Positions 1-64,000 of a stretch of 64,000 bases of DNA are shown here, piece after piece. Each line of letters opens with the position of its first letter. Position 1 is the first letter of the stretch. The translations under genes and the position numbers were made by a program. Source of the DNA: Formosa sediminum (lineage in GTDB: Bacteria; Bacteroidota; Bacteroidia; Flavobacteriales; Flavobacteriaceae); NCBI RefSeq assembly GCF_007197735.1, contig NZ_CP041637.1, positions 1,116,001 through 1,180,000 of the forward strand, read 5' to 3'. Under the pieces are notes generated by a model, which saw nothing but the letters and a program-made list of their open reading frames with translations, was not told the origin of the DNA and ran no database searches.

Positions 1-2145
1 TGTGGAGAGAATAATGTTCAAGAAAATTCTGATGCACATTTTAATTATGTAAATATTAGAGATATTTATGGTGCTATTCAGTATGGTGGCTTAAGTACTT
101 GCGCTACTAATATATCTTTAGAAAATACAGCACCTATAGCTTCTGCAGGAAAAGATTATACCATTCCAGTCTCTACACCTTTTGTATTACGTGGTCAGGC
201 TACAGATGTAGATGGTGCATCAAGTTTAACCTACAATTGGTCGCAAAACGATCCAGAACGTGCTCCCGACGAAGGTGCTCCGCAGTCCACTTGGACAGTT
301 GGTCCTATGTATAGATCGCTTTTGCCAACCGTATCGCCTAACCGTTACATGCCTAGTTTACCAAATGTTATTGCAGGTAATTTAACACCAAAATGGGAGG
401 TTACACCTGCAGTTGCACGAACTTTGAATTTTGCTTTAACCGTAAGAGATAATGGAAGTGGATACCCTATTGGAGTTGGCCAAGTAAATACCGATTTAAT
501 GTCTGTAACGGTTGTGGACGGTACGCCATTTAGGGTTGTAAGTCCAAACACTAATTCATCTTGGTATGTAGGTATGACTAGAGAAATTACTTGGACGGAG
601 GGAGAAACCAATGTGTCACCAATAAATAGTAAGTATGTAAATATTAAATTGTCTTTAGATGGAGGTTTAACCTATCCCATCCCTTTGGCTTTAAATGTAG
701 ATAATGATGGATCCGAAACGATAATAGTGCCAGATTACGAAAGTGAAACCTGCAGAATTTTGGTTGAAGCTGCCGATAATATTTTTTATGATATTTCTGA
801 TTCCGATTTTAGTATTGCAAAGTCCAGTCCGATGTTTGTATTAGAACAGTTAGACGATGATGCATTCTATACAGTTTGCAATAATGATACGCAGTTAGAA
901 ATACCCTTTAAGTATACCACGGTTTCTGGCTTTAATGAACTTACAACATTTAGCGTTACTAATTTACCAACAGGTGTTACGGCCTCTTTTAATCCTACAT
1001 CGGCACAAGAAGATACCAATGTAAAATTAATCTTGAATGCTTTTAGTGAGGATGCTATTGGTGTTTTTGATATTAATATTATTGGAGTTTCTAGTACGCT
1101 TACGCATTCTGAAAAAGCCACACTAGATATAAAGAGTACAGCTATTAAAGCTCCGGAATTGATAAGTCCTGAAAATGAAGCTACAGAACTGCCCGAAGAT
1201 TTTACTTTAAGCTGGAAAGCATCAGAATATGCTTTCATGTATCAAGTAGATTTGTCTACAACAATTAATTTTTCTTCAAATGTAACCACATTTACTACTA
1301 CAGAAACGAGTTATCAATTAACAAATTTAGAACACTTAACAGATTATTATTGGCGCGTACGTGCAGTAAATACTTGTGCTGTAAGTGGAAATTCAACCGT
1401 TTATACTTTTAGTACAAATACATGTATACCTTGTACATCTTATGGTATTAATAACATTGAATCGTTACAGACTTCTATTACAGCGGTTAATTTTAATACC
1501 GTAAATAATACATCTGGAAAAACGGGATATAGTGATTTTACAGCTATTGAAACTAATATTGTTAGAGGTCGTACTTACCCTTTAAGTGTGTTTGTAAATA
1601 CTTCTGGTAATTTTCTAACTAAAACGGTTGTTTGGATAGATTGGAATAATGATTGTGACTTTAACGATGCTCAAGAAACTTACGATTTGGGTGAAGCTTT
1701 TAATGTAACTAATGGTATTACAGGGAATTCTCCAATAGATATTACAGTACCTTTAGATGCTGTTTTAAGTGAAAATACAATTATGCGTGTGACTACTAAA
1801 TATAGAGTAAGTCCGGAGTCTTGCGATACAGAATTTGATGGCGAAGTAGAAGATTATAATTTAATAGTACAACCAACATTAGGTCTAGATACACAAATGC
1901 TTACAGGGCTTAATGTTTGGCCAAATCCTAATAAGGGATCATTTATAGTGTCTTTAGGGCAGTCTTCTATACATAAAGTAGAGTTGGTTTTATATGATGT
2001 AAGAGGCAGACAAGTATATTTTAAGACATATGAAAATAATAATAATAGTCAATCTGTTAATGTAGGGCAATTGGCATCAGGATTATATGTGTTGGAAGTT
2101 AAAAATGGAGCTAAAAAAGCAATTAGAAAAATTGTTGTTGAGTAA
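1..2145 (+). CDS. C-terminal part of secreted, T9SS-sorted metalloprotease (5' end outside window)
   Basis: The reading frame is open from the first base, so only the last 714 residues are visible; an internal Met codon at 307 is not the start. The visible start resembles the end of a reprolysin-like zinc protease domain followed by a PKD/cadherin-like segment. A fibronectin type III-like module lies near residues 385-475, with the typical YYWRVRA core. A GEVEDY domain follows, its signature at residues 614-619. The last ~75 residues form a T9SS type A sorting domain (WPNPNKG start, GLYVLEV core, basic end), so the protein is predicted to cross the outer membrane through the type IX system. 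The catalytic HExxH is outside the window, so the protease call rests on family architecture only. A strong hairpin terminator follows the stop. Confidence 0.7.
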   Translation, partial: CGENNVQENSDAHFNYVNIRDIYGAIQYGGLSTCATNISLENTAPIASAGKDYTIPVSTPFVLRGQATDVDGASSLTYNWSQNDPERAPDEGAPQSTWTVGPMYRSLLPTVSPNRYMPSLPNVIAGNLTPKWEVTPAVARTLNFALTVRDNGSGYPIGVGQVNTDLMSVTVVDGTPFRVVSPNTNSSWYVGMTREITWTEGETNVSPINSKYVNIKLSLDGGLTYPIPLALNVDNDGSETIIVPDYESETCRILVEAADNIFYDISDSDFSIAKSSPMFVLEQLDDDAFYTVCNNDTQLEIPFKYTTVSGFNELTTFSVTNLPTGVTASFNPTSAQEDTNVKLILNAFSEDAIGVFDINIIGVSSTLTHSEKATLDIKSTAIKAPELISPENEATELPEDFTLSWKASEYAFMYQVDLSTTINFSSNVTTFTTTETSYQLTNLEHLTDYYWRVRAVNTCAVSGNSTVYTFSTNTCIPCTSYGINNIESLQTSITAVNFNTVNNTSGKTGYSDFTAIETNIVRGRTYPLSVFVNTSGNFLTKTVVWIDWNNDCDFNDAQETYDLGEAFNVTNGITGNSPIDITVPLDAVLSENTIMRVTTKYRVSPESCDTEFDGEVEDYNLIVQPTLGLDTQMLTGLNVWPNPNKGSFIVSLGQSSIHKVELVLYDVRGRQVYFKTYENNNNSQSVNVGQLASGLYVLEVKNGAKKAIRKIVVE

Positions 2146-2262
2146 TCGTGTATTGTAGAATAAGTTTTAAAGGGTATTAGTCTATGAGTGTTTTTTAGTT
2201 GATTTACAGCAGAATACTAAAGCGGACTGTAGTAATCAATGCATATATTTTAGCGTAAAAGG

Positions 2263-2295
2263 AAAGGGGTTTGAATACAATTCAAACCCCTTTTT
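2263..2295. terminator. Bidirectional intrinsic terminator between convergent protease genes
   Basis: A perfect 13-14 bp stem pairs 2263-2276 with 2280-2293, with a 3-5 base loop and a T run on the plus strand (2291-2295). It sits between the plus-strand gene ending at 2145 and the minus-strand gene ending at 2317, so it probably serves both. Confidence 0.85.
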
Positions 2296-2316
2296 AACAC
2301 TTAGTTTTTTAAACTT

Positions 2317-4284
2317 TTAGTTCTTAATAAAGCGTAAAGATACTGAGTTTGATGAATTGGTAAGTTTTATAAAGTACATACCATTTTGCAATTCTCTTGT
2401 GCTAATACTTAAATCCGTAGTAGCATTTATTTGCTTTTGTTTTACAACCTGTCCTAGCATGTTGTAAATTTGATATTGCGAAGGTAATTCGCTTGAATTA
2501 CTTAATTTAACATTTAAAACATCTTTAGTAGGGTTTGGATATAGTGATATACCTGCAGCATATTCTTTATCACTAACTCCTAATGTTTTTGTAGAAATGT
2601 TTATTCTGTCTTCAGAAGAAAATTCTCCTCCGGAATAAATAATAGTTCCATCATCGGTAGATAAAGTATAATAACCTTCACCATTAGAGCAACATATACC
2701 ATTTCCGCCAGCATCGTAAATTACAAAAGTATAACACTCGTCACTACTTACTTCAAATGATTTAGAGATACTAAGATTTCCAAAATAATTCCCACCACCT
2801 TCTTCAATAACTTCATTGTTACTATTTAAAAATTGCCAAGTAGTTTCGCTACCTTCTAAATCTGTTTTAAGGTTAAAATTAATTACAGATGTAGATGCAA
2901 ATATTGTTGTCATTTGTAAACTTTCAGATATCGTGTTGTTGCAAGTTCTAGCATCTGTTTGTCCATTTGGGGTGCTAATACTTACAGTGTAAGTAAAATC
3001 TATACTTGTAACCGTGATGGCTGGTATTGTAACGATTTCAGATTCTCCAGAAGCTAAGTTTCCGGTCCAGTTATAATTAGAAGTTGTGCCATCACTAATT
3101 GTTGAAGTTAGAACGAGAGAATTTAATGGCGTTGTACCATAGTTTGTTATTTTCACTGTAGCTAGTACTTCAGATCCGCAAGCAGGAATGTTCATTTCAA
3201 TAAGTGAAATACTAGGATCATTATCTACAGCTTCTGGCTCATTTGCTTTGTCTGAAGTTACTAAGCCTTTACGTCTAGGCGAGTTTTCTAAAACGGCTAA
3301 TACTCTGGCTTTTTGTCCTTCAGTAAAAATATTCATACACTCATCATTAGTGTAATCCATATAGTTTTGTACCATATCGTATATTACTTCAGATCCTGTT
3401 TCTTCAGGACAAGTATCAATTACAGGGCAACCATTATTAGATTTTCCAGCTAAAGGTGTGTCTTCTACATAATCGTCTACGTCGCAACCACCGTCTCCCC
3501 AAATATGTCTTAATCCTAAAAAGTGACCAACTTCGTGAGTCATTGTTCGTCCTTTATTATAGGTTGTTTGTAGTGTAAATGTTCCATCATCATAATCTTC
3601 ACTACCAAAAGCATCGTAACTACATACAACACCATCAGTATCTGCATCACCTTCATATTCATCTAATCCGTCTAATTGAGAATTTGAAGGGAATTGTGCG
3701 TATCCTAACAAATCTGATCTGGTAAAAGTTATAGACCACATATTCATATATTGTGTAGGATCCCAAATTGTTGCAGGTTTTACGATGTCATCAATATCGG
3801 CTGTACTCCAGCTTTCTTGTCCCATGTTAACGCGGTTAATACCATTAGTAGGACATCCGTCCGGTGTTTGCTTAGCTAGCACAAACTCTATTTCTAAATC
3901 TGCGCCAACTGGATTGTCATTATAACCAGGTGTGCCTGCTAGACGTCTAAAATCTTCGATAAGTACCGTTAATTGAGATTGTATTTGGCTATCTGTAATA
4001 TTTTCATCTACTCCATAATCGTCTCCGTTATGAATAACGTGAACGACCACAGGGATAGTTATTACGGCTCTTTCTGAAGGATTCGAGCTTCTTTCGTTTT
4101 TAATTTGTTCTATTTTAGGTGCAATCCAATTTTCAAATTGTTCGTTGTTTAAGCGATAAGGATTTTTTTCTTGTAATTTATGCTCGGTTTCTACGAATCC
4201 ACACCTTTCGTTATCGTTTTGTGCTTGTGTGCTAAAAGAAATAATAGCGCAAAGCATAAAGAATTTAAGAGTAAAATTTTTCAT
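2317..4284 (-). CDS. Secreted M43 (pappalysin-type) zinc metalloprotease with T9SS sorting domain
   Basis: The 655-residue protein starts with a signal peptide (about residues 1-21, ending TQAQ). The catalytic zinc motif HEVGHFLGLRH is at 250-260, with H250, H254 and H260 as ligands and E251 as general base; the Met-turn is at M309 (NYMDYTND). Cysteines around the catalytic domain (C221, C267, C286, C292, C316) fit an extracellular disulfide-bonded fold. A CARDB-like beta-sandwich follows (about 370-450), then a domain around 465-570, and a T9SS type A sorting domain in the last ~75 residues (LYPNPTKD...GMYFIKL). It is convergent with the protease upstream. A TAnnTTTG element lies just upstream of the ATG. 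Predicted role: extracellular protein degradation. Confidence 0.88.
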   Translation of the reverse strand: MKNFTLKFFMLCAIISFSTQAQNDNERCGFVETEHKLQEKNPYRLNNEQFENWIAPKIEQIKNERSSNPSERAVITIPVVVHVIHNGDDYGVDENITDSQIQSQLTVLIEDFRRLAGTPGYNDNPVGADLEIEFVLAKQTPDGCPTNGINRVNMGQESWSTADIDDIVKPATIWDPTQYMNMWSITFTRSDLLGYAQFPSNSQLDGLDEYEGDADTDGVVCSYDAFGSEDYDDGTFTLQTTYNKGRTMTHEVGHFLGLRHIWGDGGCDVDDYVEDTPLAGKSNNGCPVIDTCPEETGSEVIYDMVQNYMDYTNDECMNIFTEGQKARVLAVLENSPRRKGLVTSDKANEPEAVDNDPSISLIEMNIPACGSEVLATVKITNYGTTPLNSLVLTSTISDGTTSNYNWTGNLASGESEIVTIPAITVTSIDFTYTVSISTPNGQTDARTCNNTISESLQMTTIFASTSVINFNLKTDLEGSETTWQFLNSNNEVIEEGGGNYFGNLSISKSFEVSSDECYTFVIYDAGGNGICCSNGEGYYTLSTDDGTIIYSGGEFSSEDRINISTKTLGVSDKEYAAGISLYPNPTKDVLNVKLSNSSELPSQYQIYNMLGQVVKQKQINATTDLSISTRELQNGMYFIKLTNSSNSVSLRFIKN

Positions 4285-4312
4285 AAGTTAGAATATTAGA
4301 TGGTGAAAGTCG

Positions 4313-4320
4313 CAAATATA
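4313..4320 (-). promoter_or_regulatory. Candidate -7 element for the M43 protease gene
   Basis: On the minus strand this reads TATATTTG, an exact match to the Bacteroidota -7 consensus TAnnTTTG, 28 bases before the ATG. I see no clear -33 TTTG partner. Confidence 0.5.
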
Positions 4321-4389
4321 TTTGATTTTTATAGTTAAATGAGGGCTTCGTACTTTTTTTTATGTAAACGAAAAGTTAATGGATAATAA

Positions 4390-5019
4390 TTATTTGCCGT
4401 TAAAGGTATTCATGGTATTATTAATACCTGCAGTTCCGAAAGATTTTATAAGCGCTATAGATTTGTCTAATCGTTCTGGCAATTTTTCGTTTTCTTCAAT
4501 GGTCCATTCGCCAAGTACATAATCTATTTGTCTGCCTTTACTAAAAGCATCACTAATGCCAAACCTAAATCTATTGTATTGGGTGGTGTTTAATTTAGCC
4601 TGAATATCTTTTAAGCCATTATGGCCACCATCGCTACCTTTTGTTTTTAATCGTATGCTACCAAAATCTAGGTTTAGATCATCTGTAATTATTAAGACGT
4701 TTTCTAGCGAAATATTTTCTTTTGTCATCCAATATTGTACAGCTTTTCCACTTAAATTCATAAAGGTGCTTGGTTTTAGAAGAATAAACGTCCTGCCTTT
4801 AAATTTATAAGTTGCTAAATCTCCTAATTTCTGTGTTTCGAAAGTAAGGTGTTCTTCTTTTGCTAAATGGTCTAGTATTTTAAAGCCAATGTTGTGGCGG
4901 GTATTTTCGTATGTGTCACCAATATTACCAAGGCCAACAATTAAAAATTTTTTCATAGCGTCTCTAGGGTCTATGTTCGACGGTTTAGGATTAAAAAAAG
5001 ATTTAATAAACGAGAACAT
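4390..5019 (-). CDS. pth: Peptidyl-tRNA hydrolase
   Basis: This enzyme cleaves the ester bond of peptidyl-tRNA released from stalled ribosomes. The core begins at residue 22 (KKFLIVGLGNIGDTYENTRHNIGF), with the catalytic His at 42 in NTRHNIGF. The substrate-positioning Asp is in the ITDDLNLDFG segment, and the GSDGGHNGL loop is intact. The ~20-residue N-terminal extension (MFSFIKSFF...) is common in flavobacterial Pth; an internal ATG at residue 22 is an alternative start that gives the bacterial core length. The gene lies downstream of prs and rplY on the same strand, but a terminator hairpin separates it from rplY, so it may depend on read-through or its own promoter. Confidence 0.95.
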   Translation of the reverse strand: MFSFIKSFFNPKPSNIDPRDAMKKFLIVGLGNIGDTYENTRHNIGFKILDHLAKEEHLTFETQKLGDLATYKFKGRTFILLKPSTFMNLSGKAVQYWMTKENISLENVLIITDDLNLDFGSIRLKTKGSDGGHNGLKDIQAKLNTTQYNRFRFGISDAFSKGRQIDYVLGEWTIEENEKLPERLDKSIALIKSFGTAGINNTMNTFNGK

Positions 5020-5040
5020 ATCAAATTTAAATTTGTGCTA

Positions 5041-5077
5041 AAATAAAAAAAGCATCCTGAATATACAGAATGCTTTT
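5041..5077 (-). terminator. Terminator/attenuator between rplY and pth
   Basis: The stem pairs 5048-5059 with 5066-5077, with loop 5060-5065, followed on the minus strand by a U-rich run (5041-5051). The single plus-strand C x A mismatch (5056/5069) becomes a G-U pair in minus-strand RNA, so the hairpin is complete only in the rplY transcript direction. Confidence 0.75.
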
Positions 5078-5101
5078 AAATATTTAAAGATTAACTAAAG
5101 A

Positions 5102-5704
5102 CTAAGCTTCAGCAGTTGCTTCAGTTTCTTCATCTTCATCATCGTCTTCGATAATTGCAGCTCTAGAACGTCTTACTTGACATACTACAGTGTTATCTGG
5201 GTGCATGAATTTGTAAGCTTCATTTTCTAAAGTAGTAATGTATAATTTACCACCAATTTTAAGAGGCGTAATGTCTGCTTCAATAAAATCTGGCAAGTTA
5301 GCAGGAAGTGCTTTAACTCTTAAACTACGTTTGTTTTTACGTAATACACCACCATTTTTAACACCACGAGAGTTTCCTATAAAAGATACAGGAATATCCA
5401 TAGAGATTTCTTTATTATCGAATAATTGATAGAAATCTACGTGTAAAATTTTGTCTGTTACTGGGTGAAACTGAATGTCTTGCATGATTGCATTAAAAGT
5501 TTCTCCGCTAGCTAAAGAAATTACAACTGTATGCGCATTTGGTGTGTATACAAGTTTAGAGAATGCCAATTCTTCTGCTGTAAAATGAACTGGTTTATCT
5601 CCTCCGTATAATACGCAAGGAACCTGACCAGCATTACGTAAGGCTTTTGTAGCTTTCTTGCCCACGCTTTCTCTTAGAGATCCGTTGATTGTAATTGATT
5701 TCAT
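5102..5704 (-). CDS. rplY: 50S ribosomal protein L25 / general stress protein Ctc
   Basis: The 200-residue protein is of the long, two-domain CTC type. Residues 1-90 are the 5S rRNA-binding L25 domain (start [20 protein letters not shown], core VPCVLYGG). Residues ~95-180 are the TL5/CTC beta domain. The acidic tail ([11 protein letters not shown]) is usual in Bacteroidota. It lies 29 bases downstream of prs on the same strand, so the two are almost certainly co-transcribed. A U-tailed hairpin follows the stop. Confidence 0.95.
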
Positions 5705-5733
5705 TTTTATTTATATTAAGTATTAAATTGTAT

Positions 5734-6669
5734 TTACATGACAAATTTAGAACTGATAGATTTGTTGTAATGTACATTTTGCATTACAGCAGAAAATAAA
5801 TCAGCACAAGTAAGTACTCTTACCTTGTCACTTTGTTGTGTTAAAGGAATAGAGTCTGTTACTATTAATTCTTCAAGTTTAGAATTTTTTAATTTTTGGT
5901 AAGCGTCGCCAGATAAAATAGGGTGTGTACAAATAGCTCTAACGCTTAAAGCACCACGTTCCATCATTAAATCTGCTGCTTTAGTTAGTGTTCCAGCAGT
6001 ATCTACCATATCATCAACTAGCACCACATTTTTTCCTGTTACATCTCCAATTAATTCCATGTAAGAAATTACATTGGCTTTTGCACGTTGCTTATAGCAA
6101 ATTACAACATCACTCTCTAAAGCTTTAGCGTAAGCGTAAGCACGTTTAGACCCTCCCATATCTGGAGAGGCAATAGTTAAATTCTCTAAGTTTAAAGATT
6201 TTAAATATGGTAAAAAGATTGTAGAGGCAAAAAGGTGATCGACAGGTTTTTCAAAAAATCCTTGAATTTGGTCGGCATGTAAGTCCATAGTAATAATACG
6301 AGTAGCTCCAGCCGTTTCTAGCATTTTAGCAACTAGTTTTGCTGCAATAGGAACTCTAGGTTTATCTTTACGGTCTTGTCTTGCCCAACCAAAATAGGGT
6401 AGTACAGCGGTAATGTGTCTTGCAGATGCACGTTTAGCGGCATCAATCATTAACAACATTTCCATTAAATTTTTTGGACCAGGATGTGTTGAGCCAATAA
6501 TAAATATACGAGTTCCTCTTATAGACTCTTCATAAGATGGCTGAAATTCGCCATCGCTATATGTAGAAGTAATTACATTTCCTAGTTTAGTACCATAGGA
6601 TGCTGCAATTTTCTCGGCTAATTCTCTGCTTTGTTCACAGGTAAATATTTTAGCTTCAGTTAAAGGCAT
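5734..6669 (-). CDS. prs: Ribose-phosphate pyrophosphokinase (PRPP synthetase)
   Basis: This enzyme makes PRPP from ribose-5-phosphate and ATP, for purine, pyrimidine, His, Trp and NAD synthesis. The 311-residue length is typical of class I enzymes. Visible signatures are the N-terminal YSDGEFQPSYEESIRG segment, GWARQDRKDKPRVPIAAK (catalytic/ATP region), DLHADQIQGFF, and the PRPP-binding loop VVLVDDMVDTAGTLTKA near residue 215. It is the first gene of the minus-strand prs-rplY unit. An exact TAnnTTTG element at 6722-6729 precedes it. Confidence 0.97.
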   Translation of the reverse strand: MPLTEAKIFTCEQSRELAEKIAASYGTKLGNVITSTYSDGEFQPSYEESIRGTRIFIIGSTHPGPKNLMEMLLMIDAAKRASARHITAVLPYFGWARQDRKDKPRVPIAAKLVAKMLETAGATRIITMDLHADQIQGFFEKPVDHLFASTIFLPYLKSLNLENLTIASPDMGGSKRAYAYAKALESDVVICYKQRAKANVISYMELIGDVTGKNVVLVDDMVDTAGTLTKAADLMMERGALSVRAICTHPILSGDAYQKLKNSKLEELIVTDSIPLTQQSDKVRVLTCADLFSAVMQNVHYNKSISSKFVM

Positions 6670-6721
6670 ATGTAACGTGTTGTTTATTAGTGTTAAACAC
6701 TACTGGTTTTTAAATTCCGTG

Positions 6722-6729
6722 CAAATTTA
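6722..6729 (-). promoter_or_regulatory. Candidate -7 element for prs
   Basis: The minus strand reads TAAATTTG, matching TAnnTTTG, 52 bases upstream of the prs ATG. No clear -33 element is visible. Confidence 0.5.
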
Positions 6730-6794
6730 GGCTTTTATTTTAACTAGAGAAGAAATATGTGCTCTATTTTTAGGAAGTTTAACTAAAAATGAAT

Positions 6795-6802
6795 TATTTT
6801 TG
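6795..6802 (+). promoter_or_regulatory. Candidate -7 element for tRNA-Leu
   Basis: TATTTTTG matches the Bacteroidota -7 consensus and lies about 31 bases before the mature tRNA 5' end. Confidence 0.45.
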
Positions 6803-6833
6803 CAGCTTCTTAGACGATAAGCTCTCTATTTAA

Positions 6834-6915
6834 GCTCAAGTGGCGGAATTGGTAGACGCGCTGGATTCAAAATCCAGTTCTTTCGGGAGTGTGGGTTCGA
6901 TTCCCACCTTGAGTA
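6834..6915 (+). tRNA. tRNA-Leu (anticodon CAA)
   Basis: The cloverleaf can be drawn by hand. The 7-bp acceptor stem pairs 6834-6840 with 6908-6914 (one G-U), with discriminator A at 6915. The D arm contains GGTAGACGC. The anticodon stem CTGGA/TCCAG flanks loop TTCAAAA, giving anticodon CAA (reads UUG). A long variable arm is typical of a class II tRNA. The T arm is GTGGG-TTCGATT-CCCAC. CCA is not encoded. A terminator follows at once. Confidence 0.97.
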
Positions 6916-6919
6916 CTGT

Positions 6920-6957
6920 AATCCTTGTTAATCTGTTGATTGACAAGGATTTTTTTT
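6920..6957 (+). terminator. Intrinsic terminator after tRNA-Leu
   Basis: The stem pairs ATCCTTGT (6921-6928) with ACAAGGAT (6943-6950), followed by a run of T (6951-6957). Confidence 0.85.
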
Positions 6958-7107
6958 GTACTGTTTCTGTTTTTATTAAACATCTAGGCAATAGTTTTTA
7001 AAATAACTCTCAAAATGTTATTAACATTTTTAATAAAAATTTGGTGACAAATATTTTTTAGAAACAGTGTTAGCATTACAAATAGTAAATAAATTTACAC
7101 TCAGTTT

Positions 7108-7287
7108 AATTGTTTTGTGGTTAGCAAGTTTATGTGCTTGTTATTAAAAGGGAATCCGGTGCAATTCCGGTACTGTCCCGCAGCTGTATGCTCATTATCT
7201 GAAACCTACTAAGGTGTCACTTTTCTTATGAATGGGAAGACAAGGTGGATGGAGTAAGTCAGAAGACCTGCCATTACAACATAAATT
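7108..7287 (+). promoter_or_regulatory. Cobalamin (B12) riboswitch upstream of nrdBA
   Basis: The conserved core GGGAATCCGGTGCAATTCC begins at 7150, followed by ACTGTCCCGCAGCTGTAT. The B12 box AGTCAGAAGACCTGCC lies near 7257-7272. The flanks 7108-7120 and 7272-7287 can form the closing P1 helix. Between it and the nrdB ATG (7421) are small hairpins (7318-7333 and 7332-7352) that could belong to the expression platform. Binding of a B12 cofactor would be expected to lower expression of the downstream reductase. The rest of the 6916-7420 gap contains no gene. Confidence 0.93.
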
Positions 7288-7420
7288 CAGTAAGCTTTCG
7301 GGGATTGGAGCTGGAATTAAAAGTCTGCTTTTACCATGATATAACTCTGGTAGTACATTTTTATTTCTTCCATGTTAGCTTAAAACACCAAATTTCTAAA
7401 ATAATATAATAGGGAAAACC

Positions 7421-8695
7421 ATGGAAATATTACAAATTGTTAAGCGAAATTTTAAATCTAAACCTTTTAATTTAGACAAAATTACTGGTGCTGTTACTAA
7501 AGCAATGTCTGCGGTTAAACATGGAACTAGTGACGATGCTGCTTTAATAGCAAAAGAGGTCTATAATGAATTGCTTATACGTAAAGCGCATGATGATGAT
7601 TATGTGCCTACAGTAGAAGAAGTGCAGGATATTGTAGAACAAAAATTAATGCATAGCGAATTCCATGATGTTGCTAAAGCTTATATTATTTACAGAAATA
7701 ACCAAACCTTAAGCAGAAAGAGTAATATTTTTGAAAAACGCATTAATTTAAAACCTTATGAATATCCGCAGTTGTATGAATATGTGCCTGCTATTAGACA
7801 TTCTTATTGGATTCATACAGAATTTAATTTTACAAGTGATATCCAGGATTTTAAATCGGCGCTAACAGATGTAGAGCAGAGTGCTATTAAAAACACTATG
7901 TTGGCTATCTCTCAAATTGAAGTTGCCGTAAAAACATTTTGGGGAGACATCTATCATCGTATGCCTAAACCAGAAATAGGGTCTGTAGGTGCTACTTTTG
8001 CGGAAAGCGAAGTTAGGCATCATGATGCATATTCACATTTATTAGAGATCTTAGGTTTAAATAGTGAGTTTGAGGAACTTAAAAAAAAGCCGGCTATAAT
8101 GAAGCGTGTCCAGTATTTGGAAATTGCTTTAAAAAATGCTAAAAGTGAAAATAATGAAGAATATGCAGAGTCTGTATTGTTGTTCTCTCTGTTTATAGAG
8201 CATGTATCTTTGTTTTCCCAGTTTTTAATTATCATGGCATTTAATAAGCATAAAAATATGCTTAAAGGAATCTCTAATGTCGTAGAGGCGACTTCTAAAG
8301 AAGAACAAATTCATGGCGATTTTGGTATCGATATTATCAATATTATAAAAGACGAGCATCCTGAATGGTTTGATGAAAATTATGAAATAATGATACAGCA
8401 ACTTTGTGAAGAAGCATATGCTTCTGAGAGTAGAATTATAGATTGGATTTTTGAAGCAGGTGAATTAGATTTTATTCCTAAAAATGTAATTAATGAATTT
8501 ATTAAAAACAGATTTAATAACTCTCTTGAAAGTATAGGAATTAAAAAAATATTTGACGTTGACCAAAAACTATTAGCGCAAACCGAATGGTTTGACGATG
8601 AAATTATAGGAACAAAACACGGCGATTTTTTCGTAAAAAGATCAATAAATTATAGTAAACGAGTGCAAAGTATAACTAGTGACGACTTATTTTAA
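7421..8695 (+). CDS. nrdB: Class I ribonucleotide reductase small (radical) subunit with N-terminal ATP-cone
   Basis: NrdB carries the dimetal cofactor that starts radical chemistry in NrdA for deoxyribonucleotide synthesis. The 424 residues are longer than a usual NrdB because residues ~3-92 form an ATP-cone (IVKRNFKSKPFNLDKITGAVTKAM...), the allosteric activity switch normally found on NrdA. The ferritin-like core follows. Likely metal ligands are E167, E197 and H200 (AESEVRHHDAY), E260 (FIEHVSLF), E295 and H298 (EEQIHGDFG). Y204 occupies the canonical radical-tyrosine position. It is followed after 2 bases by nrdA and preceded by a B12 riboswitch. ATP-cone NrdB proteins are known from Flavobacteriaceae such as Leeuwenhoekiella. 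Metal identity cannot be read from the sequence. Confidence 0.95.
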   Translation: MEILQIVKRNFKSKPFNLDKITGAVTKAMSAVKHGTSDDAALIAKEVYNELLIRKAHDDDYVPTVEEVQDIVEQKLMHSEFHDVAKAYIIYRNNQTLSRKSNIFEKRINLKPYEYPQLYEYVPAIRHSYWIHTEFNFTSDIQDFKSALTDVEQSAIKNTMLAISQIEVAVKTFWGDIYHRMPKPEIGSVGATFAESEVRHHDAYSHLLEILGLNSEFEELKKKPAIMKRVQYLEIALKNAKSENNEEYAESVLLFSLFIEHVSLFSQFLIIMAFNKHKNMLKGISNVVEATSKEEQIHGDFGIDIINIIKDEHPEWFDENYEIMIQQLCEEAYASESRIIDWIFEAGELDFIPKNVINEFIKNRFNNSLESIGIKKIFDVDQKLLAQTEWFDDEIIGTKHGDFFVKRSINYSKRVQSITSDDLF

Positions 8696-8697
8696 AG

Positions 8698-10491
8698 ATG
8701 AAAAACAATACTTATAATACAGATACAGTAACACCTTCAGAGACTAATAATACTCAAAATTTGGTAGATGCAAGACATGCAGCCTTAGCCTCTAAAAATG
8801 GCGTTAAAGACCATGAAGATTTTGCATGGTTAAATGAAAATAGCCGTAAATTTTTAGAGTCAGGATATCTAACAGAAGGTGTAAAGCCAGAAGAACGTAT
8901 ACGTGAGATAGCAGATCGAGCTCAGGATATTTTAAACATGCCAGGCTTTAGCGATAAATTTTATAAGTATATGGCTCAAGGATTTTACTCGTTAGCTTCT
9001 CCTGTATGGTCTAATTTTGGAAAAAAACGCGGATTACCAATTAGTTGTTTTGGTTCGCATGTAGATGATGATATGGGGAACATTTTGTATACCCAATCCG
9101 AAATCGGAATGATGTCTAAACTAGGTGGTGGAACTTCTGGTTATTTTGGAAAAATTCGTCACAGAGGTGCTGCTGTAAAAAATAATGGTACAGCTTCAGG
9201 TGCGGTGCATATTATGCGTTTGTTTGAATCTATGGTAGATGTAGTAAGTCAGGGATCTGTTCGTCGTGGTCGTTTTTCACCGTATTTACCAATAGATCAT
9301 AAAGATATTATGGAATTTCTAGAGATAGGTTCCGAAGGTAATGCAATACAAGAGCTTACACATGGAGTTACGGTTACTAATACTTGGATGCAAGAGATGA
9401 TTGATGGCGATGTAGAGAAACGTACAGTGTGGGCAAAAGTATTACAAAGTCGTGGAGAAATGGGGTATCCATATGTTTTATTTACAGACAATGCAAACCA
9501 AGGTACTGTTGATGTTTATAAAGATAAAAATCACCCAATTTATGCGAGTAATTTGTGTACAGAAATTATGCTGCCTTCAAATGAAAACTGGTCGTTTGTT
9601 TGCGTGTTGTCTAGTATTAATTTATTGAACTACGATCAATGGAAAGATACAGATGCTGTAGAAACTATGGTATACTTTTTAGATGCCGTAATTACTGAAT
9701 TTATTGAAAAATTAGAGCTTTATAGAGATTCTGAAGATAGAGCAGATCGACAAACGTTTTTATTTATGGAGCGTGCTTATAATTTTGCTAAAGAAAATAG
9801 AGCTTTAGGATTAGGCGTATTAGGGTGGCATTCTTTATTACAGTCTAAGTCGTTAGCTTTCGATAGTCAAGAGGCTTATAATTTAAATAGTGAAATATTC
9901 AAGACTATAAAAGAGCGCTCGTATGTAGCTTCAGAAGCTTTGGCAAAGGCATTTGGAGAGCCAAAAATACTTAAAGGTTATGGTAGACGAAATACAACGC
10001 TTAATGCTATTGCGCCAACCACATCTTCAGCATTTATTTTAGGTCAAGTTTCTCAGGGTATAGAGCCTATTTGGTCTAATATTTATGTTAAGGATATTGC
10101 TAAAATAAAAACCACAATTAAGAATCCGTATTTGGTAAATCTATTGGAGGATAAAGGTATGAATACGCATGAGGTATGGAATGATATCCGAAGCAGAGAT
10201 GGATCTGTTCAGCATCTAGAGTTTTTGTCTGATCATGAGAAAGCGGTTTTTAAAACCTATTCAGAAATAGATCAAATGGATATTATTTACCAAGCTGCAA
10301 ATAGACAAAATCATATTGATCAAGGGCAATCTCTAAACATTATTGTGCATCCAGATATGCCTACTAAAGAGATTAATAAAATTCATATAAATGCATGGAA
10401 ACTTGGTTTAAAGTCATTGTATTATCAGCACAGTATGAATGCTGCTCAGAAATTTAAACAGAAAAAAGATTGTGCAAGCTGTGAAGCTTAA
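8698..10491 (+). CDS. nrdA: Class I ribonucleotide reductase catalytic subunit lacking an ATP-cone
   Basis: The 597-residue subunit reduces ribonucleoside diphosphates. It is shorter than E. coli-type NrdA because there is no N-terminal ATP-cone; the first 40 residues are low-complexity and lead straight into the catalytic domain. Visible elements are the first redox Cys in GLPISCFGSHVDDD, the specificity loop region, the active-site loop NLCTEIMLPS carrying the thiyl-radical Cys, the partner redox Cys in FVCVLSSINLLN, and the C-terminal CASC pair in the last residues that takes electrons from thioredoxin or glutaredoxin. It starts 2 bases after nrdB. Activity control has apparently moved to the NrdB cone. 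A strong terminator follows. Confidence 0.96.
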   Translation: MKNNTYNTDTVTPSETNNTQNLVDARHAALASKNGVKDHEDFAWLNENSRKFLESGYLTEGVKPEERIREIADRAQDILNMPGFSDKFYKYMAQGFYSLASPVWSNFGKKRGLPISCFGSHVDDDMGNILYTQSEIGMMSKLGGGTSGYFGKIRHRGAAVKNNGTASGAVHIMRLFESMVDVVSQGSVRRGRFSPYLPIDHKDIMEFLEIGSEGNAIQELTHGVTVTNTWMQEMIDGDVEKRTVWAKVLQSRGEMGYPYVLFTDNANQGTVDVYKDKNHPIYASNLCTEIMLPSNENWSFVCVLSSINLLNYDQWKDTDAVETMVYFLDAVITEFIEKLELYRDSEDRADRQTFLFMERAYNFAKENRALGLGVLGWHSLLQSKSLAFDSQEAYNLNSEIFKTIKERSYVASEALAKAFGEPKILKGYGRRNTTLNAIAPTTSSAFILGQVSQGIEPIWSNIYVKDIAKIKTTIKNPYLVNLLEDKGMNTHEVWNDIRSRDGSVQHLEFLSDHEKAVFKTYSEIDQMDIIYQAANRQNHIDQGQSLNIIVHPDMPTKEINKIHINAWKLGLKSLYYQHSMNAAQKFKQKKDCASCEA

Positions 10492-10510
10492 AGCAAATTA
10501 AATTGTATTT

Positions 10511-10541
10511 AAAACCTCATATGAAAATATGAGGTTTTTTT
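10511..10541. terminator. Bidirectional intrinsic terminator after nrdA
   Basis: A perfect 12-bp stem (10511-10522 with 10527-10538), a GAAA loop and T/A runs on both sides lie between nrdA and the convergent permease gene. Confidence 0.9.
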
Positions 10542-10542
10542 A

Positions 10543-11670
10543 TTATCTATTTTTTACCAAGGTATTTGCAAGTTTACTAAAACTAGCGTTTAATGTTTTT
10601 CCTTTTTTTAAGATGTTAAACGCTGGAACAATTAGACCTAGACTTAGTATAATACATCCAAAAATAAGAATGTTTGGAGCTTTAGTAAAAGTGTTACCGG
10701 CAGTAAATATACTTAAAATTAGGAGTACAGAAAGGGGTAGTGAAAGTGCTAAAATAGACAGTGCAAAATCTACATTAAATGTGCTTTTGTGTGTAGGGGC
10801 GTCTATTTCTTTAGTTGCAATACTAGAAATGTGTGCAAATGGCCAAAAGCTGCAAGCGCTTAATCCAAATACGAGTATTAATAAAATGTCTTTAGAATCA
10901 AAAATTGGTGCTACGGTAATTAAACATCCTATGATTAAAAGTGTAACACCATTTTTCAACATTAATAATGAGAATATCTGAGCAATTTGTTTTTTCTTTA
11001 TAACTACAGCAAGCCCTATAAATAAAAGCACTAATGGTGTCATAATACCACTTAGTCGGGTTAAGTTATCCTGAATAAAAAGCGGTAAGTTAGCCATGTG
11101 TATTCCTGAAAATACAAAAATTAGTGCAATACATATAAAGATGTTTACAGGCTCTAAAAGCATTACTTTGCCTAGAGCTTTAAGTTTTGTGCTTATAGGT
11201 TCGGATTTGCTTGTTTGGTTTTTGTAATACCACGAAACTGCAATAATATAGAGTACAAATAATACAAAAAATTTATTTCCCAAATCGGCCATAGCAGCTT
11301 TACCTAAATATTGAGGTCCTAGAAACTCTAATATAAATGGAAAGCAAGATAGACCAGGTGCTAAAGAGGGTAGTAATAGTTTTGCTGTATTTTTAGTAGC
11401 TGTATCTGTTATACCTATAACGTGTAATAGTAACGGTGTTATAAGGTATAAAAACCCATTAAACACCAATGCTATAACTGGTAAAATTAAAAGTTCTGTG
11501 TTTAAATTTATTTGTAATAATGCTATAAAAATTGTAGCCGGTAATGCCAATAAAAGAATTATTTTTTTTAATCCATTAGTTTCATCCTTAGAAGTAAATT
11601 TCTTTTTTATTAGAAAGCCTAACAGGATAAATGTAATAAATGATAATGCTTTTACATGTGCTTCTGACAT
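10543..11670 (-). CDS. AEC-family (auxin efflux carrier-like) permease
   Basis: The 375-residue protein is strongly hydrophobic with about ten membrane segments in two halves around a more polar central loop, as in the AEC family. Members export or import small organic anions such as malate; the substrate cannot be inferred here. The gene is on the minus strand, 11 bases downstream of the Tat-exported aminotransferase gene, and probably shares its transcript. If the pairing is functional, an amino or keto acid is a reasonable substrate guess. It ends at a bidirectional terminator shared with nrdA. Confidence 0.8.
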   Translation of the reverse strand: MSEAHVKALSFITFILLGFLIKKKFTSKDETNGLKKIILLLALPATIFIALLQINLNTELLILPVIALVFNGFLYLITPLLLHVIGITDTATKNTAKLLLPSLAPGLSCFPFILEFLGPQYLGKAAMADLGNKFFVLFVLYIIAVSWYYKNQTSKSEPISTKLKALGKVMLLEPVNIFICIALIFVFSGIHMANLPLFIQDNLTRLSGIMTPLVLLFIGLAVVIKKKQIAQIFSLLMLKNGVTLLIIGCLITVAPIFDSKDILLILVFGLSACSFWPFAHISSIATKEIDAPTHKSTFNVDFALSILALSLPLSVLLILSIFTAGNTFTKAPNILIFGCIILSLGLIVPAFNILKKGKTLNASFSKLANTLVKNR

Positions 11671-11681
11671 AATTTAATGAC

Positions 11682-12869
11682 TTATATAACTTGGTCTAAG
11701 GCTTCGGTGAATAATTTCATTTCATCCATAGTTCCTATGCTTACACGGCACCAATTTTTGTCCCAGAAATTAAAAGCTTTTACGCCTATCCCTTTGCTGT
11801 ACATTTCTTTTAAAAATGCTTTTCCATCAGTTGGGATTTCAAAAATTATAAAATTGGTTTGAGATGGCAAGTAGGGTAGGCCTTTTTTATCTAAAAATGC
11901 TTTAGTGTATTGTCGCGCTTCTGCAATCTTAGTTTTAGACATATCTAAAAACTCTTTGCCTTGTAAGCTCGTTGTTGCAGCCATAATAGATGGTCCGGTA
12001 ATTCCCATTCCGCCACGTGTAATTGCATTTATACGTTCTAGTGTTTCAGGTTGTGCAACTAAGTAACCTATACGTAAGCCTGCCATACCGTGTATTTTTG
12101 AAAATGTACGAGCCACCATTACATCTTTTCCTTGTGCAACTAAATCAACCATACTGTCCGTTAACCCGTTGTCAGATAGATCTATATATGCTTCATCTAC
12201 AAAAACAGGTACTTTTTCAGACGCACGACTACAAAATGCTTTTAAATCTTTAGCATTTGTAATAGATCCTGTTGGGTTATTGGGGTTACAGATGTATACT
12301 AACTTAGTATCTACATCAATAGCGGCTTCCATAGATTTTAAATCGTGCTGAGAATCTTTTAAAAGTTTATAAGATTTCCATTGTCCGCCAACAGATTTAG
12401 ACACATTTATTAAAGACATATAACTAGGGTCTGCGCTAATTACATCTCCTCCTTTTTGAAAAAATACCATGGCTACTTTTTCAAGTATGTCTGAAGATCC
12501 TGGTGCCATTAAAATGTTTTCTGGAGTGACTCCTTCTTTTTTGGCAATCATCTCAATTAAAGTTTTTAGTGTTTCCCAACCATAACGGTTACCTGTAAAC
12601 ACCTCGTCTTGAAAAGCTTTAGCGGCTAATGGTGGTGGACCATACGGGTTTTCGTTAGCTAAAAGCCTTGCTTTAAGTTTTGTTTCATCTGTAATAGGAG
12701 GAGTAAACTCGTTAAATGTACTAGAGGTGTTAAAAATATATGTTGAATTATTTTGCTGGGCTATTTCTACAGATTTTGCCCAAATTTCTGAAGGCATAAA
12801 AGCTAAACCTGCCATTGTTAAACTCCCTCTTTTTAACCAGTTTCTTCTGCTAATTTGTGATGAACTCAT
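11682..12869 (-). CDS. Tat-exported class I/II PLP aminotransferase, HisC-like
   Basis: The 395-residue protein has the fold-type I aminotransferase landmarks of histidinol-phosphate aminotransferase relatives: ANENPYGPP near the N-terminus, CNPNNPTGS (cofactor/substrate Asn), VFVDEAYIDL, and the PLP lysine in ARTFSKIHGMAGLRIGY. The N-terminus SRRNWLKRG followed by a hydrophobic stretch is a twin-arginine signal, so the folded, PLP-loaded enzyme is predicted in the periplasm. That placement argues against a role in histidine biosynthesis, and no his genes are nearby. A permease follows 11 bases downstream. The real amino donor and acceptor are unknown. Confidence 0.85.
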   Translation of the reverse strand: MSSSQISRRNWLKRGSLTMAGLAFMPSEIWAKSVEIAQQNNSTYIFNTSSTFNEFTPPITDETKLKARLLANENPYGPPPLAAKAFQDEVFTGNRYGWETLKTLIEMIAKKEGVTPENILMAPGSSDILEKVAMVFFQKGGDVISADPSYMSLINVSKSVGGQWKSYKLLKDSQHDLKSMEAAIDVDTKLVYICNPNNPTGSITNAKDLKAFCSRASEKVPVFVDEAYIDLSDNGLTDSMVDLVAQGKDVMVARTFSKIHGMAGLRIGYLVAQPETLERINAITRGGMGITGPSIMAATTSLQGKEFLDMSKTKIAEARQYTKAFLDKKGLPYLPSQTNFIIFEIPTDGKAFLKEMYSKGIGVKAFNFWDKNWCRVSIGTMDEMKLFTEALDQVI

Positions 12870-13398
12870 TTTTGATAAATCTTTATTTTTCTACTAAAAT
12901 TAGCGTTTTAATTAGTTTTAATGTGTTAAAATTTGTTTTTAGTAATTAATAAAATGGTTAATTATGAATTTAATTGAATATTTAATAAATATTAGATATT
13001 TGCGGTTTAAATCAATATTTAATTATGAAATTTTTAATTGAATAGCTTTAAATAGAATTCATTTGTGTAACTAAAATAGGGTGTTTACACGTGTTTTTAA
13101 AGGCAAAAACTAGTGATGCTACCTGAAGCTTTACTTGTAAAACTTGAAGCTTAACGCTTTAATTATAATTTTAAAACATAACTGTAATTATGTTAAAAAA
13201 AGTTAGAGGTAATTTAGGTATTTTTACATGTATTTGTAACTAAAATATTAACGATGTGTGTGTTGAGGTGCAAATAAAGAGTGCTATCTATATCGTATTT
13301 ATGTTAATGTTTTTATTAGTTGTTAAAATGTGCTAAACCATTATATGAATTTGAGGTCTAATAGATAAAGACGTTTAACTTAAAAAATCTTAATACAT
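12870..13398. other. Gene-free, very AT-rich intergenic stretch (529 bp)
   Basis: This holds the divergent promoters of the aminotransferase (minus) and the secreted repeat protein (plus). I see no convincing ORF or known RNA. Two copies of TGAAGCTT occur at 13124-13131 and 13145-13152. A weak 7-bp hairpin with arms AACATAA/TTATGTT lies near 13175-13195. Neither has a known meaning. Confidence 0.5.
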
Positions 13399-13989
13399 AT
13401 GAAATCATTTATTAAAATTTATTTAATGCCAATACTGTTTATGTTGGCTATTTCTGTTCAGGGATTTTCTCAAAACCGATCAAATTCTTCTAAAGGAAAA
13501 ACTACAAAAACTACAGTGTCAACTAAAAAATCAAATTATAGAGTGCCTAGTAGTAAAGTGACTTATAAGAAGAATTCTCATAAAGTAACATCTGTAAGGT
13601 CTATTCCTAATAAAACAGTGATTAATCATAATGGAGAGAATTATTATTATTCTAACAATAAGTTTTATGCGCAATCTAGAGGTAGTTTTGTTGTTATTCC
13701 TCCTAAAATTGGATTTAGAGTGAGAGTGTTACCTAATAATTATACTAAAATTAGATATAACTCTAGAGATTATTATAATGTAAATGGTACATTTTATATA
13801 GAAATAAATAATCAGTATGAGGTAGTAGAGCCAGAAATAGGTACGATAGTATATAGTTTACCAGAAGATTATGAAAAAGTAGTTATAGACGGTTTATCTT
13901 ATTATGAATATGGTAACATTTTATATGAAAAAATTCAAGTTGATGGAACGAGAGCTTACGAAGTGGTTGGTATAATTGATATCGAATAA
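13399..13989 (+). CDS. Small secreted protein with three tandem YY/LP repeats (DUF6515-like)
   Basis: The 196-residue protein has a signal peptide (about 1-25, ending GFSQ), then a Lys/Ser/Thr-rich basic linker (26-70), then three degenerate repeats of ~40 residues. Each repeat has an aromatic YY(Y) strand followed by a value such as VVIPPKIGFRVRVLP or VVEPEIGTIVYSLP. This pattern resembles DUF6515-type proteins of Bacteroidota, whose function is not established. The predicted location is periplasm or cell envelope. It stands alone between divergent and convergent neighbours and ends in a U-tailed hairpin. Confidence 0.65.
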   Translation: MKSFIKIYLMPILFMLAISVQGFSQNRSNSSKGKTTKTTVSTKKSNYRVPSSKVTYKKNSHKVTSVRSIPNKTVINHNGENYYYSNNKFYAQSRGSFVVIPPKIGFRVRVLPNNYTKIRYNSRDYYNVNGTFYIEINNQYEVVEPEIGTIVYSLPEDYEKVVIDGLSYYEYGNILYEKIQVDGTRAYEVVGIIDIE

Positions 13990-14007
13990 TTAAAATTGTA
14001 TAGTTAT

Positions 14008-14047
14008 AAAAATATCGGAGAGACATCTTCGGTATTTTTTTTTTTTT
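14008..14047 (+). terminator. Intrinsic terminator
   Basis: A hairpin with arms 14011-14021 and 14026-14036 (two G-U pairs) is followed by 14 T residues. It ends the secreted repeat-protein transcript. Confidence 0.8.
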
Positions 14048-14141
14048 GATTGTATATCTAGATTTTGTGGGAGGTTAATAAAAAATATTTAATAAATACG
14101 GCTTATTTAAATGGAGTCTTATGTTTAATACCCGATTTTTC

Positions 14142-14891
14142 TTATAAGATGTTTAAACCAGCAGAAATGTATGGGCTAAGTTCTGGAGCATCAATATCTA
14201 AGTCTGTTACTATAGTATCTATTTGTTTTAAACTGCATACATCATATCCTTGTCTAAGATTTAGTTTGTTAGATGTCGTTAAGTAAACAATGTGTTCTGA
14301 TGCGTTTATCATGGCTTTTTTAATTAAAGAAACTTCGTAGCCTTCATCTGTTATACCGGTTTCTAAGTCTAATCCGCTTACACCCATAAAACAAATGTTT
14401 GCTCTAATGTTAGATAAATATTGGATAACATCTATACCAATTGTAACCATCGAGCTTCTGTAAATTTTGCCACCAATAAAGATGGTTTCTACTAAAGGAT
14501 GTTCTGTTAATTGCATTGCAAGTGGCAAACTGTAAGTGTAAACAGTAAGTTTTAAGTTTTTGGGCAGTAGTTTGGCAAGCATTAAATTTGTTGTTCCACC
14601 GCTAATAATAATAACCATATTATCTTCAATTAAAGAAATAGCCTTTTGCGCAATGCGAATTTTATTTTCTCTGTTGTATATTATATCTTCATTGTAATGA
14701 TAAAGTTTTTGTATGTTAGATATGGCTCCGCCGTGTACTTTAGTAATAAGACCTTTGTCGTGTAGTTCTTTAATGTCTCTTCTTATAGTGTCTTCAGAAA
14801 CTTCAAGTTTTTCAGATAAGAAACTAGAGCTAACCTTACGGTTTATGCTTACTTCGTCAATTACTTTTTGTTGTCTCTCTTTTTTCTTCAT
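14142..14891 (-). CDS. DeoR/GlpR-family transcriptional repressor, copy 1
   Basis: The 249-residue protein has an N-terminal winged helix-turn-helix (residues 1-57, with the DeoR signature VSEDTIRRDIKEL) and a C-terminal phosphosugar-sensing domain (about 75-230; IISGGTTNLMLA, MGVSGLDLETGITDEG). DeoR repressors usually release DNA when a sugar phosphate binds. It is transcribed away from susC1. It is about 83% identical by hand count (207/249) to the second copy at 24159-24908. A palindrome at 14943-14956 upstream of its own gene is related to the palindromes before both susC genes, suggesting autoregulation. The likely effector is an amino-sugar phosphate such as MurNAc-6-P, GlcNAc-6-P or GlcN-6-P. 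Confidence 0.92.
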   Translation of the reverse strand: MKKKERQQKVIDEVSINRKVSSSFLSEKLEVSEDTIRRDIKELHDKGLITKVHGGAISNIQKLYHYNEDIIYNRENKIRIAQKAISLIEDNMVIIISGGTTNLMLAKLLPKNLKLTVYTYSLPLAMQLTEHPLVETIFIGGKIYRSSMVTIGIDVIQYLSNIRANICFMGVSGLDLETGITDEGYEVSLIKKAMINASEHIVYLTTSNKLNLRQGYDVCSLKQIDTIVTDLDIDAPELSPYISAGLNIL

Positions 14892-14901
14892 AAATATTTT
14901 T

Positions 14902-14909
14902 CAAAATTA
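14902..14909 (-). promoter_or_regulatory. Candidate -7 element for deoR copy 1
   Basis: The minus strand reads TAATTTTG (TAnnTTTG), only 10 bases from the ATG, which would give an almost leaderless transcript. The second copy has the same arrangement. Confidence 0.45.
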
Positions 14910-14942
14910 AATTAAAGTAGCATTTAGGGGGATTTTAAAATA

Positions 14943-14956
14943 AGCAATATTTTGCT
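14943..14956. promoter_or_regulatory. Predicted DeoR operator upstream of deoR copy 1
   Basis: AGCAATATTTTGCT is a perfect palindrome of half-site AGCAA, a TATT spacer and TTGCT. It is the variant of the TGCAA-N4/5-TTGCA sites found upstream of susC1, deoR2 and susC2. It is 52 bases upstream of the deoR1 start. Confidence 0.5.
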
Positions 14957-15186
14957 CTTTTTAATATAAATATATGCGTTTATTTAAAAATAATTATGTC
15001 TTATAGCTAAAATTAGTGTTTTTTTAGGCTTTAGTTTTTTAATAAAATGTGTGGAGAGGGTAATGTTTATAGGCTTATAGTCTTTTTTTAATTAAATTTT
15101 TTAATGAAAAAATAAATAATTCACAATAAAACAGCTTTTAGTGTTGTTCTTTAGTATTTTCATACGCTTTTCCTGTTTTTGTTATT

Positions 15187-15254
15187 AAAACTTGCATTAT
15201 TTTGCAATTTAATTGCATTTTTATTGATATATTTTGTAGTTTTAGTCAATAACT
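15187..15254 (+). promoter_or_regulatory. susC1 control region
   Basis: It contains AAAACTTGCA (15187-15196), the palindrome at 15203-15217, an AT-rich segment with a near-consensus -7 element (around 15228-15236), and TTTAGTCAATAACT (15241-15254). The first two and the last block recur upstream of susC2 in the same order, the last at the same distance from the ATG (15 bases). The remainder of the 14892-15269 gap holds the deoR1 promoter and no gene. Confidence 0.55.
15203..15217. promoter_or_regulatory. Predicted DeoR operator upstream of susC1
   Basis: TGCAATTTAATTGCA is a perfect 15-base palindrome with a one-base centre, 52 bases before the susC1 ATG. A further TTGCA box lies upstream at 15192-15196, so the TTGCA boxes at 15192, 15202 and 15213 are spaced 10 and 11 bases apart, on the same DNA face. 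The site differs by one base from that before susC2. Confidence 0.65.
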
Positions 15255-15269
15255 AATACTGCAATCCTT

Positions 15270-18200
15270 ATGAAAAAAACGTACAACCTCTTTTCTTTAT
15301 TTAAGAGAACCAAATTTATGTTTAGCTTTTTGCTCTTCATGTTGTTTGGATTTGGCTTACAAAGCCAAACACTTTATACTATTAAAGGTAGTGTAATAGA
15401 CAATTTAGGTACTCCTGCAACAGGTGTAACCGTGCAACTAAAAAATACTAATCAGGGGGCTATAACTGATTTTGATGGAAATTACGAATTGAATGTAAGT
15501 TTAGAGCCAGGTAATTATACATTGGTATTTAGGTTATTAGGATTGACAACTCAGGAGGTGAATTTAACTTTAGCAAATCAAACAGAAATTGTTAAAGATG
15601 TAGAAATGACTATGGATATCTTAGGTTTAGATCAGGTTGTTATTACAGGTGCAGGTGCATTGACTTCAAAAAGACAACTTGGTAATACGATTTCTAGTAT
15701 AAAAGGAGGTGAGATTTCGGAGTCTGGTTCTGTAGATATTACAGGAGCACTTTCAGGGAAATTAGCAGGAATTCAAGTGTCTCAAAACTCAGGAGATCCA
15801 GCAGGAGGAATAAGTGTAAGGTTAAGAAGTTCTAGTACGGTTAATGGAAGTTCAGACCCTTTATATATTATAGATGGTGTTATTGTAAATAACAATTCTA
15901 CAGATGTATTAGGTACCACAAGTGTGGTTCAAAACAGAATGTCAGATATTAGTCCGCAAGATATAGATCGTGTAGAAGTTATAAAAGGAGCTGCTGCCGC
16001 AGCAATATATGGATCTAGAGCTAGTAATGGTGTGGTTCAAATTTTTACTAAAAAAGGACAATCTGGAGAGCCTGTAATTACACTGTCGTCGAGTGTAAAC
16101 TTTAATTCGTTAAGAAAAAAACGTGATTATAATGACGAGCCTTATGATTGGGCTTCATCAGATATCACTGTATTAGATAAGGTTCCGGTAACACGATATG
16201 ATTATCAAGATATGGTGTTTCAGAATTCTACTGGTACAGATAATTATGTGTCTATGTCTGGAGGAAAAGGAAATACAAACTATTTTGGATCGTTCTCTTA
16301 TTTAAAAAATGAAGGGATCTTAAAAAGTACCGATTACCAAAGACAATCTGGTAGAATTAGAGTTAATCAGGTTATTAACGATTGGATATCTGCATCCTTT
16401 GGTACCTATTTTTCAACAAGTAAAAGTCAGGATCAGCCAAATGGTGGTTATGTTGCAGGGATTTTGCCTACCATTTTGTTTACTAACAACACTATTGATC
16501 CTAGACCAGATGAAAATGGTGACTATCCAACCATGACTTTTTATCCTAATATTTTGGAGTATATAGAGACTTTCGATTTTAATCAAAAAAGTAATCGAAA
16601 TATAAGTGATTTACAAATTACGTTAACACCTGTAGAAGGCTTGAAAGTGAGTTATATAGCAGGGTACGACAATTCTGAAACAACAGGTAATACATACATC
16701 CCTATAGGGACTACAACTATAGAGTTAGGTAGTGCAAGTACTTCAACTATAAGAACAACACAATTTAATAGCGACTTAAATGGGTCTTATAATTTTGATA
16801 TTAATGAATTTTTGACTTCTACAACTACTACTGGATTTACATGGCAAGCCGACGAAACAAACTCAAGTTCTATTTCAGGAACTGGTTTAGCTTTGGGTGT
16901 TAAAACTACTAATGGGGCGGCTTCAATTTCAACTAATGAAAGTAGAAGTGAACGCAGCTTTTGGGGTGGATTTTTGCAACAAACTTTTGGTTTAGATGAT
17001 AAATTATTTATTACTGGAGCAATTAGGCTAGATGGGTCTTCGGTTTTTGGGGAAGATGAAAGAAATCAATGGTACCCTAAGGCAAGTATGTCTTATTTAA
17101 TTTCAAAAGAAGATTTTTGGGATAATACTTTTGGCAGTACACTTAATAGTTTTAAGGTTAGAGCTGCTTGGGGTCAGGCTGGAAATTTAACGGCTATTGG
17201 CCCTTTCGATAGGTTGTCAAATTATTCAGCAGTTAGTATCGATGGTACTTCTGGTTTGGTGGCGCCATCGGAATTGGGGAATACAGATCTGAGTCCAGAA
17301 AGGCAAACAGAATTAGAATTTGGTATTGATATGGGGTTGTTTAATAACCGAGTTGGGGTGGAGCTTACTTATTACAAGCAAGATATTGAAGATTTGTTAT
17401 TGGCAAGAACATTGTCGCCTTCAACAGGTTTTGGTTCAAGACTTGAAAATGTAGGAACAATGTCTAACAGAGGTTTTGAAGCTTTAATTACAGCAACACC
17501 TATACAAACTAACGATTTTAGCTGGACGGTTACAGGTACATTTTCTACCAATAAAAATGAAGTAAATGATATTGAAGGTGAGCAATTTGGTATAGGTAAT
17601 TTTGGATTCTCTGTTGCCAAAAATGGTGAGGCTTTAGGTGTGTTTTATCAAGGGTATTATGCTAGAAACGAAGATGGTAGTTTACTGTTAACAGAAGGAG
17701 GGCTTCCGCAAAGAGAAAAAGGATATTATGATGAGGACGGAAATCCTGTGGCAGAGAGAGATGCTTCAGGGCAGCCAACAGGGTCTAATTTAAGTAAAGT
17801 TATTGGAGATCCAAATCCAGACTTTATAGCGTCATTAACTAATGAGTTTCAATATAAAAACTTTTCTTTTAGAATGCAATTTGATGCCGTTCAAGGTGGA
17901 GATTTACTAAGTTGGGATACCCGTATGTTCTATCAATTTGGGGGCGGTGAGCAAACTGCAAAAGAATTAAGAGGCGAGAGTGTTAGAGGTACTGGAGCTG
18001 CTAATTTTAATATAGCAGAATCTTATATAGAAGATGGATCTTATATAAAACTTCGTGAGTTATCTACTTCGTATTTATTAAAAAATCCTTTAGAAGGTGT
18101 AGATAGTGTTAAGTTTACAATTACTGGACGTAATTTATTCTCGATAGATAATTACTCTGGATACGATCCAGAAGTTAATATGGATGGACAAAGTAACGGT

Positions 18201-18272
18201 TCTCGTGGAGGTGTTATGGGACTAGTGCCAATACCTAGAGTGTTTAAATTTGGTGTAGTTGCTACTTTTTAA
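15270..18272 (+). CDS. SusC/RagA-type TonB-linked outer-membrane transporter (copy 1)
   Basis: The 1000-residue protein is an outer-membrane active importer that works with the SusD lipoprotein encoded next to it. Signal region about 1-33; an internal Met at residue 17 would give a more ordinary signal peptide. A CarboxypepD_reg-like domain spans ~36-115 (KGSVIDNLGTPATGVTVQLKN...GAITDFDGNYEL). The plug domain starts near VVITGAGALTSKRQLG and includes PLYIIDGVIVNN and the RVEVIKGAAAAAIYGSRASNG motif. The barrel ends in an aromatic residue (VVATF). susD1 starts 24 bases later. With NamZ and NagZ-type genes downstream, the likely cargo is a muropeptide or a MurNAc/GlcNAc oligosaccharide (inference). 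Confidence 0.93.
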   Translation: MKKTYNLFSLFKRTKFMFSFLLFMLFGFGLQSQTLYTIKGSVIDNLGTPATGVTVQLKNTNQGAITDFDGNYELNVSLEPGNYTLVFRLLGLTTQEVNLTLANQTEIVKDVEMTMDILGLDQVVITGAGALTSKRQLGNTISSIKGGEISESGSVDITGALSGKLAGIQVSQNSGDPAGGISVRLRSSSTVNGSSDPLYIIDGVIVNNNSTDVLGTTSVVQNRMSDISPQDIDRVEVIKGAAAAAIYGSRASNGVVQIFTKKGQSGEPVITLSSSVNFNSLRKKRDYNDEPYDWASSDITVLDKVPVTRYDYQDMVFQNSTGTDNYVSMSGGKGNTNYFGSFSYLKNEGILKSTDYQRQSGRIRVNQVINDWISASFGTYFSTSKSQDQPNGGYVAGILPTILFTNNTIDPRPDENGDYPTMTFYPNILEYIETFDFNQKSNRNISDLQITLTPVEGLKVSYIAGYDNSETTGNTYIPIGTTTIELGSASTSTIRTTQFNSDLNGSYNFDINEFLTSTTTTGFTWQADETNSSSISGTGLALGVKTTNGAASISTNESRSERSFWGGFLQQTFGLDDKLFITGAIRLDGSSVFGEDERNQWYPKASMSYLISKEDFWDNTFGSTLNSFKVRAAWGQAGNLTAIGPFDRLSNYSAVSIDGTSGLVAPSELGNTDLSPERQTELEFGIDMGLFNNRVGVELTYYKQDIEDLLLARTLSPSTGFGSRLENVGTMSNRGFEALITATPIQTNDFSWTVTGTFSTNKNEVNDIEGEQFGIGNFGFSVAKNGEALGVFYQGYYARNEDGSLLLTEGGLPQREKGYYDEDGNPVAERDASGQPTGSNLSKVIGDPNPDFIASLTNEFQYKNFSFRMQFDAVQGGDLLSWDTRMFYQFGGGEQTAKELRGESVRGTGAANFNIAESYIEDGSYIKLRELSTSYLLKNPLEGVDSVKFTITGRNLFSIDNYSGYDPEVNMDGQSNGSRGGVMGLVPIPRVFKFGVVATF

Positions 18273-18296
18273 GTGTAAATTAAAAATATTTAGAAT

Positions 18297-19643
18297 ATGA
18301 AAAATATAAAATTATATACAATAGTTGGAGTTATTCTAGTGAGTAGTAGCTTGTTTACAGCATGCGAGACTGATTTTGAGAACCCAAACAACCCTACAGA
18401 AGATGTCGTATTAGGAACTAAAGACGGACTTTTTGCATTAGCTACAGGAATTAGACAATATTATTCTGTAACGGCTTTAAGACAAGTTATTGAAGCGCCA
18501 GGAATTACTACAAGAGAATTGGGAGTAACAAATACCTTTTTAAATATTAATGAATTGGCAAAAGGTGGTGCCGAATTGCCTTCAGAAAGTGGTGGGATTA
18601 CCAACCCTTGGACCTATTTATTAAAAGCAAAAGGGATGGCAGAATCTTTAATTGATGGTGCTAATACGGTAGAGTTAACCTCAGGTACAAAAAGCGGGCT
18701 TTTAGCCTATGGTAATTTAATTAAAGCAATGTGTCTAGGGTCGTTAATTGAAATGTTTGAGCAAGTGCCCATAGATAATTCTGCAGATGGTGCGGCTGTT
18801 TTTAGTGATCGAGATGCAGTGCTAGCAGAATGTATTCTATTATTAGAAGATGCAAGAGATATGTTAGCGTCAGAACCCATGTCTGAAGATTTTGAGTCGT
18901 CTGTACTGTGGTCTGATATTAGTTTAGAAAAAACAATTAATGCTTTTTTGTCTAGATATCAATTAATGGCAGGAAATTATGAAGCTTCAATTGTATCTGC
19001 AGACGCTGTTTTAAATAGTAGTGATTCTACAAACTCAATGTGGGTTTACGATGCAAATAACGAAAATCCAATTTGGAATAGAACTGTTAATTCTGCTGAT
19101 TTAAATCCGCAATCTAATTTTGGGTTAACGGGGGACTATCTTCCGGAAGAAGGTGATGGTAGGCTAGATTTTTATTTAGGAGCAGATGCTGGTTTTGCTA
19201 ACGAAGATGCAGGCGGACAAGCTTTAAGTGAAATGTTAGGTTTTTTTGATTCTAGTACGGCTCCAATTCCAATTTATCTTCCTGGAGAAATGATGCTTAA
19301 TAAAGCCGAGGCTTATGCCAGATTAAACCAATTAGATAATGCTGTAACTCAGTTAAATCTAGTAAGACAAAAAACGAATGATCCACTAGGTGTAAACGCA
19401 AATCTTCCAGCTTGGACAGGAGACGAAAGCGATGTAGATGCAATTTTAGAAGAAATATACATTAATAGAGGAGCAGAATTGTTTTTAACAGGATTAAGGT
19501 TTGCAGATAGTAAACGTTTTCATCCAGATTTTGATGTGCCTTTAGAAGCAAATACAACCAACGAGCGTAATAGAAATTATTATCCTTACCCAAGTACAGA
19601 GCGAGAAAATAACCCTAATACCCCTGATGACCCAACTATTTAA
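18297..19643 (+). CDS. SusD/RagB-family substrate-binding lipoprotein (copy 1)
   Basis: The 448-residue surface lipoprotein partners with susC1. It has a lipoprotein signal with the acylated Cys in SSLFTACETD (residue ~23), a typical start of the mature protein (NPNNPTEDV), a helical TPR-like body, and the C-terminal region of RagB/SusD proteins (LPGEMMLNKAEAYARLNQLDNAVTQLNLVRQK, EEIYINRGAELFLTGLRFADSKRF). It looks like the classical SusD/RagB family, unlike the second SusD in this window. A hairpin lies between it and the next gene. Confidence 0.92.
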   Translation: MKNIKLYTIVGVILVSSSLFTACETDFENPNNPTEDVVLGTKDGLFALATGIRQYYSVTALRQVIEAPGITTRELGVTNTFLNINELAKGGAELPSESGGITNPWTYLLKAKGMAESLIDGANTVELTSGTKSGLLAYGNLIKAMCLGSLIEMFEQVPIDNSADGAAVFSDRDAVLAECILLLEDARDMLASEPMSEDFESSVLWSDISLEKTINAFLSRYQLMAGNYEASIVSADAVLNSSDSTNSMWVYDANNENPIWNRTVNSADLNPQSNFGLTGDYLPEEGDGRLDFYLGADAGFANEDAGGQALSEMLGFFDSSTAPIPIYLPGEMMLNKAEAYARLNQLDNAVTQLNLVRQKTNDPLGVNANLPAWTGDESDVDAILEEIYINRGAELFLTGLRFADSKRFHPDFDVPLEANTTNERNRNYYPYPSTERENNPNTPDDPTI

Positions 19644-19682
19644 AAACATTAAGTTTGTTTTATTTGTTTAGTTGACTTTATT

Positions 19683-19706
19683 AAGGGTAACAGTAATGTT
19701 GCCCTT
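19683..19706 (+). other. Intercistronic hairpin between susD1 and the NamZ-like gene
   Basis: A 9-bp stem (19683-19691 with 19698-19706, one G-U) and a 6-base loop, without a strong T run. It may be a partial terminator or an mRNA 3'-end stabiliser that sets high susCD and lower enzyme expression. Confidence 0.5.
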
Positions 19707-19746
19707 TCTAAACTTTAGTAAAGCGGGTTGTTTAATGATGTAAATT

Positions 19747-20931
19747 ATGAAAGTACAAACTGGTTTAGATGTGTTGTTGGGCAATACAACGCTTCAAAAT
19801 ACATTTAAAGGAAATGTGGCGCTACTATGCCACAATGCCTCAATAGATTCAACATATACGCATGCTGCTATACGGTTTAAGCATATGTTTGGAGATCGAT
19901 TTGTAAAATTGTTTGGACCACAGCATGGGTTCTCTACAGATGTTCAAGATAATATGATTGAAACAGACCATATTATACATCCATTTTTTAATATTCCAGT
20001 CTATTCGTTGTATTCCGAAACACGAATTCCTACAGATAAGATGTTGGAAGGGATAGATCATTTGTTTGTCGATTTGCAAGATGTGGGCTGTAGGGTGTAT
20101 GCTTATATCTATACTTTAACGTATGTGTTAGAAAGATGTGCTTCTAAACCTATTGAAGTTGTCGTTTTAGATCGTCCAAATCCTATAAATGGAATAGATA
20201 TAGAAGGTAATATTTTAGATGCTAATTATGAATCTTTTGTTGGAAGACATCCTATCCCTTTTCGTCACGGATTGACTATAGGAGAGGTGGCTTTAATGCA
20301 TCAGAAATTTTGGGTTAAAACAAAGGCGAATTTAAAGGTCATAAAAATGTTAAATTGGGAGCGTAGTATGTTTTATGAAGATACTCAGTTGCCTTGGTTG
20401 TTGCCTTCACCAAATTTAGCAAGAATAGAAAGTGCGTATACATTTCCTGCAACCGTCTTATTTGAGGGAACTACATTAAGTGAAGGACGTGGCACAACAC
20501 AGTCATTAGAAGTTGTGGGACATCCAAAGATAGAACCTTTTTCGTTTTGTGACAGTGTGCTTTTTAAAGCTTTAAAAGCTTCAAAACTGCAAGGTGTAGC
20601 GCTCAGGCCAATTACTTTTCTGCCTACATTTCAAAAACAAGGAGGTAAAGTTTGTGGTGGTATTCAAATACATGTTACAGACAAATCTATCTATAAACCG
20701 TGGCGTGTTGGGCAGTTATTAATGCGAGAACTTTACCATTATTTAGAAGATGATTTTGAATGGAAAGCGCCTCCTTACGAATATAATTATCACCAAAAAC
20801 CCATAGATATTATTAACGGAACCGATAAATTAAGGCATTGGATTGAAAATAACGAAGCTCTTGAAGCCTTAGATGCGCTTGAAACTCTCGATAGTTATAA
20901 CTCTCTATGGAACGCTATTAAAATTTATTAA
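19747..20931 (+). CDS. GH171 / DUF1343 (NamZ-like) protein without signal peptide
   Basis: The 394-residue protein belongs to the DUF1343 family, now GH171, whose characterised member NamZ (YbbC) of Bacillus subtilis is an exo-beta-N-acetylmuramidase releasing MurNAc from non-reducing ends. Family blocks are visible: VDLQDVGCRVYAYIYTL, VVLDRPNPINGIDIEGNIL, SFVGRHPIPFRHGLTIGEVA, LPSPNLARIESAYTFPATVLFEGTTLSEGRGT. An in-frame stop (TAA at 19741-19743) just before the ATG rules out a longer start, and the N-terminus has no signal peptide, so it is predicted cytoplasmic. The PEHG motif of the other copy (35185-36399) is PQHG here (Q59), so activity or specificity may differ. It lies between susD1 and the NagZ-AmiE-like fusion. 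Confidence 0.88.
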   Translation: MKVQTGLDVLLGNTTLQNTFKGNVALLCHNASIDSTYTHAAIRFKHMFGDRFVKLFGPQHGFSTDVQDNMIETDHIIHPFFNIPVYSLYSETRIPTDKMLEGIDHLFVDLQDVGCRVYAYIYTLTYVLERCASKPIEVVVLDRPNPINGIDIEGNILDANYESFVGRHPIPFRHGLTIGEVALMHQKFWVKTKANLKVIKMLNWERSMFYEDTQLPWLLPSPNLARIESAYTFPATVLFEGTTLSEGRGTTQSLEVVGHPKIEPFSFCDSVLFKALKASKLQGVALRPITFLPTFQKQGGKVCGGIQIHVTDKSIYKPWRVGQLLMRELYHYLEDDFEWKAPPYEYNYHQKPIDIINGTDKLRHWIENNEALEALDALETLDSYNSLWNAIKIY

Positions 20932-21204
20932 TACTGTACAAAACTAATTATGCATTTTCAAAGCTATAATTTGTTGGTTTTTAATGTGTTTTTAAGAGTT
21001 TAATGTGTCTTAAAAAAAGCGTGCAAATAATAATATTATAGTTTGGACGTATGGTCTCTGTTTTCATTAGTATATTTAAGGATAAATGATCTTTTTAGCT
21101 TGCGTTGGTAGTTGGATTAATGATTGTATTAGTGTATTAGATTCCAAAACAAGATTAGGTTAAGAATAAACAAGTCAAATAAGTTCGGGGTAAACTAAAT
21201 TTTA

Positions 21205-24120
21205 ATGAAAAAACTAATTATAGCATTTGTCTTTTTGCTGTGTGTGTCTGCTTTTGGACAAGCACTTGAACCTTTACAAACGTTAAATACTAAAGGTCAA
21301 AAAAAATGGGTAGATAGTATACTTAATACGTTAAGCGTAGATCAAAAAATTGGTCAGCTTTTTATGGTTCAAGCTTATTCTAATAGAGATGAAACACATA
21401 CCAAGTATATAAAAAAACTAATTGAAGAGTTTCAAATAGGAGGTCTTATTTTTATGCAAGGGACACCTGAAAAACAAGTTAAGCTTACTAATATATATCA
21501 GTCTACATCTCACATTCCGTTGTTAATTGGATTTGATGGGGAATGGGGCTTAGATATGAGATTAAAACATACATTTCGATACCCTTGGAATATGACTTTG
21601 GGTGCTGTGCAAAATAATAAGTTAATTGAGCAATTTGGGACCCGATTGGGAGAGCACAGTAAGCGTGTAGGAATTCATATTAATTTTGCGCCCGTGGTAG
21701 ATATTAATACAAATCCTGAAAATCCAATTATTGGAAATCGTTCATTTGGAGAAGATAAATTTAATGTTACAGAAAAAGCAGTAGCATTTGTTAAAGGCAT
21801 GCAAAGTGTAGGTGTTTTAGCTAATGCAAAGCACTTTCCGGGGCATGGAGATACGGCAACAGACTCTCATAAAACTTTACCTTATTTAGATTTTAGCTTG
21901 AATCGTTTAGATTCAATAGAGCTTTATCCGTATAAACAAATGTTTAAAACAGATTTAGCAAGCGTAATGATTGCGCATTTAAATGTGCCTGCTTTAGAGT
22001 CTAAGGCTGGTGTGCCCACGTCTATTTCTTATAATGTGGTGACTAAGCTTTTAAAGGAAAAGATGGGGTTTAAGGGTTTAATATTTACAGATGCATTAAA
22101 TATGAAAGGTGCATCAAATTACGCACAACCTGGAGATATAGATTTGGCAGCATTTATGGCGGGAAACGATATGTTGCTTATTCCCGAAAATATAAGCGCA
22201 GCTGTATTAAAATTAAAAGAGGCGTTAAAAAATAATGTCATTACCATGCCGCGTTTAAATGCGTCTGTTAGAAAAATATTAAATGCTAAATATTGGGCAG
22301 GCTTACATACATATACTCCAATTAAAGAAAATGATATACAGGCCGATATTATTACTGCAGAAGATAAAGTACTGTACAGGTCTTTAATGAAAGAGGCAGT
22401 AACACTTGTTAAAAATAAAAATGAGGCACTTCCTGTAAAAGATTTAGTTGCATCTAAAATAGCATATGTAAAACTAGGTGATGCAAACGCTAAGCCTTTT
22501 GTTAGTACTCTAAAAAAATATACAGAAATAGATGTAGTTACAGGTAAAACTCTTGAAGGATTATTGAAAAAGCTGAAAGCTTATAATACTGTAATTATCG
22601 GGTTTCATAAGTCAAATGCATCACCTTGGAAAAGTTATAAAATGACAAGTAAAGAATTGACTTGGATACAAGAAATTTCAAAACATAATAAGGTGATATT
22701 AGATGTTTTTGCGAGTCCGTATTCGCTTTTAAAAATTTCTGATTTTTCTAATATAGATGCTGTAATGGTCTCATATCAAAATAGTGAAGTGTCTCAAGAA
22801 ATTTCTGCACAAATGATTTTTGGTGCTTTAGAAATTAAAGGGAAATTGCCTGTGTCTATCCATAATACTTTTCCTGTAGGTACAGGTATAACAACACCTA
22901 ATTTATTAAGGTTGTCTTATGCAATTTCGGAAGAGGTAGATATGGATAGTAATATGCTTTCTAAAATAGATTCTATTACAAAAATGGTTGTAGACTCTAC
23001 CGTGGCTCCTGGGGGTCAGGTACTAGTGGCTAGATATGGTAAAGTGGTATATCATAAAAGTTTTGGATTTCAGACGTATAACAAGAAACAGAAAGTGAAG
23101 GTTACAGATCTTTATGATTTGGCTTCGGTTACTAAAATATTAGGTGGTTTACCTATGATTATGAAAAGTGAAGAACTTGGATTGTTAAATTTAAATAATA
23201 CACTTGGTGAGATCTTACCTTATTTAAAAGGGTCTAATAAAGATACTATAACGCTTAAAGCAGCCTTATCTCATAATGCAAAAATAAAACCTTGGATTCC
23301 GTATTATTTAGAAACTATAGATACACTTACTAAAACACCTTTTAGTACCTATTATAGCAAGACTAAAACAAATACATTTTCAATTAAGGTTGCAGAAGAT
23401 ATGTATTTGTTAAATACATATCCAGATTCTATTTACCATAAAATAGCTGTAGCACCACAAGAACAAACGTCGGGTTATAAGTATAGTGGTTTACTCTTTT
23501 ATTTATTTAAAAAGTATATAAAAGATACTTATGGTGAAGAGATGGATGTTTTAAATGCAAAAACATTTTATGCGCCTTTAGGTGCGACTACTCTAACCTA
23601 TAGACCTTTAAATACCTTTGAAAAATCTAGGATTGCACCTACAGAAATTGATGACTATTTTAGAGGGCAACTGCTTCAGGGATATGTACATGATATGGGT
23701 GCGGCAATGATGGATGGTGTTAGTGGTAATGCAGGCTTATTTGGTAATTCTAACGATATTGCTAAAATGATGCAAATGTATTTACAAGATGGTTATTATG
23801 GCGGTAAACGTTATTACGAGTCGAAAACACTACATAAATTTAACCATAGATATTTTGAGACAGATAGTGTACGGCGTGGTTTAGGTTTTGATAAGCCACA
23901 ATTAAATCCTAAAGTTCAGGCAAGTAGTAAATATGCTTCAAAAAACAGTTTTGGTCATTCGGGTTTTACAGGAACATACACTTGGGCAGATCCGGATACA
24001 GGGATATTATATGTGTTTCTGTCTAACAGAGTTTATCCAACGATGGCAAATAATAAAATTGCAGACCAAAATATTAGAACACGTATTCATGATATAATTT
24101 ATGAAGCTATTGTGGAATAA
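21205..24120 (+). CDS. GH3 beta-N-acetylglucosaminidase (NagZ-type) fused to a serine beta-lactamase-fold (AmiE-like) domain
   Basis: The 971-residue exported protein has a signal peptide (1-19, ending SAFGQ). The GH3 part (~30-580) carries the NagZ signature KHFPGHGDTATDSH at 209-222 with the Asp220-His222 acid/base dyad, and the nucleophile D296 in FTDALNMKGA. The second part (~585-971) is a class C beta-lactamase/esterase fold: SxxK at S641-K644 (DLASVTKI), a YSG in the YxN position and FGHSGFTGT as the third motif. In B. subtilis, nagZ and amiE (a serine-hydrolase-fold N-acetylmuramyl-L-alanine amidase) are separate neighbours of namZ and murQ; here the equivalents look fused. It is predicted to remove GlcNAc and stem peptides from imported muropeptides in the periplasm. 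The 273-base gap upstream shows no clear operator. Confidence 0.87.
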   Translation: MKKLIIAFVFLLCVSAFGQALEPLQTLNTKGQKKWVDSILNTLSVDQKIGQLFMVQAYSNRDETHTKYIKKLIEEFQIGGLIFMQGTPEKQVKLTNIYQSTSHIPLLIGFDGEWGLDMRLKHTFRYPWNMTLGAVQNNKLIEQFGTRLGEHSKRVGIHINFAPVVDINTNPENPIIGNRSFGEDKFNVTEKAVAFVKGMQSVGVLANAKHFPGHGDTATDSHKTLPYLDFSLNRLDSIELYPYKQMFKTDLASVMIAHLNVPALESKAGVPTSISYNVVTKLLKEKMGFKGLIFTDALNMKGASNYAQPGDIDLAAFMAGNDMLLIPENISAAVLKLKEALKNNVITMPRLNASVRKILNAKYWAGLHTYTPIKENDIQADIITAEDKVLYRSLMKEAVTLVKNKNEALPVKDLVASKIAYVKLGDANAKPFVSTLKKYTEIDVVTGKTLEGLLKKLKAYNTVIIGFHKSNASPWKSYKMTSKELTWIQEISKHNKVILDVFASPYSLLKISDFSNIDAVMVSYQNSEVSQEISAQMIFGALEIKGKLPVSIHNTFPVGTGITTPNLLRLSYAISEEVDMDSNMLSKIDSITKMVVDSTVAPGGQVLVARYGKVVYHKSFGFQTYNKKQKVKVTDLYDLASVTKILGGLPMIMKSEELGLLNLNNTLGEILPYLKGSNKDTITLKAALSHNAKIKPWIPYYLETIDTLTKTPFSTYYSKTKTNTFSIKVAEDMYLLNTYPDSIYHKIAVAPQEQTSGYKYSGLLFYLFKKYIKDTYGEEMDVLNAKTFYAPLGATTLTYRPLNTFEKSRIAPTEIDDYFRGQLLQGYVHDMGAAMMDGVSGNAGLFGNSNDIAKMMQMYLQDGYYGGKRYYESKTLHKFNHRYFETDSVRRGLGFDKPQLNPKVQASSKYASKNSFGHSGFTGTYTWADPDTGILYVFLSNRVYPTMANNKIADQNIRTRIHDIIYEAIVE

Positions 24121-24158
24121 TTAGTGTTGTTATGCAGGTAATAGGTTAAAACTATTTA

Positions 24159-24908
24159 TTATAATAAGTTAACGCCGGCAGATATATAAGCATTGAGTTG
24201 CGTGTTTTTAATGTCTAGTTCTGTAACAACCGTATCAATATCTTTTAAATTGCATACATCATACCCTTGTCTTAAATTTAATTTGTTAGATGTTGTAAGG
24301 TACACAATGTGGTCTGCAGCTTTTATCATTGCTTTTTTTATTAGCGAGACTTCGTAACCTTCATCTGTAACTCCTGTTTGTAAATCTAAACCACTTACTC
24401 CCATAAAGCAAAGATGAGCCCTAATGTTAGATAAGAATTGAATAACATCTATACCTATGGTAACCATGGAATTTTTGTGAATTTTTCCGCCAATAAAAAT
24501 GGTTTCTACTAAAGGGTGTTCTGTCAGTTGCATAGCAATAGGAAGGCTGTAAGTGTAAACTGTAAGTTTTAAATGTTTAGGAAGTAGTTTGGCAAGCATT
24601 AAATTTGTTGTGCCACCACTAATAATAATAACCATATTGTTATGTATAAGTGTGCTGGCTTTTTGAGCAATTGTAATTTTATTTTCTCTGTTGTAAATTA
24701 CATCTTCATTATAATGATAGAGTTTTTGAACATTTGACATGGCTCCGCCGTGAACTTTTGTTATTAGCCCTTTTTCATGAAGTTCTTTTATATCTCGTCT
24801 TATAGTGTCTTCAGAAACATCAAGCGTTTCAGATAAAAAACGAGAACTTACTTTTCGGTTTATGCTTATTTGATCGATTAGTTTTCGATGCCTCTCTTTT
24901 TTCTTCAT
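24159..24908 (-). CDS. DeoR/GlpR-family transcriptional repressor, copy 2
   Basis: The 249-residue paralogue of the regulator at 14142-14891 has the same length and about 83% identity by hand count. HTH residues 1-57 (VSEDTIRRDIKEL); sensing domain with GGTTNLMLA and MGVSGLDLQTGVTDEG. It is convergent with the NagZ-AmiE-like gene and divergent from the NagX-like gene; a TGCAA-TTTT-TTGCA palindrome lies in the divergent region. The recognition part of the HTH differs little from copy 1, so both probably bind the same operators. Differences cluster in the effector domain and C-terminus, so they may sense different sugar phosphates (inference). Confidence 0.92.
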   Translation of the reverse strand: MKKKERHRKLIDQISINRKVSSRFLSETLDVSEDTIRRDIKELHEKGLITKVHGGAMSNVQKLYHYNEDVIYNRENKITIAQKASTLIHNNMVIIISGGTTNLMLAKLLPKHLKLTVYTYSLPIAMQLTEHPLVETIFIGGKIHKNSMVTIGIDVIQFLSNIRAHLCFMGVSGLDLQTGVTDEGYEVSLIKKAMIKAADHIVYLTTSNKLNLRQGYDVCNLKDIDTVVTELDIKNTQLNAYISAGVNLL

Positions 24909-24919
24909 GAATTTTTTTT

Positions 24920-24927
24920 CAAAAATA
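24920..24927 (-). promoter_or_regulatory. Candidate -7 element for deoR copy 2
   Basis: The minus strand reads TATTTTTG, 11 bases from the ATG, as in copy 1. Confidence 0.45.
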
Positions 24928-24967
24928 ATATTAATAAAATTCTCTTGCGAATTTATAGTTTAATATA

Positions 24968-24981
24968 TGCAATTTTTTGCA
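24968..24981. promoter_or_regulatory. Predicted DeoR operator between deoR2 and the NagX-like gene
   Basis: TGCAATTTTTTGCA is made of TGCAA, a four-T spacer and TTGCA. It lies between two divergent promoters and could control both. A further TGCAA half overlaps at 24978-24982. Confidence 0.6.
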
Positions 24982-25022
24982 ATTTTAAAACACAAAACAG
25001 GCATTTTGTTTTTAGAATTGAA

Positions 25023-25030
25023 TATATTTG
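25023..25030 (+). promoter_or_regulatory. Candidate -7 element for the NagX-like gene
   Basis: TATATTTG matches TAnnTTTG and lies 36 bases upstream of the ATG. The DeoR-type palindrome is about 41 bases further upstream. Confidence 0.5.
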
Positions 25031-25066
25031 AAAGGATGTGCTAATTTTAATAAGCTTTTATAAGAT

Positions 25067-26176
25067 ATGAATACTTCAAATAGACTTGTAGCATTAGATG
25101 TGTTAAGGGGCATAACTATTTCATTTATGATTCTAGTTAACACTCCAGGGAGTTGGAGTTATGTGTATTCACCACTAAGGCATGCGGACTGGCATGGGTG
25201 TACACCAACAGATTTAGTTTTTCCTTTCTTTCTATTTATTGTAGGGGTGTCTGTTTGGTTTTCTTTTTCTAAATATAACTCAAAGGTATCTAAAGGTTTG
25301 GTTTTAAAAGTGATAAGAAGAGCCGTTATAATTTTCTTATTAGGTTTATTTCTTAATTTATTTCCGTTTTTCGATGTCGAGAACGTAAGAATTTATGGTG
25401 TGTTACAGCGTATTGCAATTGCCTATGGTGTTGCAGCAATATTGTGTTTAGCTTTTAGCAAACAGACATTAATTTATGTGTTATGCGGTATTTTGCTTGG
25501 TTATTGGGGGTTATTGTATTTTGGAGCAGAAACCAATCCTTATACGTTGCAGGATAATGTAGTAAGAGCGTTTGATTTGTTTTTAGTTGGAGAGAATCAT
25601 ATCTATAAAGGCTTTGGGATTCCGTTTGATCCAGAAGGATTGTTGTCTGCTATACCTGCTATAGGCACGGTAATACTTGGGTATTTAATTGGCGGGGTTG
25701 TTAGTGAACATGAATCTTTACTGTTTAAAATAAGAAAACTATGTTTATTAGGATTTGTGCTTGTATTAATGGGAGTTGCTTGGAATTTTGTTTTTCCTAT
25801 TAACAAAGCATTATGGACTAGCTCTTATGTGCTTTATACAGCGGGTTTGGCCATATTATTATTAGCTGCTCTCTTGCTAATTATAGATTATAAAGGTTAC
25901 GGTAAATGGTTTAAACCGTTTGTGCATTTTGGGACCAATCCTTTATTTATTTTTGTGTTTTCGGGTTTATATGTAAAAACTATAAGTTATTTAATTCAGG
26001 TTCCTGCTGGAGCACATGGTGAAAAAATTTCTGGGTATAAATATTTATATGAACATATTTTTGCAGATTTTGCTGGAAACATGAACGGTTCCTTACTCTT
26101 TGCTTTAGTACACATCATATTATTTTGGTTTATCTGCTTTGTACTTTATAAGAATAAAATATTCGTAAAAATATAG
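25067..26176 (+). CDS. NagX-like integral membrane acyltransferase (DUF5009/HGSNAT family)
   Basis: The 369-residue protein has about ten membrane helices. It starts with the family block RLVALDVLRGITISFMILVN, followed by LRHADWHGCTPTDLVFPFFLFIVGVSVW, whose His/Asp residues are conserved in heparan-alpha-glucosaminide N-acetyltransferase relatives. Eukaryotic HGSNAT moves an acetyl group from cytosolic acetyl-CoA to a glucosamine on the far side of the membrane; bacterial NagX-type relatives often occur with GlcNAc catabolic genes. Here it could re-acetylate de-N-acetylated peptidoglycan sugars in the periplasm before transport (inference). It is divergent from deoR2 and precedes susC2. Confidence 0.82.
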   Translation: MNTSNRLVALDVLRGITISFMILVNTPGSWSYVYSPLRHADWHGCTPTDLVFPFFLFIVGVSVWFSFSKYNSKVSKGLVLKVIRRAVIIFLLGLFLNLFPFFDVENVRIYGVLQRIAIAYGVAAILCLAFSKQTLIYVLCGILLGYWGLLYFGAETNPYTLQDNVVRAFDLFLVGENHIYKGFGIPFDPEGLLSAIPAIGTVILGYLIGGVVSEHESLLFKIRKLCLLGFVLVLMGVAWNFVFPINKALWTSSYVLYTAGLAILLLAALLLIIDYKGYGKWFKPFVHFGTNPLFIFVFSGLYVKTISYLIQVPAGAHGEKISGYKYLYEHIFADFAGNMNGSLLFALVHIILFWFICFVLYKNKIFVKI

Positions 26177-26228
26177 CTGTTTAAGTGTTTTATTAATGTA
26201 TTTGTGCTTTTTTTCAGGTTTAAGTGTT

Positions 26229-26298
26229 AAAACTTGCAGTTTTTTAATGTAAAACTGCAATTTTATTGCATAATTTTTCTACATTTAGTGCAATAACT
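26229..26298 (+). promoter_or_regulatory. susC2 control region
   Basis: It contains AAAACTTGCA (26229-26238), a 10-bp-stem inverted repeat (26234-26243 with 26251-26260), the palindrome at 26256-26270, a near-consensus -7 element (TAATTTTT from 26271), and TTTAGTGCAATAACT (26284-26298) ending 15 bases before the ATG. The arrangement repeats that of susC1, with 11 additional bases between the first two blocks. Confidence 0.55.
26256..26270. promoter_or_regulatory. Predicted DeoR operator upstream of susC2
   Basis: TGCAATTTTATTGCA is a 15-base palindrome with a TTT centre, 43 bases before the susC2 ATG. It differs from the susC1 site at one base. Confidence 0.65.
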
Positions 26299-26313
26299 TA
26301 AATAATAGCTAAT

Positions 26314-29300
26314 ATGAAAAATTATTGTATTCAATTGATCACTATTGTGGTGTTGTTTTTTGCGCAGAGTGCGTTTGCGCAATTAGTAACGGTATCTGGT
26401 AATGTTGCAGAGAAGGGGGCAGATATGCCTTTGGCCGGGGTTAGTGTTGTAATTGAGGGAACATCTAAGGGGGCTATAACCGATTTTGATGGAAATTTCT
26501 CAATTCAAGCAGATGCTACAGCAGGCAAAACACTTAAATTTAGTTTTATGGGGTTTAAATCTGTTTCTATTCAATTAACAGGTGGAGATCAAACTATAAA
26601 TCTTGCTATGGAAGAAGATGCCACAAGTTTAGATGAGGTTGTAGTTACTGCCTTAGGGATTAAACGTGAAAAAAAATCTTTAGGGTACTCTATAACTAAA
26701 GTTGGAGGTGATGATATTGCAGAAGTTAAAACTGTAAGTGCAGTAAATTCTTTACAAGGAAAAGTTGCAGGGGTAAATATTTCTACTGGTAGTGGAGGGG
26801 CTTCGTCTTCTAGTAGAGTGGTTATTCGTGGGGCAAGTTCTTTAACAGGAGATAACCAGCCTTTATATGTTGTAGATGGAATACCTATTATTAATAATAC
26901 AAGTAGTTCTGTGGTTGGTCCAACAAATGATGGAACCGGAGATGGAGGAGACGATATATCGTCTATAAATCCAGACGATATTGAATCTGTATCTGTGTTA
27001 AAAGGGAGTTCTGCGGCAGCTTTATATGGCTCTTTAGCCTCTAATGGTGTTATTATGATTACAACTAAATCCGGTAAAGGACAAACTGGCTTAGGGGTAG
27101 AATATTCAAGCTCTTTTACTTTTGATAGAATAAATACAGGCTTGCAAGATATGCAAACGAAATATGGACAAGGTGTAAATAATTTAAAGCCTGGTTATGA
27201 ATACGATGATAATGGAAATGCAATAGAGATGAGTGAAGAAGATGCTATTAACGATTCTTATGCCTACACATTACAATCTTGGGGAGCATTAATGGATGGT
27301 TCGTTAGTGTATAATTGGGATGGTGAAAAAAGACCATATTCTTATCAAGGAAGTAATTTAGATAAATTTTACGATACTGGTACAACGGCAGTAAACACAT
27401 TAGCATTAACCAAAGGTGGAGATGGATATAATTACCGCTTTTCTATGACTAATTTAGATAATAAAGATATTTTTCCAGGTACGACTTTAAATAGAAAATC
27501 ATTTTCTTTAAATGCTTCTGCTAAAATCAATCCTAAATTAACGTCAACAATCAATGCAAAATATATGATTGAGAAGACTCACAATCGTATTAATTTAGGA
27601 GATACACCTGGTAATGCCAATACTGTTGCTTATGTTTTACCAGGAAGTTTGGATATTAATGATCTTAAACCTGGATCTAATGAAGATGGTACAGAACTTT
27701 CATTTCAACCAAGTGAATTTATTACAAATCCATATTGGGTAGTTAACAATTTTAATAATGATGATCAGAAAAATAGATTTACAGGTTCTACAGTGTTGCA
27801 ATACGATGTAACAGATTGGTTGTATATATTAGGAAGAGCAGGTATAGATACTTATGATTTGTCTAGAACAAATGTTACGCCATTTGGAACAGCGTATCAA
27901 CCTGCAGGACAGATGACGCAAAGTAAGTCTACGTATACATCTGTAAATTCAGATCTTATGGTTGGAATTGAAAGACCAATTACAAGTAAAATATCTTCTA
28001 ACTCTATTTTTGGTGCAAATTCAAGAACAAATACTTTTGAGCAATTATCTGCAACAGGATATAATTTTATTGTTGAAGGTTTAGAAGATTTAAATAATAC
28101 TACTTTACCTGTTCCAACAAACAGTTATTATAAAACAAAAACAAATTCTCTTTATGGTTCTGTAGAGTTAGATTACGAAAAGTTTTTATACCTAACATTT
28201 ACAGGAAGAAACGACTGGTTTTCAACCTTATCTTATCCAGGGAAAGATACACCTAATAACGATTTTTATTGGTCTTTAAGTAGTAGTTTGTTGTTAAGCG
28301 ATTTGTTAACATTACCAGATGCATTTAATTATACTAAAGTTAGAGCAAGTTATGCACAAGTAGCTGGTGGTGCAAGTGATGCGTATTCACTTAATTTAGA
28401 TTACGCCATATCTGGTTCTTTTCAAGGGCAATCTTACGGTGCGATAAACAGTACCTCTATACCTAATCCAGATTTAACCCCATTTCAAAAAACAGAATAT
28501 GAATTTGGATTAGAGTCTAATTTCTTTAATAACCGCTTAGGAATCGATTTTGCATATTATAGTAATAAAACCACAAATGATATTGTTACAGCATCTGCTT
28601 CAGAAGCTTCAGGATATTCATCTGCAATATTAAATATTGGTGAGTTATCTAATAAAGGTGTAGAATTTTTAATTCGAGGAACACCAGTACAAACAGAACA
28701 TTTCTCTTGGAATACATCTTTTAACATGGGGTATAATGATAGTGAAATTGTACATACAGACGATGAAAATACCTCTATTAACGTAGACGGAAGTGAGTCG
28801 CGTTCTGGAACAGCAATTATTGCACATATAGTTGGCGAAAATTATGGTGTAATATATGGGTCTTCTTATGAGAGAGATAATGATGGTAATATTGTTTACG
28901 ATAATACGGGTAGTATTCCTAAACCTGTACAGGGTGAAAACAAAATATTAGGTCAAGGTGTAGCACCATATACATTAGGATTTCATAATTCATTTAAATA
29001 TAAAAATGTGTCTTTAAGCTTCTTAGTCGATGCTAAGTTTGGTGGTAGTGTGCATTCTGGTACAAACAGAGAATTAATGATGAGAGGGTTGCATAAGAAA
29101 ACTTTAAGAGGACGTGAAGACGGGTTAGTAGTTTCTGGTGCAGATAGCGAAACTGGTGAGTTGTTTTCTACTACAGTGGCTCCAGAAAATTTAAGATTTT
29201 TCTATGGATATATTGGTGCCGAAAGTGCAGGTATAGCAGAAGAATTTGTATACAGTACAGATTTTGTGAAATTTAGAGAGTTAAGTTTATCGTATAACAT

Positions 29301-29499
29301 GTCTAAAGATATTTTGTCTAGTGTTTTTATAAACGAACTACGATTTTCTTTAATAGCTAGAAACTTATTTTACATCTATAAAGTTATAGATAATGTCGAT
29401 CCAGAAGCTTCTTTAAATAATCTTAACTCACAAGGTATAGAGCGTTTTGGAGTGCCTTCAACCCAAAGTTTAGGTTTTTCTGTAAATATTAAATTTTAA
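26314..29499 (+). CDS. SusC/RagA-type TonB-linked outer-membrane transporter (copy 2)
   Basis: The 1061-residue protein has a signal peptide (1-22, ending AFAQ), a CarboxypepD_reg-like domain (~25-105, GAITDFDGNFSIQA), and the TonB-box/plug start LDEVVVTALGIKREKKSLGY typical of SusC proteins. PLYVVDGIPIINN and IESVSVLKGSSAAALYGSLASNG lie in the plug, and the barrel ends at NIKF. It is clearly diverged from copy 1 outside the conserved blocks, so it probably takes a different peptidoglycan fragment. susD2 follows after 12 bases. Confidence 0.94.
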   Translation: MKNYCIQLITIVVLFFAQSAFAQLVTVSGNVAEKGADMPLAGVSVVIEGTSKGAITDFDGNFSIQADATAGKTLKFSFMGFKSVSIQLTGGDQTINLAMEEDATSLDEVVVTALGIKREKKSLGYSITKVGGDDIAEVKTVSAVNSLQGKVAGVNISTGSGGASSSSRVVIRGASSLTGDNQPLYVVDGIPIINNTSSSVVGPTNDGTGDGGDDISSINPDDIESVSVLKGSSAAALYGSLASNGVIMITTKSGKGQTGLGVEYSSSFTFDRINTGLQDMQTKYGQGVNNLKPGYEYDDNGNAIEMSEEDAINDSYAYTLQSWGALMDGSLVYNWDGEKRPYSYQGSNLDKFYDTGTTAVNTLALTKGGDGYNYRFSMTNLDNKDIFPGTTLNRKSFSLNASAKINPKLTSTINAKYMIEKTHNRINLGDTPGNANTVAYVLPGSLDINDLKPGSNEDGTELSFQPSEFITNPYWVVNNFNNDDQKNRFTGSTVLQYDVTDWLYILGRAGIDTYDLSRTNVTPFGTAYQPAGQMTQSKSTYTSVNSDLMVGIERPITSKISSNSIFGANSRTNTFEQLSATGYNFIVEGLEDLNNTTLPVPTNSYYKTKTNSLYGSVELDYEKFLYLTFTGRNDWFSTLSYPGKDTPNNDFYWSLSSSLLLSDLLTLPDAFNYTKVRASYAQVAGGASDAYSLNLDYAISGSFQGQSYGAINSTSIPNPDLTPFQKTEYEFGLESNFFNNRLGIDFAYYSNKTTNDIVTASASEASGYSSAILNIGELSNKGVEFLIRGTPVQTEHFSWNTSFNMGYNDSEIVHTDDENTSINVDGSESRSGTAIIAHIVGENYGVIYGSSYERDNDGNIVYDNTGSIPKPVQGENKILGQGVAPYTLGFHNSFKYKNVSLSFLVDAKFGGSVHSGTNRELMMRGLHKKTLRGREDGLVVSGADSETGELFSTTVAPENLRFFYGYIGAESAGIAEEFVYSTDFVKFRELSLSYNMSKDILSSVFINELRFSLIARNLFYIYKVIDNVDPEASLNNLNSQGIERFGVPSTQSLGFSVNIKF

Positions 29500-29511
29500 A
29501 AAAAACACAAA

Positions 29512-31002
29512 ATGAAAAAAATACTTATTTTATTAGCGGTAGTTGCAATATTTGGATCGTGTGATGAAGGTTTTGATGAACTTAATGTTAATCCCACAAC
29601 TGCAACAGATTTAGATCCATCAACTAAATTAACATATATTCAATTATATACAGGCGGGAGTAGTTATGTTGCTACTTTGTTTTATGATGTAATTCATTTA
29701 ATGCAAAATGTACAGCATCTTAATGCCACTTCTTATGTCTCTTTCTTATATCAAGAAGGAAGTACAAATCACTTTTTTGAAGAACAGTACCCAAACACAG
29801 TTAAAAATTTAATCGATTTAGAAACCGCTTTAGCCTCTAGTGAATCTTCTACAGCAGAAGTAGACTTAGCAATAGCAAGCGTGCAAAAGGTGCTTATTTT
29901 TAGTAGAATTACAGACCTGTATGGTGATATACCTTATACCGAAGCAGGTTTAGGTTATATAGAAGGCATACGTTTTCCTACATACGATTCTCAATCTGAT
30001 ATCTATTTTAGCATGTTGGAAACTTTAGATAGCGCTGCAACGGTATTAAGTGCAGGTGGAGAAAGTTCTTATGGCTCTGCAGACTTGTTATATGGTGGCG
30101 ATACTACTAAGTGGAAAAAATTTGCAAATTCTCTTATGTTGCGTTTGGCAATGCGAATGGTAAAAGTAGATAATAGCGCTGCACAAGAGTGGGCAACAAA
30201 AGCTATAAGCGGTGGAGTTATGAGTAGTAACGATGATATTGCTTATGTACAATATGAAGATAATGCAGACGATTCTGGACCAAATGTAAATCCGCTTACA
30301 AAGTCTTTTTCCTCTAGAGCAGATGCTCAATTAAAAATTTCAGCAACACTTATGGATTATATGAAAGATAGAAACGATCCTAGAGTGTCTGTATTATTCT
30401 CAACAATTGATGGCGATACGTCTTTCGATTTACAATCGGGTCAGGATATAAATGATGATACTAGAGGTACTGCTAATTCTAAACCAAATATTAATATTTT
30501 CGGCGGTAGTGGTATTGTTATTTACGATGCTCCCTTATTCTATCAAACATATGCTGAAGTTGAATTTATGGTTGCAGAAGCAGCAGAACGTTGGGGACTT
30601 GGCGATGGCGATGTAGAGGCGCATTACAATGCGGGAGTAACGGCTGCAATGGACTATTTGTCTATGTATGGCAATGGGGTTGTTAGTATTACAGCAGATC
30701 AAATTAATACGTATTTAGAAGCAAATCCATTTGATGAATCTCAAGCATTAAAAATGATAAATGAGCAATATTGGATAGCAACTTTTGGAAATGGAATTGA
30801 AACTTTCTCAAATTGGAAACGATCTGGATATCCAGAATTGGTTGCTGCAGATGTAGCAGATTTATTAACAGGAGGCGAAATACCAAGAAGATTTCCCTAC
30901 CCAAGTTCAGAAGAACTAAATAACCCAGACGCGGTTGCAGCGGCAATAGCAGCTCAAGGAGGCGATGGACTTCTAGATAGAACTTGGTGGGATGTAGAGT
31001 AA
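29512..31002 (+). CDS. SusD-like lipoprotein, second SusD type
   Basis: The 496-residue lipoprotein has its acylated Cys near residue 17 (IFGSCDEGFDELNVNPTTAT). The start and the middle (LIFSRITDLYGDIPYTEAG, WKKFANSLMLRLAMRM, QYWIATFGNGIETFSNWKRSGYPEL) match the SusD-like_2 (SusD/RagB nutrient-binding) group, not the group of susD1. It is the surface lid and binding partner of susC2. A strong terminator follows. Confidence 0.92.
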   Translation: MKKILILLAVVAIFGSCDEGFDELNVNPTTATDLDPSTKLTYIQLYTGGSSYVATLFYDVIHLMQNVQHLNATSYVSFLYQEGSTNHFFEEQYPNTVKNLIDLETALASSESSTAEVDLAIASVQKVLIFSRITDLYGDIPYTEAGLGYIEGIRFPTYDSQSDIYFSMLETLDSAATVLSAGGESSYGSADLLYGGDTTKWKKFANSLMLRLAMRMVKVDNSAAQEWATKAISGGVMSSNDDIAYVQYEDNADDSGPNVNPLTKSFSSRADAQLKISATLMDYMKDRNDPRVSVLFSTIDGDTSFDLQSGQDINDDTRGTANSKPNINIFGGSGIVIYDAPLFYQTYAEVEFMVAEAAERWGLGDGDVEAHYNAGVTAAMDYLSMYGNGVVSITADQINTYLEANPFDESQALKMINEQYWIATFGNGIETFSNWKRSGYPELVAADVADLLTGGEIPRRFPYPSSEELNNPDAVAAAIAAQGGDGLLDRTWWDVE

Positions 31003-31081
31003 TAAATTAAGGATTTAAAAATAAAAACTATTAATACTTAAGGTTAATAATATTCATGGTTTGTTTATAATTAATAGTTTA

Positions 31082-31117
31082 GGTGAGAGAAATTGGTTAC
31101 TTCTCTCACCGTTTTTT
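31082..31117 (+). terminator. Intrinsic terminator after susD2
   Basis: A perfect 10-bp GC-containing stem (31082-31091 with 31101-31110), a 9-base loop and a T run (31112-31117). The rest of the 209-base gap before the symporter gene shows no operator palindrome. Confidence 0.88.
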
Positions 31118-31211
31118 AAATCTTATAAAATCAAAAAAATAGTACTTAATTTTTTTAAAAAACAGATAATAAAATGTACTTAGTTCTTAACTCTTTAAAG
31201 GTGTTTAATAT

Positions 31212-32672
31212 ATGAGCGCAACACTTATTTTGTTAGTAATAGCCTTGTATTTTGTGGTTTTACTTGTTATCTCTCATGTTGTTTCCAAAAACACTAGCGA
31301 CGATTCTTTTTATACCGGAGACAGAAAGTCGCCTTGGCAAATTGTAGCATTTGGGATGATAGGTGCTGTACTTTCCGGGGTTACATTTGTATCTATACCG
31401 GGAATGGTTGGGACTAACTATTTTTATTATTTACAATTTGTGTTTGGAAATGTTGTAGGGTATGTGTTTATAACATACGTGCTTGTACCTATTTATTACG
31501 ATCTAAAATTAGTGTCTATTTATTCTTATTTAGAATCACGTTTTGGTATTAAATCATATAAAACAGGCTCACTATTTTTTTTAATTTCCCAATCTTTTGG
31601 TGCTGCATTGCGGCTATTGCTTGCAGCTAAAATTTTACAGTATGCGGTATTCGATGCTTTTCATATACCATTCTTTGTTACTGTACTTATTATATTGATT
31701 TTAATCTGGTTATACACTCATAAATCTGGAATTAAAACTATAGTATGGACAGATACTCTACAAACCTTTTTCTTATTACTAGCTGTTGGTGTTACAATTT
31801 ATGTAGTTAAAAACGCACTAAACATGAATCTTGTAGAGACTACTTCTGCGGTAATGAATCATAGGTATTTTAAAATTTTTAATTGGGATTTTAATTCAGG
31901 AAGCAACTTTTTTAAGCAATTTATTTCTGGCGTATTAATCGCTGTTGCTATGGTTGGTTTAGATCAAAATATGATGCAAAAAACGCTAACATGTAAAAAC
32001 AAAAATGAAGCACAACGCAATATTTTAACCTTTAGTTTAGTGTTGGCTGTAACACAATTTTTGTTTTTAGGATTAGGCGTTTTGTTATATATGTATGCTC
32101 AAAATTTCGGAATACAATTGGAAGTGGAAAACGGAAAATTTATTAATACAGATACGTTGTTCCCTATGTTGTCTTTAAATCACTTCGGAACCATTGCTAG
32201 CTTAAGTTTTATATTAGGAATTACAGCAGCATCATTCTCAAGTGCAGATTCTGCTTTAACTGCTTTGACAACCTCATTTACTCACGACTTTTTAGATATT
32301 CAACATGAAAATTCTAAAGTGAAAAAAGCATTAAAGAACCGAGTATTATTTGGTTTTTCTGCAGTTATTTTTACAATAATTATGGTGTTTTCTCAAAGTA
32401 AAGGAAATGTAATTTCATTAATATTTAAGGTAGCAGGATATACTTATGGTCCCTTATTGGGATTATATATGTTGGGCATTTTTAGTACACTAAAAGTAAA
32501 GGACTCAGCAGTTCCTTTTATATGTGTGCTCATGCCTGTAGTTACCTATCTTTTAAATCATTATTTTATTCTTTGGTTCGATTTCGATTTCGGATTCATG
32601 AACATTTTTGTTAATGCTTTTTTAACAGTAATATGTTTAATCCTTTTTCGGGATAAAAAAAATATAAATTAA
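31212..32672 (+). CDS. Sodium:solute symporter (SSS family), probable amino-sugar importer
   Basis: The 486-residue protein has about 13 membrane segments and SSS-family features (FYTGDRKSPWQIVAFGMIGAVLSGVTFVSIPGMVG near the start; GITAASFSSADSALTALTTSFTHDFL in the second sodium-site helix). It begins the operon symporter-murQ-nagZ-namZ-nagB. In Tannerella forsythia an SSS-type transporter in the murQ cluster (MurT) imports MurNAc, so an inner-membrane MurNAc or disaccharide importer is likely here. murQ begins 8 bases after its stop. Confidence 0.88.
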   Translation: MSATLILLVIALYFVVLLVISHVVSKNTSDDSFYTGDRKSPWQIVAFGMIGAVLSGVTFVSIPGMVGTNYFYYLQFVFGNVVGYVFITYVLVPIYYDLKLVSIYSYLESRFGIKSYKTGSLFFLISQSFGAALRLLLAAKILQYAVFDAFHIPFFVTVLIILILIWLYTHKSGIKTIVWTDTLQTFFLLLAVGVTIYVVKNALNMNLVETTSAVMNHRYFKIFNWDFNSGSNFFKQFISGVLIAVAMVGLDQNMMQKTLTCKNKNEAQRNILTFSLVLAVTQFLFLGLGVLLYMYAQNFGIQLEVENGKFINTDTLFPMLSLNHFGTIASLSFILGITAASFSSADSALTALTTSFTHDFLDIQHENSKVKKALKNRVLFGFSAVIFTIIMVFSQSKGNVISLIFKVAGYTYGPLLGLYMLGIFSTLKVKDSAVPFICVLMPVVTYLLNHYFILWFDFDFGFMNIFVNAFLTVICLILFRDKKNIN

Positions 32673-32680
32673 ATTGAAAC

Positions 32681-33514
32681 ATGCTGAGTATGAAAAATAA
32701 ACTAACAACAGAGCAAGCATCAGACTATAATAATTTAGAAAAAATGAGCACTAACGAGTTGCTTAGTAGTATGAATGTTGAAGATAAAACAGTGCCTTAT
32801 GCTTTGGAACGAGCTGTGCCTGCTATTGAAAAATTGGTTGATGTTATACATGAAAAAATGAAAGCTGGCGGACGATTATTTTATATAGGAGCAGGTACTA
32901 GTGGCCGGTTAGGTGTGTTAGATGCTTCTGAATGTCCACCAACTTATGGTGTGCCTGACGATTGGGTAATTGGATTAATAGCTGGCGGAGATATCGCACT
33001 TAGAAAAGCCGTAGAGAATGCCGAAGATAATACCGATTTGGCCTGGGAAGATCTAAAAAAATACAATATTACAGATAAAGATGTATTAGTTGGTATCGCG
33101 GCATCTGGCACAACACCATATGTTATAGGTGGTGTACAAAAAGCTAAAGCACATAATATAATTACCGGTTGTGTAACTTGTAATGCAGATTCCCCATTGT
33201 CCCTAGAGGTAGATTATCCTATAGAAGTAGTTGTTGGACCTGAATTTGTTACAGGAAGTACAAGAATGAAAGCTGGTACAGCTCAAAAATTAGCCTTAAA
33301 CATGATCTCTACAACTGTCATGATAAAACTTGGTCGTGTAAAAGGGAATAAAATGGTTAATATGCAATTGTCTAATAAAAAACTGGTAAAACGGGGTGTT
33401 AAAATGATTGTTGACGAACTCGGGATTGATGAGAAGTTGGCTAAAACATTATTGCTAAAACATAACAGTGTAAGAAATGTAATTAACGAATTTAATAACT
33501 CTAGTTATGAATAA
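32681..33514 (+). CDS. murQ: N-acetylmuramic acid 6-phosphate etherase
   Basis: This enzyme cleaves the D-lactyl ether of MurNAc-6-phosphate to give GlcNAc-6-phosphate and D-lactate. The 277 residues match the family throughout: LFYIGAGTSGRLGVLDASECPPTYGVP with the catalytic Glu at E84, LIAGGDIALRKAVENAEDN, GIAASGTTPYVIGG, and GSTRMKAGTAQKLALNM. It is about 20 residues shorter at the C-terminus than E. coli MurQ but not visibly damaged. A second ATG at residue 4 (32690) is an alternative start. The end overlaps the start of nagZ by 8 bases. This is the strongest evidence that the locus handles MurNAc. Confidence 0.97.
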   Translation: MLSMKNKLTTEQASDYNNLEKMSTNELLSSMNVEDKTVPYALERAVPAIEKLVDVIHEKMKAGGRLFYIGAGTSGRLGVLDASECPPTYGVPDDWVIGLIAGGDIALRKAVENAEDNTDLAWEDLKKYNITDKDVLVGIAASGTTPYVIGGVQKAKAHNIITGCVTCNADSPLSLEVDYPIEVVVGPEFVTGSTRMKAGTAQKLALNMISTTVMIKLGRVKGNKMVNMQLSNKKLVKRGVKMIVDELGIDEKLAKTLLLKHNSVRNVINEFNNSSYE

Positions 33515-35165
33515 AATGTTCATCATTGGTGTATTACTCTTAACTTCATTAGGGTTTTTTCCAAATCCATATAACATTGAGAGCAAAAGCCCTAAAGAAA
33601 AATGGGTAGATAGTATATACAATAGTATGTCTTTACAAGAAAAGGTTGGGCAATTATTCATGGTAGCGGCATATTCTAATAGGCCTAAAAGCCATGTCGA
33701 TTCCATTCAAAATTTAATAAAGAAAAATGGCATTGGCGGCTTAATTTTTTTTCAAGGAGGTCCTGTGCGTCAAGCTAAATTAACAAATACCTATCAATCC
33801 CTATCTAAAGTCCCTTTGTTAATTGGCATAGATGCAGAATGGGGCTTAAATATGCGGTTAGATAGTACATCTGGATTTCCGTATAACATGACCCTTGGAG
33901 CAATTCAGGATGACGCTGTAATAAAAGCAATAGGACAGCAAATAGGTAAACATTCTAAGCGTTTAGGTGTACATTTAAATTTTGCACCTGTAGTAGATAT
34001 TAATACTAATGCTAATAATCCTATAATTGGTGTTCGCTCGTTTGGCGAAGATAAATTTAATGTTACCCAAAAAGCTATAGCATTCACAGAGGGTCTGCAA
34101 AGCGAGGGGGTTTTGGCGTGTGCTAAACATTTTCCTGGACATGGAGATACAGCTACAGATTCGCATAAAACATTACCGGTAGTAAATTTTTCAGAAGAAA
34201 GAATACAAAATGTAGAGTTCTATCCTTATAAAGCATTATTTAAAAAAGAGGTTGCTGGTGTTATGGTTGCTCATTTAAGTGTGCCTAGCCTAGAGGCAGA
34301 ACCAGGGTTGCCCTCTTCATTATCTTATAATATTGTAACAAATATTCTAAAGGGCCAATTAAACTATAAAGGCTTAGTATTTACAGACGCTTTAAACATG
34401 AAAGGAGCAGCAAATTTTAAAGCGCCAGGCGATGTAGATTTAGCTGCTTTTAAGGCGGGTAATGATGTATTACTTTTTACCAATAACTCTACAAAAGGGA
34501 TTTTAAAAATTGTTGAAGCTTATAATAACAACGACATTTCTGAAGCACGTTTAGCGCATTCCGTAAAAAAAATATTAGGTGCAAAATACGATGTTAATTT
34601 AAATAAGTTTAAACCTATCGAGATTGAAGGTTTAATAAGTGATCTAAATTCTGATGCAAATGTAGACTTAAATAAAGCTGCGATGAGTAAGGCAATAACC
34701 ATTTGTAAAAATCAAAATAAGATTTTACCAATTCAGAAAAAATCTGCAGAAAACATAGCGTTTTTAAAATTGGGAGATGGGGATTCAAAACCGTTTTTTA
34801 ATGCTTTGCAATCAGAACTTAATGTCTATAATATTTCAGATTTAGAAGCATCTGTACGATTAAAAGAACAAAAAAAATATGATAAGGTAATTATTAGTTA
34901 CCATAGATCTAATTACCGAGATGTAAAAAAAATATCTGCAGAAGACAAGATGTTAATAGAACAGATTGCTAAGAGTAATCACGTTGTTTTAAATGTATTT
35001 GCAAGTCAGTATTGTTTAAAAGAATTGCTTTTAGAACATGTTGAAGGTTTAATTATCTCTTATGAAAATACAGATGTTGCTCAACTTACTTCAGCTCAAA
35101 TTTTAGTGGGTAAAAAAGAAGCTGTTGGGAAATTACCTGCCTCCATTAATGCGGAATTAAAATAA
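33507..35165 (+). CDS. nagZ: Exported GH3 beta-N-acetylglucosaminidase (NagZ-type)
   Basis: The 552-residue protein has a hydrophobic N-terminus (about 1-18), probably a signal peptide. The GH3 catalytic domain carries KHFPGHGDTATDSH from residue 207 (dyad D218/H220) and the nucleophile D294 in FTDALNMKG. The C-terminal ~170 residues resemble the corresponding part of the NagZ-AmiE-like fusion at 21205-24120, but this copy stops before the beta-lactamase-like domain. It releases non-reducing GlcNAc from peptidoglycan fragments. The start overlaps murQ by 8 bases, suggesting translational coupling. Confidence 0.93.
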   Translation: MNKMFIIGVLLLTSLGFFPNPYNIESKSPKEKWVDSIYNSMSLQEKVGQLFMVAAYSNRPKSHVDSIQNLIKKNGIGGLIFFQGGPVRQAKLTNTYQSLSKVPLLIGIDAEWGLNMRLDSTSGFPYNMTLGAIQDDAVIKAIGQQIGKHSKRLGVHLNFAPVVDINTNANNPIIGVRSFGEDKFNVTQKAIAFTEGLQSEGVLACAKHFPGHGDTATDSHKTLPVVNFSEERIQNVEFYPYKALFKKEVAGVMVAHLSVPSLEAEPGLPSSLSYNIVTNILKGQLNYKGLVFTDALNMKGAANFKAPGDVDLAAFKAGNDVLLFTNNSTKGILKIVEAYNNNDISEARLAHSVKKILGAKYDVNLNKFKPIEIEGLISDLNSDANVDLNKAAMSKAITICKNQNKILPIQKKSAENIAFLKLGDGDSKPFFNALQSELNVYNISDLEASVRLKEQKKYDKVIISYHRSNYRDVKKISAEDKMLIEQIAKSNHVVLNVFASQYCLKELLLEHVEGLIISYENTDVAQLTSAQILVGKKEAVGKLPASINAELK

Positions 35166-35184
35166 AATTAAAGTCATTTATATT

Positions 35185-36399
35185 ATGATTATTAGGTTTA
35201 GTCTACTAGTGTTAATAGTTGCTTGTGTGTCTTGTAATAGTGTTACAAAACATAAAACAGTTAATAGTAATACCTTTAAAAAAGACACTATAATTCGTGT
35301 AGGTGCAAACCAGACTACAGAATATTTGCCCTTACTAAAAGGGAAAAGAGTTGGTATTACCGCAAATCAAACTAGTGTTATCTTTAAATCAGACACTCAG
35401 TTAGAATACACGCATTTAGTAGATTCTTTATTACTACTCAATATAGATGTGAAAAAAGTGTTTGCACCAGAACATGGATTTCGTGGTCAAGCAGATGCTG
35501 GCGAACACATTGCAGATGGTACAGATGCTAAGACGGGATTGCCTATTATATCGCTCTATGGTGCAAATAGTAAACCTTCCAAAGCGAATTTAGAAGATAT
35601 AGATGTTATGGTTTTCGATATTCAGGATGTTGGTGTGCGTTTTTATACCTATATATCTACGTTACATTATATTATGGAAGCTTGTGCCGAATTGAATATT
35701 CCTGTGGTTGTACTAGATCGGCCAAATCCTAACGGTCATTATATTGATGGGCCTATACTTGAAGAGGACCTTAAAAGTTTTGTAGGGATGCATCCTGTTC
35801 CAGTAGTTTATGGAATGACTATTGGGGAATATGCAAAAATGATTAATGGTGAAAAATGGTTAAAACAAGGTGTTCAGTGTGATTTAACAGTAGTTAATCT
35901 AAAAAACTATGCACACCATTTAGGGTATAATTTGCCTATTAAACCTTCTCCGAATCTCCCAAATGCTGTTGCTGTTAATTTGTACCCAAGTCTTTGTTTT
36001 TTTGAAGGCACAACTGTGAGTTGTGGTAGGGGCACAGCTATGCAATTTCAAGTTTTTGGAGCGCCTACATTACCAAGTTCAATATTCGAATTTAGTTTTA
36101 CTCCTCAGCCAAATTTGGGTTCTAAAGCTCCAAAATATAAGGGAGAACTTTGTTATGGAATGGATTTAAGACGTCAAGTAAAACTACACGATTTAAATTT
36201 AGAATGGTTAATCACAGCTTACCATTCGTCTTTAGAAAAAGAGGTGTTTTTTAATGCTTTTTTTTCAAAATTGGCAGGTACTAAAACCTTACAAAAACAG
36301 ATAGAAAACGGATTATCTAGTCCTGAAATTAAAGCTAAATGGCAATTAGGTCTTAACGCATTTAAAAATACAAGAGCAAATTATTTGCTGTATAAATAA
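35185..36399 (+). CDS. namZ: Lipoprotein exo-beta-N-acetylmuramidase, GH171 (NamZ)
   Basis: The 404-residue protein has a lipoprotein signal (VACVSCNS, acylated Cys at ~17), so it is membrane-anchored in the periplasm or at the surface. DUF1343/GH171 blocks: FAPEHGFRGQADAGE (E96 in the PEHG motif), VFDIQDVGVRFYTYISTLHYIM, VVLDRPNPNG, SFVGMHPVPVVYGMTIGEYA, KPSPNLPNAVAVNLYPSLCFFEGTTVSCGRGT. It keeps the acidic residue that is Gln in the other copy, so it is the more likely active exo-muramidase. It lies 19 bases after nagZ and 43 bases before nagB. Confidence 0.92.
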   Translation: MIIRFSLLVLIVACVSCNSVTKHKTVNSNTFKKDTIIRVGANQTTEYLPLLKGKRVGITANQTSVIFKSDTQLEYTHLVDSLLLLNIDVKKVFAPEHGFRGQADAGEHIADGTDAKTGLPIISLYGANSKPSKANLEDIDVMVFDIQDVGVRFYTYISTLHYIMEACAELNIPVVVLDRPNPNGHYIDGPILEEDLKSFVGMHPVPVVYGMTIGEYAKMINGEKWLKQGVQCDLTVVNLKNYAHHLGYNLPIKPSPNLPNAVAVNLYPSLCFFEGTTVSCGRGTAMQFQVFGAPTLPSSIFEFSFTPQPNLGSKAPKYKGELCYGMDLRRQVKLHDLNLEWLITAYHSSLEKEVFFNAFFSKLAGTKTLQKQIENGLSSPEIKAKWQLGLNAFKNTRANYLLYK

Positions 36400-36442
36400 T
36401 TTATAAGTAAAACTTAAAGTTTAAAACAAAAAATAAAAGATT

Positions 36443-38371
36443 ATGCTAAAAAGTAGTATAGACAAAGCGACAGGATTTGAAAAGCGCTTCGAGAACATCG
36501 GGACAGTTGTTTATGAAGATTCAAATTCAGGGTCTAAAGCTGTAGCTAAGGAAATCGCCGAATTAATCCAAGTAAAAGCCTCACAGAAACAGCCTTGTAT
36601 ATTAGGATTAGCCACAGGCTCTTCACCCAAAGGCTTATATGCAGAATTGGTACGTTTACACAAAGAAGAAGGCTTAAGTTTTAAGAATGTAATTTCTTTT
36701 AACTTGGATGAATACTATCCTATGGAGCCAGACTCTGTAAACAGTTATGTACGATTTATGAACGAGTTACTGTTTAATCATGTCGATATTTTACCAGAAA
36801 ACTGTCACATTCCAGATGGAACATTAGCCAAAGAAGAGATTGCAGATTATTGCGATGCTTACGAGTCAAAAATAGAAGCTTTAGGCGGAATAGATTTACA
36901 AATATTGGGAATTGGAGGAAATGGCCATATTGGTTTTAACGAATCGGGATCACTACAAAACTCAAAAACGCGATTAGTCGCCTTAGACCACATTACCAGA
37001 GTTGCAGCCAGCAGCGATTTTTTAGGATTAAACAACACCCCAAGAACAGCCATTACATTGGGTGTTAAAAAGATTATGGAAGCCCAACGCGTAATATTAA
37101 TGGCTTGGGGCGAAGGGAAATCTAACATTATAAAACAATCTGTAGAAGGGCAAGTAACTAACTTGGTACCAGCGTCTTTTTTACAAGAACACGATAATGT
37201 AACCTTTGTATTAGACAAGGAATCATCTTCTAAACTAACACGAGTAAATACACCTTGGTTGGTAGAAAAAATAGAATGGACGGATAAGTTAGTAAGAAAG
37301 GCTGTATTAGGTTTAGCATTACATTTAAAGAAACCCATTTTAATGTTAACCGATGCCGATTATATAGAAAACGGAATGAGCGATTTATTAGCCGATTCTG
37401 GACCAGCCTACGATATAAACATCAAGATTTTTAACAGGTTGCAAAACACCATAACCGGATGGCCTGGAGGAAAACCTAATGCCGATGATTCTAAACGTCC
37501 CGAACGCGCAGAGCCAGCTAAGAAACGCGTACTAATATTTAGTCCGCACCCAGATGACGATGTGATCAGTATGGGAGGAACTTTTAAACGATTACAAGAA
37601 CAAGGTCACGAAGTGCATATTGGGTATCAAACCTCAGGAAACATAGCCGTATCGGACGATGAAGCCTTACGATTTGCAGGTTTTGTATGCGATTACAATG
37701 CCAAATTTGGCATAGAAAGTACAGAAGCAGAAAACATTTATAAAAAAGCCATAGCGTTTTTAGAGAATAAAAAAGGGAGTGAGATAGACATCCCGGAAGT
37801 ACGCTATATAAAAGGATTAATACGAAAAGGAGAAGCACATGCTGCAGCAAAATTTATAGGCTTACCAGATGCTCACATCCATTTTATGGAAATGCCATTC
37901 TATGAAACAGGAGCCATAGAAAAGAAACCTTTAGGCGAGGATGATATAGAGATAACAATGGCCTTAATCGATAAGATAAAGCCACATCAAATTTATGCAG
38001 CAGGCGATTTAGCCGATCCACACGGGACCCATAAAGTGTGTTTAGACGCCATATTTACAGCCGTAAAAGCGCTAAAACCAAAAAAGTATATGAAAGACTG
38101 TTGGGTTTGGTTATACCGAGGGGCATGGCAAGAGTGGAATGTAGATGAGATAGAGATGGCAGTACCAATGAGTCCGGATCAAGTGTTAGAAAAGCGTCAT
38201 GGAATATTTAAGCATCAATCGCAAAAAGATGGTGTGGTGTTTCAGGGATCAGACAGCAGAGAATTCTGGCAACGAGCAGAAGACCGAAACCGCGAAACAG
38301 CAGAGATCTATCATCAATTAGGTTTAGCACACTACGCTGCTATGGAAGCCTTTGTGAGGTGGCATTTTTAG
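36443..38371 (+). CDS. nagB: Glucosamine-6-phosphate deaminase fused to LmbE/PIG-L deacetylase-like domain
   Basis: The 642-residue protein is about twice the usual NagB length. Residues ~20-285 are NagB: GLATGSSPKGLYAEL (phosphate loop), NLDEYYP with D89, and ILGIGGNGHIGFNE. Residues ~360-600 are an LmbE/PIG-L zinc deacetylase-like domain: FSPHPDDDVISMGG with H369, D371 and D372, and PHGTH with H527 and H530. NagB converts GlcN-6-P to fructose-6-P and ammonia; the second domain could remove the acetyl group from a GlcNAc compound, supplying the step of the absent NagA (inference). Such fusions occur in Bacteroidota. By eye its wobble positions look less AT-rich than neighbouring genes. Last gene of the operon. 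Confidence 0.93.
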   Translation: MLKSSIDKATGFEKRFENIGTVVYEDSNSGSKAVAKEIAELIQVKASQKQPCILGLATGSSPKGLYAELVRLHKEEGLSFKNVISFNLDEYYPMEPDSVNSYVRFMNELLFNHVDILPENCHIPDGTLAKEEIADYCDAYESKIEALGGIDLQILGIGGNGHIGFNESGSLQNSKTRLVALDHITRVAASSDFLGLNNTPRTAITLGVKKIMEAQRVILMAWGEGKSNIIKQSVEGQVTNLVPASFLQEHDNVTFVLDKESSSKLTRVNTPWLVEKIEWTDKLVRKAVLGLALHLKKPILMLTDADYIENGMSDLLADSGPAYDINIKIFNRLQNTITGWPGGKPNADDSKRPERAEPAKKRVLIFSPHPDDDVISMGGTFKRLQEQGHEVHIGYQTSGNIAVSDDEALRFAGFVCDYNAKFGIESTEAENIYKKAIAFLENKKGSEIDIPEVRYIKGLIRKGEAHAAAKFIGLPDAHIHFMEMPFYETGAIEKKPLGEDDIEITMALIDKIKPHQIYAAGDLADPHGTHKVCLDAIFTAVKALKPKKYMKDCWVWLYRGAWQEWNVDEIEMAVPMSPDQVLEKRHGIFKHQSQKDGVVFQGSDSREFWQRAEDRNRETAEIYHQLGLAHYAAMEAFVRWHF

Positions 38372-38390
38372 AGTGTTTATCTTATAAATT

Positions 38391-38421
38391 AAAAAGCCGA
38401 GAAATAATTTCTCGGCTTTTT
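38391..38421. terminator. Bidirectional intrinsic terminator between nagB and nadD
   Basis: A 12-15 bp perfect stem (38391-38402 with 38410-38421, extendable inward), with A and T runs on both sides, serving both convergent operons. Confidence 0.9.
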
Positions 38422-39000
38422 TTATTTGTAAAAATTCATAATATCAATATAATGTGCTACAGGGTCTGAAAGTAAAGGTTTACAGTTTTTTCCATCTCGT
38501 ATGGCTTGTCTAATAAAGGTTGAAGATATTTCAACAATAGGAGCGTCTATAAGATGTATTTTAGGGTGATTTTTAAGTGTTGTTTCAGTTTGATCTTTTG
38601 TAATTCTGGGGTACACATAAAGCTCGTGGTTTTCTAAAATTATATCGCTGTTTTTCCATTTATGAAATCCTTTTAAATTATCTTCACCCATAATTAAAGA
38701 AAACTTATGTTTAGGATATTTTTCTAAAAGATAAGTAAGCGTATTAATGGTGTAACTAGGTTGAGGTAATTTAAACTCTATATCACTAACATCAAGTTTT
38801 TCATAATCTTTTATGGCTTGATATACCATTTCGTATCTATGGTGATTATCCAATAGAGTACTTTTTTTCTTAAAGGGATTATGAGGTGTAACAACTAACC
38901 AAATTTGCTCTAAATCGCTGTATTCGGCCATGTGGTTTGCAATAATTAAATGTCCTGTATGTATAGGGTTAAAAGTGCCGAAGTAAAGCCCGATTTTCAT
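38422..39000 (-). CDS. nadD: Nicotinate-nucleotide adenylyltransferase
   Basis: This enzyme transfers AMP to nicotinate mononucleotide in NAD synthesis. The 192 residues carry the nucleotidyltransferase signature GTFNPIHTGHLIIA, the substrate motif PSYTINTLTYL, and the C-terminal ISSTFIRQAIRDG. It is the third gene of the minus-strand unit yicC-gmk-nadD (6 bases after gmk). Confidence 0.96.
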   Translation of the reverse strand: MKIGLYFGTFNPIHTGHLIIANHMAEYSDLEQIWLVVTPHNPFKKKSTLLDNHHRYEMVYQAIKDYEKLDVSDIEFKLPQPSYTINTLTYLLEKYPKHKFSLIMGEDNLKGFHKWKNSDIILENHELYVYPRITKDQTETTLKNHPKIHLIDAPIVEISSTFIRQAIRDGKNCKPLLSDPVAHYIDIMNFYK

Positions 39001-39006
39001 GAAATA

Positions 39007-39582
39007 CTAATCTTTATTAATGAATTCAGAAACCACTTTCTCTGCTTCGACAAGTGCGTGTTCTAAGGTGTCGTTTTCTATAATACAGTCAAAAAGTGGT
39101 GCTGTTGCTAATTCTGCTGAAGCTTTTGCAACGCGCATGTTAATTTTGTCTTCAGATTCTGTTTTACGTTTTTTAAGACGAATTTTTAACTCGTCTATAC
39201 TTGGTGGTTTAACAAATATAGAAAGCGTTTCTTCAGGAAACTTACGTTTAATCCTAAGTCCGCCAGAAACGTCAATATCAAAAATAACATGTTTACCTTG
39301 AGCCCATATACGTTCAACTTCACTCTTTAACGTGCCATAAAAATTATCTCGGTAAACTTCTTCCCATTCTAGAAACGAATCGTTTTTAATATTGTGTTTA
39401 AACTCTTCTAGAGATAAAAAATAATAATCTTTAGCGTGTACTTCTGTGCCACGTTTCTCGCGAGACGTAGCAGAGATAGAGAATTCTAAGTTTAATGCAT
39501 CTATACCGAGTAAATGTCTTACAATAGTTGTTTTTCCTGATCCAGAAGGAGCAGAGAATACAATAAGTTTTCCTTTAGACAT
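39007..39582 (-). CDS. gmk: Guanylate kinase
   Basis: This enzyme phosphorylates GMP to GDP. The 191 residues have P-loop FSAPSGSGKTT near residues 9-19, SATSREKRGTEVHAKDYYFLS (GMP binding), VIFDIDVSGGLRIKRKF and the lid region. It begins 1 base after yicC and is followed 6 bases later by nadD; the yicC-gmk link is common in bacteria. Confidence 0.97.
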   Translation of the reverse strand: MSKGKLIVFSAPSGSGKTTIVRHLLGIDALNLEFSISATSREKRGTEVHAKDYYFLSLEEFKHNIKNDSFLEWEEVYRDNFYGTLKSEVERIWAQGKHVIFDIDVSGGLRIKRKFPEETLSIFVKPPSIDELKIRLKKRKTESEDKINMRVAKASAELATAPLFDCIIENDTLEHALVEAEKVVSEFINKD

Positions 39583-39583
39583 G

Positions 39584-40441
39584 TTATAAAACGTTTAAAA
39601 GTTGTTCTTTAATTTTTTCTAATTCGTCTTTCATTTGCACAACTAATTTCTGCATTGGTGCATAATTACTTTTAGAGCCAATAGTGTTTATTTCACGACC
39701 TAATTCTTGGCCAATAAAACCTAATTTTTTTCCGTTAGAATCTTTAGAATTTAAAGATGTTATAAAATATTCTAAGTGGTTTTTTAAACGTACTTTTTCT
39801 TCTGTGATATCATATTTTTCAATATAATATACTAATTCTTGTTCAAATCTATTCTCGTCTACCTTTTCTTTTAATTCTTCAACGCCTTTACGTAAACGCT
39901 CTCTTACAGCAATTATACGTTCTGGGTCTATAGCAATTACTTGGTCTAAAAGAGATTCTAATGTTGCTATGCGGTCTTTAAAATCTGTTTCTAATACTTT
40001 TCCTTCGTCTAAACGGTATTCTGTAATGTGGTCTAAAGCAGTATGTATTTCTGTTAAAATGATTTTCCATTCATTTTCATCAATATCCTGACGTTCTGTA
40101 CTTACCGCATCAGGAAAACGTACAGCCATTTTAAGTAATTCAGTTTGGTCGCCGTCAACTATATCTTGAAGTTGTTTTATATATTCTTTTACAACAGGCT
40201 TGTTAATTTGTGTAGAAGTTTCTTCACCAGTAATTTCAACAAAAATAGAGAAATCTATCTTTCCGCGTACCAGTTTATCTGCAATGAGTTTACGTAAATT
40301 CAATTCCTTTTCTCTGTAGAATGATGGCATTCTTGTATTAAGATCTAAGTTTTTGCTATTAAGCGATTTAATTTCTATAGAAATTTTTTTGGTAGGCAAT
40401 TGTATTACAGATTTACCGTAACCTGTCATTGAATATATCAT
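39584..40441 (-). CDS. YicC/YloC family endoribonuclease
   Basis: The 285-residue protein starts with the family signature MIYSMTGYGKS and ends with the conserved block IGQELGREINTIGSKSNYAPMQKLVVQMKDELEKIKEQLLNVL. In E. coli and B. subtilis, YicC/YloC proteins are RNA endonucleases acting on small RNAs or mRNAs. It heads the yicC-gmk-nadD transcript; an exact -7 element precedes it. Confidence 0.94.
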   Translation of the reverse strand: MIYSMTGYGKSVIQLPTKKISIEIKSLNSKNLDLNTRMPSFYREKELNLRKLIADKLVRGKIDFSIFVEITGEETSTQINKPVVKEYIKQLQDIVDGDQTELLKMAVRFPDAVSTERQDIDENEWKIILTEIHTALDHITEYRLDEGKVLETDFKDRIATLESLLDQVIAIDPERIIAVRERLRKGVEELKEKVDENRFEQELVYYIEKYDITEEKVRLKNHLEYFITSLNSKDSNGKKLGFIGQELGREINTIGSKSNYAPMQKLVVQMKDELEKIKEQLLNVL

Positions 40442-40463
40442 AAACTATAATTAAAAAGTTATG

Positions 40464-40471
40464 CAAAGGTA
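40464..40471 (-). promoter_or_regulatory. Candidate -7 element for yicC-gmk-nadD
   Basis: The minus strand reads TACCTTTG (TAnnTTTG), 22 bases from the ATG. Confidence 0.5.
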
Positions 40472-40529
40472 GTTAAAGTTAGGCGTATAGAAAATTCTAA
40501 AACAGATATGTATATCGTCTATTATTTTT

Positions 40530-40537
40530 TATTTTTG
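40530..40537 (+). promoter_or_regulatory. Candidate -7 element for the thioesterase gene
   Basis: TATTTTTG, 17 bases upstream of the ATG, which would leave a short leader of about 10 bases. Confidence 0.45.
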
Positions 40538-40554
40538 AAGGAAAAGGTTAATCC

Positions 40555-41043
40555 ATGTACACTAAAAAATTTGAAATTCGTTGGAGTGATATTGATGCTA
40601 ATCGCCATCTCGCAAATTCTGCATATACTAATTTTATGAGTCATACACGAATGGCTTTCTTATTGGAACACGGATTTTCGTCTCAAGACATGGCTAAATT
40701 TAATCTGGGGCCGGTTGTGTTTTATGAGCATATGTATTATTTTAAAGAAGCATTTTTAGGACAACCTATTACAGTTGGACTAGAAGTCTCTGGAATTAGT
40801 GATGACGGAAAATTTTTTAAATTTGAACATAATTTTTATAATGACAAAGGTGAACACCTTGCACATTGTGAAATGCTAGGTGGTTGGATAGATTTAAAAG
40901 TGAGAAAACTAACAGGCTTACCAGACCAATTAATGGTATTGGCTAATGCATTTCCTAAAACAGAAGACTTTAAAGTATTAACTAAAGCTGATACTAGAGT
41001 TTTTAATAAAGTGCCTAAACCTTTAAAAACAAAGGCAAATTAA
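40555..41043 (+). CDS. Hotdog-fold acyl-CoA thioesterase
   Basis: The 162-residue protein is of the 4HBT/YbgC-FadM type. The active-site region WSDIDANRHLANSAYTNFMSH has the Asp and the following H-x-N pattern of the family. It is expected to hydrolyse acyl-CoA or acyl-carrier thioesters; chain preference is not evident. Its stop codon overlaps the stop of the convergent EamA gene by 4 bases, with no terminator between. Confidence 0.85.
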   Translation: MYTKKFEIRWSDIDANRHLANSAYTNFMSHTRMAFLLEHGFSSQDMAKFNLGPVVFYEHMYYFKEAFLGQPITVGLEVSGISDDGKFFKFEHNFYNDKGEHLAHCEMLGGWIDLKVRKLTGLPDQLMVLANAFPKTEDFKVLTKADTRVFNKVPKPLKTKAN

Positions 41044-41921
41044 GTTTTTTTAGTTACTAAATATACGCCAGTAAAAATTAAAATAGCAGTTAGTATTTTT
41101 ACAATATTTATGGTGTCACTTCCAATAATTAATGCAAAAGTGGCAGCAATTACGGGTTGGATATATACAAAAATACCGGCTGTAGAAGCTTTTAATTGAG
41201 TGAGACCTAAGATATTAAATAAATAGGCTCCAAAGGTTGCAAAAACCACAACAAAACAGGCTGAAAAAGCAATATAAGGTGGGAAATTATGCCATGCTAC
41301 TGCTCTAAATTCTTGTAATCCAAATGGTATTGTCATGATTAACCCCAATAAAAACAGCCATTTTATAACTGTTAACGGATGGTATTTTCCAGTTAATCTT
41401 TTAGCGATAATGAGATACACACTAAATGCCGTTGCATTTAAAATTATAAGAGCATTTCCTAAAATAATATTATCTGCCGGATGAATGGGCTTACCGTATG
41501 CGCTTAAAATAATTGCTCCTGCAAACCCTAAAAATATACCCAGTACTTTTATGGGTGTTATTTTTTCTTTTAAATAAATGGCAGAAAGTACAATTACTAC
41601 TATAGGTGTAATGGTAGATATAACAGATGCATGTATAGGTGTTGTAAATTCTAGGCCTTTAAAAAAGGATAACATATTTAAGCACATGCCAAAGAATGCA
41701 GCAGCTACAAAAGTTAAATAATCCTGCTTTTCAATTTTTTGTTTTGGAGTAAAAATGCCAACAATCCAGAAAAGAGTAGTTGCGCCTAGTAAACGCAGTA
41801 AGATAAATCCAAAAGGTTTAATATAGCCACCATCAATAACATCATTAGCGAAGGAATAATTTAGGCCATAAAAAATTTGAACTAAAAAAAGTGCTAGTAA
41901 TGCTAATATACGTTTATTCAT
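41040..41921 (-). CDS. EamA-family (DMT superfamily) transporter
   Basis: The 293-residue protein has ten predicted membrane helices in two EamA repeats (second starting near residue 150, GNALIILNATAFSVYLIIAKRL). The substrate is not predictable; relatives export amino acids or other metabolites. The start overlaps the end of the Spx/ArsC-like gene by 8 bases, so the two are translationally coupled. Confidence 0.87.
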   Translation of the reverse strand: MNKRILALLALFLVQIFYGLNYSFANDVIDGGYIKPFGFILLRLLGATTLFWIVGIFTPKQKIEKQDYLTFVAAAFFGMCLNMLSFFKGLEFTTPIHASVISTITPIVVIVLSAIYLKEKITPIKVLGIFLGFAGAIILSAYGKPIHPADNIILGNALIILNATAFSVYLIIAKRLTGKYHPLTVIKWLFLLGLIMTIPFGLQEFRAVAWHNFPPYIAFSACFVVVFATFGAYLFNILGLTQLKASTAGIFVYIQPVIAATFALIIGSDTINIVKILTAILIFTGVYLVTKKT

Positions 41922-42267
41922 GTATTGCTGCTTTAGCGGCTGCTACATTTTTTTTACTATTTCCTATAAATATTTTATTATTATAGATTAAAACTGGGCG
42001 ACTTAAAAAGGTATAATGTTCGAGTATATAATTTTTGTAATCAATTTCTTCAAGAGATTGGTTTTTTAAATCCATCTCTTTGTACAATTTTGCACGTTTA
42101 CTAAATAACGCTTCATAGCTCTGGGATAATTTGTGCATATCTTCAAGCTGTTTAACTGTAATAGGTGTTTCTTTAATGTCTTGAAGTACGACATCTCCAG
42201 GAAGGTTTAACTCCTTAATAATACGCATGCACGTGTTGCAAGTTTTTAAATAATAGATTTTATTCAT
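41914..42267 (-). CDS. ArsC/Spx-like thioredoxin-fold protein with CNTC motif
   Basis: The 117-residue protein has an N-terminal KTCNTCMRIIKEL (CxxC), the helical insertion of the ArsC/Spx family and the SRPVLIYNNKIFIGN block with the cis-Pro region. The CxxC motif differs from the CxxS of the second family member at 51222-51563, and argues for a redox or thiol-sensing role rather than arsenate reduction. It precedes the EamA gene with an 8-base overlap. Confidence 0.75.
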   Translation of the reverse strand: MNKIYYLKTCNTCMRIIKELNLPGDVVLQDIKETPITVKQLEDMHKLSQSYEALFSKRAKLYKEMDLKNQSLEEIDYKNYILEHYTFLSRPVLIYNNKIFIGNSKKNVAAAKAAIHE

Positions 42268-42278
42268 AATTATTAGTG

Positions 42279-43001
42279 TTAAATGCCTTGAATGTTTAAA
42301 TAAGAATTTGCTTCATTATAAGGGATAACAAATTCTGTAATTCCTGTAGCATATGGTGCAATTTCATATGTATTATATAACAAAATTAGACCATCAGGAC
42401 TATAACCTATGTTTTGTGGTAAAATAAAATTGTCTGGTTCCAAGTACATATCTTCTCTCTCAGCAATTTCATCTTTAAAGTACGGACTAGCAAAGGTTGT
42501 AAATTCTTCTTTATTTCTAAAGAGTTTACTTGTTGTTAAAAGTGCTCCAGTTTGTGCGTTGAAATTTAAAAAGGTAATAACTAAAATACCGTGAGCACCA
42601 CCTGTATTAGAGTAAGTAGTTAGAGAGATACTAATTACTTCAGGAGAATTATAGATCACCTCTCCGTCTATTTGAGCTTCCCATTCTTGTGAACTATCGG
42701 GAAATTGACTTTTAAAATTTTTATATTCTGTATTAAAACGATTGATGTGTTCTTCTATTGTAATTGAAGTCTCATCCATTTCATTAAATTCAAGCGCAGT
42801 TGCAACAAATTGATTTAGACTTTCATTAATATGAAGAGCGACATTATTATTACCATTAGCTTTAGGAATGTTAATGTCTACAATTGTATTATTAGGTGTA
42901 GTTATATGTTGTTCTGAAAAAGTAAGTTCTTTTTTTTGGGTACAAGACGCTAAAATAAAAAGACAATAAAGGATATAAAATGATTGTGTTTTAGGGCACA
43001 T
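42279..43001 (-). CDS. Lipoprotein with DUF4163/DUF3298-like domains
   Basis: The 240-residue protein has a lipoprotein signal with Cys near residue 20 (LFILASCTQKK). The body resembles the PdaC/RsiV-type pair: an N-terminal DUF4163-like part (~30-135), then a DUF3298-like part with YSNTGGAHGILVITFLNFNAQTGALL and a C-terminal FVIPYNEAN. These domains occur in anti-sigma factors and peptidoglycan deacetylases as non-catalytic modules. It lies 11 bases upstream of the ArsC/Spx-like gene on the same strand. Confidence 0.75.
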   Translation of the reverse strand: MCPKTQSFYILYCLFILASCTQKKELTFSEQHITTPNNTIVDINIPKANGNNNVALHINESLNQFVATALEFNEMDETSITIEEHINRFNTEYKNFKSQFPDSSQEWEAQIDGEVIYNSPEVISISLTTYSNTGGAHGILVITFLNFNAQTGALLTTSKLFRNKEEFTTFASPYFKDEIAEREDMYLEPDNFILPQNIGYSPDGLILLYNTYEIAPYATGITEFVIPYNEANSYLNIQGI

Positions 43002-43094
43002 GATGTAGCTTTATAAATTGAAATTAAAGGTACATATTGAAGTTCGATAAGCGAAGAAAAAACCGAGTTTTAATTAAACAACAAGTAAGTAGTT

Positions 43095-43838
43095 TTAGTT
43101 TAAGTAATAAACATACCCTACACTAACCCAAATTAACGAATCGTTATTTTTGTTATATGTTAGGTCGTGGTTTAGACCATCTACCCAATCACTATTAAAA
43201 AATTGCCATTTTGCTTCTAATAAAAAATCTGAGTAATCACTAACTTTATATCGTATACCAATACCGGTGTTCAAAGCAGTAGTGTAAAAAGATTCTGTGT
43301 TTATGGCATTTAATCCCCATGGGGCATAAATCTGATCTGCATCTGTAATATTAGAATCTGGATTAGCAAAGGTTAACTGTCCTCCTAATATAAGATAGGG
43401 AGAAAAATCAAAAAACTGGTAAAAGAAATTTCTTAAACTTAATGGGTAATATTCAAGAGCTATACCACCACTAAAATTTTTAGCTTCCCCTGTCTGATTT
43501 CTTAACCTTTGTGCAGCATCACTATTATCTTCTGGATCTACATATTTACCGTAGTGCTGTAAACTAGTTTTGTTGTAGGATAAATCGAAACGAAGTTTAA
43601 AATGGTCGTAAACATAATCACGTCTAGAACCCCAATCAATTGGGTTTATATTAAACATGATACCAGCTCCAAAACCAATGTTACCAGTATTAGTGTCCTT
43701 ATCCTCTCTTAGTCCAAAATCCGATCGCATTTGTGCTGGTCCTACCAGTAAACCTATTTCATACCCTGTTTGAGCATAAAATAAATTTATACAACTAAAG
43801 AAAAATAAAATTAAAAATAACCTTTGTTTATAGAGCAT
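43095..43838 (-). CDS. Outer-membrane beta-barrel protein, flavobacterial family of unknown function
   Basis: The 247-residue protein has a signal peptide (1-22, ending FYAQ), then alternating amphipathic strands and a terminal aromatic strand (WVSVGYVYYLN) as in small outer-membrane barrels. It contains the segments GYEIGLLVGPAQMRSDFGLRED and HFKLRFDLSYNKTSLQHYGKYV and looks like the Flavobacteriia-specific group that databases label THC0290_0291; I cannot confirm that here. No function is known to me. Confidence 0.65.
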   Translation of the reverse strand: MLYKQRLFLILFFFSCINLFYAQTGYEIGLLVGPAQMRSDFGLREDKDTNTGNIGFGAGIMFNINPIDWGSRRDYVYDHFKLRFDLSYNKTSLQHYGKYVDPEDNSDAAQRLRNQTGEAKNFSGGIALEYYPLSLRNFFYQFFDFSPYLILGGQLTFANPDSNITDADQIYAPWGLNAINTESFYTTALNTGIGIRYKVSDYSDFLLEAKWQFFNSDWVDGLNHDLTYNKNNDSLIWVSVGYVYYLN

Positions 43839-44002
43839 TGTATTTGCGTTAAATATATGCTGTTAGTAGCATTAATAGCAGATACAAATATATAAATTAA
43901 GTTGAATCAATCAAATAAAACTTAATTTAAGTGTTAGGAATAATTTAACATGAAAATTATTACGAATTTTAAGTAAAAACAGGTGGATATTTGTAAATAA
44001 CG

Positions 44003-44010
44003 TATATTTG
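44003..44010 (+). promoter_or_regulatory. Candidate -7 element for gdhA
   Basis: TATATTTG matches TAnnTTTG exactly, 46 bases before the ATG. Confidence 0.5.
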
Positions 44011-44056
44011 TGCTTCAAAACTAATGATTGCTTAGCAGTATCATAATTTTTTTTAA

Positions 44057-45400
44057 ATGAAAAATCAAATAAATTCTTTTATTGAGCATGTAAAACAGAA
44101 AGATGGTCATGAACCAGAGTTTCTTCAGGCTGTTCACGAAGTTGCAGAAACTGTAATTCCGTTTATTGAAAACACTCCTAAATACAAAGGAAAAAAGTTA
44201 TTAGAACGTATGGTTGAACCTGAACGTACTATAATATTTAGAGTCCCTTGGATTGATGATGAAGGACAAACTCAAGTAAATAGGGGGTTTAGAATAGAAT
44301 TTAATTCAGCTATAGGTCCTTATAAAGGTGGTTTACGCTTTCATCCTTCGGTGAATTTAAGTATTCTTAAATTTTTAGGTTTTGAACAAACCTTTAAAAA
44401 TGCTTTAACAACCTTGCCAATGGGAGGAGGAAAAGGCGGAAGCGATTTCGACCCTAAAGGTAAAAGTGATAACGAAGTAATGCGTTTTTGTCAGTCATTT
44501 ATGTCTGAGTTAAGTCGCCATATTGGTCCAAATACAGATATACCAGCGGGAGATATAGGAGTTGGTGGTCGTGAGATAGGATATTTATTCGGACAGTACA
44601 AAAGATTACGTAACGAATTTACAGGTGTATTAACTGGTAAAGGAATAGAATATGGAGGTTCTTTAATTAGACCAGAGGCTACAGGTTATGGTGCGGTGTA
44701 TTTTGCTAAAAGTATGCTTGCAACACGTAATGAATCTTTTGATGGAAAAACAGTAGTTATTTCTGGGTCTGGAAACGTGGCGCAATATGCTTGTGAGAAA
44801 GCTACAGAGTTTGGAGCTAAAGTTGTGACACTTTCAGATTCATCTGGGTATATCTATGATAAAGACGGGATAGATGTAGAAAAATTAGAATTTATAAAAA
44901 CACTTAAAAATGTTAAGCGCGGACGTATAAGTGAATATGTAGATGTTTACCCGTCTGCGGAATATTTTGCAGGTGAAAGACCTTGGTCTATAAATTGCGA
45001 TGTCGCAATGCCTTGTGCAACACAAAATGAACTAGATGCTAATGATGCTGAAAAATTAGTTGCTAATCAGGTCATTGCTGTTGCCGAAGGTGCTAATATG
45101 CCTACTACACCAGAAGCTATTGCTATTATTCAGAATGCTAAATTATTATTTTCTCCTGGTAAAGCGTCTAATGCTGGAGGCGTAGCAACGTCTGGTTTAG
45201 AAATGAGCCAGAATTCATTACGATTAAGTTGGACTAGAGAAGAGGTAGATGCTAAATTGCAACAAATTATGGATAATATACATGCATCATGTGTTAATTA
45301 TGGTACGCAAGAAGATGGTTATATAGACTATGTTAAAGGGGCAAATATTGCTGGATTTGTTAAGGTTGCAGATGCAATGTTAGCTCAAGGAGTTGTGTAA
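44057..45400 (+). CDS. gdhA: NADP-type glutamate dehydrogenase
   Basis: This enzyme interconverts 2-oxoglutarate plus ammonia and glutamate. The 447 residues fit the hexameric NADP-dependent type: GPYKGGLRFHPSVNLSILKFLGFEQTFKNALT, PMGGGKGGSDFDPKGKSDNEVMRF, PAGDIGVGGREIGYLFGQYK, and the nucleotide-binding GSGNVAQYACEKA. It stands alone, with a -7 element upstream and a terminator downstream. The NADP versus NAD assignment rests on overall similarity to E. coli GdhA. Confidence 0.95.
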   Translation: MKNQINSFIEHVKQKDGHEPEFLQAVHEVAETVIPFIENTPKYKGKKLLERMVEPERTIIFRVPWIDDEGQTQVNRGFRIEFNSAIGPYKGGLRFHPSVNLSILKFLGFEQTFKNALTTLPMGGGKGGSDFDPKGKSDNEVMRFCQSFMSELSRHIGPNTDIPAGDIGVGGREIGYLFGQYKRLRNEFTGVLTGKGIEYGGSLIRPEATGYGAVYFAKSMLATRNESFDGKTVVISGSGNVAQYACEKATEFGAKVVTLSDSSGYIYDKDGIDVEKLEFIKTLKNVKRGRISEYVDVYPSAEYFAGERPWSINCDVAMPCATQNELDANDAEKLVANQVIAVAEGANMPTTPEAIAIIQNAKLLFSPGKASNAGGVATSGLEMSQNSLRLSWTREEVDAKLQQIMDNIHASCVNYGTQEDGYIDYVKGANIAGFVKVADAMLAQGVV

Positions 45401-45422
45401 AACCTTTACTAATTATAGATAT

Positions 45423-45455
45423 AAAGCCTTCAAGATTTAGTTTTGAAGGCTTTTT
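45423..45455. terminator. Bidirectional intrinsic terminator after gdhA
   Basis: An 11-bp stem (45423-45433 with 45443-45453) and a T-rich tail lie between gdhA and the convergent threonine aldolase gene. Confidence 0.85.
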
Positions 45456-45467
45456 CTTTTTCTTAAA

Positions 45468-46487
45468 TTAAAGTTGTTTAAGTACTTCTAGCACTTTGCT
45501 GTGCATAGCGTCTGTATAATCAAGGTGAGTAACTAATCTCAGTTTACCTTGTCCCATGTTACTTATTAGTATATTATGGAGTTTAAGTTTTAATATAAAT
45601 TCATTACTATTAACGTCATCTTGTAATTCAAAAATCACAATGTTGGTTTCAGAAGGCGCTACATGCTTTACTTGTGATATTAATTTTAAGTGTTCACCAA
45701 GTTCTTTTGCTTTTTTGTGATCTTCTGCTAAACGGTTTATATTATGGTCTATTGCATATAATCCTGCAGCAGCTAAAAAACCACCTTGTCGCATACCGCC
45801 TCCTAGCAGTTTTCTAATACGTAGTGCTTTCTGCATAAAAATGTTGTCTCCAATTAAAACAGAACCAATTGGGCATCCAAGTCCTTTACTCAGGCAGACC
45901 GATATAGTATCAAACAAAGCTCCGTATTGTTCTGGGGTTTCATTTTTAGCAACTAAGGCATTCCATAAACGAGCACCATCTAAATGATAACCTAAATTAT
46001 GTTGTTCGCAAACGGTTTTAATCTTTTCTAGTTCGTGAATATCCCAACACGCTCCACCACCTTTATTAGTAGTGTTTTCAATTTCTACTAGAGTAGATAA
46101 GGGGCTGTGGTAAAAATCAGGCGGATTTATAGCTGCTGTAACCTCTTTTGCTGTAAACATACCTCGGGTTCCATCTATAAGTTTGCAAGATACGCCACTG
46201 TTAAAAGAAGCACCACCACCTTCGTAATTATATATATGTGCATATTTATCGCAAATAATTTGTTCGCCAGGATTTGTATGAATTTTGATAGCCGTTTGGT
46301 TAGCCATAGTGCCGCTAGGAAAAAACATTGCATGCGATTTTCCAAACAGTTTTGCTATGCGTATTTCCAGAGCGTTTATGGTTTCGTCCTCTTTGTATAC
46401 ATCGTCGCCAACATTTGCAGATATCATAGCTTCAAGCATTTCCGTGCTAGGTTTAGTAACGGTATCACTTCTTAGGTCTATAATCAT
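45468..46487 (-). CDS. Low-specificity threonine aldolase
   Basis: This PLP enzyme splits L-threonine or allo-threonine to glycine and acetaldehyde. The 339 residues begin with the family block IDLRSDTVTKPSTEMLEAM, then VGDDVYKEDETINALE, HAMFFPSGTMANQTAI, YHLDGARLWNALVA, and the PLP lysine in SVCLSKGLGCPIGSVLIGD. The 219-base gap upstream holds this gene's promoter and that of the divergent ATP-grasp operon. Confidence 0.93.
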   Translation of the reverse strand: MIIDLRSDTVTKPSTEMLEAMISANVGDDVYKEDETINALEIRIAKLFGKSHAMFFPSGTMANQTAIKIHTNPGEQIICDKYAHIYNYEGGGASFNSGVSCKLIDGTRGMFTAKEVTAAINPPDFYHSPLSTLVEIENTTNKGGGACWDIHELEKIKTVCEQHNLGYHLDGARLWNALVAKNETPEQYGALFDTISVCLSKGLGCPIGSVLIGDNIFMQKALRIRKLLGGGMRQGGFLAAAGLYAIDHNINRLAEDHKKAKELGEHLKLISQVKHVAPSETNIVIFELQDDVNSNEFILKLKLHNILISNMGQGKLRLVTHLDYTDAMHSKVLEVLKQL

Positions 46488-46583
46488 AAATTTGTGTTTT
46501 ATTAATAATAATTAAGGAAGAAAGTTAATAGATTATTGTCAATAAGCTTTTAATTAATACAATTTAATTAAGATGTATTATAA

Positions 46584-46617
46584 TTGTGAAATTTGTATTA
46601 ACACTTTGTTATTTTTG
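46584..46617 (+). promoter_or_regulatory. Candidate promoter of the ATP-grasp/alpha-E/transglutaminase-like operon
   Basis: A TTG at 46584-46586 is followed after 23 bases by TATTTTTG (46610-46617), fitting the Bacteroidota TTG-N-TAnnTTTG pattern. The ATG is 89 bases downstream. Confidence 0.5.
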
Positions 46618-46706
46618 TTAAAATAAGTTTAATACTGTCAAATTAATAATTTTTTTTCATCACAAGACTGAAAAATATTAAGTATTTTAGAGAAAACGTA
46701 AAATGC

Positions 46707-48173
46707 ATGAAGCCCACTAATTTAAAGCATCTTTTTTCTTCGTATGATGGTAATGAAAATTTATTTGATGAAATTTTCGATAAAAAACAAAATGTTAGAC
46801 AGGTATATCAGAAGTTATTCGATATATATAATGATCAATCTATTGAAGATTTTATCAATTTAAACAATAAGGCTAAAACATCTTTTTTTAATCAGGGAAT
46901 TACATTCCAAGTTTATAATGATGCTAAAGCTCAGGAAAAAATATTTCCTTTCGATTTGTTTCCAAGGATTATTGATGCCGACGAGTGGAAAACTATAGAA
47001 CAAGGGGTTATTCAGCGCTGTAAGGCTTTAAATGCGTTTATTTGGGATGTTTATCACGATAAAAATATTATCAAAGCTGGGTTGGTACCTATAGAGTTAA
47101 TAAGCTCTTCTGCTAATTATTTAAGACAAATGGATAATTTAGATCCAGTTGGAGGAATTTATAATCATATTTCGGGAACAGATTTAATAAAACATTCTGA
47201 TGGTAAATATTATGTGTTAGAAGATAATATTAGGTGTCCATCGGGTGTAAGTTATGTGATTTATAATCGTAATGCTTTAAAACGGTCGTTATTTGGTGTT
47301 TTTAATCATTATAATATACATACCGTAACCGATTACTCAGAAAATTTATTAGATATTTTAGAGTCTGTAAAGCCCAAAGGTGTCGATGTGCCAACTTGTG
47401 TAGTTATTACACCAGGTGTTTATAATTCTGCTTATTTTGAACATTCATATTTAGCTAAAACCATGGGGATCGAATTGGTTGAAGGGCGGGATTTAGTGGT
47501 TGAAAATGATTTTGTTTACATGAAAACCATTAGTGGTCTTAAGCGTGTAGATGTTATTTATAGACGTATAGATGATACTTTTCTGGATCCTTTAGAGTTT
47601 AGAAAAGATTCGGCCATTGGTGTTCCAGGATTATTTTCTGCATATAAAAATGGAAATGTTACCTTGGTAAATGCACCAGGTACAGGTGTTGCAGATGACA
47701 AAGCCATATATACATATATGCCTGAAATTATTAAATTTTATTTAGGTGAAACACCTATTTTAAATAATGTACATACGTATCATTGTAGTAGGCCAACAGA
47801 TTTAAAATATGTATTAGAAAATATCCATAATCTAGTGGTAAAACCTGTAGATGAAGCAGGTGGTTATGGTATTTCTATAGGAAATAAACTTACTAAAGCA
47901 GAAATTGAAGCTGTTAAAAAAGTCATTCTTCAAAATCCAAGAAAATATATAGCACAACCTATCATGTCGCTTTCAGTTCATGCTACTTATATTGAAGATT
48001 GCCAGTCTTTCGAGCAACGTCACGTAGATTTAAGAACGTTTACTTTATTAGGGCAAGATAAAGAGTTTGTGTTAAAAGGAGGTTTAACACGTGTAGCTTT
48101 AAAAAAAGGTAATTTAATAGTGAATTCGTCTCAAGGAGGTGGATCAAAAGACACTTGGGTTTTAAAAAAATAA
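46707..48173 (+). CDS. Circularly permuted ATP-grasp family protein
   Basis: The 488-residue protein carries blocks of the DUF404/DUF407-type circularly permuted ATP-grasp: YHDKNIIKAGLVP, DLIKHSDGKYYVLEDNIRCPSGVSYVIYNR, VVITPGVYNSAYFEHSYLAKTMGIELVEGRDL, PTDLKYVLENIHNLVVKPVDEAGGYGISIG, and ERHVDLRTFTLLG near the C-terminus. ATP-grasp enzymes form carboxyl-amine bonds through acyl phosphates; this family is predicted to make or modify peptides, but no substrate has been shown. It is followed after 7 bases by the alpha-E gene and then a transglutaminase-like gene, the usual three-gene context. Confidence 0.93.
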   Translation: MKPTNLKHLFSSYDGNENLFDEIFDKKQNVRQVYQKLFDIYNDQSIEDFINLNNKAKTSFFNQGITFQVYNDAKAQEKIFPFDLFPRIIDADEWKTIEQGVIQRCKALNAFIWDVYHDKNIIKAGLVPIELISSSANYLRQMDNLDPVGGIYNHISGTDLIKHSDGKYYVLEDNIRCPSGVSYVIYNRNALKRSLFGVFNHYNIHTVTDYSENLLDILESVKPKGVDVPTCVVITPGVYNSAYFEHSYLAKTMGIELVEGRDLVVENDFVYMKTISGLKRVDVIYRRIDDTFLDPLEFRKDSAIGVPGLFSAYKNGNVTLVNAPGTGVADDKAIYTYMPEIIKFYLGETPILNNVHTYHCSRPTDLKYVLENIHNLVVKPVDEAGGYGISIGNKLTKAEIEAVKKVILQNPRKYIAQPIMSLSVHATYIEDCQSFEQRHVDLRTFTLLGQDKEFVLKGGLTRVALKKGNLIVNSSQGGGSKDTWVLKK

Positions 48174-48180
48174 TTAATAT

Positions 48181-49125
48181 ATGTTAGCAAGAATAGCCAA
48201 TAACTTATTTTGGATGGGGCGTTATATTGAGCGTGCAGAACATACCGCGCGTTTTACAAATGTAAACTACTTTTCCTCTTTAGATGCGCCAAATAAATTA
48301 TCTAGAGATCGTCAATTTGTATTAAAATCTATTTATGAGATGGTAGGAGAAGAAGATGAAGATGATGAGGTTTTAGTAGAACAAGACGTACTTTATAATA
48401 TTGCTTTAAATCCAGATAAACATTATTCAATTTTAAAGTGTATCTCTTATGCTCGTGAAAATGCAAACAGTTCAAGAGATTTAATATCTAACGATTGTTA
48501 CGAAACCATAAATAAATTTTATCATTCTGTAATTAACTATTCTAAAGACTACTTTGTAACCCGTGGTTTGCATGATTTTACAAGCCATATCATGCATCAA
48601 TCTACAATTTTAAAAGGTAAAATTAGAGGTACAATGCTGCATGACGAAGTCTATGCACTAATAAAATTAGGAATAAATATAGAGCGTGCTACACAGGTAA
48701 CACGTATTCTGCAAATAAAATATAATGCTGCAGAACAAGTAACCTTAAGTAAGCCTAAACGTTTAAAAAAGAGTTATGAGTGGACTACACTTTTAAAATG
48801 TGTAGATTCTTTTGATATTAATAGAAGGGTATATAGAAAAACGCCTACACAAAGTACTGTATTAGAGTTTTTAATGCTTAATCCTAACAGTCCAAGAACG
48901 GTACTGTATTGCTTAAATCAGATTCAAGAACATATCACGATGTTAGATCCCTTAAAGGCGCATGAAAAGGGAACAGCCTTATTTTTAATAGGTAAAATGC
49001 GATGTGAATATAAATACAAAACGGTTGAAGATATACAGGACGATGTTAAGGATTTTATAGCGCATACTTTTTCAAGCTTAATAGAATTAAGTGAAAAACT
49101 TGAAGACGAATATTTCTACCATTAA
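48181..49125 (+). CDS. Alpha-E domain (DUF403) protein
   Basis: The 314-residue, mainly helical protein starts MLARIANNLFWMGRYIERAEHTARFTN, the typical alpha-E opening. The NPNSPRTVLYCLNQIQEHI block is near residue 240. It is a constant partner of the permuted ATP-grasp protein; no biochemical role is established. Spacing to its neighbours is 7 and 55 bases. Confidence 0.93.
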   Translation: MLARIANNLFWMGRYIERAEHTARFTNVNYFSSLDAPNKLSRDRQFVLKSIYEMVGEEDEDDEVLVEQDVLYNIALNPDKHYSILKCISYARENANSSRDLISNDCYETINKFYHSVINYSKDYFVTRGLHDFTSHIMHQSTILKGKIRGTMLHDEVYALIKLGINIERATQVTRILQIKYNAAEQVTLSKPKRLKKSYEWTTLLKCVDSFDINRRVYRKTPTQSTVLEFLMLNPNSPRTVLYCLNQIQEHITMLDPLKAHEKGTALFLIGKMRCEYKYKTVEDIQDDVKDFIAHTFSSLIELSEKLEDEYFYH

Positions 49126-49180
49126 AAGAATATGGTGTGAATAAATTGTTTTAATTTGAATTTTTAATTTCGTTTAGAAT

Positions 49181-50035
49181 ATGTTCAATTATACAATAAA
49201 ATATACTGCAGAAAACTCTTACGAAAACCCCGTGTTCGAATCGTATTGGCAGTTTATGGTTACTCCCGAAAAAAATGCAACTCAGGAGTTAACCTCGAGT
49301 ACATTCGCTGTTTCAGGAGATTGTCCGATAGAAAAATCTATTAATGGATATAATTTTGAAACCACTAGAATTCATACTAAAAAACCGTTTAATACAATTA
49401 AGTTTGAGGCTGTTTTTAAATTAACTAAATCTAAAGTTGATCCAATAAAAGTAAATCCAGAGTTTACTATAGCAGAAGAATATGAGGCAATTAGTACGCT
49501 GGATTTTAAAGTGGATTACGAAGCTTATTTAAATACTACCGAACTTACCACGCTGCCAAAAGGCGAATGTGACACTTGTATATTTAATTTTGAAACCTCT
49601 AAAAGTGTTTTAGATAACGTAAAACAACTTAATGCTTGGGTGTATAATAATATTACATTTAATGCAGAAGAAGCTGCTACAGAAACACCATTAACAGAGG
49701 TTTTAGAAAAAAAACACGGCGCAAGCTCAGATTTTGTACATTTATTTTGTGCCCTTTCGCGTTTAAATAAAATTCCTGCACGTTACGTATCTGGTTATTT
49801 ACACCAAGGCGATGGCTTTTTTGGAGATTCAGAAATGAGTGCTTGGGCAGAAGTGTTTGTGCCTAATCTAGGTTGGGTTGGATTTGATCCAGCTAATAAT
49901 ATTTTGGCAGACCATAATCATGTAAAAGTAGCACATGGAAGAGATTACAACGATTGTGCTCCGTTAAAACAAGTTTTATTTGCCTACGGTAAAAAGGTGT
50001 CTAACCATAAGGTTGAGGTAACATATGAACAATAA
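49181..50035 (+). CDS. Transglutaminase-like protein with Cys and His catalytic positions replaced by Ser
   Basis: The 284-residue protein has an N-terminal beta domain (~1-110) and a C-terminal transglutaminase-like core (~145-265), as in the usual third member of the ATP-grasp/alpha-E cluster. In that family the catalytic residues lie in G-x-C-x-DF-x-H, SHAW and FDP. Here the aligned segments are GASSDFVHLF (S182 at the Cys position), MSAWAEVF (S220 at the His position) and GFDPANN (D236 kept). The fold-defining blocks ARYVSGYLHQ and PNLGWVGFDP are intact. The codons are clear AGC and AGT. It is therefore predicted to be unable to use the Cys-His-Asp protease or transferase mechanism, and may be a binding or scaffolding protein. 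Confidence 0.88.
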   Translation: MFNYTIKYTAENSYENPVFESYWQFMVTPEKNATQELTSSTFAVSGDCPIEKSINGYNFETTRIHTKKPFNTIKFEAVFKLTKSKVDPIKVNPEFTIAEEYEAISTLDFKVDYEAYLNTTELTTLPKGECDTCIFNFETSKSVLDNVKQLNAWVYNNITFNAEEAATETPLTEVLEKKHGASSDFVHLFCALSRLNKIPARYVSGYLHQGDGFFGDSEMSAWAEVFVPNLGWVGFDPANNILADHNHVKVAHGRDYNDCAPLKQVLFAYGKKVSNHKVEVTYEQ

Positions 50036-50071
50036 TATACTTGTAAATTTAATTTTTGAAAAAAAGTGTAG

Positions 50072-50079
50072 TACTTTTG
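50072..50079 (+). promoter_or_regulatory. Candidate -7 element for prfB
   Basis: TACTTTTG matches TAnnTTTG, 17 bases before the ATG at 50097. Confidence 0.45.
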
Positions 50080-50096
50080 AGTAAAATTTAATGTTT

Positions 50097-51207
50097 ATGA
50101 TAACAGCAGATCAAATTAAAGATCTTACACACCGCCTTACACTTCTAAGGCAATATCTTTGACATAGATGTCAAACTCATAGAAATACAAAATGAAGAGG
50201 AGCAAACCTTCGATCCAGAATTTTGGAACGATTCTAAGGCTGCAGAAGCAATCATGAAATCGCTTCGTGTTAAGAAAAAATGGGTAGAAGATTTTAATAC
50301 AATTACAACACTTGTAGGCGATTTAGAAGTGTTATACGAGTTCTACAAGGAAGGAGATTCATCTTTAGAAGAAGTTACCGAACAATTCGAAAAAGCACAC
50401 TTACTATTAGAAGATATTGAGTTTAAAAATATGCTGTCCGAAGAAGGTGATGGCTTAAGTGCTGTACTTCAAATTACTGCCGGAGCAGGCGGTACCGAAA
50501 GTTGTGATTGGGCAAGTATGCTTATGCGCATGTATTTAATGTATGCAGAGAAAAGCGGATTTAAAGTTAAAGAACTAAACTATCAAGAAGGCGATGTTGC
50601 AGGTATTAAAACTGTAACGTTAGAGATTGAAGGCGATTTTGCATTTGGTTGGTTAAAAGGTGAAAATGGAGTACATCGTTTGGTTAGAATTTCTCCATTT
50701 GATAGTAATGCAAAACGCCATACTAGTTTTGCTTCGGTATACGTTTATCCACTTGTAGATGATACCATTGAAATAGATATTAATCCTGCAGATATAGAGA
50801 TTACAACTGCACGTTCTAGTGGTGCTGGAGGACAAAATGTGAATAAGGTAGAAACCAAGGTGCAATTAACACACAAGCCAACAGGTATTCAGATTTCATG
50901 TTCAGAAACACGCTCCCAACACGATAACAGATCTCGAGCTTTACAGATGTTAAAATCTCAATTGTATGAGATAGAACTTCAAAAGCAAATGGCACAGCGC
51001 GAAGACATAGAAGCAGGAAAGATGAAAATTGAATGGGGAAGCCAAATAAGAAACTATGTTATGCATCCTTATAAATTAGTTAAAGATGTAAGAACAGCAC
51101 ACGAAACAGGTAATGTAGATGCCGTAATGGATGGTAATATAGATGCCTTTTTAAAAGCCTATTTAATGATGATGGGACAAAAAACAGAAGAGACTAATAA
51201 TTTATAA
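50097..51207 (+). CDS. prfB: Peptide chain release factor 2, expressed by programmed +1 frameshift
   Basis: RF2 reads UGA and UAA stops and triggers peptide release. The coding sequence is joined: 50097-50159 (21 codons, starting [10 protein letters not shown]) reaches an in-frame TGA at 50160-50162, and translation continues in the +1 frame from 50161 (Asp codon GAC) to 51207, giving 369 residues, the normal RF2 length. An ATG two codons earlier (50091) is an alternative start. The downstream part has the stop-recognition motif SPF ([16 protein letters not shown]) and the catalytic GGQ ([14 protein letters not shown]). Without the shift the protein would be truncated at 21 residues. The ArsC-like gene follows 14 bases later. 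Confidence 0.95.
50145..50163 (+). promoter_or_regulatory. Programmed +1 frameshift site of prfB
   Basis: The site is CTA AGG CAA TAT CTT TGA C: slippery CTT codon, in-frame TGA followed by C (weak stop context), and a short Shine-Dalgarno-like AAGG 6 bases upstream of CTT. It matches the E. coli RF2 site except that the SD-like stretch is weaker (AGGCAA instead of AGGGGG). Confidence 0.93.
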
Positions 51208-51221
51208 TCACAATTAAACCT

Positions 51222-51563
51222 ATGATTACAATTTATCACAATAATAGATGTAGTAAATCTAGAGAAGCATTAGATATACTTCAAGCCTCGGGAAAAGAAT
51301 TTAAAGTTGTTAAATATTTAGAAGATATCCCAACAAAGGCAGAATTAGAACATATTATAGAGCTGTTAGATATTATGCCAATAGATTTAGTAAGAAAAAA
51401 TGAAGCAATCTGGAAAGAGAACTTTAGAGATGTTAATTTAACAGACGAAGCTATAATAGAGGCTATGATAGAATATCCCAAACTTATTGAACGTCCAATA
51501 GTTGTAAATGGAGACCAAGCAGTAATTGGAAGGCCGCCTCAAGATATTACTAACATTTTATAA
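51222..51563 (+). CDS. Arsenate reductase-like protein (glutaredoxin-dependent type)
   Basis: The 113-residue protein has ITIYHNNRCSKSREAL with the catalytic Cys at residue 10 (CxxS) and the C-terminal ERPIVVNGDQAVIGRPP block holding the conserved Arg of ArsC. No other arsenic genes are nearby, so it may be a general ArsC/YfgD-like reductase. It lies 14 bases after prfB and ends in a terminator. Confidence 0.87.
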   Translation: MITIYHNNRCSKSREALDILQASGKEFKVVKYLEDIPTKAELEHIIELLDIMPIDLVRKNEAIWKENFRDVNLTDEAIIEAMIEYPKLIERPIVVNGDQAVIGRPPQDITNIL

Positions 51564-51567
51564 ATAC

Positions 51568-51605
51568 AAAAGCCTCTAATTTTTTTTAAGATTAGAGGCT
51601 TTTTC
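51568..51605 (+). terminator. Intrinsic terminator after the prfB-arsC unit
   Basis: A perfect 13-bp stem (51568-51580 with 51591-51603), a 10-base loop and a T-rich tail. Confidence 0.9.
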
Positions 51606-51681
51606 TTTTAACAATCTTTTAACTAAGACTAACTAAACCATTTTTGTTTCTTGCAGTCTTACTTAATTAAAACAACAGTCT

Positions 51682-54150
51682 ATGAATTTTAGAAAACAAG
51701 TGGTATTTAGTCTGCTTCTTTTTATTTTTTGCTTTAATATACAAGCGCAATCAGGTAAAGACATAACAATAACAGGTCATGTTATAGAGTTAGAATCTAA
51801 ATTACCTTTAGAGTATGCTACCGTAGCCTTTAGGGATAGTAAAGATAATAGTGTTATTACTGGGGGTATTACAGATGCTAAAGGTAAATTTAGTATTTCA
51901 GTTCCAGTAGGTGTTTACAATGTTACATTTGAATATATATCATTTAAAAAGCAAACACTATTAAATAAACAATTAACTAAAAACACAGACTTAGGTAATA
52001 TAGAATTGGCGTTAGATACAGAGTCTTTAGCTGAGGTAGAAATAATTGCAGAAAAAACTACTGTAGATATTAAACTTGATAAGAAAGTATATAATGTAGG
52101 TCAAGATCTAACAGTTAGCGGAGGTACTGTAAGCGATGTTTTAGATAATGTGCCTTCTGTTTCAGTAGATGTAGAGGGAAATATAGCTTTAAGAGGAAAC
52201 GATGATGTTACTATTTTAATTAACGGAAAACCATCAGGATTAGTTGGATTAAGTTCTAATGAAGCGCTAAATCAACTGCCTGCAGATGCTATAGAGCGTG
52301 TAGAAGTTATAACATCTCCTTCAGCCAGATATGATGCAGAAGGAACTGGAGGAATCTTAAATATTATTTTAAGACGTAGTAAATTACAAGGATTTAATGG
52401 GTCTATGACTGCTAATGTTGGTTATCCAGATGCTGCAGGTATATCTGGAAATATTAACTATAGAACAGGAGATTTTAATTTCTTTAATACTACTGGATAT
52501 TCTTATAGAGAATCTCCAGGTAATTCGTCTACAAAAACAGAATATTTTAATACAGAGTTTGATGACGATGGGACTCTTATTAGTGATGAAGAAAATACGT
52601 TTTTAAATGAGGATATTGATTACGATAGAGTTAGAAAAGGTATTAATACTAATTTAGGTGTAGAATGGTATATTAACGACAATACTTCTGTAACAGCCTC
52701 TATGTTTTATAAAGATAGTGATAACAGTTCTAACGCATCAAACGATATTGTAGAAGTTGATAATTTAGGAAATATTCTAAATGAAACGTATAGACACGAT
52801 CCCGAGACTGAAGATGATAAGACGGTGCAATATGCTTTAAACTTCGACAAACAATTTGAAAAACCTGGACATAAATTAACTTTCGATTTTCAATATGAAG
52901 ATACGTCTGAAGATGAACATTCTTTAATTACAGAGAACGGGTTAGAGTCGGAAGAAGTAATCACCCTAGAAGATCAAGAACGTGTTTTACTACAAGCAGA
53001 TTACGTACTTCCGCTAGGAGAAGACAGTCAGTTTGAATTTGGGTACCGTGGTAATTTTAATGATTTAGATACAGATTATACTTTAGCATATTATGTAGAT
53101 GGTGCTTACGAGATAGATGCAGACGTAAGTAATAATTTAATTTATAAAGAACATATTAATGCTATATATTCTCAATACGGTAGTAAGTTTAAAGATAAAT
53201 TCTCGTTCTTATTAGGGTTAAGAATGGAGTCTACAGATATTGTAATAGATCAAAAAACAAGTAACGATTATCAAGATAAAGACTATTTGGGATTATTCCC
53301 TACCATTAATTTAGGGTATGAGTTTTCCGAAGATCAAAGTCTTATGTTAGGCTATAATAGACGTATTAGAAGACCAAGATCCAGATATATAAATCCTTTT
53401 CCATCTAGAAGTAGTACAACCAGTTTATTTCAAGGAAATCCAGATTTAGATCCAAGTTATTCCTCGGGAGTAGATTTAGGTTATTTGTATACTTTTAAGA
53501 AGGTGACTTTAAATTCCTCTATATATTACCAACATGCTACAGATGTGTTTACATTTATTTCTGAGGCAACAGGAGAAACTGTAATTGTTGGTGGTACAGA
53601 AATTTCTGTAATTAAACGTTCGCCTATTAATTTAGCAACAAACGATCGTTATGGATTTGAATTTACAACAACGTATAGACCGAGTAAAAAATGGAATTTA
53701 AATGCCAACTTTAACTTCTTTAACTCTATTACCAGAGGAGATTATAATGGGGTTAATTTTGATGCAGATAACTTAAGCTGGTTTATTAGATTGAACAATA
53801 AAGTAACATTACCTGCCGAAATAGAGTGGCAAACACGACTTATGTATCGTGGTCCTTCAGAAGATGCTCAAAATAAAACAGATGGTATGTTTTATACAAG
53901 TTTAGCATTTAGTAAAGAAGTTTTTAATAAAAATGCTTCAATAACTTTCAATGTTAGCGATGTGTTCAATTCTATGAAAAGATCTACGCTTTCTACTACA
54001 GATACCTATATTAGTGATAGTGAAATGCAATTCAGACAACGCTCATTCAACTTAGCATTTACTTATAGATTTAATCAACAAAAAAGTCGTCAAGAGCGAG
54101 GAGATCGAGACGAAGATACTGGTGGTGATGAAATGGGTTTTGAAGGTTAA
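51682..54150 (+). CDS. TonB-dependent receptor-like outer-membrane beta-barrel protein
   Basis: The 822-residue protein has a signal peptide (1-22, ending IQAQ), a CarboxypepD_reg-like domain (~28-110), a plug domain (~125-215, SDVLDNVPSVSVDVEGNIALRGNDDVTILINGKPSG, RVEVITSPSARYDAEGTGGILNI), and a barrel of the 'outer membrane beta-barrel family 3' kind. The C-terminus is an acidic/charged tail (RQERGDRDEDTGGDEMGFEG), as in several family members. The substrate is unknown. It is a single gene flanked by terminators. Confidence 0.88.
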   Translation: MNFRKQVVFSLLLFIFCFNIQAQSGKDITITGHVIELESKLPLEYATVAFRDSKDNSVITGGITDAKGKFSISVPVGVYNVTFEYISFKKQTLLNKQLTKNTDLGNIELALDTESLAEVEIIAEKTTVDIKLDKKVYNVGQDLTVSGGTVSDVLDNVPSVSVDVEGNIALRGNDDVTILINGKPSGLVGLSSNEALNQLPADAIERVEVITSPSARYDAEGTGGILNIILRRSKLQGFNGSMTANVGYPDAAGISGNINYRTGDFNFFNTTGYSYRESPGNSSTKTEYFNTEFDDDGTLISDEENTFLNEDIDYDRVRKGINTNLGVEWYINDNTSVTASMFYKDSDNSSNASNDIVEVDNLGNILNETYRHDPETEDDKTVQYALNFDKQFEKPGHKLTFDFQYEDTSEDEHSLITENGLESEEVITLEDQERVLLQADYVLPLGEDSQFEFGYRGNFNDLDTDYTLAYYVDGAYEIDADVSNNLIYKEHINAIYSQYGSKFKDKFSFLLGLRMESTDIVIDQKTSNDYQDKDYLGLFPTINLGYEFSEDQSLMLGYNRRIRRPRSRYINPFPSRSSTTSLFQGNPDLDPSYSSGVDLGYLYTFKKVTLNSSIYYQHATDVFTFISEATGETVIVGGTEISVIKRSPINLATNDRYGFEFTTTYRPSKKWNLNANFNFFNSITRGDYNGVNFDADNLSWFIRLNNKVTLPAEIEWQTRLMYRGPSEDAQNKTDGMFYTSLAFSKEVFNKNASITFNVSDVFNSMKRSTLSTTDTYISDSEMQFRQRSFNLAFTYRFNQQKSRQERGDRDEDTGGDEMGFEG

Positions 54151-54157
54151 AATATTT

Positions 54158-54186
54158 AAAAGCTTCCTTTTTAGGAAGCTTTTTTT
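54158..54186 (+). terminator. Intrinsic terminator
   Basis: An 11-bp stem (54158-54168 with 54173-54183), a TTTT loop and a T run. Confidence 0.88.
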
Positions 54187-54227
54187 GTTTAGTATATTAT
54201 TTTACTGTAAAACTCGTTACTTATAAA

Positions 54228-54235
54228 TATATTTG
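54228..54235 (+). promoter_or_regulatory. Candidate -7 element for the PorZ-like gene
   Basis: TATATTTG, 18 bases upstream of the ATG. Confidence 0.45.
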
Positions 54236-54253
54236 AAACATTAAAAAGCTTAT

Positions 54254-56584
54254 ATGTTTAAACGAGTATTTATCCTTTTCTTGGCATTGTGTCCATTTTT
54301 TTCAAAGGCACAAGATTATTCCGATACATGGGACGGATATTTTTCATATTATAATATAAAAGATGTTACAGCTAGTGATAATATAATTTACGCAGTAGCA
54401 GAAAATGCTGTCTTTACTTATAATACTTTAACACAGGAAATCAATACTTTTTCAACCATTCAAGGCCTTTCGGGTGAAACTATTTCTACATTATATTATA
54501 GTTTAGATTATCAAGCTTTAGTCATTGGTTACGATAGTGGTTTAATTGAAATTATTAAAGAAGATACTTCAGAAGTGTTAACAGTAGTAGACATTGTAGA
54601 TAAGACCACCATTCCATCTGTGAGTAAGCAAATCAATCATTTTAATGAATACAATGGGTTACTATATATTTCTACCAATTATGGTATCTCTGTATATGAT
54701 TTAAGTCGTTTAGAATTTGGAGATACCTACTTTATTGGTGATGCAGGTGTACAGACTATAGTGACACAAACTACAATTGCTAATGGGTATATTTACGCCT
54801 CATGTATGAGTAATACAGGACTTAAACGTGCAGCTGTAGACAATAGTAATTTAATAGATTTTAGTCAGTGGTCTACAATTGCTACAGGTAATTTTACTGC
54901 GGTAGAGGCTGTGGCAAATAACGTATATGCTGTAAATTCTAGCCGTACCTTATTTAGGGTTAATAGTACAAATCTTAGTAATTTAAAAGTGTTTTCTAGT
55001 GCGCCTTTAGATGTTAAATCTGCAAACGACGAGTTAATCATCACTACAGAAAATTATGTGTATTTGTACTCAAGCGATTTTAATTTATTAGAAGAAGTTG
55101 GTGGTCTAGATACTAATTTTACAGCAGCTATTACTACTATAAATGATTTTTATATTGGTACAGATAGTTATGGAGTATTAAAATCACCAATAGGGAATAC
55201 TTTAAATGTCGAAGAAATACATCCAGATGGACCATTAATGAATACTCCTTTTTCTGTTGAAGCAGAGTATAATAATGTGTGGGTTACTTATGGCGACTTT
55301 ACTGAAACTTATAACCCATTTCCACTCAGAACACGTGGCCTAAGTCATCTAAAAAATGATGTATGGAAAAATATTCCTACAGATAGTATTTTAGGTGCTA
55401 GAAACTTATCTACTATTTCTATTAATCCAAACAAAATTAACCAAGTTTTTATCAGTTCTTTTTATGATGGTATTTTAGAAGTAGAAGCCGATGTGGTTAC
55501 AACATTACATGATGAAACAAATAGTGGTTTAGAACCTATAGAAGTTTCAGGATCTACAGATATTCGTGTAAATCCAACCACTTTTGATAGTAATGGAGTG
55601 TTATGGAGTTTAAGCGGGCGTATATCTAGTCCTTTAAAATCCTACGATCCTAATACTGGTCAATGGAAATCTTATAGTTTTGAAGGTTTATTTTCAGATG
55701 GACTTAATGGAGAATGGGGGTTTTCAGACATTGCTATAGATAATTCAGGAGTGGTTTGGACAGGTGGTTACGTAAATGGTGTAATTGGTTATGATTATAG
55801 TGCGGGAACTTCCCAAATTAGAAGTTTAAGCGAGGAGTCTGAAAACATGCCAACAACCGTAGTGAAGGCTGTCGCTATTGATAATAGTAACCAGTTATGG
55901 ATTGGTACAATTAGGGGACTTCGTGTGCTTTATAATACCTCTAGTTTTTTTACTTCAAGTACTGTAGAAGCTAGTGAAATTGTCGTGTTAGACGATGGTG
56001 TTGCAAGCGAATTGTTAGCTTTAGAATACATTACGAGTATAGAAGTAGATGGCTCTAATAACAAATGGATTGGAACAATTGGTTCAGGGGTGTTTTATTT
56101 GTCATCAGACGGACAAGAAACCCTATTTCATTTTACAAAAGATAATTCTCCTTTACCATCCAATAACGTTACAGATATTAATATTGATAGTACAAATGGG
56201 AAAGTGTTTATTGCTACAGAGAATGGATTGGTGGCATATAATTCAGGGAGTTCATCTACGCAGGAGACTTATAAAGATGCTTATGTTTACCCCAATCCTG
56301 TGAGACCTAATTTTAATATTACAGAAGATTTAGTAAAAATTAAAGGACTCACAGATCATGTAAATATTAAAATTACCGATATTGAAGGAAATTTAGTGGC
56401 CGAAGCTCAATCTAATGTAAACTCCAGATATAGTGGTTATAATTTAGAAATTGATGGAGGAACCGCATTTTGGAATGGTAGAAATCTTGCTAATAATGTG
56501 GTGCATTCTGGAGTGTATATTATTATGCTATCAGACACAGAAACTTTCGAAACCAAAGTGCTTAAACTTATGATTATACGATAA
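54254..56584 (+). CDS. porZ: PorZ-like type IX secretion system surface protein
   Basis: The 776-residue protein has a signal peptide (1-19, ending SKAQ), two beta-propeller regions (about 20-330 and 340-670) with repeated blades such as NQLWIGTIRGLRVLY and NNKWIGTIGSGVFYLS, and a C-terminal sorting-type domain (YVYPNPVRPNF, GVYIIMLSDTETFETKVLKLMII). This layout and length match PorZ, which in Porphyromonas gingivalis belongs to the attachment complex that processes T9SS cargo at the cell surface. The gene ends in TAATG, overlapping recO by one base. Confidence 0.85.
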   Translation: MFKRVFILFLALCPFFSKAQDYSDTWDGYFSYYNIKDVTASDNIIYAVAENAVFTYNTLTQEINTFSTIQGLSGETISTLYYSLDYQALVIGYDSGLIEIIKEDTSEVLTVVDIVDKTTIPSVSKQINHFNEYNGLLYISTNYGISVYDLSRLEFGDTYFIGDAGVQTIVTQTTIANGYIYASCMSNTGLKRAAVDNSNLIDFSQWSTIATGNFTAVEAVANNVYAVNSSRTLFRVNSTNLSNLKVFSSAPLDVKSANDELIITTENYVYLYSSDFNLLEEVGGLDTNFTAAITTINDFYIGTDSYGVLKSPIGNTLNVEEIHPDGPLMNTPFSVEAEYNNVWVTYGDFTETYNPFPLRTRGLSHLKNDVWKNIPTDSILGARNLSTISINPNKINQVFISSFYDGILEVEADVVTTLHDETNSGLEPIEVSGSTDIRVNPTTFDSNGVLWSLSGRISSPLKSYDPNTGQWKSYSFEGLFSDGLNGEWGFSDIAIDNSGVVWTGGYVNGVIGYDYSAGTSQIRSLSEESENMPTTVVKAVAIDNSNQLWIGTIRGLRVLYNTSSFFTSSTVEASEIVVLDDGVASELLALEYITSIEVDGSNNKWIGTIGSGVFYLSSDGQETLFHFTKDNSPLPSNNVTDINIDSTNGKVFIATENGLVAYNSGSSSTQETYKDAYVYPNPVRPNFNITEDLVKIKGLTDHVNIKITDIEGNLVAEAQSNVNSRYSGYNLEIDGGTAFWNGRNLANNVVHSGVYIIMLSDTETFETKVLKLMIIR

Positions 56585-57303
56585 TGTTTAAATCATCAAG
56601 TGCCATTGTATTATCCAAATTAAAATATCGGGATAACGATCTTATCGTAAGTTGTTACACCAAGGATTTTGGTGTGGTTAGTTTTTTATTACGTGGTGTC
56701 CTTAAAAGCAGGAAAGGGAAAGCTAGAGTGGCCTATTTTCAGTTGTTATCTCAAATCCAAATAGAAGTAGATTTTAACAAAAATAGAGCTTTACAAACCT
56801 TAAAAGATGTAAAAGTAAATGTACTCTATGCAACATTACATACTCAGGTAGTTAAGAGTACCATTGTTATGTTTTTAGCCGATGTTTTGGCAATGGTTTT
56901 AAAAGAGGAAGAAGCAGATGTTGATTTGTTTGAATTTCTAGAACATGCGTTACTGGTTTTAGATGAAACACCCCATTCAGCCAACTTTCATTTAGTATTC
57001 CTAGTACAGTTAACAAAATATTTGGGATGTGCGCCAGATACGACTAATAGTGATTATAATTATTTTAATTTATCTACGGGTCAATTTGAAAAATATGCGA
57101 CTGGAATATATTCTATATCTGGAGATAATTTAAAGTATTTAAAATTGGCATTAGGCATAATTTTTGATGATTTAGACACAATAAAAATGAACGGAAAGCA
57201 GCGGCAATCGTTTTTAGAGATGTTGCTTTTATATTATGAATTGCATCTTGTGCAGTTTAGAAAGCCAAAATCGTTAGCTATTTTTAATCAAGTATTTAAT
57301 TAA
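56584..57303 (+). CDS. recO: DNA repair protein RecO
   Basis: RecO loads RecA on SSB-coated single-stranded DNA in the RecFOR pathway. The 239 residues start with the OB-fold segment SSAIVLSKLKYRDNDLIVSCYTKDFGVVSFLLRGVLKSRKGK, followed by the helical zinc-domain region, here with few cysteines, as is usual in Bacteroidota. The start codon shares a base with the porZ stop, indicating coupled translation. Confidence 0.93.
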   Translation: MFKSSSAIVLSKLKYRDNDLIVSCYTKDFGVVSFLLRGVLKSRKGKARVAYFQLLSQIQIEVDFNKNRALQTLKDVKVNVLYATLHTQVVKSTIVMFLADVLAMVLKEEEADVDLFEFLEHALLVLDETPHSANFHLVFLVQLTKYLGCAPDTTNSDYNYFNLSTGQFEKYATGIYSISGDNLKYLKLALGIIFDDLDTIKMNGKQRQSFLEMLLLYYELHLVQFRKPKSLAIFNQVFN

Positions 57304-57323
57304 CAATCTACTTAATATTCTGT

Positions 57324-59732
57324 ATGAATAAAACTTTACTTATTGCTTTACTGTTCTTTATTTTTCAAACTATACAAGCCCAAAAAATTACCATTTTAAA
57401 TAGCCAAGATGCTACACCAATTCCAGGGGTTGCAGTGTTTAATAGTACAAAAACACAAAGCGAAATTTCTAATCTAGAAGGTATAGTTTCATTAGATAGA
57501 TTTAAAGATAATGATGTGATTTTTTTTAAGCATTTATCGTTTCAGCAATTCTCAATTGTAAAATCTAAGCTTAATACAACTGTTATTTATTTAGATCCTT
57601 CAACAGAAGGTTTGGAGGAAGTACTTATATCAGCATCTAAATTTGGTCAATTAAAACGAGATATTCCTCAGAAAGTACTGTCTTTATCTTCAGATGAAAT
57701 TACTTTTGATAACCCTCAAACGAGTGCAGATCTTTTAGAAAACACAGGAAATGTATACATTCAAAAAAGCCAGTTGGGAGGCGGAAGTCCAATGATTCGC
57801 GGATTATCTACCAATAGGTTGCTAATTACTGTAGATGGCGTACGTATGAATAATGCTATTTTCAGGTCTGGGAATCTTCAAAACGTAATTTCTATTGATC
57901 CTTTTTCAATCGCGCAAACCGAAGTTATTTTGGGTGCCGGATCTGTAGTTTATGGTAGCGATGCTATAGGTGGCGTTATGAGTTTTTATACCAAAAAACC
58001 AGAATTAGCTTATACAGAAAACCAAGTGTTTACGGCGAATTCGGTTGTGCGATACGCCTCTGCTAATAATGAAAAAACGGGTCACTTAGATTTTAATATC
58101 GGATTAAAAAAATGGGCTTTTTTAACCAGTGTGAGTTATACAGATTTTGACGATTTAAGAATGGGTAGTCATGGTCCAGAGGATTATCTGCGTCCTGAGT
58201 ATGTGGTTACAGAAAATGGTGTAGACAGTATGGTTGAAAATTCAAATCCTAAAATTCAAAATCCTACAGGTTATAATCAGATTAATCTCTTGCAAAAGCT
58301 TAGATTTTCACCCCATGAAGATTTAAGTTACGATTTAGGGGTGTATTACTCTGCAACCTCAGACTATTCAAGATACGATAGATTAATTAGATATCAAGAT
58401 GATCATTTGCGTTCTGCAGAATGGAAATATGGACCTCAGCGTTGGTTTATGTCAAATTTTCAAGTAACAAAAATAAACAGAAGCTCGAATTTTTACGATA
58501 AACTTCAAGCCAATATTACCTATCAAAATTTTCAAGAAAGTAGAATAGATAGGGATTATCAATCTATTATTAGAAATATTACAGAAGAGCAAGTAGATGC
58601 CTTTTCGTCAAACATAGATTTAGAAAAAGAACTCAGTTTAAAAACAGAATTATTTTATGGTTTAGAGTATGTTTTTAATAAAGTGCATTCTTACGGCGAA
58701 CAAAAAAATATAGAGGATAATACAGTTGTTAATGCGGTTACTAGATATCCAAATGGTTCAGATTGGTCTTCAATTTCTGCGTATACCAATTTAAAATATA
58801 AGCCAAGCGATCAGTTTGTTTTTCAAACAGGGTTACGTTATAATCATGTGTTTTCTCATGCCGATTTTACAGCAAATAATGCGTTTTTAAACTTGCCTTT
58901 CGATACTGCCAAAGTTAACACAGGAGCATTAACCGGTGCCGCTGGAATTAGTTGGATTCCTGCAGAAATTATACAGTGGAAATTAAATTTTTCAACAGCA
59001 TTTAGAGCGCCAAATATGGACGATATAGGGAAGGTTTTTGATTCTGAACCTGGAGCTGTAGTAGTCCCAAATGATGATATTGATCCTGAATATGCATATA
59101 CCGGCGACTTGGGCGTACGTGTAAATTTAAACGATAAAGTAATTATTGATGCTGCGACTTATTACACGTATTTAGACGATGCTATTGTGCGAGGCGATTT
59201 TGAAATAAAAGGGAATACATATATAGATTATAATGGTGAATACAGTCGCGTACAAGCCATGCAAAATGCCGCCGAAGCACGTATATATGGTTTTGAAGCA
59301 GGAATACAAATACAGTTTACAACTGCTTTAAAACTAACGTCACAATATAATGTTATTGGTGGGTATGAAGTAGAAGACGGAGCACATTACCCGTTAAGAC
59401 ATGCTGCTCCAAATTTTGGAAACACACATTTAACTTGGCAAAAACATAAACTGACTATTGATGCATTTGCTACGTATAATGATGAGGTGTCTTATTTGGA
59501 TTTAGCACCTTCTGAACAAAGTAAAGATTATATTTATGCTAGCGATACAAATGGTAATCCGTATTCGCCATCTTGGTATACTATAAACTTAAGAACTCAA
59601 TATAAATTTAATTCTGGTTTATCTTGTACCGCCAGTTTAGAAAATATTACAGACCAGCGTTATCGTCCTTATTCATCAGGAATTTCGGCGGCTGGTAGAA
59701 ACCTGATTGTAGCCTTAAAATATACGTTATAA
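57324..59732 (+). CDS. TonB-dependent receptor, haem/transferrin-receptor-like
   Basis: The 802-residue protein has a signal peptide (1-19, ending IQAQ), a CarboxypepD_reg-like domain (~22-95), and a plug (~105-225) with QLGGGSPMIRGLSTNRLLITVDGVRMNNAIFRSGNLQNVISIDPFSI and EVILGAGSVVYGSDAIGGVMSFYTKKP. The barrel ends with ENITDQRYRPYSSGISAAGRNLIVALKYTL. The plug wording is close to the haemoglobin/transferrin/lactoferrin receptor group, so haem or iron uptake is a fair guess, not proven. It begins 21 bases after recO and probably shares the porZ-recO transcript. Confidence 0.87.
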   Translation: MNKTLLIALLFFIFQTIQAQKITILNSQDATPIPGVAVFNSTKTQSEISNLEGIVSLDRFKDNDVIFFKHLSFQQFSIVKSKLNTTVIYLDPSTEGLEEVLISASKFGQLKRDIPQKVLSLSSDEITFDNPQTSADLLENTGNVYIQKSQLGGGSPMIRGLSTNRLLITVDGVRMNNAIFRSGNLQNVISIDPFSIAQTEVILGAGSVVYGSDAIGGVMSFYTKKPELAYTENQVFTANSVVRYASANNEKTGHLDFNIGLKKWAFLTSVSYTDFDDLRMGSHGPEDYLRPEYVVTENGVDSMVENSNPKIQNPTGYNQINLLQKLRFSPHEDLSYDLGVYYSATSDYSRYDRLIRYQDDHLRSAEWKYGPQRWFMSNFQVTKINRSSNFYDKLQANITYQNFQESRIDRDYQSIIRNITEEQVDAFSSNIDLEKELSLKTELFYGLEYVFNKVHSYGEQKNIEDNTVVNAVTRYPNGSDWSSISAYTNLKYKPSDQFVFQTGLRYNHVFSHADFTANNAFLNLPFDTAKVNTGALTGAAGISWIPAEIIQWKLNFSTAFRAPNMDDIGKVFDSEPGAVVVPNDDIDPEYAYTGDLGVRVNLNDKVIIDAATYYTYLDDAIVRGDFEIKGNTYIDYNGEYSRVQAMQNAAEARIYGFEAGIQIQFTTALKLTSQYNVIGGYEVEDGAHYPLRHAAPNFGNTHLTWQKHKLTIDAFATYNDEVSYLDLAPSEQSKDYIYASDTNGNPYSPSWYTINLRTQYKFNSGLSCTASLENITDQRYRPYSSGISAAGRNLIVALKYTL

Positions 59733-59765
59733 AAAAAGCCTCAAGATAAAACATGAGGCTTTTTA
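59733..59765. terminator. Bidirectional intrinsic terminator
   Basis: A stem of about 11 bp (59733-59743 with 59754-59764) with A and T runs lies between the TonB receptor and the convergent giant surface protein gene. Confidence 0.85.
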
Positions 59766-59779
59766 GGGTATTAATAAAC

Positions 59780-62700
59780 TTATTGTTTTTTTATAGCTTT
59801 TTTACTTATTGTTTGTCCGTTAGCCAACGTAATTTGTGCAATGTAAGCTGTTCTACTCAATTTAGATACGTCGTAAATTTCTGTACTATTGTTGCCATTT
59901 AAGCTGTAAATACGTCTGCCCAACATATCAAATATTACAACTTTAGAAATAGTGGTATTAGATGTGGTTGCTAATTTTACAAAACCATTATTGAGCTCTG
60001 TAATTACAACGTCAGTCGTTGTTATTGTGGCGTCATTTACCGATAGTGTGGATTGTGAAAATACGAGTTCAAATCGGTCTTCAAAAGTTCCTGTTTCAGA
60101 AGTAAAAACATATTCGCTTTCAGATAATTCGTGAATTTTATTAAGAAGCTTATCGTATAAGTATATTGGTGAAGTTGTTAAAAAATCACCTTCAAGTTGT
60201 GAAATAGATAAACTGTAAATAGTAGGTTCTGTAATAGTTGTTTTAAAACCAAAAGGAATGATTTCATCTAAAGTTAAACTGCTAGAATGTTTGGCTTGTA
60301 TTACATATCTGTTTTCAGGAGCTGTTGGTATATTTGAGTATATTATCGCGTGAATGTCTTCGTAATTGTTGCGTTTAGCATCGTAAAAAGTACCGTCATC
60401 GTCATCTGTTGCGCCATCAAGATAAGCTATAAGAATTTGATTGATAATCCCGTTATCTGTCGTTAAATTTAACCATAATTTATTGGCTGTACTGGTTGTT
60501 CTAAAAAACTGAGTGTTGTTTTCTGTGACTCTCATGCTGTTATTAAAAACAACTTGACTTGTTTTTATATCTCCAGATACTACAGTAGCTGTTGCATTAT
60601 TATCCATAGAAACAAAAAAGCCTTGTCCAGATGGTATATGTCGCGTTGGTAAGATACCGTCACCACCCATAGTTTGTCCTGTTCCATTAATTATAGCATA
60701 ATCACTTTGTGCGTAATTATAGCCTTGATTTCCGTTTGCATTAGCATCAGAAGGTGTGGCTTGAGACCATAAATATATAGCACCATTAGTAGCTCCAATA
60801 CTCTGGTTAATGTTAGTATTTTGCGATAAAAATAAATCTGCATCTAAAGCCGAAGGATACGGATTTCCTATAAGGTTCCAGTTGTTGTCGTTTGTCTCAG
60901 AATCATTTCTATAAATAGGAATATTATAAATTCCATTGTTAAAGGGACCTTCAAAAATATACGTAAATTGACCAGGAAATGTGCTTGAAGAATTATGAGT
61001 TGCTGCATATCCAACACCTGTAATCATGACGCCTGATGCTGAAGTATATTGCCAATCGTCTCCATTGTCATCAACATCATCTTGTCCAGTTAGTGTACTA
61101 TTGTCATTATTAACTTCTCTAGTTGCATCCAGATAATTTTGACCGTTGTACCAAAAAATACGTCTAGCATCTGCTAATGCACTACCAATGGTTTCTCCAG
61201 AAACCGGAGCACTCCAATAGGTATATTCTTCAGCCGAGCCTAAGCTAGAGGTTTCTTTTTCGACTTGAATTTTACTCTTGTCACTTAACACAGCACCATC
61301 TATAATGGCATCATCATTTATTTGAACAAATGAGCCGTCTGTTTTTACAATTACATTCCCATTTACCGTAAAATTGTTGCCAACTACAACATATGTATCG
61401 TTTTCTATTGTTAAAGTATATGGCGCATTTATAGTACATTCACAGGCTTTAAAACTTGTTTCAGAACCTCCAGTTGAGGTGTCGTAATTTCCATTTATAA
61501 TCACATTTGTTCCAAGTGTTGGTACTGTATTTGTTACTGTGCCATCGTCCCAAACCCAAGTTGTCCCATCCCAGATTGCGCCACCAATATTAATTTGTAT
61601 GGCTGTAGAGGCTTCAAAACATGAAGCATCATTTTCTCTTACTTCGCAATAATACTGATAGCTTAAAACACTATTAGCATTCGAAATAATTAAATCTGGA
61701 GAAGCGCTAGAGGTTGTGTAAATGCCACCGTTAGAGATGGTTTTCCATCCTAAACTAGATTCTTCAGGTTTGAACACATACCAAACATATTGTAGAGCGT
61801 TTCCTCCTGCATAGCCTTCGGTTGCAGATACAGTAACGGTAGCTTCGTTACACGCAGTAGCTGTTGCTGTAATGTTGTTAATAATTGGGGGTGAACCTAA
61901 TGAAAAATCATACGTACCAATATCTGTATAATCTACAGGAGTAAAACTATCCCAATCACTAGCATTCCAAGTGGTACTTGGCGCTGTTATACCAGAATTT
62001 TTTCTTCTGTAAGTGTAATTTTTAGTTGTTACAGTAAACGAGCTTCCGGCTGTATCCCCCCAGAGGTCAATCCAGACATTAGATTTGTAAAGCCTTATAT
62101 TATCATTTTCATTAATACCACTAACATTACTCGCTTGATCGTAACCATGTGTTGCATTATTATCTGTAGCATTAGTTCCTCCAAAAGCAAAGACAAATAC
62201 ATCGTTATTGGCAATAGTTCCTGATAAAGCTATAGAACTTGTTGGAGAGTTATTTCCATTATTATGTATTCTAATTTCGTAGTTTGCTAAATTTACACTA
62301 GAACCTGTTCCATTAAAAATTTCTACATATGAATGGGATCCGCTGCCGTGATCTGTTACCTCACTGATAAATAAATCGGTTGTTGTTCCAGAACCGCCTT
62401 CACAACTGGATATTTTTTGGTCTATAACTGTAAATAATTCAGAACTTAAACAGCCTAAATCGTCTGTTATTTCTATACTTCCTGTGGTTGCGCCCGTAGG
62501 AATAGTAACCTCTAATTCTGATGTGGAGGTAACATTTAATGTAGCCGAAATACCGTTTACAGTTGCTGTGGTAAAACTGCCAAAATTACTAATAGTAGAT
62601 GTTATATATACTACTGTATCTATTGGCCCAGTTGCAGGTGATAGCGTTAGAGTGCCTGCTGCACATTCGCCAGTCCCTTGTACTTCAAAAGTATACGGGT

Positions 62701-64000
62701 TTTCATCTGCATCATTATTAATAATTGTTATTGTTGCTGTTCTGGTTCCTACACCATTTGGTGTAAAAGTAATTTCAAAATATTCTTCAGACCCCGAGGC
62801 AATAGTTGTAGATCCTGGATTTAAAGTTATTGGAAATTCTGTAGGGTTAGAAGATGTAATGCTTGTTAAATCTAAATTAGCCGTACCTTCATTATGTACA
62901 TAATACGTTTTAGGGGCGGTTGAGTTGCCCATTACAGTTGCTGCAAAAATGGTGTTATGTCCAATACTAGGAGTTGCACCACTAGGTATGGATGCTCTCG
63001 TATTTTCTTCTACATCTATTTCGGGTGCTGGTGTGTAGCCTTCTCCTGTTAGATTTACTGTACATGTCCCTTCGTCTAGATCGTTATTATTAATAGTAAT
63101 GCTTCCTGTTCTAGTTCCCCTAACGGTTGGTGTAAACCTTACTGTAATTGTTTGCGTATTACCAGATGTTATGCTAAAAGGAGTTGCTGGTGAAACAATA
63201 GTATAATCTCCAGTAACATTAAAGGCACTTACATCTAAATCTGCACTACCATTATTTTCTATATCGAAAGTAAGATCTGTATTTGTAGATATGGCTTGAC
63301 TACCATAATCTATAGTATACCCACAGTTTTGATTTGTAGATGTGTTGTCTACCAATTGTAGTTCTGGATTAGGACTTCCTGTATAACAGGTCCAACTTAA
63401 GTTTGAAATTATAGTTCTATTTCCACTATTACGCAACTCTACATCTATAGGGCCACTTACGTTTACAGTGGTAGAAAAAGTGTTGCTAGTATCAATAGCC
63501 ACAGAAATATCACTTCCATACTGAGTACCGTTAATAAAAACTTTTAGGGTAGAATTGTTATTGAATTTACGAGCATAATCAAATGTAATAATTCCACAAC
63601 CACCTGGAAATGATGTGTCATTAGTTAAAGATCCACTTCTAATTACAATGGCCTCATCTCCATCTAAATCTTCATCTGTTCTAGTATCAGTAGCTGTCCA
63701 ATCTATACCGTTGTCACCGATCCAGTTTCTTGTTATATAAGAACTTGAATCTCCGATGTTAGAAAATGATTCACTAGCACAATCACCGGTTGCAATAGCG
63801 TCTTCATTTAATTCTAAATTGTCAATCCTTAAAGTTCTATTTTCTTCATTTCCAGATATTTTATTCCGTCTTATTTTATTATCAGTGCCTGAAAGTGAAC
63901 CAATGTTAAAAGTATAATTGGTATAACTTTTAGTGATATTATTTTGTGTAAATGATCTAGCTGTCCAAGTAGATCCGCCATCACCTGCAATTTCAATGGG
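59780..64000 (-). CDS. Giant multi-domain T9SS-sorted surface protein (5' end outside window)
   Basis: The frame is open from the right edge to 59780, giving 1406 visible residues; the internal Met codon at 63502 is not the start. The visible N-terminal part resembles a secreted enzyme or adhesin exterior domain. Two choice-of-anchor D-type Ig-like repeats follow (about residues 205-320 and 325-445, IENNGSADLDV and VHNEGTANLDL), then a TIG-like fold (~447-530), a lamin-tail domain (~540-660, SYVEIFNGTGSSVNLANYEIRI), a beta-helix-like stretch (~810-900), and a T9SS type A sorting domain at the end (VVIFDMLGRRIYSLNG). No catalytic motif is visible. It is likely a cell-surface adhesin or the C-terminal scaffold of an exported enzyme. 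Confidence 0.82.
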   Translation of the reverse strand, partial: PIEIAGDGGSTWTARSFTQNNITKSYTNYTFNIGSLSGTDNKIRRNKISGNEENRTLRIDNLELNEDAIATGDCASESFSNIGDSSSYITRNWIGDNGIDWTATDTRTDEDLDGDEAIVIRSGSLTNDTSFPGGCGIITFDYARKFNNNSTLKVFINGTQYGSDISVAIDTSNTFSTTVNVSGPIDVELRNSGNRTIISNLSWTCYTGSPNPELQLVDNTSTNQNCGYTIDYGSQAISTNTDLTFDIENNGSADLDVSAFNVTGDYTIVSPATPFSITSGNTQTITVRFTPTVRGTRTGSITINNNDLDEGTCTVNLTGEGYTPAPEIDVEENTRASIPSGATPSIGHNTIFAATVMGNSTAPKTYYVHNEGTANLDLTSITSSNPTEFPITLNPGSTTIASGSEEYFEITFTPNGVGTRTATITIINNDADENPYTFEVQGTGECAAGTLTLSPATGPIDTVVYITSTISNFGSFTTATVNGISATLNVTSTSELEVTIPTGATTGSIEITDDLGCLSSELFTVIDQKISSCEGGSGTTTDLFISEVTDHGSGSHSYVEIFNGTGSSVNLANYEIRIHNNGNNSPTSSIALSGTIANNDVFVFAFGGTNATDNNATHGYDQASNVSGINENDNIRLYKSNVWIDLWGDTAGSSFTVTTKNYTYRRKNSGITAPSTTWNASDWDSFTPVDYTDIGTYDFSLGSPPIINNITATATACNEATVTVSATEGYAGGNALQYVWYVFKPEESSLGWKTISNGGIYTTSSASPDLIISNANSVLSYQYYCEVRENDASCFEASTAIQINIGGAIWDGTTWVWDDGTVTNTVPTLGTNVIINGNYDTSTGGSETSFKACECTINAPYTLTIENDTYVVVGNNFTVNGNVIVKTDGSFVQINDDAIIDGAVLSDKSKIQVEKETSSLGSAEEYTYWSAPVSGETIGSALADARRIFWYNGQNYLDATREVNNDNSTLTGQDDVDDNGDDWQYTSASGVMITGVGYAATHNSSSTFPGQFTYIFEGPFNNGIYNIPIYRNDSETNDNNWNLIGNPYPSALDADLFLSQNTNINQSIGATNGAIYLWSQATPSDANANGNQGYNYAQSDYAIINGTGQTMGGDGILPTRHIPSGQGFFVSMDNNATATVVSGDIKTSQVVFNNSMRVTENNTQFFRTTSTANKLWLNLTTDNGIINQILIAYLDGATDDDDGTFYDAKRNNYEDIHAIIYSNIPTAPENRYVIQAKHSSSLTLDEIIPFGFKTTITEPTIYSLSISQLEGDFLTTSPIYLYDKLLNKIHELSESEYVFTSETGTFEDRFELVFSQSTLSVNDATITTTDVVITELNNGFVKLATTSNTTISKVVIFDMLGRRIYSLNGNNSTEIYDVSKLSRTAYIAQITLANGQTISKKAIKKQ

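Follow-up and report, generated by a model that had tools for sequence, protein, structure and literature searches.

A transglutaminase-like protein lacking the catalytic Cys and His in an ATP-grasp/alpha-E operon of Formosa sediminum

The analysed window, a stretch of 64,000 nucleotides of the Formosa sediminum genome, contains adjoining genes on the same strand for a circularly permuted ATP-grasp ligase, an Alpha-E domain protein, and a transglutaminase-like protein (Table 1), an arrangement of the operon type. Formosa and nearly all of the other loci examined share one gene order (ATP-grasp, alpha-E, transglutaminase, prfB), and the ATP-grasp gene lies next to the alpha-E and transglutaminase genes in all orthologous loci listed. 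The third reading frame runs cleanly from an ATG at 49181 to a stop at 50035, as had been stated in the initial annotation made from this DNA alone, and the opposite strand is rich in stops. Its product matches PF01841 (Transglut_core) with 77.3 bits against a curated cut-off of 23, and thus belongs to the superfamily by descent, while the match of its N-terminal part to PF08379 (Bact_transglu_N) is weak and lies under the cut-off. A search for Rfam RNAs in the region found none, no terminator-like site was seen between the alpha-E and transglutaminase genes, and no Anbu-like gene adjoins the operon at this locus. The next gene on the 3′ side of the transglutaminase gene is prfB-like (peptide chain release factor 2), as judged by its translation and frameshift site. 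It starts with the ATG at 50097, the start at 50254 in the list of open reading frames being too late, and contains, at 50160, an in-frame TGA flanked as CTT TGA C, which is the classical site of programmed +1 frameshifting (window positions 50097-50168).

Table 1. Operon genes and diagnostic residues of the transglutaminase-like protein, in window positions
Feature	Positions	Strand	Description
Circularly permuted ATP-grasp ligase, first operon gene	46707..48173	+	488 aa; PF14403 3.7e-159, PF04174 6.4e-140
Alpha-E domain protein, second operon gene	48181..49125	+	314 aa; PF04168 2.4e-78
Transglutaminase-like protein, probable pseudoenzyme, third operon gene	49181..50035	+	284 aa; PF01841 1.3e-21
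Dismantled nucleophile motif: V181A, C182S (catalytic Cys position), Q183S	49721..49729	+	V, C, Q in 56/56 intact orthologues
C190, candidate substitute nucleophile, rejected	49748..49750	+	Cys in most intact orthologues; Ile, Leu, others elsewhere
H220S, catalytic His position	49838..49840	+	His in 56/56 intact orthologues; Tyr, Tyr, Cys in three sister species
D236, retained third triad residue	49886..49888	+	Asp in 63/63 orthologues
G264Q, invariant Gly	49970..49972	+	Q, Q, Q, Q, S, S in six Cys-less Formosa; Gly in L041 and L139
N272K, nearly invariant Asn	49994..49996	+	lost in all Cys-less Formosa; kept in L041 and L139

In the alignment to the orthologues (n = 63, Formosa sediminum included; loci 66-72% identical to it are from Formosa), the segment G180-A-S182-S-D-F-V-H corresponds to GVCQDFTH, M219-S220-A-W to MHAW, and D236 to the Asp of GFDP. 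The codons are AGC at position 182, AGT at 220, and GAT at 236, so that the reading of the initial annotation, in which Cys and His are both replaced by Ser and the Asp is kept, is confirmed by both the alignment and the codons. The protein hence retains only the third residue of an active thiol enzyme. Since Cys-His-Asp is complete in 56 of the 63 orthologues, six of the seven departures fall in one genus, and the genomes were assembled separately, chance or sequencing error can be ruled out. The loss of both residues would make acyl transfer or hydrolysis through a thiol impossible by the known mechanism, and it is very likely that this mechanism has been lost in the Formosa sediminum protein. 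Cys190, named earlier as a residue that might take over as nucleophile, can be discarded, being an ancestral residue that is present in active orthologues and missing from some.

At the 59 columns that are at least 95% conserved in the 56 intact orthologues, the protein departs eight times (A21S, T165A, V181A, C182S, Q183S, H220S, G264Q, and N272K), and half of these departures concern V181, C182, Q183, and H220. A two-residue insertion upstream of the catalytic domain creates a CDTC (CxxC) motif with C130 and C133 (49568-49579); none of the 54 active orthologues checked has it, nor does any of the Formosa relatives.

The triad is broken in six of the seven Formosa genomes found and in one other Flavobacteriaceae genome. 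It reads SSD in Formosa sediminum, SYD in F. algae (L038) and L039, SCD in L040, SHD in L042, and AHD in L021, while a further Formosa orthologue, L041, is intact (CHD). What is common to the clade is the change from Cys to Ser, found in five Formosa species, and the loss of His in four of them (to Ser, Tyr, Tyr, and Cys). The Ser/Ser pair, on the other hand, is seen only in Formosa sediminum among the 63 orthologues; it cannot be a motif fixed in the clade, as was considered at the outset, because Ser220 occurs in no other species. All 12 more distant class-level homologues have intact triads. The expectation that an active-looking transglutaminase is the usual companion of the partner genes is borne out by the 56 intact triads and the unchanged gene order.

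Two of the departing proteins deserve a separate description. The one outside Formosa (L139, G235:C4:253244-254080) reads AHD, has Lys in place of Gln183, and is encoded beside an alpha-E gene; it represents an independent loss. In L042 (G151), residues 180-187 are GDSPDFAH, accompanied by MHAW and FDP, which gives a Ser-His-Asp arrangement, possibly a transitional form. Judging from these residues, this protein could in principle retain weak activity.

The tree of the partner and neighbour proteins has the topology (L021,(L041,(L042,(Formosa sediminum, F. algae,(L039,L040))))) with strong support, and the subclade of the five Cys-to-Ser species has a support of 100/99 in the concatenated partner tree. 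The intact L041 is thus nested among the Cys-less Formosa, and a single Cys loss in the genus, which would place the six Cys-less members in one clade, is rejected by the partner-gene tree (p-AU 3.7e-6). The tree of the transglutaminase alone (63 rows) nonetheless groups these six, with a support of 90/97 and one very long branch. The comparison suggests three independent Cys losses, namely Cys to Ser in the ancestor of the five species, Cys to Ala in L021, the deepest Formosa, and Cys to Ala in L139; in all three lineages, C182 and Q183 are altered together. L041 might alternatively have regained its Cys, which would be a less simple history. Ser182 is encoded by AGC or AGT in four species and by TCT in L042, and because at least two base changes separate these codons, the change from Cys to Ser may have occurred twice. 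For the His, the simplest history would be a single loss that followed the loss of Cys, in the ancestor of the four-species subclade. The codons at position 220 are AGT in Formosa sediminum and TAT, TAT, and TGT in the other three, and CAT to TAT to TGT can be traversed in single steps.

The AlphaFold2 model of the 284-residue protein has a pLDDT of 93.0 and a pTM of 0.91, a confident transglutaminase-type fold. The best solved relative is 3ISR (Foldseek E 2.4e-20, TM up to 0.73; profile match E 9.2e-35), a COG1305-type protein of Cytophaga hutchinsonii (PF01841 with a PF08379 N-domain), and the overall architecture is that of the papain-like/transglutaminase fold. The Formosa sediminum protein shares the two-domain fold and the length with 3ISR; however, the GVCRDFAH of 3ISR contains the Cys, whereas the present protein carries Ser at that place and lacks a His at 220. 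In the model, residue 182 opens the helix 182-195, residue 220 opens the strand 220-227, and residue 236 closes the strand 231-236, the helix-start, strand-start, and strand-end places at which the nucleophile, the His, and the polar residue of papain-like folds sit (PMC10318531). The entire chain is accounted for by the two-domain, soluble-type fold, which aligns with 3ISR end to end and leaves no room for a seven-transmembrane fusion of the RloB type. Band 4.2 appears among the weak Foldseek matches.

Segment by segment, the conservation of the four His-less proteins is close to that of pairs of active proteins of 64-76% identity; position 220 departs from this, and to a slight extent so does the Cys motif. 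The conservation is 0.92 versus 0.93 for residues 200-219 and 0.81 versus 0.80 for residues 237-262, to be compared with 0.17 versus 1.00 at position 220. The pairwise dN/dS is around 0.2 among close species, with dS near 1 between species. In a self-written branch codon model, in which the background dS is saturated, omega is 0.094 in the five Cys-to-Ser species compared with 0.052 in the rest of the tree (2 x delta lnL about 10). Fixing omega at 1 lowers lnL by 226 and can be excluded; the frame thus stayed intact and omega well below 1 after the catalytic residues had gone. A rise of omega specific to the transglutaminase is not shown, as that of alpha-E rises too (0.036 versus 0.013). In terms of summed protein branches, the ratio of transglutaminase to alpha-E is about 3.8 in the four-species His-less clade versus about 1.4 in active lineages, and that of transglutaminase to ATP-grasp is 7 versus 2.7. 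That positions 220 and 181-183 vary between species is compatible with relaxed constraint no less than with a new function. There is no sign that decay of the partners lies behind the catalytic loss, the ATP-grasp protein being altered at 24 of 286 invariant positions when changes in any Formosa species are counted.

The Formosa sediminum genome encodes three other COG1305-type transglutaminases, all with intact triads. Two of them belong to a second locus, where an intact transglutaminase of 302 aa is encoded along with a fused ATP-grasp/alpha-E protein and a transglutaminase/DUF2126 amidoligase protein of 1119 aa. A genome-wide loss of transglutaminase activity can be discarded, because C/H/D is retained in the further COG1305-type copies found in Formosa (the divergent L064 left out), and the catalytic loss is therefore specific to the transglutaminase gene of the operon. 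The fused ATP-grasp/alpha-E gene is present in all seven Cys-less genomes versus 17 of the 52 Cys-intact ones (Fisher ~0.001, by hand). As there are two independent backgrounds only, we hold this link between Cys loss and the second locus to be suggestive, and it is in the same sense suggestive that the catalytic loss may be tolerated thanks to the second intact transglutaminase/ATP-grasp/alpha-E locus. The deepest Formosa genome (G014) additionally carries, at L145:3352-5826, an extra ATP-grasp/alpha-E pair (PF14403 4.9e-159 for the ATP-grasp, 1.9e-65 for the alpha-E), which has no transglutaminase of its own and is convergent to the transglutaminase of the second locus.

The protein has in all likelihood been kept for some function. 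The most probable reading is that it is a true pseudoenzyme and that it serves the ATP-grasp/alpha-E system as a subunit for binding or scaffolding, without catalysis of its own. That the gene encodes an intact pseudoenzyme rather than a decaying enzyme, as proposed initially, is well supported by the orthologues, the purifying selection, the fold prediction, and the conserved operon. The orthologues show that the ancestral operon combined an ATP-grasp ligase and an alpha-E protein with a thiol enzyme bearing an intact Cys-His-Asp. In the lineage to Formosa sediminum, the nucleophile would have been the first to go, by Cys to Ser together with the neighbouring Gln, and the general base the second, His giving way to another residue, probably via Tyr. 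Throughout, the fold, the segments near the former active site, and the operon were held by purifying selection, and a lost catalysis in a preserved fold and operon most likely points to a non-catalytic subunit. Such a subunit may bind what the ATP-grasp/alpha-E pair uses or makes, be it a peptide or an amide, with no cleavage or transfer, or alternatively it may scaffold or regulate the pair; the assignment of a binding or scaffolding role draws on the synteny and on the conservation of the segments that surround the former active site.

One could also consider that the gene is in slow decay, another transglutaminase having taken over, and is heading for loss with no residual function. The intact transglutaminase of the second locus, whose fused gene accompanies every Cys-less orthologue, the transglutaminase branches of the His-less clade, long relative to those of the partners, and the extra pair of G014 would all be in line with such a fate, which we nevertheless consider unlikely: the frames are intact in all species despite a dS near 1, with omega far below 1, the conservation outside the motif is strict, the fold is predicted with confidence, and alpha-E shares the rise in omega. 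It is rather improbable that the ancestral protein was already mainly a structural or binding component, with the active site as a dispensable extra that a few lineages have lost. Such an origin would accommodate the three inferred Cys losses under a persisting fold and operon, and papain-like families do contain inactive scaffold members such as menin, the Rad4-type proteins, and EPB42 (PMC10318531), but C/H/D is invariant in 56 orthologues across the family and in the 12 class-level homologues, so that catalysis must be strongly constrained in most lineages. A different chemistry, for instance with Ser182 attacking as the nucleophile or with another residue serving as the base, which the initial annotation had left as an option, is highly improbable in spite of the Ser-His-Asp of L042 and of Asp236, His187, and Cys259 being kept in all orthologues, since the base position differs among Formosa sediminum and its three sisters, leaving no common replacement base, Gln183 beside the nucleophile is also lost, Ala stands at the nucleophile position in two independent lineages, and the kept Cys190 and Cys259 are ancestral rather than newly fixed.

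The reading as a non-catalytic subunit can be set against known systems. Operons of ATP-grasp, alpha-E, and transglutaminase genes, often with Anbu, were described by Iyer et al. 2009, according to the citations in PMC6376114 and PMC5666114; a role in peptide tagging has been proposed for them. Formosa sediminum shares the families and the three-gene order with these operons, but differs in having no adjacent Anbu-like gene and a transglutaminase devoid of its catalytic residues. Work on Yersinia bercovieri detected no specific contacts between Anbu and the other proteins of its operon (PMC6376114); this counts against a simple stable complex, yet the bait there was Anbu, and not the contacts among ATP-grasp, alpha-E, and transglutaminase. 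A closer likeness is offered by the rlo operon of Pseudomonas aeruginosa, in which RloB, an "inactive transglutaminase", is encoded beside the ATP-grasp protein RloC, and in which deletion of rloB and deletion of rloC both suppress the rloA1-3 defects (PMC12239564). RloB, however, also comprises seven fused transmembrane helices and a periplasmic domain, whereas the Formosa sediminum protein is of the soluble type and lost its catalytic residues recently, within one genus. In the eukaryotic EPB42 (band 4.2), the fold was likewise kept as a structural part after catalysis had been lost (PMC10318531), although this is a large multi-domain animal protein in a context unrelated to the Formosa operon. 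Inactive transglutaminases beside ATP-grasp ligases are thus already known from RloB. The Formosa case, a bacterial pseudo-transglutaminase encoded in the operon of an amide ligase, was not described in the literature searched.

A more far-reaching proposal, which we put forward only tentatively, is that in the Formosa operon a transglutaminase-like enzyme became a subunit dedicated to binding or regulation, in steps (Cys-His-Asp; Ser-His-Asp; Ser-Tyr/Cys/Ser-Asp) that would be legible in living species, and that this conversion has had at least two further independent starts, linked to possession of the second intact locus. Within this single genus, the Ser/Ser protein belongs to a graded series of states, for which L041, with its intact triad in a close species, provides a natural control and L042 an intermediate. 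ATP-grasp/alpha-E operons are widespread, and Formosa, where the fold is kept and the catalytic residues are not, separates the catalytic from the non-catalytic role of their transglutaminase, offering a compact example of the stepwise and repeated birth of a pseudoenzyme.
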